From an uncultured Candidatus Saccharimonas sp. (GTDB lineage Bacteria; Patescibacteriota; Saccharimonadia; Saccharimonadales; AWTP1-31), in contig CALRBE010000004.1 in the NCBI GenBank assembly GCA_943354005.1, forward strand, positions 68,600 to 104,876: a DNA stretch of 36,277 nt, read 5' to 3'. This document shows positions 1 to 36,277 of the stretch, piece after piece (within the stretch, counting starts at the first letter, position 1; every line of letters begins with the position of its first letter). The notes below the pieces were generated by a model. The model was not told the DNA's origin and did not search any database. It saw nothing but the letters and a program-made list of their open reading frames with translations. Both the position numbers and the translations under genes were made by a program.

Positions 1-492
1 CCTAAGGGTTTTCAGACGCATCCAATGGGAGATAAGATACGAACAGCACTCTTTAACACGCTTGGAGATATTAAGGGACTGACTGTTCTTGATGCATTTT
101 CAGGTAGCGGAGCACTAAGTTTTGAGGCATTGAGCCGAGGCGCAGAATCTGCAGTAGCGCTGGAACTAGATAAGGAAGCATACAAGGTTATTCGTGCAAA
201 CGCCGAAAAACTTGCAGTGGGAGACCGTATGAAGCTATTTCATATTAATGCTCGTAGCTGGACATACCGAAATAATACAGAACGATTCGATCTTATATTT
301 TGTGATCCACCATATAATCACATACAGGAAACGGTAATAGAAAAACTCGCTAAACATACTAAAGTAGGGGGGCTTTTCATCTGTTCCTTGCCTACATACG
401 GAGATATCCGACTACCAGAAGAGATGTATGAAAAGGTAGTTTCTAAGTCATATGGTGACGCAATGCTAGTATTTTATCGAAAAATACTGTGA
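1..492 (+). CDS. rsmD: 16S rRNA (guanine966-N2)-methyltransferase RsmD, 5'-truncated by window edge
   Basis: Product is an RsmD-type SAM-dependent methyltransferase that would methylate G966 of 16S rRNA on the assembling 30S subunit. The open frame runs back to base 1 without a stop. The first residues (PKGFQTHPMGDKIR) match the segment just before the RsmD methylase core, so the true start lies upstream and the ATG at 25 is internal. Visible motifs are the SAM-binding stretch VLDAFSGSGALSFEALSRGA and the catalytic DPPY motif (in FCDPPYNH), as expected for N2-guanine methylases. It stops with TGA at 490-492 and faces the convergent gene ending at 519; the 26 nt between hold no clear terminator. 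Family assignment is firm, exact target base is by family. Confidence 0.9.
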   Translation, partial: PKGFQTHPMGDKIRTALFNTLGDIKGLTVLDAFSGSGALSFEALSRGAESAVALELDKEAYKVIRANAEKLAVGDRMKLFHINARSWTYRNNTERFDLIFCDPPYNHIQETVIEKLAKHTKVGGLFICSLPTYGDIRLPEEMYEKVVSKSYGDAMLVFYRKIL

Positions 493-518
493 CCAGACTT
501 ACAAACTAACCCTTCAAT

Positions 519-1187
519 TTAAGCGAGATTAGCTTTTTCTAGAATTTCTTCACGTGTCATAACTGCTAGGTCTTGAATTTTAAGGCCACCATTAGTAAGC
601 GCTTCATCCACAATAAACGCCCCGACACGATACAGAATCCAGTGTCGGTCTGTTTCTGGGTCGTAAAACTTCCACTTATTCCAGTCTGTTTGTTCATCTA
701 CGACTGTATTCTTTAGCTCATCTACGCGTTCAAGCATTGTCTCTCTGTCCTGGTACTTTCCCCACCAAGGCTCAGATCCAACTGTTATCATCTCAAACTT
801 TGTAGCCGATCCTTCTTCAATGGCAGTGTCGAGCAAGGATAAACCTTTTGAATCTTGGTGATTGTAGCCTCGTGCTACATGGAAGTGCTCATGAAAAAAA
901 GTAGCTTTAATAAGCTCATTGTAGCCCGGTGTATCTATTTTCGAAGGGTCAATCTGCAGTTTGATTCGACTAGCTGTAACAGTAGATCCTCCAACACCCA
1001 TGTGTGAATTATCTTCTGTTGAATCTGGCATACCTGCGATATTTAAGTCTAAAACAAATTCAGTTGTGATATCTTGCGGTAGTGTTGGTAATAGTTCTCC
1101 AAGCTCAGCCCGCCATTCACCCATTGAAATTTCTAAATCCTTCGAAACATCTGTCTCAATATTTGGCGGATATATTGCTTCACTCAT
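519..1187 (-). CDS. DUF2268-like putative zinc metalloprotease, 222 aa
   Basis: The protein has an HExxH zinc-peptidase signature at residues 99-103 (HEHFH). About 20 residues later comes an acidic IEEGSA segment (123-128), the usual spacing for a third glutamate ligand. A downstream YRVGAFIVDEAL segment resembles the C-terminal helix of DUF2268/YjaZ-like predicted Zn proteases. No signal peptide or membrane segment is seen, so a cytoplasmic location is likely. It is the only minus-strand gene here, and is divergent from the tRNA-Leu gene. The ATG at 1187 is favoured because a minus-strand TATTAT (-10, plus coordinates 1194-1199) lies 6 nt upstream, giving an apparently leaderless mRNA with no Shine-Dalgarno. 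Substrate is unknown. A small ORF on the opposite strand (961-1197) is treated as a shadow. Confidence 0.72.
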   Translation of the reverse strand: MSEAIYPPNIETDVSKDLEISMGEWRAELGELLPTLPQDITTEFVLDLNIAGMPDSTEDNSHMGVGGSTVTASRIKLQIDPSKIDTPGYNELIKATFFHEHFHVARGYNHQDSKGLSLLDTAIEEGSATKFEMITVGSEPWWGKYQDRETMLERVDELKNTVVDEQTDWNKWKFYDPETDRHWILYRVGAFIVDEALTNGGLKIQDLAVMTREEILEKANLA

Positions 1188-1193
1188 AACGAT

Positions 1194-1224
1194 ATAATAG
1201 CATGGGCAACTACACTTGTATCAA
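1194..1224 (-). promoter_or_regulatory. Promoter of the 519-1187 gene (leaderless)
   Basis: On the minus strand a TATTAT -10 box (1194-1199) is preceded by TTGATA (1219-1224) with a long 19-nt spacer. The start codon is 6 nt beyond the -10 box, so transcription would begin at or next to the ATG. Confidence 0.5.
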
Positions 1225-1245
1225 AAGATAGAATTATGCTAGAAT
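1216..1245 (+). promoter_or_regulatory. Promoter for tRNA-Leu
   Basis: TTGTAT (1216-1221), an 18-nt spacer and an extended -10 TGC-TAGAAT (TG at 1237-1238, hexamer 1240-1245). Transcription would start near 1252, about 43 nt before the mature tRNA 5' end. It overlaps the divergent promoter on the minus strand. Confidence 0.5.
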
Positions 1246-1294
1246 TACATCTGTTAGTAGATATTTAATACCAAGTATTTACTTAATAATATAA

Positions 1295-1379
1295 GCGGAT
1301 GTGGTGGAATTGGTAGACACGCTAGCCTTAGGAGCTAGTGCCGCAAGGCGTGAAGGTTCAAGTCCTTTCATCCGCACCA
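1295..1379 (+). tRNA. tRNA-Leu (UAG anticodon), CCA encoded
   Basis: The acceptor arms GCGGATG (1295-1301) and CATCCGC (1369-1375) pair perfectly, followed by discriminator A and an encoded CCA (1377-1379). The anticodon stem CTAGC/GCTAG (1322-1326, 1334-1338) encloses the loop CTTAGGA with anticodon TAG (1329-1331), reading CUA and probably other CUN codons. There is a long class II variable arm (around TGCCGCAAGGCGT) and a T arm with a TTCAAGT loop. All leucine tRNA hallmarks are present at 85 nt. Confidence 0.97.
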
Positions 1380-1446
1380 ATATACGATTACAAATTTATA
1401 ATTTATTAGACATCACACTATAAGTATTTTTTAATCAGCTTCAACA

Positions 1447-1475
1447 TTGACAAACATACTTTACTTTGGTAAACT
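1447..1475 (+). promoter_or_regulatory. Promoter of the TrpR-like gene (leaderless)
   Basis: Perfect TTGACA (1447-1452), 17-nt spacer, TAAACT (1470-1475). The start codon follows at 1482, so the predicted transcription start coincides with the ATG. No Shine-Dalgarno sequence is present. Confidence 0.8.
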
Positions 1476-1481
1476 GTATTT

Positions 1482-1808
1482 ATGACGCAAGAATATAGTA
1501 AAGTTTGGAAAGATAAAAATGCACAGCAGCTCGTTGAGGCTTTGCTTTCTATTTCCGATAAACTTACTATGCAAAACTTTCTCCGAGACGTAATGACTGA
1601 AAAAGAGATCGTTGAAATAAGTGCAAGACTAGAAGCAGCTCGTATGCTTATGGACGGAAAGAAATACACAGAGATAGTAGATAAAACTAAACTTAGCAGC
1701 CGAACAGTTGCTCGTATTAGCGAATGGCTTAAAAACGGTTGTAATGGTTATGAAGCCGCATTAAAGTCTGTTCATCATAAACATATGTCGCCAGCTCGTT
1801 CTGACTAG
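1482..1808 (+). CDS. YerC/TrpR-family HTH transcriptional regulator, 108 aa
   Basis: A small DNA-binding protein of the Trp-repressor superfamily, closest in layout to the YerC/YecD group of Gram-positive bacteria. An all-helical N-terminal half (LVEALLSISDKLTMQNFLRD) leads into a helix-turn-helix around residues 66-90, where the recognition helix is in KLSSRTVARISEWL. Length matches the roughly 100-aa family. YerC-type proteins have no firmly established ligand, and nothing here shows it binds tryptophan, although trpS lies elsewhere in the window. The gene is monocistronic, with its own near-consensus promoter 6 nt before the ATG and a strong terminator 20 nt downstream of the stop. The ATG at 1482 is supported by the promoter position. 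Confidence 0.85.
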   Translation: MTQEYSKVWKDKNAQQLVEALLSISDKLTMQNFLRDVMTEKEIVEISARLEAARMLMDGKKYTEIVDKTKLSSRTVARISEWLKNGCNGYEAALKSVHHKHMSPARSD

Positions 1809-1828
1809 ATAGTTATCGCATAAGATAT

Positions 1829-1857
1829 AAATAGCCAGCACGACGCTGGCTATTTTT
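1829..1857 (+). terminator. Rho-independent terminator after TrpR-like gene
   Basis: An 11-bp stem AAATAGCCAGC (1829-1839) / GCTGGCTATTT (1845-1855) with a 5-nt loop runs into a T-rich tail. It ends the regulator transcript. Confidence 0.92.
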
Positions 1858-1889
1858 GTTTTAAATTAATAAATTTTAAAAGGAATAAA

Positions 1890-2552
1890 ATGAATAACAA
1901 TAATTTCTACACACCACAAGAAATACTGCCTCTCTACAATGAGATAGTCCCCGCATATCAAGAAGCCTTTGCATCTGCCCCTTGGAGTGAAGTTAGTAAA
2001 TGTGAGGATGAAAAGATGCGCTGTGAAGGCGGCTTCTCAGCTACGGCTATTGGAAGCCTTTGTAGTACATGCGGATTATGCCCAGAGCTTCCTGCATACG
2101 AATCAGACGAGCTAACTAATCGTTTTGACGCCCTAGGTCTGTCACGGCCTACAGCTTGGTACACAGAGCAGAACGAACAAGGATTAACTATGGCAGCAGT
2201 AGCATGGCAAGCAAAACCGATCGATATAGCCAATGAAAAGTATAGTGACGGTACTGAAATGGGCATCTGGATGAGCGACATGCTTGGCGATGAACCAGTT
2301 ATGTGGCTGGATGAGGTATTTGCAAATAAACACTTAAAGCCTACAGGCAATCTACAGAACTTTGGAAGTTTTGTAATAGGATTAGCTGCTAGGCTTGATT
2401 GCGATACGATTGCATATAGGACAATAGAACCCCGTATGACGGCAGCAGCTAAAAGGGATTTAGGTGAAGATGCAATTGTATCTATACGTAATGAGCAAGT
2501 TCCGGATTGGCGAGACTTCGTGATAATTAGCAACTTAAAGGAAGCTATATGA
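1890..2552 (+). CDS. GNAT-like hypothetical protein with Cys-rich insertion, 220 aa
   Basis: Not confidently recognised. The C-terminal half (about residues 130-210) has the look of a GNAT acyltransferase core: a strand MWLDEVFANK, then a glycine-bearing turn and helix (GNLQNFGSFVIGLAARL), then a strand CDTIAYRT. The N-terminal part carries five cysteines within about 27 residues (C38, C45, C58, C61, C64, including CSTCGLC), suggestive of a bound zinc or another metal. Start ATG at 1890 has an AAAAGGA Shine-Dalgarno 6 nt upstream. It overlaps the next gene by 4 nt (ATGA), so the two are probably translated together, which hints at a linked acylation/deacylation or amino-acid-derivative function. 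Alternative: a family with GNAT topology but no acetyl-CoA activity. Confidence 0.6.
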   Translation: MNNNNFYTPQEILPLYNEIVPAYQEAFASAPWSEVSKCEDEKMRCEGGFSATAIGSLCSTCGLCPELPAYESDELTNRFDALGLSRPTAWYTEQNEQGLTMAAVAWQAKPIDIANEKYSDGTEMGIWMSDMLGDEPVMWLDEVFANKHLKPTGNLQNFGSFVIGLAARLDCDTIAYRTIEPRMTAAAKRDLGEDAIVSIRNEQVPDWRDFVIISNLKEAI

Positions 2553-3256
2553 AAGTTCTAGTTATTGGCGGAATGCACGGTAATGAAACACTAGGTCTAA
2601 ATGTCGTAAAACTTTTTAATGATAATAAAGTTATCAATGTTGATACGCTTTTAGCAAATGAGCAGGCAATAGAAGCTGATTGCCGTTTTGTAGGTCAGGA
2701 TTTAAATCGATCGTTTCCAGGCAATATAAACAGTAAGGACTATGAGCCTAAACGTGCTGCTCAAATACTAAAGCTTACAAAAAAATATGATTTAGTTTTA
2801 GACTTTCATAATACATTCTGTCCAAATAACGATTGTAGCTTTATCGGAGAAAATGCAAACCAGGAGCTAAGTGATATATCTTGGGTACTTGGATTAGATA
2901 AGATCATTGTCGCTGACTACGATTGCATAAATAAGGCCGCCAGTAACTGTCTCTCAATTGAAGTCAGCATGAGCAGTCCTCTTAATAATGCCGAGCTATG
3001 GTATGACCGTATCTTGACACTATCACGGGCAGAAAGCTTTACGATAAGATCTGACGTTAAGAAGTTTCGTTTTGTGTATCGTATGACGCTTAAAGATAAG
3101 GACAGGCTTGAACTCGACAAAAGGGATCTCAAAGCATTCCAACCCATGGACGTAAAGATAGCTAAAGCTATGGGATTAAGCTCGCCAGCCTACCCCATAT
3201 TTATTGGGGACAGCTTCACTCCATATAATTACGGGGGTGTCTTAAATGAACTATAA
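2549..3256 (+). CDS. AstE/AspA-type zinc deacylase (M14 superfamily), 235 aa
   Basis: Belongs to the succinylglutamate desuccinylase/aspartoacylase branch of M14 zinc carboxypeptidases. Zinc ligands are visible as H10 and E13 in GGMHGNET and H87 in LDFHNT. The DLNRSFPG substrate-binding motif is at residues 51-58, and a catalytic glutamate is probably E138 in LSIEVS. Such enzymes hydrolyse an N-acyl or peptide-like amide bond, with the substrate varying by subfamily and not predictable here. At 235 aa it is shorter than AstE (about 320), so the C-terminal beta domain is abbreviated. No signal peptide. The start ATG overlaps the upstream stop (ATGA), indicating translational coupling with the GNAT-like gene. 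Confidence 0.8.
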   Translation: MKVLVIGGMHGNETLGLNVVKLFNDNKVINVDTLLANEQAIEADCRFVGQDLNRSFPGNINSKDYEPKRAAQILKLTKKYDLVLDFHNTFCPNNDCSFIGENANQELSDISWVLGLDKIIVADYDCINKAASNCLSIEVSMSSPLNNAELWYDRILTLSRAESFTIRSDVKKFRFVYRMTLKDKDRLELDKRDLKAFQPMDVKIAKAMGLSSPAYPIFIGDSFTPYNYGGVLNEL

Positions 3257-3318
3257 ACAACTAAAATGTAAGAATAGAATAAAAAATATATTAAGTTTTC
3301 GTAATAATTTAGACAAGT

Positions 3319-3348
3319 AGGGACTGCCTTACAAGTGGTCCTTATTTG
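3319..3348 (+). terminator. Weak hairpin, possible terminator
   Basis: AGGGAC (3319-3324) can pair with GTCCTT (3338-3343, one G-T pair) across a 13-nt loop, followed by ATTTG. The stem is short and the T-run poor. It lies between the deacylase gene and the hisS promoter, where a terminator would be expected. Confidence 0.3.
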
Positions 3349-3358
3349 ATTCATAAGC

Positions 3359-3364
3359 TACAAT
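3359..3364 (+). promoter_or_regulatory. -10 box of hisS (leaderless)
   Basis: TACAAT at 3359-3364 lies 7 nt before the hisS ATG (3372), with no Shine-Dalgarno in between. No good -35 hexamer is visible at 16-18 nt, so this rests on the -10 box and the recurrent spacing seen at other genes here. Confidence 0.5.
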
Positions 3365-3371
3365 AGAACAT

Positions 3372-4682
3372 ATGCCATTATCAACACAGCCCTATAAAGG
3401 TGCCCGAGATTTTTACCCTGAAGACAAGCGTATACAAAAGTATATGTTTTCTAAAATGCGTGCAGCCGTTGAGCGTTTTGGGTACGAAGAGTATGACGCG
3501 CCAATAATTGAAAACCTCGAAATATATAAAGCTAAATCAGGTGAAGAGATTGTAAATGATCAAACGTATACATTCACCGACCGTGGTGGTCGTGAAGTGG
3601 CTATTCGTCCAGAGATGACCCCAACAGTAAGTCGTATGGTTGCTGCTCGACGCCAAGAGCTCGGTTATCCACTACGACTCTATAGTATCCCTAATCTCTG
3701 GCGTTACGAACGACCTCAACGCGGTAGATTACGAGAACACTGGCAGCTAAACGTCGATCTTTTCGGGGATAGTGCAATAAGCGCAGAACATGAAACCATT
3801 CTTGTAGCTGATGCAATGCTTAAAGAATTTGGTGCAACGCGCAGTATGTATACGATTAATATTAATAGTCGTAAGCTTATGGATTTCATTATGATAGATT
3901 TCTTAGGTCTTAATTTAGATCAGGTTCATACGCTCTCTAAGCTTATTGACCGCATGCATAAGATGGATAAATCCCTTTTTGTATCCCAAGTCCATGATGT
4001 ACTCACAACCGACCAAAAAGATGCAGGGCTCAGCCATAAGATTATAGATGTACTTGCCGTTACATCACTTAATGACTTACCTGATCATGTTAAAGAATCT
4101 GAAGCTGCTAAAACGTTAATAGAACTAATGGAAATTCTTGCTGATAGCGGTGTATCTAACGCAAAATTCGATATTACGATCATGCGCGGCTTTGATTACT
4201 ATACAGACGTCGTATTTGAAGTTTATGATACAGATCCTACAAACTCCCGATCAATGTTCGGAGGCGGACGCTACGACGGTCTTGTTGGCTTATTTGGCGT
4301 AGATCCAGTACCGACAATCGGCTTTGGGTGTGGCGACGTTACTCTTCAGAATTTTCTTGAGACACATAACCTGATTCCTGAAATCCAGCACGATATTGAT
4401 ATATACGCTATTTTAGTTGGTGAAGACTATAAGCGGTCTCAAAAACTACTCGCAACCTTGCGTAGCGAAGGACTTAATGTAGCAGTCGACAACTCTCAGC
4501 GTAAGCTAAGCTCACAGCTTAAGAACGCTACGAAAAAGGGAATCACATACGTACTTTTTATTGGTAGCAACGAAATAGAAGAAGGACGGTACAACCTTAA
4601 AAATCTTGTAACCGGAGAAGAGCAAACACTAAGTCCGGAACGCATTATCTCTTACGTACTAGATCAGCGTCACGCTGCATAG
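3372..4682 (+). CDS. hisS: Histidyl-tRNA synthetase
   Basis: Class II aminoacyl-tRNA synthetase charging tRNA-His. The N-terminus GARDFYPED is the HisRS entry motif. Class II motif 2 is seen around RYERPQRGRLREHWQLNVDLFG. The HisRS-specific histidine-binding segment reads RGFDYYTDVVFEV, a Phe variant of the usual GLDYYT. Motif 3 is in FGGGRYDGL followed by PTIGFGCG. The C-terminal anticodon-binding domain (from about residue 340) includes LRSEGLNVAVD. At 436 aa it is normal length, complete and apparently cytoplasmic. It stands alone with its own -10 box 7 nt upstream. Confidence 0.97.
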   Translation: MPLSTQPYKGARDFYPEDKRIQKYMFSKMRAAVERFGYEEYDAPIIENLEIYKAKSGEEIVNDQTYTFTDRGGREVAIRPEMTPTVSRMVAARRQELGYPLRLYSIPNLWRYERPQRGRLREHWQLNVDLFGDSAISAEHETILVADAMLKEFGATRSMYTININSRKLMDFIMIDFLGLNLDQVHTLSKLIDRMHKMDKSLFVSQVHDVLTTDQKDAGLSHKIIDVLAVTSLNDLPDHVKESEAAKTLIELMEILADSGVSNAKFDITIMRGFDYYTDVVFEVYDTDPTNSRSMFGGGRYDGLVGLFGVDPVPTIGFGCGDVTLQNFLETHNLIPEIQHDIDIYAILVGEDYKRSQKLLATLRSEGLNVAVDNSQRKLSSQLKNATKKGITYVLFIGSNEIEEGRYNLKNLVTGEEQTLSPERIISYVLDQRHAA

Positions 4683-4714
4683 CGTTAGTGCTCGATTTTT
4701 AATCAATAATCTTG

Positions 4715-4720
4715 TATACT
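4715..4720 (+). promoter_or_regulatory. -10 box of tig (leaderless)
   Basis: TATACT at 4715-4720 is followed 8 nt later by the tig ATG (4729). No Shine-Dalgarno is present, so the mRNA probably starts at or within 1-2 nt of the start codon. The -35 region is not close to consensus. Confidence 0.55.
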
Positions 4721-4728
4721 CATCTCTT

Positions 4729-6012
4729 ATGCAACTAAAACTTACACAGAACACACCAACCAATATCACTCTATCGATTACTGCAGATGCAGAAAATCTA
4801 AAAAAAATTAAAGAAAAAACAGTAAAACAATTCAATACTACGAGCCTTAAGATACCTGGCTTTCGTCCCGGTAAAGCTCCTCTTGAAGTAGTTGAAAAGA
4901 ATGTAAACCAACAAGAGTTACAATCTGCTTTTATTGATGCTGTATTAAACTTTTACTACGTTCAGGCAATGACAAAAGAAAATATTCGCGTTGTTAGCGA
5001 ACCGACAGTTGACCTTAAGAAGTTCGTACCTTTCGACACTTTTGAATTTACAATTACAGTAGATGTACTTGGCGACGTAACACTTGCTGACTACACAAAG
5101 ATTAAGAAGACAAAAAAGACTCCAACAATTACTGAAAAACAAGTCAATGAAGTCATTGAATCACTACGTGCCCGCGTTAGCGATAAGAAGGCAGTTGAAC
5201 GTCCTGCTAAAGACGGTGATGAAGCAGTCATTGATTTCACCGGTGTAGACGATAAAGGTAAAGCAGTACAAGGAGCGGAAGGTAAGGCATATCCACTAGC
5301 TCTTGGTAGCAAGGCATTTATTCCAGGCTTTGAAGAAAATATCATCGGCGTAAAGATTGGTGAAGAAAAAACCTTTACAATACCATTTCCAAAAGATTAC
5401 TCAGTAGCTGCATTACAAAGCAAAAAAGTTACCTTTACTATTACCCTTAAAGAACTAAGTGAACTCTCTCTACCTAAAGTAGACGATGAATTTGCGGCTA
5501 AAGTAGGACCTTTTAAATCTCTTGCAGATCTTAAGGTAGATATTAAGAAACAGCTTGGCTTAGAAAAACAGAACGAAATTGACCGTGAATTCGAAACTGA
5601 ATTACTTCGTGACATTGCATCAAAATCTAAAGTTGCTATTCCTGAATCAGTTATAGATAATCAGGTTCTTCGCGCCGAAGAAGAAGAAAAGCAAAATATC
5701 GTATATCGCGGTCAGACATGGCAAGAGCACCTCGACGCTGAGGGAGTTACAGAAGAAGAGCATCGCAAGAAGAACCGTAAGGATGCCGAAGAACAAGTTA
5801 AAATTGGTATCATCATTGGTGCTATCGGTGACAAGGAAGATATTAAAGTTGATCCAGAAGAACTTGAACTACGCATTCAACTACTCAAAGGACAATACCC
5901 AGATCCAGCAATGCAAGCTGAGCTAGATAAGCCAGAAGGCCGACAAGACATCGCCTCACGTTTGCGTAGTGAAAAAATTATTCAAAAGATTACTGAATAC
6001 ACTTCGAAGTAG
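4729..6012 (+). CDS. tig: Trigger factor (ribosome-associated chaperone/prolyl isomerase)
   Basis: Binds L23 near the polypeptide exit tunnel and shelters nascent chains. The ribosome-docking signature GFRPGKAP is at about residues 44-51. The FKBP-type prolyl-isomerase domain spans roughly 150-245 (GDEAVIDFTG, then FIPGFEENIIG). The helical C-terminal substrate-binding arms fill the rest, ending IIQKITEYTSK. At 427 aa it is the usual size. Its docking partner L23 is encoded at 21675. It is directly upstream of clpP, the common tig-clpP order, but with a separate promoter for clpP; clpX does not follow. Confidence 0.96.
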   Translation: MQLKLTQNTPTNITLSITADAENLKKIKEKTVKQFNTTSLKIPGFRPGKAPLEVVEKNVNQQELQSAFIDAVLNFYYVQAMTKENIRVVSEPTVDLKKFVPFDTFEFTITVDVLGDVTLADYTKIKKTKKTPTITEKQVNEVIESLRARVSDKKAVERPAKDGDEAVIDFTGVDDKGKAVQGAEGKAYPLALGSKAFIPGFEENIIGVKIGEEKTFTIPFPKDYSVAALQSKKVTFTITLKELSELSLPKVDDEFAAKVGPFKSLADLKVDIKKQLGLEKQNEIDREFETELLRDIASKSKVAIPESVIDNQVLRAEEEEKQNIVYRGQTWQEHLDAEGVTEEEHRKKNRKDAEEQVKIGIIIGAIGDKEDIKVDPEELELRIQLLKGQYPDPAMQAELDKPEGRQDIASRLRSEKIIQKITEYTSK

Positions 6013-6016
6013 TCTT

Positions 6017-6043
6017 TTAGCAGTCTTGACATGTGAGTGCTAG
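6017..6043 (+). promoter_or_regulatory. CIRCE-like operator (HrcA site) at clpP promoter
   Basis: TTAGCAGTC (6017-6025), exactly 9 nt, GAGTGCTAG (6035-6043). The CIRCE consensus is TTAGCACTC-N9-GAGTGCTAA, so each arm has one mismatch. The 9-nt spacer contains the clpP -35 hexamer, so a bound repressor would block RNA polymerase directly. Known for groE and dnaK operons and some clp genes; HrcA itself is not in this window. Confidence 0.8.
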
Positions 6044-6054
6044 CATTCTACACT
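6026..6054 (+). promoter_or_regulatory. clpP promoter (leaderless)
   Basis: Perfect TTGACA (6026-6031), 17-nt spacer and TACACT (6049-6054). The ATG is 7 nt further on (6062) with no Shine-Dalgarno. The -35 box lies inside the CIRCE-like operator. Confidence 0.85.
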
Positions 6055-6061
6055 TTATTCT

Positions 6062-6664
6062 ATGAATACAACAAAAGCATCAACACTTATTCCTACAGTA
6101 ATTGAAAGTGACGGAAGAATTGAGCGTGCCTACGACATATATAGTCGTTTATTAAAAGATCGCATCATCTTTTTAGGCGATGCCGTTAATGAGCACACCG
6201 CTAATTTAGTCGTAGCTCAACTTCTATTCCTCCATTCCGAAGATCCAAAAAAAGATATCAGTTTATATATTAATAGCCCTGGTGGAAGTGTCTATGACGC
6301 CCTAGCTATCTACGATACTATGCAATACATCTCTAATGACATACAGACACTAGGTATTGGCATCCAAGCCTCTGCGGCAGCCTTTCTATTAAGCTCAGGA
6401 ACTAAGGGTAAAAGAGTAATCCTACCAAACGCGACTGTTATGGTACACCAGCCAAGTAGTGGCACAAGAGGTAAGGTTACGGACATGGAGATTGATCTTA
6501 AAGAATCACTTCGAATCAAGCTTCGATTAAATGAGATTATGGCTAAAAATACTGGTCAAACGCTAAAGCGCATCCAAGAAGATATGGAACGAGACTATTG
6601 GATGACTGCTGAAGACGCTAAAAAATACGGTCTTGTTGACAGCATCATTAAAACTCTTAAATAA
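6062..6664 (+). CDS. clpP: ATP-dependent Clp protease proteolytic subunit
   Basis: Serine peptidase that forms a barrel with an AAA+ unfoldase (ClpX or ClpC, not in this window). The catalytic triad is complete: S104 in [10 protein letters not shown]129 in MVHQP and D178 in ERDYW. Ser-His (25) and His-Asp (49) spacings equal those of E. coli ClpP. The oxyanion strand NSPGG is at 71-75. The nucleophile elbow reads QASAAA rather than the common AASMGA. At 200 aa it is full length, with a short N-terminus and no obvious propeptide. Expression is predicted to be heat-shock or proteostasis controlled through the CIRCE-like site. Confidence 0.96.
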
Positions 6665-6684
6665 ATAAAACAAAAAAAATAGTA

Positions 6685-6713
6685 TTGCTATATTTTGTAA
6701 TATTCTTTATTAT
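6685..6713 (+). promoter_or_regulatory. rpoBC promoter
   Basis: TTGCTA (6685-6690), 17-nt spacer, TATTAT (6708-6713). Predicted start near 6720 leaves a leader of about 140 nt before rpoB. The leader contains a 10-nt palindrome TTCGCGCGAA (6793-6802) and a late SD (GGCGGAG, about 12 nt before the ATG). Confidence 0.65.
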
Positions 6714-6862
6714 GTTTCTAAGAAGTAGAGTAAGTCGGGCACTGCTGTGGTATCAAAATAATATTTACTGTAATGCATCACCTTAGATAATCTTCGCGCG
6801 AAACAATAAAAATAAATACAAAACGTACAATTTATATTATTTTAGGCGGAGTATTTTAACGT

Positions 6863-9800
6863 ATGGCAAAAGCTGCACCAACGTCCCAGGACAATAAACG
6901 TGTTTATTATACAAAAACTAACGACATTCTTGATCTACCGAATCTAGTAGATCATCAGAATAAGTCATGGCAATGGCTTGTCGAAGAAGGCCTTGGTGAA
7001 TTGCTCGCCGAAGTGAGTCCAATTGACGACTACACTGGCACAAAGCTTTCACTAGCATTCAAAGACTACCGCTTTGAAGAACCAAAAATAACTGAAGTTG
7101 AAGCGCGCGAAAACAACGTCAGTTTTGATGCCCCTCTTAAAGCAACTGTAGAACTTACTAATAAAGTAACTGGTGAAGTTAAGGAACAAGAAATCTATCT
7201 TGGTGACTACCCATGGATGACTAGCCGAGGTACATTCGTTATAAATGGTGCAGAACGAGTCGTTGTTAGCCAGCTAATACGTTCCAATGGAGTCTTCTTT
7301 ACATCCGACAACAGTGGTGCAACTAAAAAGTATGGTGCCAAAGTAATCCCAGGCCGTGGTGCTTGGCTCGAGTTCGAAACAGCTAGTAACGGTGCTCTTT
7401 ACGTAAAGATTGATCGAAAGCGAAAAATTGCTGTAACTACTCTTCTACGTGCACTAGGCATGACTGAAGCTGATATTAAAAATGCATTTGCCCACGTTGA
7501 TACAGGTAAAGTTAACCATATCCAAGTAACACTGGATAAAGATCCATCTCGCGGAACAAACGATGCTCTAATTGAAGTGTATCGCCGTCTTCGACCTGGA
7601 GATCTTGCTACAGTAGACAACGCACGAAGTCTTCTTGAAAACATGTTCTATAACTTTAAGCGATTCGACTTTTCACGAGTTGGTCGTTACAAGATCAATA
7701 AGCGTCTTGCTATTGATATTCCAAACATCACTGAAAACCGTGTTATGCGACTTGAAGATCTTAAGGCTATCATTGCTGAGATTATTCGACTTACTAATAC
7801 TGGCGAACCAGCTGATGATATCGACAGTCTTGCAAACCGACGCGTTAAACTCGTTGGTGAGCTTGTACAGCGACAATTCCGTATTGGTCTTCTTCGAATG
7901 GAACGAAATACAAAAGACCGTATGAGCATGAGCGAAATTGAAACAGTTACTCCAAGTCAGCTTGTTAACGCTCGTCCAATCGTTGCTGCAGTTAGAGAAT
8001 TCTTTGCAAGTTCTCAGCTTAGCCAGTTTATGGATCAGATTAACCCACTAAGTGAACTAGCTCATAAGCGACGTCTTAGCTCAATGGGTCCTGGTGGACT
8101 TTCACGCGAACGTGCTGGATTTGAAGTTCGTGACGCACATGCGACTCACTACGGACGTATTTGTGCAGTTGAAACTCCAGAAGGTGCAAACATTGGTCTA
8201 GTACTTAACCTAGCTACATACGCTAGAATTAATGACTATGGCTTCATTGAGACTCCTTACCTTAAGGTAATTAACGCACTTCCAGCTTCAAAAATTGCTG
8301 GAAACATTGCTAGCGTTGATCTTGAAGACGAAAAAGGCAAAGTAATCGTAAAAGCTGGTTCAAAAGTATCAGAAGCTGACGCTAAAAAACTTGCTAGTAT
8401 TAAATCAAAAGCTACGTGGCCTGTTCGTGCATACGTCACAAAAGAAGTTCAGTATCTAGATGCTGCACAAGAAGATGCCGCAGTAATTGCTAGCTCTGCT
8501 GAAGTTATCGACGAAAATGGTTTCTTCGTAAAAGAACGCGTTAGTGTACGTAATCGTCTGGTAGCAGGTGAAGTCGAATCACATGAAGTAACACATATGG
8601 ATGCTTCTCGTCGTCAGATTATTGGTTCAAGCGCAGCGCTAATTCCTTTCATTGAAAAGAACTACGTTTATCGTTCTCTTATGGGTAGTAACCAGCAAAG
8701 ACAAGCTGTACCACTTATCCAACCATCATCTCCAATTGTTGGAACAGGTATGGAAGGCGCAGCTGCTCGTAACTCTGGACAGATAATTCTTGCAGAAGCT
8801 GACGGTGAAATCACAAAAGCTGAAGCTGACACAGTTGTCGTTAAGTATAAAGAAGGTTCTAAGACATATGAGCCACTACACTTTGTTCGCAGTAACGAAG
8901 GCACAAGCATTAACCAAAAGGTTGTTGTAACTTCAGGAACTAAAGTTAAAAAGGGCGATGTACTTATTGAAGGTATGTCAGTCTCTGACGGTGAGCTAGC
9001 TCTTGGAAAAGACTTGCTTGCAGCATTTATGCCATGGAATGGATACAACTTTGAAGACGCTATCATTCTAAGCCGACGTCTTGTTGAAGACGACACGCTT
9101 ACAAGTGTTCACATTGTTGATTACATGACAGAAGTTCGTGAAACTAAGTTAGGCCCTGAGATTGTTACTCAAGATATTCCTAACGTTTCAGAAGAAGCTC
9201 TAAGGCATCTTGATGAAGACGGAATAGTACGAATTGGTGCTGAAGTCCATCCTGGTGATATCCTTGTTGGAAAAATTACTCCAAAAGGCGAGCAAGAACT
9301 TTCAAGCGAAGAACGACTATTACGAGCTATCTTCGGTGAAAAAGCTAAAGAAGTACGTGATACATCACAGCGTATGAGCAATGGTAAGCACGGTAAAGTT
9401 GTTGGCGTTAAAGTATTCAGCCGTGAAAACGGTCATGAACTAAAAGCTGGCGTTATTATGCAGATCCAAATCTTTGTAGCTCAAATGCGTAAGATTAGCG
9501 TTGGAGATAAGCTTGGTGGACGACATGGTAACAAGGGTGTTATTGCGCGTATTCTTCCAGTTGAAGATATGCCATTCACTGAAGACGGTACTCCTGTAGA
9601 CATTGTTCTAAACCCATTAGGTGTTCCAAGTCGTATGAACATCGGTCAGTTATTTGAAACTCACTTTGGTATGGCTGCACGAGCACTTGGCATTAAAGTT
9701 GCTACTCCATCCTTTGACGGTGTATCTACTGAAAAGATCCAGTCCCTACTAAAAGAAGCTGGATTACCAGAAGACGGTAAACAACAACTATTTGATGGTC

Positions 9801-10396
9801 GCACAGGTGAAGCCTTTAAAGAGCGAACTACAGTTGGTAGCATGTATATTATTAAGCTAAACCACATGATCGCAGATAAGATTCACGCTCGTTCTACTGG
9901 ACCATATACAATGGTTACTCAGCAGCCTCTAGGTGGTAAAGCTCAGAATGGTGGACAAAGATTCGGAGAGATGGAAGTTTGGGCACTTGAAGCATATGGC
10001 GCAAGCAATACGCTACAAGAAATGCTTACAATTAAGTCAGATGATGTCTATGGACGTTCTAAGGCTTACGAGTCAATCATTAAGGGAACTGAGATCGTGG
10101 GTCCAAAGGTTCCAGAAAGCTTTAACGTGCTTGTTAAGGAACTACAAGGCTTAAGCCTTAAGGTTGATCTAGTTAGCTCTGACAAAATAATTGATGCAGA
10201 AGAAGTTTTAGCTGAAAGCATTAAGCAAGACGGTGAACATAGTTCAACAGTTGACGTTCCTGAACCAGAGTTCTCTGACGTTGATGTCACAATAGACGCT
10301 GTTGCAGATGAATTCCGAATTATGGAACTAGACGATCAGATTACGGAAAGCCAAGAAAATATTACAGAGAATGAAGCTGCAAAGGAGGCAAAATAA
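6863..10396 (+). CDS. rpoB: RNA polymerase subunit beta
   Basis: Beta subunit of RNA polymerase, 1177 aa. The rifampicin-pocket region is at about residues 383-410 (SSQLSQFMDQ, then SELAHKRRLSSMGPGGL). The key Gln, Asp, His and Ser positions are kept, while one Asn is Ile and the Leu533-equivalent is Met. Other landmarks are VETPEGANIGL, the active-site GDKLGGRHGNKG at about 881-892 and VLNPLGVPSRMNIGQ. The C-terminal tail is acidic. The usual upstream neighbours rplJ-rplL are absent; clpP precedes it instead. The stop overlaps the rpoC start by one base (TAATG). Confidence 0.98.
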   Translation: MAKAAPTSQDNKRVYYTKTNDILDLPNLVDHQNKSWQWLVEEGLGELLAEVSPIDDYTGTKLSLAFKDYRFEEPKITEVEARENNVSFDAPLKATVELTNKVTGEVKEQEIYLGDYPWMTSRGTFVINGAERVVVSQLIRSNGVFFTSDNSGATKKYGAKVIPGRGAWLEFETASNGALYVKIDRKRKIAVTTLLRALGMTEADIKNAFAHVDTGKVNHIQVTLDKDPSRGTNDALIEVYRRLRPGDLATVDNARSLLENMFYNFKRFDFSRVGRYKINKRLAIDIPNITENRVMRLEDLKAIIAEIIRLTNTGEPADDIDSLANRRVKLVGELVQRQFRIGLLRMERNTKDRMSMSEIETVTPSQLVNARPIVAAVREFFASSQLSQFMDQINPLSELAHKRRLSSMGPGGLSRERAGFEVRDAHATHYGRICAVETPEGANIGLVLNLATYARINDYGFIETPYLKVINALPASKIAGNIASVDLEDEKGKVIVKAGSKVSEADAKKLASIKSKATWPVRAYVTKEVQYLDAAQEDAAVIASSAEVIDENGFFVKERVSVRNRLVAGEVESHEVTHMDASRRQIIGSSAALIPFIEKNYVYRSLMGSNQQRQAVPLIQPSSPIVGTGMEGAAARNSGQIILAEADGEITKAEADTVVVKYKEGSKTYEPLHFVRSNEGTSINQKVVVTSGTKVKKGDVLIEGMSVSDGELALGKDLLAAFMPWNGYNFEDAIILSRRLVEDDTLTSVHIVDYMTEVRETKLGPEIVTQDIPNVSEEALRHLDEDGIVRIGAEVHPGDILVGKITPKGEQELSSEERLLRAIFGEKAKEVRDTSQRMSNGKHGKVVGVKVFSRENGHELKAGVIMQIQIFVAQMRKISVGDKLGGRHGNKGVIARILPVEDMPFTEDGTPVDIVLNPLGVPSRMNIGQLFETHFGMAARALGIKVATPSFDGVSTEKIQSLLKEAGLPEDGKQQLFDGRTGEAFKERTTVGSMYIIKLNHMIADKIHARSTGPYTMVTQQPLGGKAQNGGQRFGEMEVWALEAYGASNTLQEMLTIKSDDVYGRSKAYESIIKGTEIVGPKVPESFNVLVKELQGLSLKVDLVSSDKIIDAEEVLAESIKQDGEHSSTVDVPEPEFSDVDVTIDAVADEFRIMELDDQITESQENITENEAAKEAK

Positions 10397-13300
10397 TGAG
10401 ACGCTATTCAGTAGAAACCGATATTGCAGATTTTGATGCTGTACGTTTAGCCGTCGCAAGTCCAACCGATATCCTCGAGTGGTCTCACGGTGAAGTAACA
10501 AAGCCAGAAACTATTAACTACCGAACTCAGAAACCTGAGCGAGACGGTCTTTTCTGTGAGCGAATTTTTGGTCCTGTCAAAGACATTAGTCCTCACGACG
10601 CAAAGTTTAAGGGTGTACGATCTCGAGAAGCTGCCGTTGATAAAAATGGTGAAGTAGTTACTAAATCAATTGTACGACGTGAGCGAATGGCACACATTAA
10701 CCTAGCAACTCCTGTTGCACATATCTGGTTCCTACGTGGTACACCAAGTGCAATTGGTCTTGTATTAGGCCTTACAGTTAAGAGCCTAGAGCGCGTTGCA
10801 TATTTCGCAAACTATATAATTAAAACTGTTAACGTTGAAAAGCGTGATCAAATTATTGCCGATAAAGAAGCAGAGTTTAACGCCGCAAAAGAAGCGATTC
10901 GTCTTCGTTACGAAAACGATGCTACTGCTGAAGATGCAGATGTTAAGTCACTTGCTGAAATGCAGACTAAGGAACTTGAAGAGCTTAGTGAAGAGTATGA
11001 ACTACTTAAGACTCAGCTTACTTCTCTAGTTAAACTAGGTCTTATCAGTGAAAATGATTTCCGTGCACTTTCAAGTGATCATCGTAAACTAGTTACTGTT
11101 GGTATGGGTGGAGCTGCACTTAAAGATCTTCTAGATGCTGTTGAGCTTCCTGATCTTATCGCAGAACTATCAAAAGAAGCTGATGATGCTAAGGGTATGC
11201 GCAAGAAGAAGCTTATGAAGCGCCTTCGATTGCTTGAGAGCATGGACCGTGCTGGAATTAAGCCTGGTAGCCTATGCGTAAGCGTGCTTCCTGTGATTCC
11301 TCCGGATCTTCGACCTATGGTGCAACTAACCGGTGGACGATTTGCTACAAGTGACCTTAACGATCTTTATCGACGAGTTATTAACCGTAACAACCGTCTT
11401 AAGAAGCTCATGGATCTTAACGCTCCTGAAGTTATTCGACGTAACGAACAACGAATGCTTCAAGAAGCAGTAGATGCTCTTATTGATAATAACAACGCAC
11501 GCTCAGGACGAGCTGTTGCAGCAACTGGACAACGACGCCGACTCAAGTCACTTAGTGACATGCTTAAGGGTAAGCAAGGACGTTTCCGACAGAACCTTCT
11601 TGGAAAACGTGTGGACTATTCAGGACGTTCAGTTATTGTTGCTGGACCTGAACTAAAGATTCACCAATGTGGTCTTCCTAAAATGATGGCTCTCGAACTA
11701 TTCAAGCCTTTTGTTATCGGTAACTTAATTGCCAACGAACATGCTCATAACATTCGATCCGCTACACGCATGATTGAATCAGGTGAAGTTACAGTATGGG
11801 ATGCTCTTGATGAAGTCATCAAGGGTAAGTACGTACTACTAAACCGTGCGCCTTCTCTTCACCGTTTGAGTATTCAAGCTTTCCAACCTGTACTTATTGA
11901 AGGAAAGGCTATTCAGCTTCACCCTCTCGTTTGTAAGGGCTTTAACGCTGACTTTGATGGTGACCAAATGGCGGTTCACCTTCCACTAAGCGATGCTGCA
12001 CAAGATGAAGCTAAAAATATTATGGCTGCAAACATGAACCTTCTAAAACCTGCCGACGGTTCACCAATCCTACATATCGAACAAGATATTGTACTTGGTT
12101 GTTACTACCTAACATACGAACGTCCTGGTTCTAAAAAAGAAGCTCAAAGCTACATGAATGTCAATGAAGCTATCATGGCATTTGATGCAGGTAAGCTAGA
12201 ACTACAAGACAAGGTTCGCATTCCATTCCGTGGTGAAATTCGTGACACTACACTTGGACGAGTTCTCTTTAATGAAATCTTCCCAGAAGACTTCCCATTC
12301 CAAAATACACCAATGACTAAAAAGAAATTAGCTAATGCAATGAGCATGGCATACCACAAGTATGGCCAGGTTCTTACTGCTATCATCGCTGACCAACTTA
12401 AGGACACTGGATTTGAGTATGCAACTCGATCAGGTATTTCAATGGGTATGGATGACTTCCGTGAAATTCAAGGCCTTAAGACTAAGCTAGATAATGGTGA
12501 AACTCGAGCAATTGAAATTAGCGACCAGTATGACCAGGGATTCATTAACAACGAAGAACGATACCGACTAACTATCGACAACTGGCAAGACGTTGTATCA
12601 AGCGTTCAATCAGAGTTAAGTGAACAGTTCGAAAACGAAGACAGTTCTATGTCAATCGCTGTTGTATCTGGTGCCCGTGGTAACATCGGACAGGTTATGA
12701 CCGCCGTTGGTATGCTTGGTATTACTACTGACGCAACTGGACGAGCAATCGAGCTTCCAATTAGGTCTAACTATAAGGGTGGTCTTAACCCACTAGAGTA
12801 CTTTACTGCTACACGTGGTGCTCGTAAGGGTATGATCGATACAGCACTTAAGACTGCTGACTCTGGTTACCTTACACGTCGTCTTGTTGACGTGAGCCAA
12901 GATGTGTTCACTATCTCAGAAGATGCCAACGACCCAGGTTTCGGAATCTTCCGTAGCGACGCTGATGAAATCGGTGTTGCATACGCTAGCCGATTATTCG
13001 GACGATTCGCTGCAGAAACTGTAGGCAAATTCGTTAAAAAAGGTCAGCTCATTACAAAAGAGATCTCAGAAGCAATCGAAGCAGATACATCTGTTGATGG
13101 TGTAAAGATCATGAGCGCCCTCAGCTGTACTGATGTACGTGGCGTAGGTCAAAAATCTTACGGTCTAGATCCTGCTACAGGTGTCATTGTCTCAAATCAC
13201 CACCCAATTGGTGTTATTGCAGCACAGAGTATCGGTGAGCCAGGAACACAGCTTACACTCCGAACCTTCCACTCCGGTGGTGTTGTTGGAGAAGATATCA

Positions 13301-14184
13301 CGACTGGTCTTCCACGTGTCGAGGAACTATTTGAAGTTCGAACACCAAAGGGACAAGCATTCCTAGCTGAAATTGACGGTGTTGTTAACACATGGGAAGA
13401 TGGCGACAAGTACGTCGTACAAGTTACTGCTGATGAAGGTAGTAAAGTTGAACTAGCATTAAAGGGACGAAATCCTCAAATTGCCAGCGGTTCAGATGTT
13501 GCAATCGGTGACGTTATAGCTTCAGGCGATGAAGGTGCAGATCCTGTTATCTCACCAATTGCTGGAAAAGCTGAGATATCTAAGACTAAGATCATAATCA
13601 CTCCAGCCAAGCAAAGTGTTGTTAAGTACGAAATTCCAGGTTACAAACAAGTTGTTGTTAAAGATGGCGACAAGGTAGTAGCAGGAGATCGACTAACAAA
13701 CGGATCAATTAACCTTCATGAGCTTATTGAGCTCCAAGGTGTTGAATCTACACAGCGCTACATCATGAACGAAATCCTTCGAATATTCGCCAGCCAAGGT
13801 CAGAATATTGCTGACAAGCACCTTGAAATCATCGTTAGACAAATGTTTAGTCGAGTTCAAATTGAAGACGCAGCTGACAGTGAATTCGTTACTGGTGACG
13901 TTGTAAGTAAACTTGCAGTCGTTGAAGCTAACGAGCAACTAATCAAGAACAAGAAGAAGCCTGCTAAATATAATCAGCTACTTCTTGGAATCACAAAGGC
14001 ATCATTGTCTACTGACTCATTCTTGAGTGCAGCAAGCTTCCAAGATACAACTCGTGTACTTATTGCAGCAGCAACAAGCGGAAAAGTAGATAAGCTATAC
14101 GGTCTTAAAGAAAATGTTATTCTTGGACGACGCATCCCAGTAGGTACTGGATACGTTGAAGAGTCTACAGACGAAAAAGACTAG
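10396..14184 (+). CDS. rpoC: RNA polymerase subunit beta' lacking both zinc sites
   Basis: Catalytic subunit, 1262 aa. The Mg-binding NADFDGDQMAVH motif is at about residues 517-528, with Asp 519, 521 and 523. The bridge/trigger region holds GARKGMIDTALKTADSGYLTRRL and GVIAAQSIGEPGTQLT. The N-terminal zinc ribbon (normally CxC...CxxC after the LFCERIFGP motif) has no ribbon cysteines: residues 61-90 run VKDISPHDAK, FKGVRSREAA, VDKNGEVVTK. The second zinc site keeps only C911; the positions expected at about 844, 918 and 921 are Ala, Gly and Ser. An acidic coiled segment (about 160-215) follows the zipper region, as in several Gram-positive lineages. Translation is coupled to rpoB, with an AGGAGG just upstream. 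Confidence 0.98.
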   Translation: MRRYSVETDIADFDAVRLAVASPTDILEWSHGEVTKPETINYRTQKPERDGLFCERIFGPVKDISPHDAKFKGVRSREAAVDKNGEVVTKSIVRRERMAHINLATPVAHIWFLRGTPSAIGLVLGLTVKSLERVAYFANYIIKTVNVEKRDQIIADKEAEFNAAKEAIRLRYENDATAEDADVKSLAEMQTKELEELSEEYELLKTQLTSLVKLGLISENDFRALSSDHRKLVTVGMGGAALKDLLDAVELPDLIAELSKEADDAKGMRKKKLMKRLRLLESMDRAGIKPGSLCVSVLPVIPPDLRPMVQLTGGRFATSDLNDLYRRVINRNNRLKKLMDLNAPEVIRRNEQRMLQEAVDALIDNNNARSGRAVAATGQRRRLKSLSDMLKGKQGRFRQNLLGKRVDYSGRSVIVAGPELKIHQCGLPKMMALELFKPFVIGNLIANEHAHNIRSATRMIESGEVTVWDALDEVIKGKYVLLNRAPSLHRLSIQAFQPVLIEGKAIQLHPLVCKGFNADFDGDQMAVHLPLSDAAQDEAKNIMAANMNLLKPADGSPILHIEQDIVLGCYYLTYERPGSKKEAQSYMNVNEAIMAFDAGKLELQDKVRIPFRGEIRDTTLGRVLFNEIFPEDFPFQNTPMTKKKLANAMSMAYHKYGQVLTAIIADQLKDTGFEYATRSGISMGMDDFREIQGLKTKLDNGETRAIEISDQYDQGFINNEERYRLTIDNWQDVVSSVQSELSEQFENEDSSMSIAVVSGARGNIGQVMTAVGMLGITTDATGRAIELPIRSNYKGGLNPLEYFTATRGARKGMIDTALKTADSGYLTRRLVDVSQDVFTISEDANDPGFGIFRSDADEIGVAYASRLFGRFAAETVGKFVKKGQLITKEISEAIEADTSVDGVKIMSALSCTDVRGVGQKSYGLDPATGVIVSNHHPIGVIAAQSIGEPGTQLTLRTFHSGGVVGEDITTGLPRVEELFEVRTPKGQAFLAEIDGVVNTWEDGDKYVVQVTADEGSKVELALKGRNPQIASGSDVAIGDVIASGDEGADPVISPIAGKAEISKTKIIITPAKQSVVKYEIPGYKQVVVKDGDKVVAGDRLTNGSINLHELIELQGVESTQRYIMNEILRIFASQGQNIADKHLEIIVRQMFSRVQIEDAADSEFVTGDVVSKLAVVEANEQLIKNKKKPAKYNQLLLGITKASLSTDSFLSAASFQDTTRVLIAAATSGKVDKLYGLKENVILGRRIPVGTGYVEESTDEKD

Positions 14185-14198
14185 CGAAATGAGGTGTC

Positions 14199-14227
14199 TT
14201 GCTAATAAGCAATACATCTGTTAAAAT
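14199..14227 (+). promoter_or_regulatory. str operon promoter
   Basis: TTGCTA (14199-14204), 17-nt spacer, TAAAAT (14222-14227). Predicted start about 14234. The -35 box is part of a small inverted repeat TTGCT-AATA-AGCAA that has no T-run and is not a convincing terminator for rpoC. Confidence 0.7.
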
Positions 14228-14262
14228 AGTGAAAGAGTTTCATATACTAAGTAGATAACTGA

Positions 14263-14315
14263 GCATAGGGATACATAAATGGTTCGTGCTGAATCAAATA
14301 TGACCATCTCTATGC
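14263..14315 (+). promoter_or_regulatory. Structured 5' leader of the str operon
   Basis: GCATAGGGA (14263-14271) pairs with TCTCTATGC (14307-14315) over 9 bp (one G-T). Inside, TGGTT (14280-14284) can pair with GACCA (14302-14306), or GGTTC (14281-14285) with GAATC (14291-14295). The structure lies within the predicted 120-nt leader and ends 38 nt before rpsL. Autoregulation by S7 or S12 is known for str operons elsewhere; that this hairpin does the same is inference. Confidence 0.55.
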
Positions 14316-14338
14316 CACTATCTGCATCACATCAATAA
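14279..14338 (+). CDS. Possible 19-codon upstream ORF in the str leader
   Basis: An ATG at 14279 opens a frame of 19 sense codons (MVRAESNMTISMPLSASHQ) ending in TAA at 14336-14338. An AGGGA lies 7 nt upstream, within the 5' arm of the leader hairpin. The stop overlaps the AAGGA that may serve rpsL (14337-14341). It could be chance; no homolog is recognised. Confidence 0.25.
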   Translation: MVRAESNMTISMPLSASHQ

Positions 14339-14353
14339 GGATTTTGAGCATAC

Positions 14354-14764
14354 ATGCCAACAATTAATCAACTAGTACGAAAACCACGTGTCAAAGTCGT
14401 TACGAAGACCAAGTCACCAAGCTTGCATCGAGTCGTTAACAACCTTAAAACACGTAACTATGAAAAACCTGCTCCATTTAAGCGTGGAGTTTGCGTTAAA
14501 GTAACAACTAAAACACCTAAGAAACCTAACTCAGCACTACGTAAGGTAGCACGTGTACGATTGTCTAATGGACAAGAAGTATGGGCATACATTGGCGGTG
14601 AAGGACATAACCTACAGGAACACGCCGTAGTGCTTGTTCGTGGTGGACGTGTTAAGGACCTTCCTGGTGTCCGTTATCATATTGTTCGTGGTAGCTTTGA
14701 CCTTCAGGGTGTCGCAAACCGTAAGCGTGGCCGATCTAAGTACGGCACGAAGAAGGAGAAATAA
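14354..14764 (+). CDS. rpsL: 30S ribosomal protein S12 (uS12)
   Basis: Decoding-centre protein, 136 aa. The N-terminus [27 protein letters not shown] and [10 protein letters not shown] (site of the aspartate often thiomethylated) are canonical. Both lysines associated with streptomycin sensitivity are present (TPKKPNS and VKDLPGV). A roughly 13-residue insertion before APFKRGVC resembles the longer S12 of Firmicutes. Its only visible SD (AAGGA, 14337-14341) is 12 nt from the ATG. First gene of the str unit; the stop is 3 nt before rpsG. Confidence 0.98.
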
Positions 14765-14767
14765 ACC

Positions 14768-15247
14768 ATGCCACGAAAAAAGACTAAAGCTCTAGTTCGA
14801 CCAATTAACCCTGATCGTTTATACGACAGCGTATTGGTACAAAAAGTTATTAACCGTGTAATGGTTGATGGTAAGAAGCAAACAGCAGAACGACTTGTAT
14901 ACAATGGTATGCAAAAAGCTGCTAAGAAGCTTAAGGTAGAAAACCCTCTTGATGTTTTTGACCAAGCTTTAAAGAATGTTCAGCCTCATGTTGAAACACG
15001 TTCTCGACGTGTCGGTGGCGCTAACTACCAGATTCCTTTTGAAGTTAAGGGACAACGACAAACACACCTAACTATTATGTGGTTTGTTGCAGCAGCACGT
15101 GCTCGCCGTGGTATTGGCATGGGTGATCGTATCGCAGCTGAACTTGTTGACGCCTACAATAGCGGTGGTAATGCAGTTAAGAAGCGTGAAGATACGCACA
15201 AGATGGCAGAAGCTAACAGAGCTTTTGCACACTTCGCACGGTTCTAG
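14768..15247 (+). CDS. rpsG: 30S ribosomal protein S7 (uS7)
   Basis: Primary binder of the 16S 3' major domain, 159 aa. It begins MPRKKTKALVRPINPDRLYDS and contains VINRVMVDGKKQTAERLVY, VETRSRRVGGANYQIP and KREDTHKMAEANRAFAHFA near the end. An AAGGAGA-type SD overlaps the rpsL tail. In E. coli S7 is the repressor of the str operon, so it is the prime candidate ligand of the leader hairpin at 14263-14315. Confidence 0.98.
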   Translation: MPRKKTKALVRPINPDRLYDSVLVQKVINRVMVDGKKQTAERLVYNGMQKAAKKLKVENPLDVFDQALKNVQPHVETRSRRVGGANYQIPFEVKGQRQTHLTIMWFVAAARARRGIGMGDRIAAELVDAYNSGGNAVKKREDTHKMAEANRAFAHFARF

Positions 15248-15249
15248 CT

Positions 15250-15489
15250 ATGAAAATTGAAGGCTACTGCGAAGGCTGTCCTATTATTACGTGTTTTGAA
15301 AGTGCAATTCGCACTGATAATCCCGAATTTACACCTGAACTTATAGAAGTCCAGACAGAAGAAATGGTTCGAAATTTCGGACAACATCTACTAGTACTTT
15401 GCGAAGCAAAGAACGGATACGGTATTATAGACATCAGAGACGATAAAGCCTGTAAAAGAATAACTAATAAAGATGGGAACAAGGTATAG
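15250..15489 (+). CDS. Small Cys-rich protein of unknown function inside the str operon, 79 aa
   Basis: Not recognised. It starts 2 nt after the rpsG stop and ends 2 nt before the fusA ATG, so it is fully embedded in the operon and probably translated by coupling; no SD is evident. The N-terminus has a CxxC and a third Cys (C7, C10, C15 in [11 protein letters not shown]), with two more at about 51 and 68. The rest is acidic and slightly hydrophobic. This could bind a metal or act as a redox or assembly factor of translation, but that is only inference. Codon use and base composition match the neighbours, so it does not look recently acquired. Confidence 0.75.
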
Positions 15490-15491
15490 AA

Positions 15492-17579
15492 ATGGCAGCG
15501 AAGAAGTATCCACTGGATAAAATTCGAAATATTGGTATTATCGCGCATATTGACGCAGGTAAAACTACAACTACAGAAGGTATACTATTCCGAACTGGAC
15601 TTAAGCACAAAATTGGTGCAGTTCATGAAGGTGGAACGACTACTGACTGGATGGCTCAAGAACGCGAACGTGGTATTACTATTGTTTCTGCTGCTGTATC
15701 TTGCTACTGGAAAGACAACCAGGTCAACATTATCGATACACCAGGACACATCGACTTTACTGTTGAAGTAGAGCGATCACTTCGTGTACTTGACGGTGCC
15801 GTTGTTGTTTTTGACGGTAAAATGGGTGTTGAAAGCCAATCTGAAACTGTATGGCGCCAAGCTGATAAATACCATGTTCCTCGCTTTTGTTTTATTAACA
15901 AGATCAACCAAACAGGTGGTGATTTCTATAGATCTCTAGATACTATCCATGCTCGTCTTAGTAAGCGTGCCTTTCCGATTCACTTGCCTATTGGTTTTGA
16001 ACAAGAAATTAATGGCCTAGTAGACCTAATCTCAATGAAGGCATATACATACAAGGATTTTACAGATAAGGCTCTCGTTGAAACTGAAATTCCTGAAGAC
16101 ATGATGGAAAAGGTTAAACGATACCGTAGCCTACTTATTGAAAACGCAGTAGCTGAAGACGAAGTAATACTAGAGAAATACTTTGAAGTTGGCGAAGAAG
16201 GCCTTAGTGAAGACGAAATTCGTGCAGCTGTTCGCTCTGCAACCTTAGCTGGAAATTTCTACCCTGTAACTGGTGGAGATGGTCGTGGCGTTATTGTTGA
16301 GAAGGTACTCGATCTAGTCGTAGAGCTACTACCTAGTCCTATTGACCGTGGTTCTACTTGGGGTACTAACCCAAAGACTGGCGACGAAATAGAACGAAAG
16401 CCAAATACTGAAGAACCATTTTCTGGCCTAGCTTTTAAAATTGCTACGGATCCTTTTGTAGGTAAGCTAGCTTACTTCCGTGTATATTCTGGAAAACTAC
16501 AATCTGGAAGCTATATTCTAAACAGCTCTACTGGTGAAAGAGAACGAGTAGGGAGAATTGTTCGTATGCAGGCTGACAAGCGTGAAGACGTTACAGAAGT
16601 GGACGCTGGTGATATCGCAGCTATTGTTGGACTTAAAGGTACTACTACAGGTCAAACTCTCTGCGAACAAGCTAGCCCAATCGTTCTTGAAAGTATTACT
16701 TTTCCTGAGCCACCAGTTAGTATTGCAATTGAACCTAAGACAAAAGCTGATCAAGAAAAGATGAGTACTGCATTACAGCGTCTTGCAGAAGAAGACCCTA
16801 CTTTCCGAGTAAATGTAGACGACGAAACAGGACAGACTATTATTCGAGGAATGGGTGAGCTTCACTTGGAAATCCTTGTTGATCGCATGAAGCGAGAGTT
16901 TAGTGTCGAAGCAAACATTGGACAACCACAAGTTGCTTACCGAGAAACAATCCGTAAAGACGGTGTTGAAATTGAAGGTAAATTCGTTCGACAATCTGGT
17001 GGTAAGGGTCAATACGGTCACGTTTGGCTCCGACTTAGTCAAAACGAAGCTGGAAAAGGTTTTGAGTTCATCAATGCAATTAAAGGTGGAGTAATCCCAT
17101 CCGAGTACATTAAGCCTGTATCTCAGGGTATCCAGGAAGCTATGAATAATGGTGTTCTAGCTGGCTACCCAGTTGTAGACATTAAAGCTGAACTTTATGA
17201 CGGAAGCTATCACGATGTTGACTCAAACGAAATGGCATTCAAGATTGCTGGCTCAATGGCTCTTCAAGCAGGAGTTAAGTCTGCTAGCCCAGTCCTAATG
17301 GAACCTGTCATGAAAGTAGTCGTCGTAACACCAGAAGAGTTCATGGGTGACGTAATTGGTGATTTGAACAGCAAGCGTGGACGTATCGAATCCATGGAAG
17401 ATCTAAGTTCAGGAATTAAAGAAATAACTTCTTTCGTACCACTTGGAGAAATGTTCGGATATACCACTACTCTACGAAGCTCTACACAGGGACGAGCGAG
17501 CTCTAGCATGGAGCTAGCGCACTATGCTGACGTTCCAAATCACGTTGCTGAAGCAATCATTGCTAAAAACGCAAAATAA
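15492..17579 (+). CDS. fusA: Elongation factor G with NKIN in place of NKxD
   Basis: Translocase GTPase, 695 aa. P-loop [13 protein letters not shown], switch [10 protein letters not shown] and switch [10 protein letters not shown] are normal. The G4 guanine-recognition motif, normally NKMD, is NKIN at residues 136-139 (codons 15897-15908). Domain II to V landmarks include [36 protein letters not shown] and a C-terminus with [13 protein letters not shown] and [10 protein letters not shown]. An AAGG SD lies 9 nt upstream. The length excludes a mitochondrial-type or Tet(M)-like paralog, and it is the only EF-G seen in the window. Confidence 0.97.
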
Positions 17580-17606
17580 GCTGATAACTGTACTGTTTCA
17601 ATAGAC

Positions 17607-17635
17607 TTTACAAACATCGGTAGTTCAACTATAAT
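17607..17635 (+). promoter_or_regulatory. tuf promoter
   Basis: TTTACA (17607-17612), 17-nt spacer, perfect TATAAT (17630-17635). Start near 17642 leaves a leader of about 59 nt with an AGGAG just before the ATG. It allows EF-Tu to be made independently of rpsL-rpsG-fusA. Confidence 0.85.
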
Positions 17636-17700
17636 TAGTGATAATTGTTGTGAGGTAGATATCTCATGCAAATAAAATATGTAAATAGGAGTCCATAGTA

Positions 17701-18885
17701 ATGGCAGAAAATTTTGACCGAAGTAAACCACATGTAAACGTAGGAACTATGGGACACGTTGACCATGGTAAAACTACACTAACCGCTGCTATCACTGCAG
17801 TACTTGCTAAAAAATTGCCTAGCGCAGTTAACAAGCCAGTTGCTTATGATCAAATTGATAACGCACCTGAAGAACGCGCACGTGGTATTACCATTGCAAC
17901 TTCTCACCAGGAATACGAAAGCGCAAAACGACACTACGCTCACGTTGATATGCCAGGACACGCTGACTATGTTAAGAACATGATCACCGGTGCTGCTCAA
18001 ATTGACGGTGCTATTCTTGTTGTTGGTGCTAACGACGGTCCACTACCACAAACTCGAGAGCACGTTCTACTTGCTCGACAGGTTGGTGTTCCAAGCATTC
18101 TTGTATTTATGAACAAGATGGACCTTGCAGATCCAGAACTAGTTGAACTTGTTGAAATGGATATTCGTGAACTTCTAGCTAAGAATGGCTTTGATGAGAA
18201 CGCTCCAATCATTAAGGGTTCTGCTACTAAAGCTCTTGCTGGATCAAAAGAAGACGAAGACGCTATTATGGAACTAGTTGAAGCTATGGATAGCTTCATT
18301 CCAGAACCAAAACGCGAACTAGACAAGCCTTTCCTAATGCCTATCGAAGACGTATTTAGTATTAAAGGTCGCGGTACTGTTGCGACTGGACGTATTGAAC
18401 AGGGAATCGTTAAGGTTGGTGAAGAAATTGAAATCGTTGGTATCCGAGATACTCGTAAATCAACTGTAACTGGCGTTGAAATGTTCAAGAAGAATCTTGA
18501 TCAAGGACAAGCTGGTGACAACGTTGGTATTCTACTTCGAGGAGTAGAACGCGATGATATCGAGCGTGGTCAAGTTCTTTCTAAGCCAGGAACTGTAAAC
18601 CCTCATACTGAATTTGAATCAGAAGTTTATATCCTTACAAAAGAAGAAGGCGGACGTCATACTCCATTCTTCAAGGGTTATAAGCCTCAGTTCTACTTCC
18701 GTACTACTGACGTTACAGGTGAAGTTGAACTTCCAGCTGACAAAGAAATGGTTATGCCTGGTGATACTATTACCTTTAAAGTTAAACTACTTGCTCCTAT
18801 TGCTATGGAACAAGGTCTACGCTTCGCTATTCGTGAAGGTGGACGTACAGTCGGTGCTGGTGTTGTTACTAAAATTAACAAATAA
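17701..18885 (+). CDS. tuf: Elongation factor Tu
   Basis: Delivers aminoacyl-tRNA to the ribosome; 394 aa. GTPase motifs: GHVDHGKTT (P-loop), RGITIATSH (switch I), DMPGHADYV (switch II) and an intact NKMD, in contrast to the altered G4 of EF-G. Domain II carries [17 protein letters not shown], and domain III ends [13 protein letters not shown]. It has its own near-consensus promoter and is closed by a strong terminator, so it is probably one of the most highly expressed units here. Confidence 0.98.
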
Positions 18886-18903
18886 AACAGCCCAAACTTT
18901 TTG

Positions 18904-18933
18904 AAAAGAGCCTCATTGCGGGGCTCTTTTCAT
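18904..18933 (+). terminator. Rho-independent terminator after tuf
   Basis: Stem AAAAGAGCC (18904-18912) / GGCTCTTTT (18922-18930) with a 9-nt loop, ending in a T-run. Confidence 0.92.
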
Positions 18934-18936
18934 TTA

Positions 18937-18965
18937 TGGACGAAAATATTAAATTAGTGTATGAT
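18937..18965 (+). promoter_or_regulatory. rpsJ promoter
   Basis: TGGACG (18937-18942, 4 of 6 to consensus), 17-nt spacer, TATGAT (18960-18965). Start near 18972 gives a leader of about 84 nt. Confidence 0.6.
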
Positions 18966-18982
18966 ATAAAAGTAAATTAATC

Positions 18983-19040
18983 GTGATGACTAAAAGTTTA
19001 TATGTCTTCTCTACATAGAATCATATAAATGTTACATCAC
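18983..19040 (+). promoter_or_regulatory. Long hairpin in the rpsJ leader
   Basis: Three nested perfect helices: GTGATG (18983-18988) with CATCAC (19035-19040), TTTATATG (18997-19004) with CATATAAA (19022-19029), and TTCT (19007-19010) with AGAA (19017-19020) around a 6-nt loop. The outer helix ends one base before the SD (AGAGGAG, 19042-19048), so folding or protein binding could control ribosome access. A candidate autoregulatory leader. Confidence 0.6.
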
Positions 19041-19055
19041 CAGAGGAGTTATAAA

Positions 19056-19388
19056 ATGGCTGAAGCTAAAAAAGCAACAGATAACAAACAACGGATTCGT
19101 ATCCGTCTTAAAGCTTATGATCATAAAGTTATTGATCAAGCTGCAAAACAAATCATTGATACAGCACTACGTACAGGAGCTGTAATTGCAGGACCAATTC
19201 CTCTTCCAACACGTCGAACTACATATACAGTGGTCAAGAGCCCTCATGTGTTCAAAAAAGGCCGTGAGCAGTTCGAAATGCGTGTACACAAGCGTCTTAT
19301 CGACGTTATGGACCCAACACCTAAGACTATCGACAGTCTTATGAACATCAGCTTGCCAGCTGGATGTGACGCTGAAATCAAAATGTAA
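19056..19388 (+). CDS. rpsJ: 30S ribosomal protein S10 (uS10)
   Basis: 30S head protein that also serves as NusE in antitermination. 110 aa from the ATG at 19056, which is chosen over the in-frame ATG at 19029 because AGAGGAG sits 7 nt before it and the 19029 codon is inside the leader hairpin. Family motifs are [25 protein letters not shown] and [23 protein letters not shown]. Unusually, it is not the first gene of the S10 cluster: a Nudix gene and a membrane-protein gene separate it from rplC. Confidence 0.97.
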
Positions 19389-19409
19389 TTCAGACCTCCA
19401 AGGAGGTAT

Positions 19410-19883
19410 ATGAGTAAAATCAAGCCTGCAAAAGAACATGTAGACCTTAAAAGAGGTGTAGATTATATTGGCGTGACTGTAAACTTTCTAGTGCATGATG
19501 GGAATGGACGAATTTTGCTTCAAAAACGTAGCAAGCAATGTCGAGATGAGCAAGGACGTTGGGATATTGGGGGTGGTGCGGTTGAATTTGGAGAAAGCCT
19601 AGACGAAGCTGTACTTCGTGAGCTGCGAGAAGAACTCAATGTTGACCCTGTTTCTTATGAGTTCGTTCAGCACTACGATGCACATCGTATTAATGATGGG
19701 CTTCCAACACACTGGATAGCAATTACATACGCCGTGCAAGTTGATCCTAATAAGGTTTCAATTGGTGAACCTCATAAGATTGACGAAATAGGCTGGTTTA
19801 ATCAAGATACTCTTCCGGAACCTAGACATAGCATGTTTCATAAGGCCCATGAAATAGCCTTGAAAAAGAATATTCTTAAATAA
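19410..19883 (+). CDS. Nudix hydrolase, 157 aa
   Basis: Hydrolyses a nucleoside diphosphate linked to another moiety; the exact substrate cannot be told. The Nudix box is complete at about residues 55-77, GAVEFGE followed by seven residues and then RELREEL. The N-terminal [20 protein letters not shown] and [10 protein letters not shown] segments are typical of MutT/ADP-ribose-like members. The ATG at 19410 is preceded by a perfect AAGGAGG 6 nt upstream. It is 21 nt after rpsJ, so probably cotranscribed, which could make it part of a housekeeping nucleotide-sanitation function. No terminator follows before the next promoter. Confidence 0.9.
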
Positions 19884-19906
19884 GGTAATACGTATCACGC
19901 TAATGC

Positions 19907-19912
19907 TATACT
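19907..19912 (+). promoter_or_regulatory. -10 box of the 19919 gene (leaderless GTG)
   Basis: TATACT at 19907-19912, 6 nt before a GTG start. The -35 region is poor. Confidence 0.45.
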
Positions 19913-19918
19913 GTATTT

Positions 19919-20203
19919 GTGTTTGTAATCAAAAAATTATCTTCTAAAAAGGCTCGTAGCAACTCACTTGATTTTATGTTCATTCTTAAAATCACGGTTT
20001 ATCTAGTACTTAGCACACAGTGGCTATATCTACAGAAAACGTTCGGAACCTACCAGATACCAATTCCTGTCGGAGCCCTTATCGCACTATTCTTATCCTT
20101 CAGAGAAAGATTTCGTATTGATAGAAAAATTGAATACGTCGTTATTATCCTAGCTATGTTTATAGGATTCTTGCTTCCCATTGGATTTACGTTCAATTAT
20201 TAG
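19919..20203 (+). CDS. Small membrane protein of unknown function, 94 aa
   Basis: Not recognised. Starts with GTG at 19919, supported by a -10 box 6 nt upstream. A short basic N-terminus (KKLSSKKARS) precedes hydrophobic segments at about residues 19-38, 47-61 and 72-93. It is therefore probably a three-pass inner-membrane protein with a positively charged cytoplasmic loop (FRERFRIDRK) between segments two and three. Sits between the Nudix gene and the rplC leader. A possibly similar small membrane protein is at 34898-35161, but no alignable identity is seen. Confidence 0.65.
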   Translation: MFVIKKLSSKKARSNSLDFMFILKITVYLVLSTQWLYLQKTFGTYQIPIPVGALIALFLSFRERFRIDRKIEYVVIILAMFIGFLLPIGFTFNY

Positions 20204-20226
20204 TAGTATGTAGTATTAACAACATA

Positions 20227-20256
20227 TTGACAGAGGTATGAGTAATCTGGTAATCT
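20227..20256 (+). promoter_or_regulatory. Promoter of the rplC-rplO cluster
   Basis: Perfect TTGACA (20227-20232), 18-nt spacer, TAATCT (20251-20256). Start near 20263, leaving a leader of about 140 nt. A weaker upstream candidate is TTTACG (20186-20191) with TAGTAT (20211-20216). Confidence 0.7.
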
Positions 20257-20390
20257 GTATTGGTATATTAAAACCTGTTCTTGATATGTTAGAAGGTTCA
20301 CGGGACGTTAATTATTGATTAACAGATGTGAAAACCACCAACTATCAAGCATTTCTTATTTGTAAATATCACTTAAGAACTAATACAGCT
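20255..20390 (+). promoter_or_regulatory. Structured leader upstream of rplC
   Basis: A perfect 6-bp hairpin GTTAAT (20307-20312) / ATTAAC (20318-20323) is enclosed by TTCAC (20297-20301) / GTGAA (20328-20332). In addition, CTGTATTGGT (20255-20264) is complementary over 10 bp (one G-T) to ACTAATACAG near 20381-20390, which would close the whole leader. If transcription starts at about 20263 that 5' arm is missing, so the long-range pairing needs an upstream start. S10-operon leaders are autoregulated by L4 in E. coli; the role here is inferred. Confidence 0.5.
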
Positions 20391-20404
20391 AACAACGAGG
20401 AAAT

Positions 20405-21019
20405 ATGAAAGCATTTGTTACCCGCAAAATTGGTATGACAAGTATCGTATCTGAGGATGGTTCAGTTATAGCCGTCACTCTGCTTTCCGCTACCCCAAAT
20501 ACTGTTACCCAGGTTAAAACTGTCGAAACTGATGGCTATAATGCTATTCAAGTTGGTGCAGAAACGTCAAAGAAAATTGGCAAGACTATGGCAGGACATC
20601 TTAAGGCAGCAAAAGCATCAAGCAAACTCATTCGTGAGTTTAGAGTAAAAGAAATAGAAGAAGACCTTAGCGTCGGAGCAGAGCTCAACGCAGAGGTCTT
20701 TTCAGTTGGCGACATAGTTAAAGTCACTGGAACAAGCAAAGGTAAGGGTTGGGCCGGTACTATTAAGCGACATAACTTCCATCGCGGTCGTAAGACTCAC
20801 GGTGGCGGAAGCTATCGCCGACCTGGTTCTATTGGTTCTATGTATCCTCAGAAAATCTTTAAAGGAAAAAAGATGGCTGGACAAATGGGTCATGAACAAG
20901 TGAGCGTTAAGAATCTTAAAATTGCACTTGTTGATACTGAACTTAACGTTATTGGCGTTAAGGGTGCAGTACCTGGTCCACGTAAAGGCATCGTACTTAT
21001 CCAAGGAGCAGCATCATGA
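20405..21019 (+). CDS. rplC: 50S ribosomal protein L3 (uL3)
   Basis: Early 50S assembly protein, 204 aa. Starts MKAFVTRKIGMTSI. The peptidyl-transferase-reaching loop is FHRGRKTHGGGSYRRPGSIGS, then MAGQMGHEQVSVKNLKI and PGPRKGIVLI. SD GAGG is 6 nt upstream. Its TGA overlaps the rplD ATG (ATGA). First gene of an 18-gene ribosomal run of tightly spaced genes transcribed from about 20263. Confidence 0.98.
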   Translation: MKAFVTRKIGMTSIVSEDGSVIAVTLLSATPNTVTQVKTVETDGYNAIQVGAETSKKIGKTMAGHLKAAKASSKLIREFRVKEIEEDLSVGAELNAEVFSVGDIVKVTGTSKGKGWAGTIKRHNFHRGRKTHGGGSYRRPGSIGSMYPQKIFKGKKMAGQMGHEQVSVKNLKIALVDTELNVIGVKGAVPGPRKGIVLIQGAAS

Positions 21020-21675
21020 GCGTAGCAACATTTACTAAAGCTGGAGCTAAGGCTACAACAGCTGCAAAGCTTGATACTAATATCTTCGGTATCACTGTCG
21101 AGAATCATGATCTTATCAAGCAAGCTTACGTAGCGTATCTTGCAAATGGTCGTGAAAACCTTGCTGTAACAAAGACTCGTGGTCTTGTACGCGGTGGTGG
21201 TAAGAAGCCATGGAAGCAAAAGGGAACGGGTCGTGCTCGTTTCGGTTCATCTCGTGTACCAATTTGGCGCGGTGGTGGTATTACTTTTGGTCCTACAGGT
21301 CTTGAGAACTATTCTCACAAGATTCATGTTAAGGCTAAGCGACAAGCAATACGACAAGCTCTTTCAATGGCTCTAACAGAAGAACGCATTAAAGTTATCG
21401 AAACTTTTGACTGCAAAGATGGCCTTACTAAGCCAACAGCTGCACTTCTAGCTAAAATCGGTGCGACTCGACGTGTACTCGTTGTTGTTGCTAAGAAAGA
21501 TGAGAACATTGAACGTGCTACTCATAACCTCAAGCAGGTTAAAGCAGTCCATGCACAGTACCTAAACGTTTATGACGTTGTGAATGCTCACAGTATCGTT
21601 ATCACTAAGGAAGCTCTTGAACTTATTGGCTCATGGCTCGGATCTGAAACAAAAGCGAAAGCTGAGGCAAAATAA
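21016..21675 (+). CDS. rplD: 50S ribosomal protein L4 (uL4)
   Basis: Exit-tunnel protein and, in E. coli, the repressor of the S10 operon; 219 aa. The tunnel loop reads RGLVRGGGKKPWKQKGTGRARFG, then RVPIWRGGG. It carries a short Lys/Ala/Glu tail (ETKAKAEAK). If the rplC leader is autoregulatory, L4 is the first ligand to test. Overlaps rplC by 4 nt and rplW by 1 nt. Confidence 0.97.
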   Translation: MSVATFTKAGAKATTAAKLDTNIFGITVENHDLIKQAYVAYLANGRENLAVTKTRGLVRGGGKKPWKQKGTGRARFGSSRVPIWRGGGITFGPTGLENYSHKIHVKAKRQAIRQALSMALTEERIKVIETFDCKDGLTKPTAALLAKIGATRRVLVVVAKKDENIERATHNLKQVKAVHAQYLNVYDVVNAHSIVITKEALELIGSWLGSETKAKAEAK

Positions 21676-22025
21676 TGAATAAAATAATGACACTCAAGCC
21701 TCGTCTTAGCGAAAAGGCATACGAGCAAAGTAAGACTAATAACGTCTATATCTTTGCAGTACCTATTACAGCTAACAAGTTCTCTATTGCTGAAGCAGTT
21801 GCATCACAATTTGAAGTATCTGTAACTAAAGTTCGTATTGTCGTACAAAAAGGTAAAGCTGTACCAGCCCGTCGTCGTCGTGCACGACCTGGTGTTGGTT
21901 ATCGTGCTGACATGAAGAAAGCATATGTAACACTTAAAGAAGGTGACCAGATTGCTATCTTTGATACAGAAGATAAAGCGGCTGATAAAAAAGCAGCTAA
22001 GAAGGCTAAGAAGGAAACGAAATAA
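21675..22025 (+). CDS. rplW: 50S ribosomal protein L23 (uL23)
   Basis: Exit-site docking protein for trigger factor and SRP, 116 aa. TLKPRLSEKAYEQ and YIFAVPITANKFSIAEAVASQFEV are canonical, and VGYRADMKKAYVTLKEG marks the fold's end. After it comes a 20-residue Lys/Ala tail (DKKAAKKAKK) not found in E. coli L23. One-base overlaps (TAATG) on both sides. Confidence 0.97.
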   Translation: MNKIMTLKPRLSEKAYEQSKTNNVYIFAVPITANKFSIAEAVASQFEVSVTKVRIVVQKGKAVPARRRRARPGVGYRADMKKAYVTLKEGDQIAIFDTEDKAADKKAAKKAKKETK

Positions 22026-22861
22026 TGGCTATTAAGACTTTTAATCCTACTACTCCTGGTCAACGCGGTATGACCACTCAAGATATGAGTGAGATTACAG
22101 CTAAGAAGCCAATTAAATCACTACTAGTTATTAAAAAGCGGGTTAGTGGACGTAACAACCAGGGACGTATTACTACACGTCACCGTGGTGGTGGAGCAAA
22201 GCAGTTCTACCGACTTGTAAACTTTAAGCTTGCAGCTGGTAAAACTGCAGTTATTGAAGCGATTGAATACGACCCTAACCGAAGCGCACGTATTGCACGA
22301 ATCAAAGAACATGACGGAACTTACCACTACATCATTGCCGCTAAGGGAATGAAAGTTAAGCAAGTTATTGCAAGTGGTGAAGACGCTCCAATTGAAGTCG
22401 GTAACCGTCTTCAGCTTCAGCACATTCCTGTTGGTAGCCTTATCTATGGTATTGAGCTCCAACCTGGCCGTGGTGCACAAATGGTTCGTAGCGCAGGTGT
22501 TAGCGCTCAGCTTATGGCTAAAGAAGGTGATTACACCCAAGTCCGTATGCCTAGTGGCGAAGTACGGCTTATCCTCCAAACTTGCATGGCAAGTATCGGA
22601 CGAGTTGGTAACGAACAGCACCAGAACATTAAGATCGGTAAAGCGGGTCGTAACAGACTTCGTGGTATCCGACCATCTGTTCGTGGTGTAGTTATGAACG
22701 CTGCAGATCACCCTCACGGTGGTGGAGATGGTGGACGTCACGGAACTGGTAAAGATCCTCGTACTCCATGGGGTCAAAAGACTCTTGGATACAAGACACG
22801 CCGTCGTAAGAGCACTAATAAATTTATCGTAAGAAGCCGACATTCGGCGAAGAGGAAATAA
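22025..22861 (+). CDS. rplB: 50S ribosomal protein L2 (uL2)
   Basis: Peptidyl-transferase-centre-adjacent protein, 278 aa. MAIKTFNPTTPGQRGM start, SGRNNQGRITTRHRGGGAK, and the conserved histidine segment NAADHPHGGGDGGRHG near the C-terminus. Full length and unremarkable. A 239-aa ORF on the opposite strand is only a shadow. Confidence 0.98.
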   Translation: MAIKTFNPTTPGQRGMTTQDMSEITAKKPIKSLLVIKKRVSGRNNQGRITTRHRGGGAKQFYRLVNFKLAAGKTAVIEAIEYDPNRSARIARIKEHDGTYHYIIAAKGMKVKQVIASGEDAPIEVGNRLQLQHIPVGSLIYGIELQPGRGAQMVRSAGVSAQLMAKEGDYTQVRMPSGEVRLILQTCMASIGRVGNEQHQNIKIGKAGRNRLRGIRPSVRGVVMNAADHPHGGGDGGRHGTGKDPRTPWGQKTLGYKTRRRKSTNKFIVRSRHSAKRK

Positions 22862-22870
22862 GGAAGCACT

Positions 22871-23146
22871 ATGAGTCGATCACTTAAAAAAGGACCATTC
22901 ATCGATCCAAAGCTTGCTAAAAAAGTAAGTGCTTTGAAAGATGATGACCGTACCATTATCAAAACATGGGCACGTGCATGTACGATTTCACCTGATTTCG
23001 TAGGTCGCACAATAGCTGTCCATAACGGTAAGGTACATGTTCCTGTATTTATCACTGAAAACATGGTTGGACACAAGCTTGGTGAATTTTCTCCAACTCG
23101 TAAATTCCGTTCACACGGCGGTAAGCTTGCGAAAGGTAAGAAATAA
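22871..23146 (+). CDS. rpsS: 30S ribosomal protein S19 (uS19)
   Basis: 30S head protein, 91 aa. Canonical [29 protein letters not shown] and [25 protein letters not shown] lies just upstream, after a 9-nt gap from rplB. Overlaps rplV by one base. Confidence 0.97.
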
Positions 23147-23532
23147 TGAACGTTCTAGCTGTAGCTAAGGGTGTAAACATGAGCCCACGTAAAGTTGGAG
23201 TTGTTGCTGCACTTATACGTGGAAGATCCGTTCAAGATGCACTTACTATTCTTGCGCATGTTCCTCGTGCTTCTGCTATTCCAGTTCGTAAGGCTGTAGA
23301 GAGCGCTCGAGCTAATGCTGAGCACAACCACAACCTTAAGCCCGATACACTTATGATTACTGAAATTAGCGTCTCACCTGGTACTCCTATGAAACGAATG
23401 CGACCTGCAGCACAAGGACGAGGACTTCCTTTCTTGCGTCGCACATGCCACATTCGTGTTGTAGTAGATGGTGAAACTCGAGTAGTGAAAAAGGCAGCTA
23501 AGCCTGCAACCGTAAAGAAAGAGGCAAAATAA
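23146..23532 (+). CDS. rplV: 50S ribosomal protein L22 (uL22)
   Basis: Exit-tunnel protein, 128 aa. Contains VNMSPRKVGVVAALIRGRSV, NAEHNHNLKPDTLMI and the tunnel hairpin around GTPMKRMRPAAQGRGLPFLRRTCH. A basic Lys/Ala/Pro tail (KKAAKPATVKKEAK) extends beyond the core. Confidence 0.97.
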   Translation: MNVLAVAKGVNMSPRKVGVVAALIRGRSVQDALTILAHVPRASAIPVRKAVESARANAEHNHNLKPDTLMITEISVSPGTPMKRMRPAAQGRGLPFLRRTCHIRVVVDGETRVVKKAAKPATVKKEAK

Positions 23533-23533
23533 T

Positions 23534-24163
23534 ATGGGACAAAAAGTAAATCCTATCAGCATGCGTCTTCAGGTCAACAAGGACTGGCGAAGCAAATGGT
23601 TCGCTACAAAGCGTGACTATGCGACATACCTTGCTAAAGACTTAAGCGTGCGAAGACTTATACATACTAAGCTTGGTAGCCGTGCTGCTATTAACAAAGT
23701 AGATATTGAGCGCTCACCAAACCTAGTGACAGTAACTATTTATACTGCAAAAGCAGGTGTTGTTATTGGACGAGGCGGAACTGGTGCTCAAGAACTTAAA
23801 GCTGCTATTGAAAAAATCTACGGTGCACAAACTCGAGTTAACATTGAAGAAATTAAAAAACCTGAACTGCATGCAAAACTAGTTGCAGAAAACATAGCTC
23901 ATCAGATTGAACGACGTATCTCTTTCCGTCGTGCAATCAAATCTACTGCTGCTGCAACAATGCGTGCAAACGCTAAAGGTATTCGTGTTGAAGTTTCAGG
24001 TCGTCTTAACGGTGCTGAAATGTCACGACGCGAAAAAGAAGTTCAAGGTAGCGTACCACTTCATACAATCCGTGCTGATATTGATTATTCTGCTGCACGA
24101 GCTCAAACTCCAGCTGGCGTTATCGGCGTAAAGGTATGGATTTACAAGGGAGAGGCTAACTAA
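23534..24163 (+). CDS. rpsC: 30S ribosomal protein S3 (uS3)
   Basis: mRNA-entry protein with a KH type-2 domain, 209 aa. [18 protein letters not shown] start, the GxxG loop in [14 protein letters not shown], and the C-terminal domain with [16 protein letters not shown] and [16 protein letters not shown]. One base separates it from rplV and one from rplP. Confidence 0.98.
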
Positions 24164-24164
24164 T

Positions 24165-24578
24165 ATGTTAATGCCTAAACGAACTAAGTACCGAAAGGTA
24201 CGAAAAGGCCGAATCAAAGGTGTTGCAACATCAGGCAACTACATTGCTTTCGGTGATTACGCACTTAAGACTCTTGAATCAGAGAGAATTACTTCTCGAC
24301 AGATTGAAGCAGCACGTCAAGCAATGACACGTTACATCAAGCGTGGTGGAAAGATCTGGATACGTATCTTTCCTCACACTCCAGTTACCCGTAAGCCCCA
24401 AGACGTAAAAATGGGTAGCGGAAAAGGTAACCCTGAATTCTTCGTTGCAAAAGTACGACCAGGAACAATCTTGTTTGAAATGCAAGGTGTACCAGAAGAA
24501 ATTGCACGGGAAGCTATGCGACTTGCAAGTCACAAACTACCTGTTAAAACCAAATTCTTGGTCAAGGACGAGGCATAA
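24165..24578 (+). CDS. rplP: 50S ribosomal protein L16 (uL16)
   Basis: A-site-finger and tRNA-contacting 50S protein, 137 aa. Landmarks are [40 protein letters not shown] and [21 protein letters not shown]. The ATG at 24165 is 9 nt after AGAGG. The alternative ATG at 24171 (MPKR) would be 15 nt away, so 24165 is preferred. Confidence 0.97.
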
Positions 24579-24581
24579 ATT

Positions 24582-24782
24582 ATGAAAACTATCGATATAA
24601 GAAAATATACAACCGCTGAGCTGGCAACAGAAAGCACTAAACTACGTGAAGAAATCGCCGAATTGCGTCGCCGTGTACATATGGGCGAGCAGCAAAACAC
24701 TCGGATAATTCGAAGTAAGCGTAAAGATCTAGCTCGAATGCTAACAGTACTTAGCGAGCAGCTAGCAAAGGAGAACGCGTAA
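24582..24782 (+). CDS. rpmC: 50S ribosomal protein L29 (uL29)
   Basis: Small helical protein at the tunnel exit, 66 aa. It has the two-helix pattern [18 protein letters not shown] and [19 protein letters not shown]. Position between rplP and rpsQ is canonical. Its stop overlaps the rpsQ start by one base. Confidence 0.92.
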
Positions 24783-25081
24783 TGGCTAAAACACTTACTG
24801 GAATCGTGGTCTCTAATAAGACCGACAAAACAATCGTAGTTTCTGTAAAGACTCACAAAAACCACCCACTTTATCGCAAGGCTTATACATCAAGCAAGCG
24901 ATTCATGGCTCATGATGAAAAGAATGAAGCTAAGCAGGGTGACACAGTGATTATTAGTGAAACACGTCCGCTCAGCGCACGTAAACGACATACTCTTGAT
25001 AAGGTTGTCGAACGAGCTACAATTACAAAAGAAGAATCAGTAGAGGCAGTAACTGCCGCACCTATTGAGGAGACGAAATAA
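24782..25081 (+). CDS. rpsQ: 30S ribosomal protein S17 (uS17)
   Basis: OB-fold 16S binder, 99 aa. [37 protein letters not shown] and [18 protein letters not shown] are family motifs. About 20 residues longer than usual owing to an acidic/alanine C-terminal tail ([13 protein letters not shown]). Confidence 0.96.
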
Positions 25082-25449
25082 TGATCCAACAAGAATCTAG
25101 ACTAGGCGTATGCGACAACAGCGGTGCTAAGGAAATCCTTTGCATTCGTGTGCTTGGCGGTACTCGTCGTCGTTATGCTCGAGTTGGTGACGTTATTGTC
25201 GCTACAGTAAAGCAAGCAAACCCACAGGGTAACGTTAAAAAGAAATCAGTTGTTCGTGCCGTCATCGTTCGTACTAAGTACGTAATTAAGCGAAAAGATG
25301 GTTCAACTATCCGATTTGATGATAACGCTGCTGTAATAATTGGAGACGATAAGCTTCCAAAAGCTACACGTATCTTTGGTCCAGTTCCTCGTGAACTACG
25401 TGACCTAGGTTATGCTAAGATTATCTCTCTCGCACCGGAGGTCCTATAA
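25081..25449 (+). CDS. rplN: 50S ribosomal protein L14 (uL14)
   Basis: Subunit-interface protein contacting 16S helix 14, 122 aa. [32 protein letters not shown], and [11 protein letters not shown] near the end are diagnostic. One-base overlaps with both neighbours. Confidence 0.98.
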
Positions 25450-25787
25450 TGACTGCAACTAAAACTATCTATAAAATTCGTATCAAAAAGGGTGACGAAG
25501 TGATTGTACGATCTGGCAAATACAAAGGCCAGACTGGAAAAGTTGTTTCAACTCACCCAACACTTAACAAAGTTACTGTTGAAGGTATCAATATTGTTAA
25601 GAAGCACACTAAACCAAACAAGCAATACCCACAAGGTGGAATTATTCCAATAACTAAGCCTATTGATGTTTCTAAGGTTGGTATCATTGATCCAGCTACT
25701 AAGAAAGCTAGCCGTATTGGATACACAATCGATAAAGATGGTGCAAAGACTCGCGTATTTAAGAAATCTGGAAAGGAGATCAAGTAA
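25449..25787 (+). CDS. rplX: 50S ribosomal protein L24 (uL24)
   Basis: KOW-domain assembly initiator, 112 aa. IRIKKGDEVIVRSGKYKGQTG is the KOW motif, followed by VNIVKKH-like GINIVKKHTKPNKQ and a C-terminal KTRVFKKSGKEIK. Canonical position before rplE. Confidence 0.97.
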   Translation: MTATKTIYKIRIKKGDEVIVRSGKYKGQTGKVVSTHPTLNKVTVEGINIVKKHTKPNKQYPQGGIIPITKPIDVSKVGIIDPATKKASRIGYTIDKDGAKTRVFKKSGKEIK

Positions 25788-26371
25788 TGGCTACTAAAAC
25801 TGTAAAGACTACGCCGTATGTTGCTCGCCTTAAAGATCTCTATAACAAGCAGTACGCAGCTGAACTTCAAAAAGAACTTGAGCTGACTAACCCTCATCAA
25901 GTTCCACGACTTGAAAAGATCGTTGTAAACGTTGGTCTAGGCCGTGCTAAGGATGATAAAAAGATCATTGAAACTGCATCTAATACTATCCGTAAGATTA
26001 CTGCCCAAGAACCAATTGATACACTCGCAAAGAACTCTATTGCAGGATTTAAACTCCGTGAAGGAAACAAGATCGGCATTAAAGTAACTCTACGCGGTAA
26101 CCAAATGTATGAATTTGCTGACCGTCTCATTAATATCGTGCTACCTCGACTACGTGACTTTCATGGTGTTAAGTTGAGCGCATTCGACAAGTCTGGAAAC
26201 TATAGCATCGGCTTTACTGACCAGTCTGTATTTCCTGAATTGACTTTCGAAGAGACAACAACCGCGCATGGACTACAAGTAGTATTTGTTGTTAAGGCAC
26301 ATGATGTAAACGCATCTAAGGCACTCCTTACTAAATTGGGAATGCCATTTGAGAAAAAGGAGAGCAAATAA
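25787..26371 (+). CDS. rplE: 50S ribosomal protein L5 (uL5)
   Basis: 5S rRNA-binding central protuberance protein, 194 aa. [41 protein letters not shown] and [15 protein letters not shown] are characteristic. An N-terminal extension ([14 protein letters not shown]) makes it about 15 residues longer than E. coli L5. Confidence 0.97.
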
Positions 26372-26372
26372 A

Positions 26373-26642
26373 ATGGCCCGTAAATCAAATATCGCACGAG
26401 ATCTTAAGCGTCAGAAGATGATTAAGAAATATGAAGCTAAGCGCATTGAGCTTAAGAAAATCGGAGACTTAGACGGACTTCACCTGCTTCCACGCAACTC
26501 TTCACCAACTCGTTGGAAAAACCGTTGTATTGAAACAGGACGACCGCGCAGTTATATGCGAACATTCGGTCTATCCCGTCTATCATTCCGTGAACATGCC
26601 TCAAAGGGTGAAATCCCAGGCGTAACAAAGGCAAGCTGGTAA
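26373..26642 (+). CDS. rpsN: 30S ribosomal protein S14 (uS14), zinc-free form
   Basis: 30S head protein, 89 aa from the ATG at 26373. That start lies one base after the rplE stop and follows AAGGAGAG, so the upstream in-frame ATG at 26349 is rejected. The longer C-minus form is shown by [26 protein letters not shown]: the CxxC pair of zinc-type S14 is absent and only one cysteine remains. [18 protein letters not shown] closes the protein. Confidence 0.96.
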
Positions 26643-26651
26643 AGGAACATT

Positions 26652-27053
26652 ATGTCTACTACATCAACAGATCCAATCGCAGATATGCTCTCACGAATAC
26701 GTAACGCTATTGCAGTACGTAAGACTGAGGTTGTCATGCCACATTCAAAAGTTAAAGAAGCCGTTGCACAGCTATTACAAGCTAATAACTTTGTTAACGC
26801 AATCACAGTAAGTGATGCAACGATTGGAAAATCATTGCACGTTACTATCAACAACCCTGATCATAATGCCCGTATTACTGAGATCAAACGACTAAGCACA
26901 CCTGGGCGCCGCTATTATGTAGCTGCTAAAGACATTCCAGTTGTAAAAAGTGGACGTGGTCTAGTCATTGTTTCTACAAGCAAGGGTATGATGACAGGAA
27001 AAGAAGCTAAAGCTGCCGGTATCGGTGGTGAATTAATTTGTAAGGTATATTAA
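26652..27053 (+). CDS. rpsH: 30S ribosomal protein S8 (uS8)
   Basis: Central-domain 16S binder, and repressor of the spc operon in E. coli; 133 aa. TDPIADMLSRIRNAIAVRK and the C-terminal STSKGMMTGKEAKAAGIGGE are canonical. SD AAAGGA is 5-6 nt before the ATG after a 9-nt gap. Confidence 0.98.
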   Translation: MSTTSTDPIADMLSRIRNAIAVRKTEVVMPHSKVKEAVAQLLQANNFVNAITVSDATIGKSLHVTINNPDHNARITEIKRLSTPGRRYYVAAKDIPVVKSGRGLVIVSTSKGMMTGKEAKAAGIGGELICKVY

Positions 27054-27055
27054 AT

Positions 27056-27595
27056 ATGAGTCGCGTAGGTAAATCACCAATCACAGTTCCAACAGGAGTT
27101 TCAGTTACAATTACAGATGATGTAATTACTGTTTCCGGCTCAAAAGGCACACTTAGCCAATTTACAATGCCTGAAATTACTGTTGTACAACAGGAAAATC
27201 AAATCATTGTGACACGAGCTAACAATGAGCCAAAAGTTCGCGCTAAGCATGGTCTTATGCGGGCACTTATCAATAACATGGTCGTCGGTGTAACCGATGG
27301 CTTTAGTAAGCAACTAGAAATCAACGGTGTTGGTTATCGTGTTGCTGCTCAAGGTACAAACCTTAAGTTCAACCTTGGATTTTCGCATGACGTTATATAT
27401 GCACTTCCAGCAGGTATTACAGCAACACTTGATAACAACTTAGTTACTATCAGTGGATCTAGCCGACAGCAAGTTGGTCAGGTTGCAGCAGAAATTCGTG
27501 CACTAAAGAAGCCTGAACCGTATAAGGGCAAGGGAATAAAGTATGTTGACGAACGAATTATCCGTAAGTCGGGTAAGTCAGGTAAGGATAAATAA
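27056..27595 (+). CDS. rplF: 50S ribosomal protein L6 (uL6)
   Basis: Two-domain protein near the factor-binding site, 179 aa. SRVGKSPITVPTGVSV opens, INGVGYRVAAQG starts domain 2, and KKPEPYKGKGIKYVDE is the signature end. Two-nt gap from rpsH. Confidence 0.98.
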   Translation: MSRVGKSPITVPTGVSVTITDDVITVSGSKGTLSQFTMPEITVVQQENQIIVTRANNEPKVRAKHGLMRALINNMVVGVTDGFSKQLEINGVGYRVAAQGTNLKFNLGFSHDVIYALPAGITATLDNNLVTISGSSRQQVGQVAAEIRALKKPEPYKGKGIKYVDERIIRKSGKSGKDK

Positions 27596-27597
27596 TC

Positions 27598-27951
27598 ATG
27601 AATCGACTAGCACAAAAATTACACAATCTATCACAACGTAAAAAGCGCGTACGATCTACCGTTATCGGTACTACAGAACGTCCACGACTTTCAGTATTTG
27701 TTAGTAACCGGCACATTGTTGCTCAGATTATTGATGACTCAAAAAAGATTACTCTAGTACACGTTAGTACAAACGGTAAGACTACTACAGGAACACTAAC
27801 TGAAAAAGCTGCAGTTATTGGAGCAGAAGTTGCTAAAAAGGCTAAAGCTGCAAAGATTACTAAAGTAGTATTTGACCGCAATGGTAAACTCTACCATGGT
27901 CGTGTACAAGCACTAGCTGATGCAGCTCGTAAGAATGGACTGGAGTTCTAA
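27598..27951 (+). CDS. rplR: 50S ribosomal protein L18 (uL18)
   Basis: 5S rRNA-binding protein, 117 aa. RVRSTVIGTTERPRLSVFVSN and AKAAKITKVVFDRNGKLYHGRV are typical, ending ADAARKNGLEF. Fits between rplF and rpsE as in the spc operon. Confidence 0.97.
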   Translation: MNRLAQKLHNLSQRKKRVRSTVIGTTERPRLSVFVSNRHIVAQIIDDSKKITLVHVSTNGKTTTGTLTEKAAVIGAEVAKKAKAAKITKVVFDRNGKLYHGRVQALADAARKNGLEF

Positions 27952-27952
27952 T

Positions 27953-28531
27953 ATGCAAAATAATCAAAATTCAGGCCGACCACAAAAAGATCAGCCACAA
28001 GAAGAAAAGCAATTTGATGAGAGAATTCTTAACATTGACCGTGTTGCACGTGTTGTAAAGGGCGGACGCCGCTTCCGTTTCCGAGCGCTTGCTGTTGCAG
28101 GAGATCGAAAGCATAAAATTGGAATCGGTTCGGCTAAAGGTGCTGACGTCACAACTGCTGTAGCTAAAGCTATGGAAGTTGCTAAAAAGAACATGGTAAC
28201 AATTCACCTATATAAGGAAACGTTGCCTCACGAAGCAACTGCTAAAGTTAGTGGTGCTCACATCCTAATCAAGCCTGCAAGCCCAGGTACTGGTCTTATT
28301 GCTGGTGGTGTTGTTCGAACAGTCCTAGAAGTAGCTGGTGTACGAAATGCACTTAGCAAGTCACTTGGATCAACTAACAAGACAAACACTGCGTACGCGA
28401 CTCTTGAAGCATTGCAAAGTATGGTTCCTGCTAAAGAATGGGTCACTACAAAGCATGAAGCTAAGTCAGCTACAAAGAAAACAGTAGCAGCTAAAGTTGC
28501 CGCTCCTAAGAAAAGTGCAGGAGAAAAATAA
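27953..28531 (+). CDS. rpsE: 30S ribosomal protein S5 (uS5)
   Basis: mRNA-entry and fidelity protein, 192 aa from the ATG at 27953. That start is one base after the rplR stop, with GGAG about 9 nt upstream; an in-frame ATG at 27920 lies within rplR and is rejected. Features: a Gln/Asn-rich start, DRVARVVKGGRRFRFRALAV, GSAKGADVTTAVAKA and LIKPASPGTGLIAGG. A Lys/Ala-rich tail (KSATKKTVAAKVAAPKKS) follows. Next is rplO with a one-base overlap, so rpmD is absent. Confidence 0.97.
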   Translation: MQNNQNSGRPQKDQPQEEKQFDERILNIDRVARVVKGGRRFRFRALAVAGDRKHKIGIGSAKGADVTTAVAKAMEVAKKNMVTIHLYKETLPHEATAKVSGAHILIKPASPGTGLIAGGVVRTVLEVAGVRNALSKSLGSTNKTNTAYATLEALQSMVPAKEWVTTKHEAKSATKKTVAAKVAAPKKSAGEK

Positions 28532-28995
28532 TGGGTTATAACAATCTCGAACTAACAGGCAAGAAGTCTACTAAACGAGTAGGTCGTGGTATTGCAGCCG
28601 GACAAGGTAAAACTGCTGGACGTGGTACTAAAGGTCAAAAATCTCGTACAGGTTTCAGCCGTCGACCAGGTTTTGAAGGTGGTCAAACACCTCTTGCTCA
28701 AAGATTCCCTAAACTTAGAGGATTTAAATCACACCGAACACCAGCAGAAGTTGTTTACACAGGCGACCTTGATTCACTTGGTGTCAAAATCGACAACAAG
28801 GTTCTTGCTGAAGCACATCTAGTTAGCTCTGCTCATACTCGCGTTAAGCTTGTAGTAAAGGGTGAAGTGTCTAAAAAGCATACTGTGTCACTACAATCTT
28901 CTAGCAAAACAGCAATTGAAGCCGTAGTTAAAGCTGGTGGAACTTTCGAAAAGATTGAACAGGTCAAACGACCTACAACAAAAATCGCTAAATAA
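28531..28995 (+). CDS. rplO: 50S ribosomal protein L15 (uL15)
   Basis: Late 50S assembly protein, 154 aa. KKSTKRVGRGIAAGQGKTAGRG and TGFSRRPGFEGGQTPLAQRFP are the conserved glycine-rich N-terminal part. It ends the tight ribosomal protein run; secY follows after 76 nt with its own promoter. Confidence 0.97.
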   Translation: MGYNNLELTGKKSTKRVGRGIAAGQGKTAGRGTKGQKSRTGFSRRPGFEGGQTPLAQRFPKLRGFKSHRTPAEVVYTGDLDSLGVKIDNKVLAEAHLVSSAHTRVKLVVKGEVSKKHTVSLQSSSKTAIEAVVKAGGTFEKIEQVKRPTTKIAK

Positions 28996-29033
28996 ATATC
29001 ACATCGTTTAATACGTGAATCCCGCTTCAGTCC

Positions 29034-29042
29034 TGATATACT
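29034..29042 (+). promoter_or_regulatory. Extended -10 promoter of secY
   Basis: TGA-TATACT (TG at 29034-29035, hexamer 29037-29042) is an extended -10 with no clear -35. Start near 29049 leaves a 23-nt leader with GGGGAGA before the ATG at 29072. Confidence 0.6.
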
Positions 29043-29071
29043 GAATGGGTACAAATTGGGGAGAAAGAACA

Positions 29072-30568
29072 ATGAGTTGGAAGGTAATACTTAGTTCGCT
29101 TAAGAACAGCGATATGCGGAAACGTTTTCTTGCCGTACTTGGCATGATCTTTGTTTTTCGTGTTTACGCGCATATTCCCGTACCTCTCAGCGATCCTCAG
29201 ACTTTAAAGCAAATCCTTGATAACGTTTTTAACTCTCAAAATACACCTCAGTTGTTTAGTTTCATAAACGTATTATCTGGCGGTGCATTAGCTAATTTTT
29301 CAATCATGCTTGTGGGATTAGGTGCGTATATTAATGCATCTATCATAATGCAGCTACTCACTAAAGCCATACCTCAATTAGAAGCTATGAATAAAGAAGG
29401 TGAGTATGGCCGTAAGAAGATAAATCAGTATACTCGTATGCTAACTCTGCCTCTTGCTATCATGCAATCTATCGGTGCTATATTTCTTGTACGACAATCA
29501 GCCTCTAGCATTGGTGGACTAGGCGATATTACAGCCAATACCTCTCCAATCCAATGGGTACTCATGGTAGCGTCACTTACGGGTGGAGCAATGATACTTA
29601 TGTGGCTTGGTGAGCTCATAACTGAAAAGGGTATCGGAAATGGTATATCACTCATTATTACTGTAGGTATTGTCAGCACGCTACCGCAAACTGCAGTTAA
29701 ATTATTTAATGGCCTGATCGACCAAACTAACAAAATGACTATCTTTGGAGTACAGTTACCGATTAACCGTACATCTCTTTTTTATACGACAATACTGTTA
29801 TCTTCAGTAGTGATACTTACTGTCTTTATTGTGAAGCTTAATGAAGCTGCCCGTAGGCTCACAATTAATTACGCAAAACGCGTTCAAGGTAATAGGACAT
29901 ATGGCGGAGTAACGACCATGATGCCAGTCAAGCTAATAACGGCAGGAGTTGTCCCAATTATCTTTGCCGTAGCCTTCTTGAGTATGCCAAGCTTTGCCGG
30001 CCAGCTAATGACTGGCTCCAGTAGTGCCCGTCTTCAGTCTATTGGAGCAACCTTAGTTCAACTCTTCCAGACACCATCAGCTCAATCATTCCAACAACCC
30101 GGCTGGCAACCGTTCTTCTATCCTGTTGTCTATTTTGTTCTAGTAGTTATGTTTACCTTTTTCTATACAAGCATCGCATTTAACTCTACGGAAATAGCTG
30201 AGAACTTACAAAAACAAGGTGGCTTCATAGAAGGTGTTCGGGCAGGAAAACAAACAGAGAAATACCTCGGCTACGTTGTTAACCGACTTACACTTTTTGG
30301 AGCGTTTGCCTTAGGTTTCTTAGCAATAGTTCCAATAATTGGGCAGATATTCTTGTCTGAAGATATTGCCTTTGAAGGAACCAGCATCCTTATCCTTGTC
30401 TCGGTGTCCCTTGAAACACTACGTCAGATCGAATCAAGGGCACTAATGGTCACGTATGACCAATACCAGCAACCTGACTTTTTCTATGACACAGACGTAC
30501 CTCTAGATGCAGCTACTGGAGCCCGAAGACTGCGCTTTATTCCAGGCCGCTCAAAAAAGGATAAATAA
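29072..30568 (+). CDS. secY: Protein translocase subunit SecY
   Basis: Channel subunit of the Sec translocon, 498 aa, with about ten membrane helices. Visible landmarks: LKNSDMRKRFLAVLGMIFVFRVYAHIPVP (N-terminus and TM1, quoted only as a region, residues 9-37), a plug region GGALANFSIM, and TEKGIGNGISLIITVGIV. The ribosome-contacting loops are YAKRVQGNRTYGG and TAENL-like STEIAENLQKQGGFIEGVRAG. The start at 29072 is chosen over 29045 because of the SD and because 29045 lies at the predicted transcription start. The usual adk and map genes do not follow. Confidence 0.97.
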   Translation: MSWKVILSSLKNSDMRKRFLAVLGMIFVFRVYAHIPVPLSDPQTLKQILDNVFNSQNTPQLFSFINVLSGGALANFSIMLVGLGAYINASIIMQLLTKAIPQLEAMNKEGEYGRKKINQYTRMLTLPLAIMQSIGAIFLVRQSASSIGGLGDITANTSPIQWVLMVASLTGGAMILMWLGELITEKGIGNGISLIITVGIVSTLPQTAVKLFNGLIDQTNKMTIFGVQLPINRTSLFYTTILLSSVVILTVFIVKLNEAARRLTINYAKRVQGNRTYGGVTTMMPVKLITAGVVPIIFAVAFLSMPSFAGQLMTGSSSARLQSIGATLVQLFQTPSAQSFQQPGWQPFFYPVVYFVLVVMFTFFYTSIAFNSTEIAENLQKQGGFIEGVRAGKQTEKYLGYVVNRLTLFGAFALGFLAIVPIIGQIFLSEDIAFEGTSILILVSVSLETLRQIESRALMVTYDQYQQPDFFYDTDVPLDAATGARRLRFIPGRSKKDK

Positions 30569-30572
30569 GGCT

Positions 30573-30601
30573 TTGCATATCATCATTTCATCTGTTATAA
30601 T
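30573..30601 (+). promoter_or_regulatory. infA promoter
   Basis: TTGCAT (30573-30578), 17-nt spacer, perfect TATAAT (30596-30601). Start near 30608 gives only about 12 nt of untranslated leader, with no SD. Confidence 0.85.
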
Positions 30602-30619
30602 AGAGACTTAGTTATATTT

Positions 30620-30841
30620 ATGTCAAAAAACAAGGAAGTTATCGAACTAGCAGGAACCATAGTGGAGACTCTACCGGGTACTCAATTTCGAGTCGAACTT
30701 GAAAACGGACATAAAATTATAGCTCACGTTGCCGGAAAGATGCGTAAACATTATATTCGTATCGTTCCAGGTGATAGCGTTACGGTTGAGTTGACCCCTT
30801 ACGATCTTACTAAGGGAAGAATCACCTATCGCAAATCCTGA
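30620..30841 (+). CDS. infA: Translation initiation factor IF-1
   Basis: OB-fold factor that binds the 30S A site, 73 aa. [43 protein letters not shown] and [18 protein letters not shown] are signature. Strong promoter close upstream and no Shine-Dalgarno, so initiation is on a very short leader. Confidence 0.97.
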
Positions 30842-30865
30842 TCCACATAACCTCAGGAGTTCATT

Positions 30866-30893
30866 TTTACAATATTAAGCAGTGTGTTATGCA
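30866..30893 (+). promoter_or_regulatory. Possible promoter before rpmJ
   Basis: TTTACA (30866-30871), 16-nt spacer, extended -10 TGT-TATGCA (TG at 30885-30886, hexamer 30888-30893). Could drive rpmJ-rpsM onward in addition to read-through from infA. Confidence 0.4.
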
Positions 30894-30916
30894 TTCTAGG
30901 AAGGAGCATGATCCGC

Positions 30917-31033
30917 ATGAAAGTGCGTGCTAGCGTCAAAAAAATCAGTCCGGACGATAAGATTGTTCGCCGTAAGGGGAGAATCTACGTTATAAACAAA
31001 TTAAAGCCTAAACATAAGCAGAGGCAGGGATAA
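30917..31033 (+). CDS. rpmJ: 50S ribosomal protein L36 (bL36), zinc-ligand-free, 38 aa
   Basis: Begins MKVRASVKK and ends KPKHKQRQG, unmistakably L36. Normal zinc-type L36 has Cys at 11, 14 and 27 plus a His. Here the segment reads [12 protein letters not shown] and [11 protein letters not shown], so all three cysteines are replaced and only the histidine stays. The ATG at 30917 lies 10 nt after AAGGAG (30901-30906); an in-frame ATG at 30908 is only 1 nt from that SD and is less likely. Located between infA and rpsM as in most bacteria. Confidence 0.95.
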
Positions 31034-31036
31034 ACT

Positions 31037-31423
31037 ATGGCTCGTATTTCAGGCGTTACAATTCCAGCAGAAAAGCAGGTTCAGATTGCATTGACATATG
31101 TCTTTGGCATTGGACCTAAAACAGCTGTCGATGTTCTTACGGCAGCTAAGGTAGATCCTACTGTTCGTGTTAAGAACCTAACTGATGCAGAAATTTCTCG
31201 CATTCAGGAAGTTATTAACGAAACACTAACTGTAGAAGGTGAACTACAGCGTATTGTCAGTACTAACATTAAGCGACTAAAGGATATCAACTCATATCGT
31301 GGCCTTCGTCACAAAATGAGTCTTCCAAGCCGTGGACAACGTACTAAGACAAATGCTCGTACTCGTCGTGGTAAAAAGATTACTGTTGGTGGAACAGCTA
31401 AGAAAGTAGCGGCAAAGACATAA
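31037..31423 (+). CDS. rpsM: 30S ribosomal protein S13 (uS13)
   Basis: 30S head protein that contacts P-site tRNA and L5, 128 aa. ARISGVTIPAEKQVQIALTY start, FGIGPKTA, and SYRGLRHKMSLPSRGQRTKTNARTRRG at the tRNA-facing end (residues about 90-116). A short Lys/Ala tail (TAKKVAAKT) follows. 3 nt after rpmJ. Confidence 0.98.
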   Translation: MARISGVTIPAEKQVQIALTYVFGIGPKTAVDVLTAAKVDPTVRVKNLTDAEISRIQEVINETLTVEGELQRIVSTNIKRLKDINSYRGLRHKMSLPSRGQRTKTNARTRRGKKITVGGTAKKVAAKT

Positions 31424-31478
31424 TGAATACTCTACTTACTAACCACTACGGTCTATCAACTCGAAAGGATGCAATCTA

Positions 31479-31871
31479 ATGGCAGATGCAACTACAACTA
31501 GAAAAAAGAAGTCGAAACGAATAGTTGCTTCAGGGCAAGTTCATATTTTCGCAAGTTTTAATAACACTATCATCACTTTTTCAGATGCACAGGGCGGAGC
31601 TCTTACAGCTTCAAGCGCTGGTGCCTGTGGTTTTAGAGGATCTAAAAAAGGTACTGCATATGCTGCTCAGGTTGCATGTGAAAAGGCTGGTCAGGCTGCA
31701 GTACAGCAATATAGCTTTGCTAAAGCTGATGTTTACGTAAAAGGTGTCGGCCTTGGTCGCGATGCTGCTGTTCGTACATTGAATACTCTTGGTATCGCTA
31801 TCGAAGGTATTCGTGACGTAACTGGTGTCGCTCATGGTGGCGTTCGACCTAAGAAAGCTCGAAGGATTTAA
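31479..31871 (+). CDS. rpsK: 30S ribosomal protein S11 (uS11)
   Basis: Platform protein, 130 aa. GQVHIFASFNNTIITFSDA, GACGFRGSKKGTAYAAQ and the C-terminal GVAHGGVRPKKARRI are conserved. SD AAAGGA 9-10 nt upstream. A 55-nt gap separates it from rpsM with nothing recognisable in it. Confidence 0.98.
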   Translation: MADATTTRKKKSKRIVASGQVHIFASFNNTIITFSDAQGGALTASSAGACGFRGSKKGTAYAAQVACEKAGQAAVQQYSFAKADVYVKGVGLGRDAAVRTLNTLGIAIEGIRDVTGVAHGGVRPKKARRI

Positions 31872-31873
31872 TC

Positions 31874-32497
31874 ATGGCACGAGATACACAATCTATTGTA
31901 AAAATGAGTCGACGTGAAGGCTATGCTCTTCACCCTAAAGCTCATAAGGCACTTGCTAAGCGAACTACAATGCCAGGACAGGCTGCAAACAGCCGTGGTA
32001 TGCGTAATAAGCCTAGCCAGTACAGTCTTCAGTTACGAGAGAAGCAGAAAGTTAAGCGATTATACGGCTTACTAGAAAAGCAATTTTCTAACCTAATGGC
32101 AGAAGCTTCACGTAAACAAGGTCAGAGTGGTGAAAACCTTCTACAATTACTTGAACGACGTATGGACAACGCTGTATACCGTAGCGGACTAGCTGTTAGT
32201 CGTCGTGCTGCACGTCAGCTCGTTACACACGGCCATTTCCATCTTAACGGCCGAAGAGTTGATATACCATCAATTCGAATGAAGGAAGGCGATGTACTTG
32301 TACTTCGTGATGGCAGCAAGAAGAATGAATATTTCAAACATATTGATGACGTCAGCCCAGCATCACCAGATACTGTTCCAACCTGGATGAAAATTAATCG
32401 CAAGAAATTTGAAATAACCATTACGGGGATTCCAGCACGTGATGACGCAGAACCAGAAATCAATGAGCAACTAATTGTAGAATACTACTCACGCTAG
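31874..32497 (+). CDS. rpsD: 30S ribosomal protein S4 (uS4)
   Basis: Early 30S assembly protein, and the alpha-operon repressor in E. coli; 207 aa. The S4 RNA-binding domain is at about 95-155 (LERRMDNAVYRSGLAVSRRA, VTHGHFHLNGRRVDIPS). The N-terminal part lacks the zinc cysteines seen in some bacteria, so it is a C-minus form. 2 nt after rpsK. Confidence 0.97.
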   Translation: MARDTQSIVKMSRREGYALHPKAHKALAKRTTMPGQAANSRGMRNKPSQYSLQLREKQKVKRLYGLLEKQFSNLMAEASRKQGQSGENLLQLLERRMDNAVYRSGLAVSRRAARQLVTHGHFHLNGRRVDIPSIRMKEGDVLVLRDGSKKNEYFKHIDDVSPASPDTVPTWMKINRKKFEITITGIPARDDAEPEINEQLIVEYYSR

Positions 32498-32512
32498 GGA
32501 GGCGAAATAACT

Positions 32513-33460
32513 ATGTCAAAAATGATTCACACACCAGGACTCGTAAAAATCGATGATCACAGTAGCAGTTCTGCTACATTCGTGATCGAACCACTACATA
32601 CCGGATACGGCATGACTTTAGGTAACTCACTACGAAGAGTATTACTATCTAGTATTGCAGGTGCAGCTATCACTGCATTTAAAGTTGAAGGTGCAACACA
32701 CGAGTTTACTACTATCAAGGGCGTTAAAGAAGACGTTGTTGATATCATGCTAAACCTACGTGGTGTTCGCTTCAAAGTATTTAGTGACGAACCACAGACT
32801 CTAAGACTTACGGCTACAGGCAAAGGCCCAGTTACTGCAAAGAACATTACAACTAATGCAGACGTTGAAGTTGTTAACAAGAAGCACGTTATTGCAACTC
32901 TTGACGACGACAAAGCAAAGTTTATTCTTGATATCGTAGTTGAAACAGGTCGTGGCTACCGCACAATTGAAGAAGGTACTGCACGCAAGCAAAGTGACAT
33001 GATCGCTCTTGACGCTGTATTTAGCCCAGTTGTACGAGTACGCTATAAAGTTGAAAACACACGTGTTGGTCAGATTACAGATCTTGATCGACTACTACTT
33101 ACTGTTGATACTGATGAAACAATCACTCCACGTGATGCTTTTGAAGAAGCAGCAGCTATCCTTGTAAACCAGTACACAGCACTAGCTGGACAAACTCGTG
33201 TTGAAGTTAGCGCTCCAATCACTGCAGCTGCACCAGCTAGCGAAGGTGGAGAAGGATCTAGCGACGAACCATCTGAACTCATGACTTCTATTGAAGACTT
33301 GAATCTATCAGCACGAACAACGAACGCTCTCATTAATAATGAGATTAATACGCTAAAAGATCTATTTGACCTAAGTGACGCAGAACTACGAGACCTAAAA
33401 GGTTTTGGTAGCAAAGCACTCGATGAAGTTAAAGATAAAATGAGCGAGTTGGAGCTATAA
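32513..33460 (+). CDS. rpoA: RNA polymerase subunit alpha
   Basis: Assembly scaffold of RNA polymerase, 315 aa. The N-terminal dimer domain has FVIEPLHTGYGMTLGNSLRRVLLSS. The linker is acidic and Gly/Ser-rich (EGGEGSSDEPSE). The C-terminal domain SIEDLNLSARTTNALINNEI...LKGFGSKALDEVKDKM keeps the UP-element-binding architecture. GGGAGG lies 10 nt before the ATG at 32513; the second ATG at 32522 is less well placed. Confidence 0.97.
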   Translation: MSKMIHTPGLVKIDDHSSSSATFVIEPLHTGYGMTLGNSLRRVLLSSIAGAAITAFKVEGATHEFTTIKGVKEDVVDIMLNLRGVRFKVFSDEPQTLRLTATGKGPVTAKNITTNADVEVVNKKHVIATLDDDKAKFILDIVVETGRGYRTIEEGTARKQSDMIALDAVFSPVVRVRYKVENTRVGQITDLDRLLLTVDTDETITPRDAFEEAAAILVNQYTALAGQTRVEVSAPITAAAPASEGGEGSSDEPSELMTSIEDLNLSARTTNALINNEINTLKDLFDLSDAELRDLKGFGSKALDEVKDKMSELEL

Positions 33461-33461
33461 G

Positions 33462-33953
33462 ATGCATCGTCACGGATATAAAGGTCGTAAATTTGGACGC
33501 GAGACAGATCAGAGACGAGCTCTCATTAAAGGTCTAGCAGAGTCTCTCGTACGCGACGAATCAATTAAAACTACGCTTCCAAAGGCGAAGGAACTCGTTC
33601 CTTACATTGAAAAGCTCATCACAAAAGCTAAGAAAGGTGATCTACATAGTCGTCGTCAGGTTATATCTGGACTTCAGACTATTGAGAGCGCTCATAAGCT
33701 TGTTGATGACCTTGCACCAAAAATGGGCGGTCGCACAAGTGGTCACGTACGAATTGAAAAACTAGAAAATCGACGCGGTGATAACGCAGAGATAGCTAAA
33801 GTAACATTTGTTGATGATCTTAAAGAAGCACCAGTTGCAAAGCCAGTTAAAAAAGCTGAAGCTAAAACTGAAGCTAAGCCAGTAGTTGCTAAAAAGGCAG
33901 CAGTAAAGAAACCAGCTGTTAAAAAAGCAGCTGCAGCTAAGGAGACTAAATAA
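33462..33953 (+). CDS. rplQ: 50S ribosomal protein L17 (bL17) with basic tail
   Basis: Tunnel-exit protein, 163 aa. The MHRHGYKGRKFGRETDQRRALIKGL start is conserved (residues 1-25, given as a region), as is ARPxA-like ITKAKKGDLHSRRQVI. After residue about 122 there is a roughly 40-residue tail of Lys, Ala, Pro and Val (KKAAVKKPAVKKAAAAKE) resembling histone H1-like repeats. One-base overlap with rplM. Confidence 0.96.
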   Translation: MHRHGYKGRKFGRETDQRRALIKGLAESLVRDESIKTTLPKAKELVPYIEKLITKAKKGDLHSRRQVISGLQTIESAHKLVDDLAPKMGGRTSGHVRIEKLENRRGDNAEIAKVTFVDDLKEAPVAKPVKKAEAKTEAKPVVAKKAAVKKPAVKKAAAAKETK

Positions 33954-34414
33954 TGAAAACCTATAGCGCAAAACCTACAGAAGTTACACGAGAATGGTAT
34001 GTTATCGATGCCTCAAAAGCACCTATGGGTCGTCTTGCAACAGAAGCTGCAGCACTTCTCATCGGAAAAGGTAAGCCAATGGTAACAAGTCACATCGACT
34101 GTGGCGATTATGTAATCGTCATAAACGCCGCTCAACTTGTTGCTACTGGAAACAAGCTTGAAGGCAAGAAGTACTACCAACACAGTCAATACCCTGGTGG
34201 TCTAAAAACTGCAACACTAAAAGAGATGATGGCTAAAGACCCTACTAAAGTAATCTTTAAAGCAGTACGTGGAATGTTACCAGTTAACAAACTTCGTTCT
34301 GGCCGTCTACTACGACTTAAGATTTACGCAGGTAGTGAGCATAATCATAGCCCACAGATGCCTAAGGAATATGTACTTAAGTCTACTCGCAAAGCAGAAA
34401 AGGAAGTTAAATAA
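33953..34414 (+). CDS. rplM: 50S ribosomal protein L13 (uL13)
   Basis: Early 50S assembly protein, 153 aa. WYVIDASKAPMGRLATEAA, HIDCGDYVIVINA, KKYYQHSQYPGGLKT and VRGMLPVNKLRSGRLLRLKIY are characteristic. rplM-rpsI pair is directly attached to the alpha operon with one-base overlaps. Confidence 0.98.
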   Translation: MKTYSAKPTEVTREWYVIDASKAPMGRLATEAAALLIGKGKPMVTSHIDCGDYVIVINAAQLVATGNKLEGKKYYQHSQYPGGLKTATLKEMMAKDPTKVIFKAVRGMLPVNKLRSGRLLRLKIYAGSEHNHSPQMPKEYVLKSTRKAEKEVK

Positions 34415-34818
34415 TGGCTACAGCTACTAAAGGTTACTTTTACGCTCTAGGTCGACGCAAGAGTGTTACAGCTCGTGCTCGAGTCATGAACGGTAAAGGA
34501 TCTATAACTATTAATGGAAAAACAGCGGAAGATTACTTTTCAAACAGTAAGTCTCTTCTAAATGAAATACAAAAACCATTTACAGTTCTCGAACTTAATA
34601 ACAAATACGACGTAACAATTGTTGTATCTGGTGGTGGTATGAGCGGACAAGCCGGAGCTATTCGCCTCGCAATCGCCAAAGCCCTTGTTGTTATGAACGA
34701 AGACTATAAGTCTGCACTTAAGCGTGCAGAACTCCTTGGACGTGATCCACGTGAGAAAGAGCGCAAGAAGTTTGGCCTTAAGGGTGCTCGTAAGCAACGA
34801 CAGTTCACAAAGCGTTAA
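34414..34818 (+). CDS. rpsI: 30S ribosomal protein S9 (uS9)
   Basis: 30S head protein whose C-terminal tail touches P-site tRNA, 134 aa. YALGRRKSVTARARVMNGKGSI, VSGGGMSGQAGAIRLAIAKAL and the invariant end KQRQFTKR. Last gene of the alpha unit, followed by a terminator. Confidence 0.98.
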   Translation: MATATKGYFYALGRRKSVTARARVMNGKGSITINGKTAEDYFSNSKSLLNEIQKPFTVLELNNKYDVTIVVSGGGMSGQAGAIRLAIAKALVVMNEDYKSALKRAELLGRDPREKERKKFGLKGARKQRQFTKR

Positions 34819-34837
34819 TATTCTTATTACACTTTTT

Positions 34838-34871
34838 AAAAAGACCCCCGGCTTTCTTACCGGGGCTTTTT
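34838..34871 (+). terminator. Rho-independent terminator after rpsI
   Basis: AAAAAG (34838-34843) and CCCCGG (34846-34851) pair with CCGGGG (34860-34865) and CTTTTT (34866-34871), with a 2-nt bulge and an 8-nt loop. Confidence 0.93.
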
Positions 34872-34880
34872 AATATAAGT

Positions 34881-34886
34881 TATAGT
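34881..34886 (+). promoter_or_regulatory. -10 box of the 34898 gene
   Basis: TATAGT at 34881-34886, 11 nt before the ATG, giving a leader of about 5 nt with no SD. The -35 position falls in the preceding terminator and is poor. Confidence 0.4.
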
Positions 34887-34897
34887 TTAAAGTAATT

Positions 34898-35161
34898 ATG
34901 GAAAATTTAATTCATTCTGGAGATTATTGGGTCCTACTCATTTCTATCATGAGTATAGGCTTATTAATGTTGCCCAAAACACGATTTTTAGGCTTTGTTG
35001 GCGCCATAATAACGACAATCTACATAGATCGAAATTATAACTCTTATAGAGCAATTTTACATGTTGCGTTGACGTTTTTGTGCGTATATATCCTGCGCGT
35101 AGCTTTGCAAAAGTATGCATTATCTACAGTAGACAATAAAAAAGATAATTTGCAAGAGTAA
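34898..35161 (+). CDS. Small membrane protein of unknown function, 87 aa
   Basis: Not recognised. Hydrophobic segments at about residues 10-26 (YWVLLISIMSIGLLMLP), 28-43 (FLGFVGAIITTIYI) and 51-70 (ILHVALTFLCVYILRVAL), then a polar tail rich in Asp, Asn and Lys. Probably an inner-membrane protein with two or three passes. The end of the gene overlaps the -35 box (35150-35155) of the downstream attenuator transcript. Coding status is supported by length, the -10 box and its place between a terminator and a promoter, not by homology. Confidence 0.6.
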   Translation: MENLIHSGDYWVLLISIMSIGLLMLPKTRFLGFVGAIITTIYIDRNYNSYRAILHVALTFLCVYILRVALQKYALSTVDNKKDNLQE

Positions 35162-35178
35162 TATATATAGTGTAGTAT
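35150..35178 (+). promoter_or_regulatory. Promoter of the trp leader-trpS unit
   Basis: TTGCAA (35150-35155), 17-nt spacer, TAGTAT (35173-35178). The leader-peptide ATG at 35186 is 7 nt downstream, so the transcript would begin at its first codon. Confidence 0.65.
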
Positions 35179-35185
35179 GTCTTCT

Positions 35186-35245
35186 ATGAGTAAAATTAAC
35201 ACTTATACAAACTGGTTTAGCCGACAACTCTGGACGGTTTATTAA
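35186..35245 (+). CDS. trp leader peptide, 19 aa, two Trp codons
   Basis: Encodes MSKINTYTNWFSRQLWTVY, stop TAA at 35243-35245. Trp codons are at 35213-35215 and 35231-35233, a high density for such a rare residue. The second Trp codon and the following Thr-Val-Tyr codons form the antiterminator 5' arm (35232-35240). An in-frame ATG at 35177 could add three residues (22 aa), but the promoter position favours 35186. Its product is expected to have no function beyond ribosome positioning. It sits directly upstream of an intrinsic terminator and trpS. Confidence 0.8.
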   Translation: MSKINTYTNWFSRQLWTVY

Positions 35246-35295
35246 GTATTAATAAAATTTTATAGCATAAAACCGTCCACTAGGGCGGTTTTTTT
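35232..35295 (+). promoter_or_regulatory. Trp-responsive transcription attenuator (antiterminator/terminator switch)
   Basis: Arm A GGACGGTTT (35232-35240) is a perfect 9-bp complement of arm B AAACCGTCC (35270-35278). Arm B, extended to AAAACCGTCC (35269-35278), also pairs over 10 bp (one G-T) with arm C GGGCGGTTTT (35283-35292) around an ACTA loop, followed by Ts to 35295: a classic terminator. A:B and B:C exclude one another. A ribosome at the leader stop covers arm A and favours termination. One stalled at the first Trp codon, 17 nt before arm A, leaves A free and favours read-through. This is attenuation by low charged tRNA-Trp. Confidence 0.85.
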
Positions 35296-35319
35296 AATTT
35301 GAAAAATGGAGAAGAAATA

Positions 35320-35472
35320 ATGGAATTAACTCATTCTGAAGCAAGAGAAATACTAAAAAATAACAATATTGAAATCGCGATTGAAGACCCTCGAACAATC
35401 GAAGAAATTGCCATACAGCTAATAGAAATAGGCGATGTTGCATTATCTGGGTTCAATCAAGAAAATACATAA
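35320..35472 (+). CDS. Small acidic protein of unknown function, 50 aa
   Basis: Not recognised. ATG at 35320 with GGAG (35308-35311) 8 nt upstream, directly after the attenuator terminator and 61 nt before trpS. The sequence starts MELTHSEAREILKNN, has IEDPRTIEEIAIQLIEIGD and ends FNQENT. It is acidic and probably helical, with no cysteine or membrane segment. The good SD, the codon pattern and its place inside the attenuated unit argue that it is translated and shares trpS regulation. Confidence 0.65.
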   Translation: MELTHSEAREILKNNNIEIAIEDPRTIEEIAIQLIEIGDVALSGFNQENT

Positions 35473-35492
35473 ATAACAACTATCACTAAGAA

Positions 35493-35508
35493 GGTGCCAT
35501 ATGTCACC
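35493..35508 (+). repeat. 16-bp imperfect palindrome before trpS
   Basis: GGTGCCATATGTCACC matches its own reverse complement at 14 of 16 positions. It lies in the gap between the 50-aa gene and trpS, about 16 nt before the trpS SD. It could be a protein-binding dyad or a small RNA hairpin (GGTG/CACC). Confidence 0.4.
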
Positions 35509-35533
35509 AAAGTAACGTATAATAGGAGATATT

Positions 35534-36277
35534 ATGAAAAAACCAGTAATACTAACAGGATTAAGATCAAATAATGATCTTCACATTGGAAACTACCTTG
35601 GCGCACTGATGCCATTAATTAACATGCAGGTTCAGCATGCAAAGGATTATGATATTCATTTATTTGTTCCTGACCTTCATAGTTTCACCACGCCCATAGA
35701 CCATAGCAAACTATATGAACAAACGATTAATAACCTTCGAATCTATTCTGCAGCAGGATTAGACCTAGATAGTCCAAATACACACATATATAGACAAAGT
35801 TATGTATCGGCTCATTCAGAGCTCACGGTCATATTAAACTGCTTTAGTCATATGGGTGAGCTTAGTCGTATGACTCAATACAAGGAAAAAGCTGAGAACA
35901 AACCAAATATTAGCGTTGGTCTTTTCGATTATCCAATTCTAATGGCCAGCGACATTCTTTTATACGATGCTCAATATGTTCCTGTAGGCGCTGACCAGTC
36001 TCAACATATTGAATTAGCTCGCGATATAGCGATCCGTATGAATAATAAGTTTGGGGACTTATTCACACTTCCTGAGCCGGAGGCTAAACAAGCCGAGTTC
36101 ATGAGCCAAACGGGACGTATGCGTATTCGCGACCTAATTACTCCAGAGAAAAAGATGAGTAAGTCAGATGAAACCGGAAAAGGTGTAATTTTTCTTACCG
36201 ACACTCCTGAAGCAGCTGCAAAGAAAATAATGGGAGCAACAACTGACAGCTTTGGAGAAGTTCATTATGACAAAAAA
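35534..36277 (+). CDS. trpS: Tryptophanyl-tRNA synthetase, 3'-truncated by window edge
   Basis: Class I synthetase charging tRNA-Trp; the first 248 residues are present. HIGH-type motif is HIGN at 17-20 in DLHIGNYLGA, the KMSKS loop is at 207-211, and MTQYKEKA plus GADQSQHIELARDIAIR are TrpRS-specific. The ATG at 35534 has AGGAG 5 nt upstream. A TATAAT (35518-35523) just ahead lacks a good -35, so most expression probably comes through the attenuator. The missing part is the C-terminal helical end of a family normally about 330 aa. Confidence 0.97.
   Translation, partial: MKKPVILTGLRSNNDLHIGNYLGALMPLINMQVQHAKDYDIHLFVPDLHSFTTPIDHSKLYEQTINNLRIYSAAGLDLDSPNTHIYRQSYVSAHSELTVILNCFSHMGELSRMTQYKEKAENKPNISVGLFDYPILMASDILLYDAQYVPVGADQSQHIELARDIAIRMNNKFGDLFTLPEPEAKQAEFMSQTGRMRIRDLITPEKKMSKSDETGKGVIFLTDTPEAAAKKIMGATTDSFGEVHYDKK

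Follow-up and report, generated by a model that had tools for sequence, protein, structure and literature searches.

The window (the whole 36,277-nt stretch of Candidatus Saccharimonas DNA analyzed here) carries the trigger factor gene, tig, followed closely by clpP. Only 49 nt separate the tig stop from the clpP ATG, and this gap holds both a CIRCE-like dyad, which is a predicted binding site for the repressor HrcA, and a candidate promoter (Table 1).

Table 1. Features of the tig-clpP region, in window coordinates.
Feature	Coordinates	Strand	Remarks
tig (trigger factor)	4729..6012	+	5' of the operator; Pfam Trigger_N, FKBP_C, Trigger_C
CIRCE-like operator, predicted HrcA site	6017..6043	.	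Arms 6017-6025 and 6035-6043, loop 6026-6034; 2/18 mismatches
-35 box TTGACA	6026..6031	+	Within operator loop; promoter scan
-10 box TACACT	6049..6054	+	17 nt past -35 box; promoter scan
clpP, 200 aa, predicted leaderless start at 6062	6062..6664	+	Pfam CLP_protease, 259.6 bits

The predicted operator and promoter of clpP

The dyad reads TTAGCAGTC (6017-6025), TTGACATGT (6026-6034) and GAGTGCTAG (6035-6043). Measured against the CIRCE consensus used here, TTAGCACTC-N9-GAGTGCTAA, it agrees at 16 of 18 positions around a loop of exactly 9 nt. The initial annotation had described one deviation per arm and an exact spacer, and this is what we find: the left arm has G for C at position 7, and the right arm ends in G instead of A. 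Between the two arms, 7 of 9 positions are complementary. The range originally assigned to the element (6017-6054) spans both the operator, which stops at 6043, and the -10 box.

The same annotation placed a perfect TTGACA in the spacer, which is indeed where it lies. In a consensus scan of the tig-clpP gap, TTGACA-17-TACACT is the sole promoter, with 10 of 12 positions matched. The dyad is followed by CATTC, the TACACT box, TTATTCT and then the ATG of clpP, so that 7 nt separate the end of the -10 box from the start codon. Counted from the operator to the ATG, the region measures 45 nt, in agreement with the figure of about 45 nt first given for the whole regulatory region. No ribosome-binding motif precedes this ATG. 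Given the short distance from the -10 box and the lack of such a motif, we predict a leaderless clpP transcript. Transcription would begin at the ATG or a few bases from it at most, so that clpP mRNA from this promoter would not include the operator.

CIRCE sites across the source genome

HrcA matches among public genomes assign the window to Candidatus Saccharibacteria. With up to three mismatches allowed, the window has no CIRCE match other than the clpP dyad, and shuffled sequences give an expectation of 0.01. At the same threshold, a genome-wide scan of the 752-kb source genome returned exactly five CIRCE-like sites and none for the reversed pattern, and all five sites lie upstream of proteostasis genes. 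Beyond clpP, one precedes the hrcA ATG by 9 nt (L001 1159), two lie 48 nt apart at dnaK (L001 2404 and 2452), where the initial annotation had suggested looking, and one is found past nusA and ahead of a clpC-like gene (L002 1501). The loop of the first dnaK site contains TTGACA. At clpC, a promoter read by eye has TTGCTT in the CIRCE loop, 17 nt from TATTAT. Fifteen related genomes yielded 85 forward matches with at most two mismatches, and the reversed pattern matched nowhere in them. With 0.01 matches expected in the window and empty reversed-pattern controls in the source genome and all 15 relatives, we reject a chance match.

The dnaK pair (L001 2404-2478) is arranged with one site around the -35 box and the other beyond the -10 box, and its 47-48 nt spacing is seen again in six relatives (L017, L018, L021, L025, L029 and L036).

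The five source-genome operators have two to three mismatches each, and in every one of them exactly one arm reads GCAG where the consensus has GCAC. These imperfections could mean that the clpP dyad is a former CIRCE, now too degenerate to function, and that clpP is constitutive in this genus; in Spiroplasma melliferum, CIRCE copies with three or more mutations are regarded as decaying (PMC5138195). The clpP operator, however, has two mismatches and so falls inside the limit for functional sites in that study. Moreover, a second species of the genus (L012) has a letter-identical 27-nt clpP site although the neighboring sequence has diverged, and the GCAG variant is present too in relatives that retain stronger sites. 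We therefore consider decay of the operator improbable.

The variant also occurs at hrcA and dnaK in two further genomes (L017 and L018), whose HrcA proteins are 99% and 89% identical. An alignment of 18 HrcA proteins contains no change private to the genus in the recognition region VSSATIRSEM; it thus gives no backing to an altered HrcA specificity, and we leave the variant unexplained. A link to loss of GroEL is likewise unsupported, since two genomes (G136 and G145) have the variant yet keep GroEL.

Conservation upstream of clpP

Comparison of clpP upstream regions among relatives, proposed as a check in the initial annotation, shows the dyad ahead of the gene at 57 of 60 additional loci from the order (up to four mismatches, most with none to two). 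The exceptions are G232, G223 and G075 (L096, L099 and L103). Other orders of the class have it at 9 of 23 clpP loci; the remaining 14 lack it, though most of those genomes have HrcA. Outside the class, a small sample of 30 loci from elsewhere in the phylum showed no CIRCE at clpP.

The placement of the promoter within the operator is also retained. TTGAC falls inside the 9-nt loop at 41 of the 57 dyad-bearing loci of the order, against 0.36 expected from loop composition, and 28 of these 41 promoters have a -10-like box at 17-nt spacing. The position of TTGAC in the loop is not fixed: its offset is 0 in 23 loci, 4 in 14 and 2 in 4. As the -10 box shifts along with these three offsets, operator and promoter each appear to be under selection. 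That the -35 box and the operator stay together despite a changed register is strong evidence, at the level of sequence, that both are functional. The first ATG is mostly 4-11 nt past the -10 box in the 41 promoters, which makes leaderless clpP starts look widespread. A smaller number of these promoters have longer leaders, and in some of those a ribosome-binding motif is present.

A short HrcA in a genome without GroEL

Whether the genome encodes HrcA had been raised as a check on the operator, and it does (gene at L001 1195-1905). The 236-aa product matches PF01628 at 73.5 bits (cut-off 22.2) and the winged-helix family PF03444, and its winged-helix part is close to that of Thermotoga maritima HrcA (phmmer E 3.5e-19). 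Full-length HrcA has three domains and about 340 aa. The source protein is not of this kind; its match to the 215-position C-terminal Pfam model is confined to positions 105-215, and it scores 185.5 bits with the NCBIfam HrcA equivalog model, below the cut-off of 197.2. A structure prediction had a mean pLDDT of 41.6 and was set aside. HrcA proteins of about 235-250 aa, some 100 residues below the 338-residue T. maritima protein, are seen across the class and in other classes of the phylum.

A different repressor reading the same dyad could in principle have replaced HrcA, and a short HrcA together with the loss of GroEL would leave room for such altered biology. Yet hrcA bears the dyad itself, HrcA is retained in 238 of 245 class genomes, and its winged helix is close to that of the T. 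maritima protein. A search of 147 class genomes turned up no CtsR, though it was a weak one: its control matched Lactococcus only and missed Bacillus subtilis, which has CtsR. Replacement of HrcA is thus very hard to credit.

GroEL is the usual partner and modulator of HrcA, and groESL is the most constant CIRCE target elsewhere. GroEL is absent from the source genome; it is present in 213 of 245 class genomes, and the 32 without a match include some single-contig assemblies. Two of the GroEL-free genomes, each a single contig (G074 and G079), have a clpP dyad with perfect arms, and two others (G106 and G143; loci L116 and L102) have the clpP dyad as well. HrcA and CIRCE persist without GroEL in the source genome and in GroEL-free genomes of the class.

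The HrcA proteins of B. subtilis, Chlamydia and Campylobacter are aided by GroE, and that of Campylobacter additionally senses heat directly (PMC8533110). Given this precedent and the absence of GroEL, direct sensing or another chaperone is the likely route in the source genome. HrcA probably either responds to heat itself or receives the signal from a chaperone such as DnaK.

Predicted control of clpP by HrcA

The sequence of the operator, its conservation, the set of CIRCE-bearing genes and the presence of hrcA are established directly. The operator is positioned to suit a block to transcription, as it surrounds TTGACA 17 nt upstream of TACACT in a layout that is conserved. We consider it very likely that 6017-6043 is a working HrcA operator through which HrcA blocks the clpP promoter as part of a shared heat-shock switch; hrcA presence and conservation of the dyad support the control of ClpP by HrcA that the initial annotation had predicted. 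From these features we infer HrcA binding, promoter occlusion, heat induction and the clpP start site. An HrcA dimer on the dyad would cover the -35 box in the operator loop and exclude RNA polymerase from the promoter. Heat or unfolded protein would disable HrcA, and clpP would come on together with clpC, hrcA-grpE and dnaK. In this way, a single repressor could govern both the chaperones and the ClpCP protease. That the dyad is instead an RNA element, either a tig terminator or a clpP leader hairpin, is most improbable: its arms can pair into a stem in single strand, but its fold energy is ordinary (z = -1.22), a terminator scan was negative, the predicted clpP transcript begins past it, unrelated genes have the same dyad upstream, and its arms track the HrcA consensus beyond mere base pairing.

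Relation to known HrcA/CIRCE systems

The predicted system shares much with the class I HrcA/CIRCE regulon of B. subtilis and many other bacteria, including the consensus, the 9-nt spacer, the hrcA-grpE and dnaK targets, and an hrcA gene that bears its own operator. It differs in that clpC and clpP also bear CIRCE, with the -35 box in the loop, in an HrcA about 100 residues shorter, and in the absence of GroEL from the source genome. CIRCE starts 3-4 nt past the transcription start in Lactobacillus plantarum (PMC1676014) and covers the start site in Campylobacter jejuni (PMC7464140), whereas at clpP it is the -35 box that occupies the operator loop. A further parallel is dnaK of Lactococcus lactis, which is cited in PMC1676014 as having two CIRCE copies that overlap the promoter. 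The gene differs from clpP, but CIRCE overlaps promoter elements in both systems, and dnaK of the source genome also has two copies.

Proteases have been placed under CIRCE before. Streptococcus salivarius clpP is controlled by CtsR and HrcA (Chastanet and Msadek, 2003, as cited in PMC3842655). On that cited account, HrcA control would be common to both systems, being a prediction in Saccharibacteria; CtsR acts in S. salivarius and was not found in the Saccharibacteria class in our weakly controlled search, and the arrangement in Saccharibacteria is clade-wide. In Mycoplasma pneumoniae, CIRCE lies ahead of lon, downstream of the trigger factor gene (PMC7737663). That bacterium likewise has a reduced genome and a quality-control protease gene beside tig under CIRCE; there, however, the protease is Lon rather than ClpP, and GroEL is present. 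Given the S. salivarius clpP and Mycoplasma lon precedents, we regard the Saccharibacteria clpP operator as a variant and not as a new kind of control.

Saccharibacteria are tiny parasites that live on other bacteria and have very small genomes. We found no paper on HrcA or on heat-shock gene control in these organisms in the open-access literature. With high confidence, we propose a clade-wide HrcA/CIRCE variant that takes in the Clp protease, its function being predicted from sequence. The prediction is of one repressor for chaperones and ClpCP, acting at compact promoters with the -35 box inside the operator. More tentatively, and with slightly less than an even chance in our estimation, this and several other Saccharibacteria lineages may have a merged chaperone and Clp-protease HrcA regulon without GroEL, in which a shortened HrcA or another chaperone senses the signal, unlike GroE titration. 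Lineages with good CIRCE sites but without GroEL offer a natural test of HrcA's need for GroE.

The predicted regulon in relatives

In relatives, CIRCE is found upstream of clpP and, among the sites fetched, of hrcA, dnaK, dnaJ, groES, clpC, hsp20 and ftsH; dnaJ, groES, hsp20 and ftsH were identified from protein starts and BLAST, without a family scan. Some groES promoters (L179, L180 and L183) have a CIRCE loop with a -10-like TATAGT or TATTAT and no -35 box. Two loci from other classes of the phylum (L191 1501 and L193 1501) have CIRCE-like sites ahead of a gene with a protein start similar to that of an RpoD-type sigma factor. Finally, a contig titled Chlamydiae bacterium (L034) has an hrcA of the Saccharibacteria type, 73% identical, and CIRCE and TTGAC are laid out there in the same way; the record is therefore probably mislabeled or mis-binned.

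Follow-up and report, generated by a model that had tools for sequence, protein, structure and literature searches.

Does the region in front of trpS in an uncultured Candidatus Saccharimonas sp. form a ribosome-mediated attenuator, and, if so, what does it sense and which genes does it serve? The Patescibacteria, Saccharibacteria among them, are generally regarded as amino-acid auxotrophs that have little regulation. A first-pass annotation of the stretch of DNA analyzed here (36,277 nucleotides; hereafter, the window) described a complete Trp attenuator that controls trpS, the gene of tryptophanyl-tRNA synthetase (TrpRS). Our analysis indicates that the trpS leader is very probably a ribosome-mediated transcription attenuator and the local member of a family of aromatic leaders of the Saccharibacteria order. 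This reading rests on the anatomy of the leader, its conservation, the covariation of its helices, its codon block and its gene contexts.

Anatomy of the trpS leader

The sequence was inspected again, and all of the elements named in the annotation were present at the positions it had given. The candidate leader promoter lies on the forward strand, as do all features of the locus described below, and consists of TTGCAA (35150-35155), a 17-nt spacer and TAGTAT (35173-35178). The TTGCAA is also present in a relative of the same genus (L084/L198). The promoter pair at 35150-35178 is there as claimed, but it is weak (4/6 and 4/6, that is, 8/12 in all against the consensus), and it was not among the results of a consensus promoter scan of the window. 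The TAGTAT box is 7 nt from the leader ATG at 35186, which is the geometry of a leaderless mRNA.

The predicted leader peptide ORF (35186-35245) runs from this ATG to the stop codon TAA (35243-35245) and has 19 codons, MSKINTYTNWFSRQLWTVY; a start at the alternative in-frame ATG, at 35177, would lengthen it to 22 codons. The candidate control codons (35204-35218) are Tyr at 35204, Trp at 35213 and Phe at 35216. A second Trp codon (35231-35233) falls inside arm A.

Arm A (35231-35240) is the 5' arm of the antiterminator, arm B (35269-35279) is common to the antiterminator and the terminator, and arm C (35283-35292) forms with B an intrinsic terminator whose T-run consists of seven T (35289-35295), so that arm C and the T-run together cover 35283-35295. 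The perfect 9-bp antiterminator of the annotation (35232-35240 with 35270-35278) was confirmed, and the pair U35231-A35279 extends it to 10 bp (-12.8 kcal/mol). The terminator helix (35269-35278 with 35283-35292) was likewise confirmed as 10 bp, including one G.U (-13.8 kcal/mol). The two helices are mutually exclusive and close in energy. On the forward strand of the whole window, the trpS leader is the sole place where an 8-bp A/B/C triple stands directly ahead of TTTT, and the reverse strand has one such place, in an AT-rich sequence; the A/B/C triple was found in none of 2000 dinucleotide shuffles of 35161-35534.

Spread of the leader family and support for its helices

The annotation had proposed to align the region across related genomes. 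A covariance model of the family was run against 392 genomes of the Saccharibacteria order. It matched the leader over its full length (E <= 7e-7) in 104 of them, and 164 of the 392 had no match to the model even at E 0.01. The window leader scores 74.3 bits. The surroundings of 60 trpS genes that do not belong to the Saccharibacteria, 380 kb in all, gave just one match (13.5 bits, E = 1). A genome of the same genus (G002, 72% complete) has trpS, with no leader at the trpS locus. Across the order the first Trp codon is retained and arms A, B and C co-vary.

The covariation was compared with shuffles, a control that takes no account of relatedness. For A:B, 87.1% of cells were paired and both sides were changed in 64 cells, a number attained in none of 500 shuffles (24.7 +- 3.9). 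For B:C, 95.2% of cells were paired, with 38 two-sided changes against 6.1 +- 2.2, again attained in none of 500. One of five measures was unexceptional for A:B, namely the number of double-change pairs (7 against 5.8 +- 0.7; attained in 55 of 500). In the window both helices are intact, and where they depart from the consensus of the family they do so on both sides (GGACGG with CCGTCC).

The annotation had described three RNA arms only, and this description held. The sole candidate that we tried for a conserved protector (1:2) arm, ACCG:CGGT, was paired in 75.7% of cells, and its covariation was not above that of shuffles. Attenuators without a protector arm exist. Without such an arm, and with helix energies that are nearly equal, one would expect read-through of a transcript that is not translated.

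The spacing of the elements was measured in 94 leaders. The Trp codon was 19-22 nt ahead of arm A in 86 of them, and the stop codon was 25-34 nt ahead of arm B in 78. Judged by the size of the ribosome footprint, a stall at the control codon frees arm A, and a ribosome at the stop codon covers it. The first Trp codon of the window (35213), to which the annotation had assigned the controlling stall, has this geometry. With respect to the Trp codon, each of the three reading frames is represented at arm A (41/35/18), and thus what is conserved there is RNA and not peptide. Furthermore, the best -35/-10 pair matched at least 9 of 12 positions in 81 of 109 leaders compared with 4 of 109 random ATGs, and the gap from box to start was 6-9 nt in 89 of the 109. 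These values suggest that the leader peptide is probably leaderless.

The conserved aromatic codons

Among the 109 leaders, Trp was present in 104, Tyr or Phe stood immediately ahead of it in 93, and Phe stood immediately behind it in 89; these counts are partly biased by the covariance model, which was seeded with leaders chosen by TGGTTT-type anchors, so that this motif is favoured among later matches. The family block is therefore written [YF]WF, and in the window the Tyr sits three codons ahead of the Trp. From the leader start to the control Trp there are 9 codons in the window and 9-11 codons in 92 of the 109 leaders, and both this distance and that from Trp to the stop codon are regular across leaders. 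The second Trp codon (35231) does lie within arm A as described, but it is not conserved as a control codon would be; within the family, L178 and L206 have it, whereas Arg takes its place in L198, which belongs to the same genus, and in L180.

Codons and targets were then compared, and they agreed in a small number of informative cases. Tyr-rich leaders without Trp stand directly ahead of tyrA in L231 and L266. Upstream of four more tyrA-like genes in the family of the window (L268-L271), no leader with a terminator was seen by eye, and we therefore confine the statement on Tyr leaders to these two loci. Outside the order, tandem Trp codons stand ahead of trpB in L250, L253 and L259. The leader L196, which stands ahead of trpE, has a pair of Trp codons upstream of arm A, and these lack the Tyr or Phe neighbours. 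The mean number of Phe codons was 3.3 in leaders ahead of pheA compared with 1.9 in those ahead of a small ORF and trpS. The three leaders directly ahead of pheA all retain Trp, which means that the matching of codon to target is loose.

It might be thought that the leader responds to Trp only and serves trpS, and that the Tyr and Phe neighbours are incidental. Trp is indeed the most conserved residue, trpS follows the leader on the same strand in 89 of 101 loci, 9 of these 89 lack any intervening ORF of 45 codons on that strand, and behind two of the tandem-Trp leaders of other Patescibacteria trpB is followed by trpS. The frequency of Tyr or Phe ahead of Trp and of Phe behind it, the general aromatic genes that follow the leader in other species, and the box of trpS itself described below speak against this explanation, and we consider it somewhat unlikely. 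Thus the first-pass Trp attenuator stands as an attenuator, but its conserved block is [Tyr/Phe]-Trp-Phe, and the leader looks aromatic, not Trp-only.

Genes behind the leader

The first gene behind the attenuator is a 50-codon ORF (35320-35472) with a Shine-Dalgarno-like GGAG. Its family is common to L084/L198, L086/L178 and L088/L223, with longer forms in L159 and L170, and no Pfam family matched it above the cut-off. The trpS gene (35534-36277; PF00579, 177.9 bits) extends past the window end, and a TATAAT at 35518-35523, 10 nt ahead of its ATG, is a candidate -10 box. Neither the small ORF with its GGAG nor the TATAAT appeared in the earlier description. When the genome (752 kb) was searched with the protein encoded in the window, one TrpRS match was obtained, which agrees with the single TrpRS claimed, although a distant paralogue could escape such a search.

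A TATAAT matching in at least 5 of 6 positions was found ahead of 77 of the 89 leader-linked trpS genes, and was perfect in 56; at 303 random positions the corresponding numbers were 33 and 4. In G002, the block that carries the trpS -10 box is identical letter for letter despite the loss of the leader. It is therefore probable that trpS has its own promoter at the TATAAT, and attenuation would then merely add to trpS expression. The claim that the leader controls trpS was right in that the leader precedes trpS, but it was too simple, because the 50-codon ORF comes first and a separate -10-like box precedes trpS.

One could go further and regard the small ORF as the sole output of the attenuator, with trpS a mere neighbour that uses its own promoter. 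In 44 of the 89 loci, nothing but small or unclassified ORFs separates the leader from trpS, and both the TATAAT and the unchanged block of G002 fit this idea. We nevertheless regard it as clearly unlikely, in view of the nine loci that lack such an ORF and the fact that the link between leader and trpS persists when the intervening genes are exchanged.

We also considered a low aromatic content of the small ORFs as a sign of expression during starvation. Trp was missing from 42 of 54, and their contents compared with flanking genes were 0.30% against 0.50% for Trp, 1.9% against 2.6% for Phe and 1.8% against 3.6% for Tyr. Since the composition of small proteins may be different in any case, we judged this depletion too weak as evidence.

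Targets in relatives and loss of the aromatic pathway

In relatives, the leader precedes genes for DAHP synthase, prephenate dehydratase, prephenate dehydrogenase or anthranilate synthase. The genome of the window (G000) had no match for DAHP synthase I, DAHP synthase II or prephenate dehydrogenase, and a loss of aromatic biosynthesis is consistent with the result for these three families. A census by Pfam DAHP_synth_1 gave 0 of 7 genomes in the family of the window, yet a G003 gene (L088/L223) without a Pfam match itself clusters with DAHP synthases; absence by this model is therefore no proof. The annotation had suggested that the leader senses supply in an auxotroph. The missing families agree with auxotrophy, but the leader is not peculiar to such a lineage, since in relatives it stands ahead of biosynthetic genes.

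The missing families, together with the weak leader promoter and the lack of the leader at the trpS locus of G002, might also mean that the attenuator is a relic which has been decaying since the genus lost its biosynthetic gene. We think this highly unlikely, since both 10-bp helices are intact and co-changed relative to the consensus and the leader still scores 74.3 bits.

Comparison with known systems

The attenuator of the enterobacterial trp operon is of the same classical type as those of Corynebacterium and Streptomyces. According to PMC1262725, the trp leaders of the latter two have two or three Trp codons, and the present family shares with them a leader peptide with Trp, an antiterminator and terminator with a common arm, and an intrinsic terminator. 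It differs in having one conserved Trp codon in an aromatic block in place of double or triple Trp, no supported protector arm, a leader mRNA that is probably leaderless, and varied targets, which are aromatic genes in some cases and a small orphan ORF with trpS in others. The same paper lists attenuators of synthetase genes, namely trpS2 of Streptomyces avermitilis, leuS of Streptomyces and pheST of gamma-proteobacteria, which likewise carry a leader peptide with the cognate codon; in the window, in contrast, another ORF separates the leader from the one TrpRS gene detected, a -10-like box stands directly ahead of that gene, and the phylum is a different one. Rfam Trp_leader (RF00513) and Phe_leader (RF01859) are of the same functional class, but the window scores 14.8 bits against a cut-off of 41 and 24.5 against 55, respectively, and is a member of neither. 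No T-box or other Rfam riboswitch was found; the only Rfam match in the window at gathering cut-offs is a tRNA.

TnaC, which works with Rho, and the present leader peptides have in common a length of about 24 residues and a Trp-Phe near the middle. A similar arrest, in which a nascent Trp-Phe peptide senses free tryptophan and the ribosome stalls near the stop codon, would suit the peptide length and the regular distances, but is very improbable here, because the frame used behind WF(T) differs between species, with all three represented, so that the C-termini vary and no arrest sequence is conserved there, because the codons vary and the amino acid changes to Tyr ahead of tyrA, and because the terminator is intrinsic.

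What was found in the window is a 19-codon predicted ORF with Tyr, Trp and Phe codons, in a block also present in relatives, followed by a mutually exclusive antiterminator and terminator with covariation. The best reading is that the family uses ribosome-mediated attenuation, a known kind of control, in a new form. Judged by titles and abstracts, no report of this leader was found in the open PMC literature. The experiment on an auxiliary TrpRS of Streptomyces to which the annotation had referred was likewise not among the papers found.

Proposed mechanism and its reach

We infer that the leader is translated, and propose that the short, probably leaderless mRNA begins at or beside the leader ATG, so that the ribosome would trail RNA polymerase at once. 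When charged tRNA-Trp is ample, the ribosome would reach the stop codon and cover arm A, B:C would form, and transcription would stop. When tRNA-Trp is uncharged, the ribosome would stall at the aromatic codons, about 20 nt ahead of A; uncharged tRNA-Tyr and tRNA-Phe would probably act likewise, judging by the codon block. A:B would then form, the terminator would be blocked, and polymerase would proceed into the 50-codon ORF and then trpS. The attenuator would thus be the main switch for the small ORF, and would provide extra, starvation-induced trpS on top of the promoter of that gene.

An attenuator of this kind, present in roughly one in four of the genomes sampled from the order and placed ahead of aromatic biosynthesis genes and trpS, would mean a starvation sensor that needs no protein. 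It names a control circuit that is open to testing in cultured pairs of host and epibiont, and it marks a set of small proteins annotated without function as probable products of a starvation response. The window may also illustrate how a switch outlives the pathway once under its control.

We speculate further that minimal three-arm attenuators with leaderless peptides occur across Patescibacteria and sense all three aromatic tRNAs at a single Tyr/Phe-Trp-Phe block, that their codons are swapped according to the target, with Tyr codons ahead of tyrA and tandem Trp codons ahead of trpB, and that lineages without the pathway have re-used them for tiny orphan proteins and trpS when the host supply of aromatic amino acids ends. 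Taken jointly, these proposals are tentative and, in our estimation, doubtful rather than unlikely. Matches beyond the order came from 15 of 23 genomes in one wider model search. When the 15 loci were inspected by eye, five resembled plain terminators or were ambiguous, L258 and L262 had short ORFs rich in Ile/Leu and were not counted, and the other eight (L250, L251, L252, L253, L255, L256, L259 and L260) were leader-like.

Results and Discussion

On re-reading the window, we found the elements at 35150-35295 as described by the first-pass annotation, which had proposed a ribosome-mediated Trp attenuator controlling trpS. On the + strand, a promoter-like pair (TTGCAA/TAGTAT, from 35150) precedes a 19-codon leader ORF (MSKINTYTNWFSRQLWTVY; ATG 35186, TAA 35243), arm A (35231-35240), arm B (35269/70-35279) arm C (35283-35292) and the T-run. 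Arm B pairs with A as an antiterminator or with C as a terminator. The antiterminator had been given as 9 bp; the pairing exists, and its actual length is 10 bp. The terminator is also 10 bp, with one G.U among its pairs. This A/B/C triple is the single instance of its kind on the + strand, one more, AT-rich, lies on the - strand, and none appeared in 2000 dinucleotide shuffles of 35161-35534.

The leader is uncatalogued. That is, no family of Rfam 15 claims it, the nearest amino-acid leaders being Phe_leader (24.5 bits against a cut-off of 55) and Trp_leader (14.8 against 41), and the open literature (titles and abstracts, subscription journals mostly outside) yielded no attenuation report for Saccharibacteria or Patescibacteria. 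PMC1262725 describes attenuators that precede pheST in gamma-proteobacteria and, in Streptomyces, trpS2 and leuS.

The closest named relatives of the window's trpS protein are Saccharibacteria. Together with loci that are identical between the two genome sets (L002 and L100), this places the genomes analyzed here in the Saccharibacteria. We searched the DNA ahead of 111 trpS genes, as far as 1.5 kb out and independently of any leader peptide, for a GC-rich word that occurs twice (A), with its reverse complement (B) between the two copies and T after the second. Twelve matches were obtained, 11 of them distinct (L002 and L100 are one contig), and all 11 loci were from Saccharibacteria and carried TGGTTT 18-26 nt before A. 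The window's leader was missed because its A and C words are one base apart, owing to the G.U in the terminator. A covariance model, R1, was built from an alignment of 16 leaders chosen by TGGTTT-type anchors; two anchored loci in which the terminator pattern failed (L011, L097) were omitted, and L005 and L107 were excluded. At E <= 0.01, R1 matched 228 of the 392 genomes of the order, many matches being partial or terminator-only, and did not match the other 164. Full-length matches at E <= 7e-7 occurred in 104 of the 392 genomes (the window's own, and 104 loci in 103 others) and spanned 23 of 37 family labels by hand count from the tables. The control, 60 trpS loci outside Saccharibacteria (380 kb), gave one match of 13.5 bits (E = 1). 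In the species-rich genus g54 of family f34, matches were weak or absent except in one genome (G349, E 5.5e-6); the switch seems to be absent from some lineages.

We examined covariation in 119 model matches, which include a few antisense or partial ones, against shuffles that ignore relatedness. A:B was formed in 87.1% of cells (21-49% when the partners were slid by 1-3 columns), with 64 double changes against 24.7 +- 3.9 in shuffles; for B:C the values were 95.2% (33-64%) and 38 against 6.1 +- 2.2. Neither count of double changes was reached by any of 500 shuffles. Thus, the compensatory changes in arms A, B and C that the first-pass annotation had looked to among relatives are present. Since the alignment was fitted to B:C, A:B provides the more independent evidence of the two. 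Of the five measures for A:B, one, the number of pairs with any double change, was unexceptional (7 against 5.8 +- 0.7; 55/500), and a candidate fourth arm, ACCG:CGGT, was unsupported.

For the leader peptide we analyzed 109 leaders, namely the best 111 of the 119 alignment rows plus the window, after removal of L220, which lacks a start, of a match in L221 that lies at the edge of its contig, and of an L196 row in antisense; no pair was near-identical. Trp stood at the aligned position in 104, was preceded by Tyr/Phe in 93 and followed by Phe in 89, counts that are partly circular, since R1 itself rests on TGGTTT leaders; the 11 loci found without reference to the peptide are the cleaner evidence for this codon block. 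The second Trp codon, said to lie within the antiterminator, is indeed inside arm A of the window; L178 and L206 retain it, and L198 and L180 have Arg in its place.

The start-to-Trp distance was 9-11 codons in 92 of the 109 leaders. Among the 94 measurable leaders, Trp-to-A was 19-22 nt in 86 and stop-to-B 25-34 nt in 78, and, counted from the Trp codon, arm A occurred in each of the three frames. With the usual ribosome footprint, a ribosome stalled at the aromatic block would leave A free, and one at the stop codon would cover it; the spacings and frames fit this model. The use of all three frames speaks against the leader acting as an arrest peptide.

The predicted energies were -12.8 (A:B) and -13.8 kcal/mol (B:C), and before C is made the predicted fold is A:B, even without a ribosome. 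With no supported protector arm, an untranslated transcript is expected to read through, in contrast to the trp leader transcript of E. coli; such a state would seldom arise with leaderless initiation. The best -35/-10 pair ahead of the leader's start codon had at least 9/12 matches in 81/109 leaders against 4/109 random ATGs, a somewhat flattering contrast, as the leader search could pick in-frame starts and the null could not. The spacer was 17 in 70/109, and 6-9 nt separated the end of the -10 box from the start codon in 89/109. At this distance, transcription would be expected to start on the first codon or immediately beside it, so that the leader mRNA would probably be leaderless.

A same-strand trpS followed the leader at 89 of 101 loci (100 relatives' loci and the window); among the remaining 12, the contig ends within 1.7 kb in five, and 4.5 kb of sequence contains no trpS in seven. 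Between the last leader and trpS lay only small or unclassified ORFs at 44 of the 89, no same-strand ORF of 45 codons at 9, a DAHP synthase-like gene, alone or with others, at 18, racemase genes at 9, and other genes at the rest; these clusters are from single linkage at E 1e-4, and individual members may be wrong. Among representative genes, the following exceeded Pfam cut-offs: DAHP_synth_1 (L002, 43.3 bits), DAHP_synth_2 (L206), prephenate dehydratase (L170; in L205 together with chorismate mutase and ACT), class IV aminotransferase (also L205), prephenate dehydrogenase (L219; as a domain in L231 and L266), a chorismate-binding enzyme with an anthranilate synthase N-terminal domain (L196) and Asp/Glu racemase (L181). 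The NCBIfam TrpE model (473.5 bits, cut-off 517.7) and, on L266, the prephenate dehydrogenase models stayed below cut-off. Ten loci (L156, L170, L181, L184, L186, L188, L192, L196, L202, L221) have two same-strand leaders, as a rule separated by a gene or small ORF; L196 has one ahead of DAHP synthase, followed by another ahead of trpE.

In a few cases the leader codons follow the target genes. Leaders directly before tyrA (L231, L266) have at least three Tyr codons and no Trp; in the L196 leader before trpE, two Trp codons precede arm A and the Tyr/Phe neighbours are lacking. Outside the order, three TGGTGG leaders precede trpB (TIGR00263 above cut-off), followed by trpS in L250 and L253, with trpB only in view in L259. 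Strict matching is opposed by three leaders directly before pheA, which keep Trp though richer in Phe, and by four further tyrA-like genes of the window's family with no comparable leader upstream. An aromatic-rich short ORF (MNRFWYYWSTLL) with no evident terminator lies upstream of a tyrA-like gene in L271 (G005). In other Patescibacteria, terminator-linked short ORFs with Leu-rich (L262, 4501-4610, - strand; NNNALLLLLPRGAC) and Ile/Leu-rich stretches (L258, 4501-4619, - strand; TSIIIAIILLARR) are possible branched-chain attenuators.

The first-pass annotation omitted two features between terminator and trpS: a 50-codon ORF (35320-35472, + strand) with a Shine-Dalgarno-like GGAG, and a TATAAT 10 nt before the trpS ATG. 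TATAAT with 5 or 6 of 6 matches precedes 77 of the 89 leader-linked trpS genes (56 perfect; 67 at 6-11 nt before ATG). In a first set the figure was 41/47, against 33/303 random positions (4 perfect) and 16/60 trpS genes of other bacteria. In G002 (TrpRS 99% identical), the trpS locus lacks the leader and small ORF, with the block GGTGCCATATGTCACCAAAGTAACGTATAATAG intact; this 72%-complete genome has no leader DNA elsewhere, except a weak model match (E 0.0017). From this conservation and the G002 locus, trpS probably has a promoter of its own, with the attenuator as a probable second source of its mRNA, induced by starvation.

Relatives of the small ORF, which has no Pfam family over cut-off, lie between leader and trpS in the same genus (L084/L198) and family (L086/L178, L088/L223), with a DAHP synthase-like gene ahead of it in L223; L159 and L170 have longer versions, followed by an Asp/Glu racemase gene. 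The window's genome (G000, 98.5% complete) has no detected DAHP synthase I or II or prephenate dehydrogenase. In its family, a class II DAHP synthase is retained behind the leader in G005, and a prephenate dehydrogenase-like gene in five of seven genomes. We infer that the window's lineage likely lost the biosynthetic gene while keeping trpS together with the small ORF and the leader.

A hydrophobic 87-residue ORF (34898-35161), for which no Pfam family passed its cut-off, sits between rpsI and the leader; L198, L180 and L223 have relatives of it close to the leader. At the trpS -35 region, a near-perfect inverted repeat (35493-35508, GGTGCCATATGTCACC), kept in G002 (L082) and not in G001 (L084), is a possible operator.
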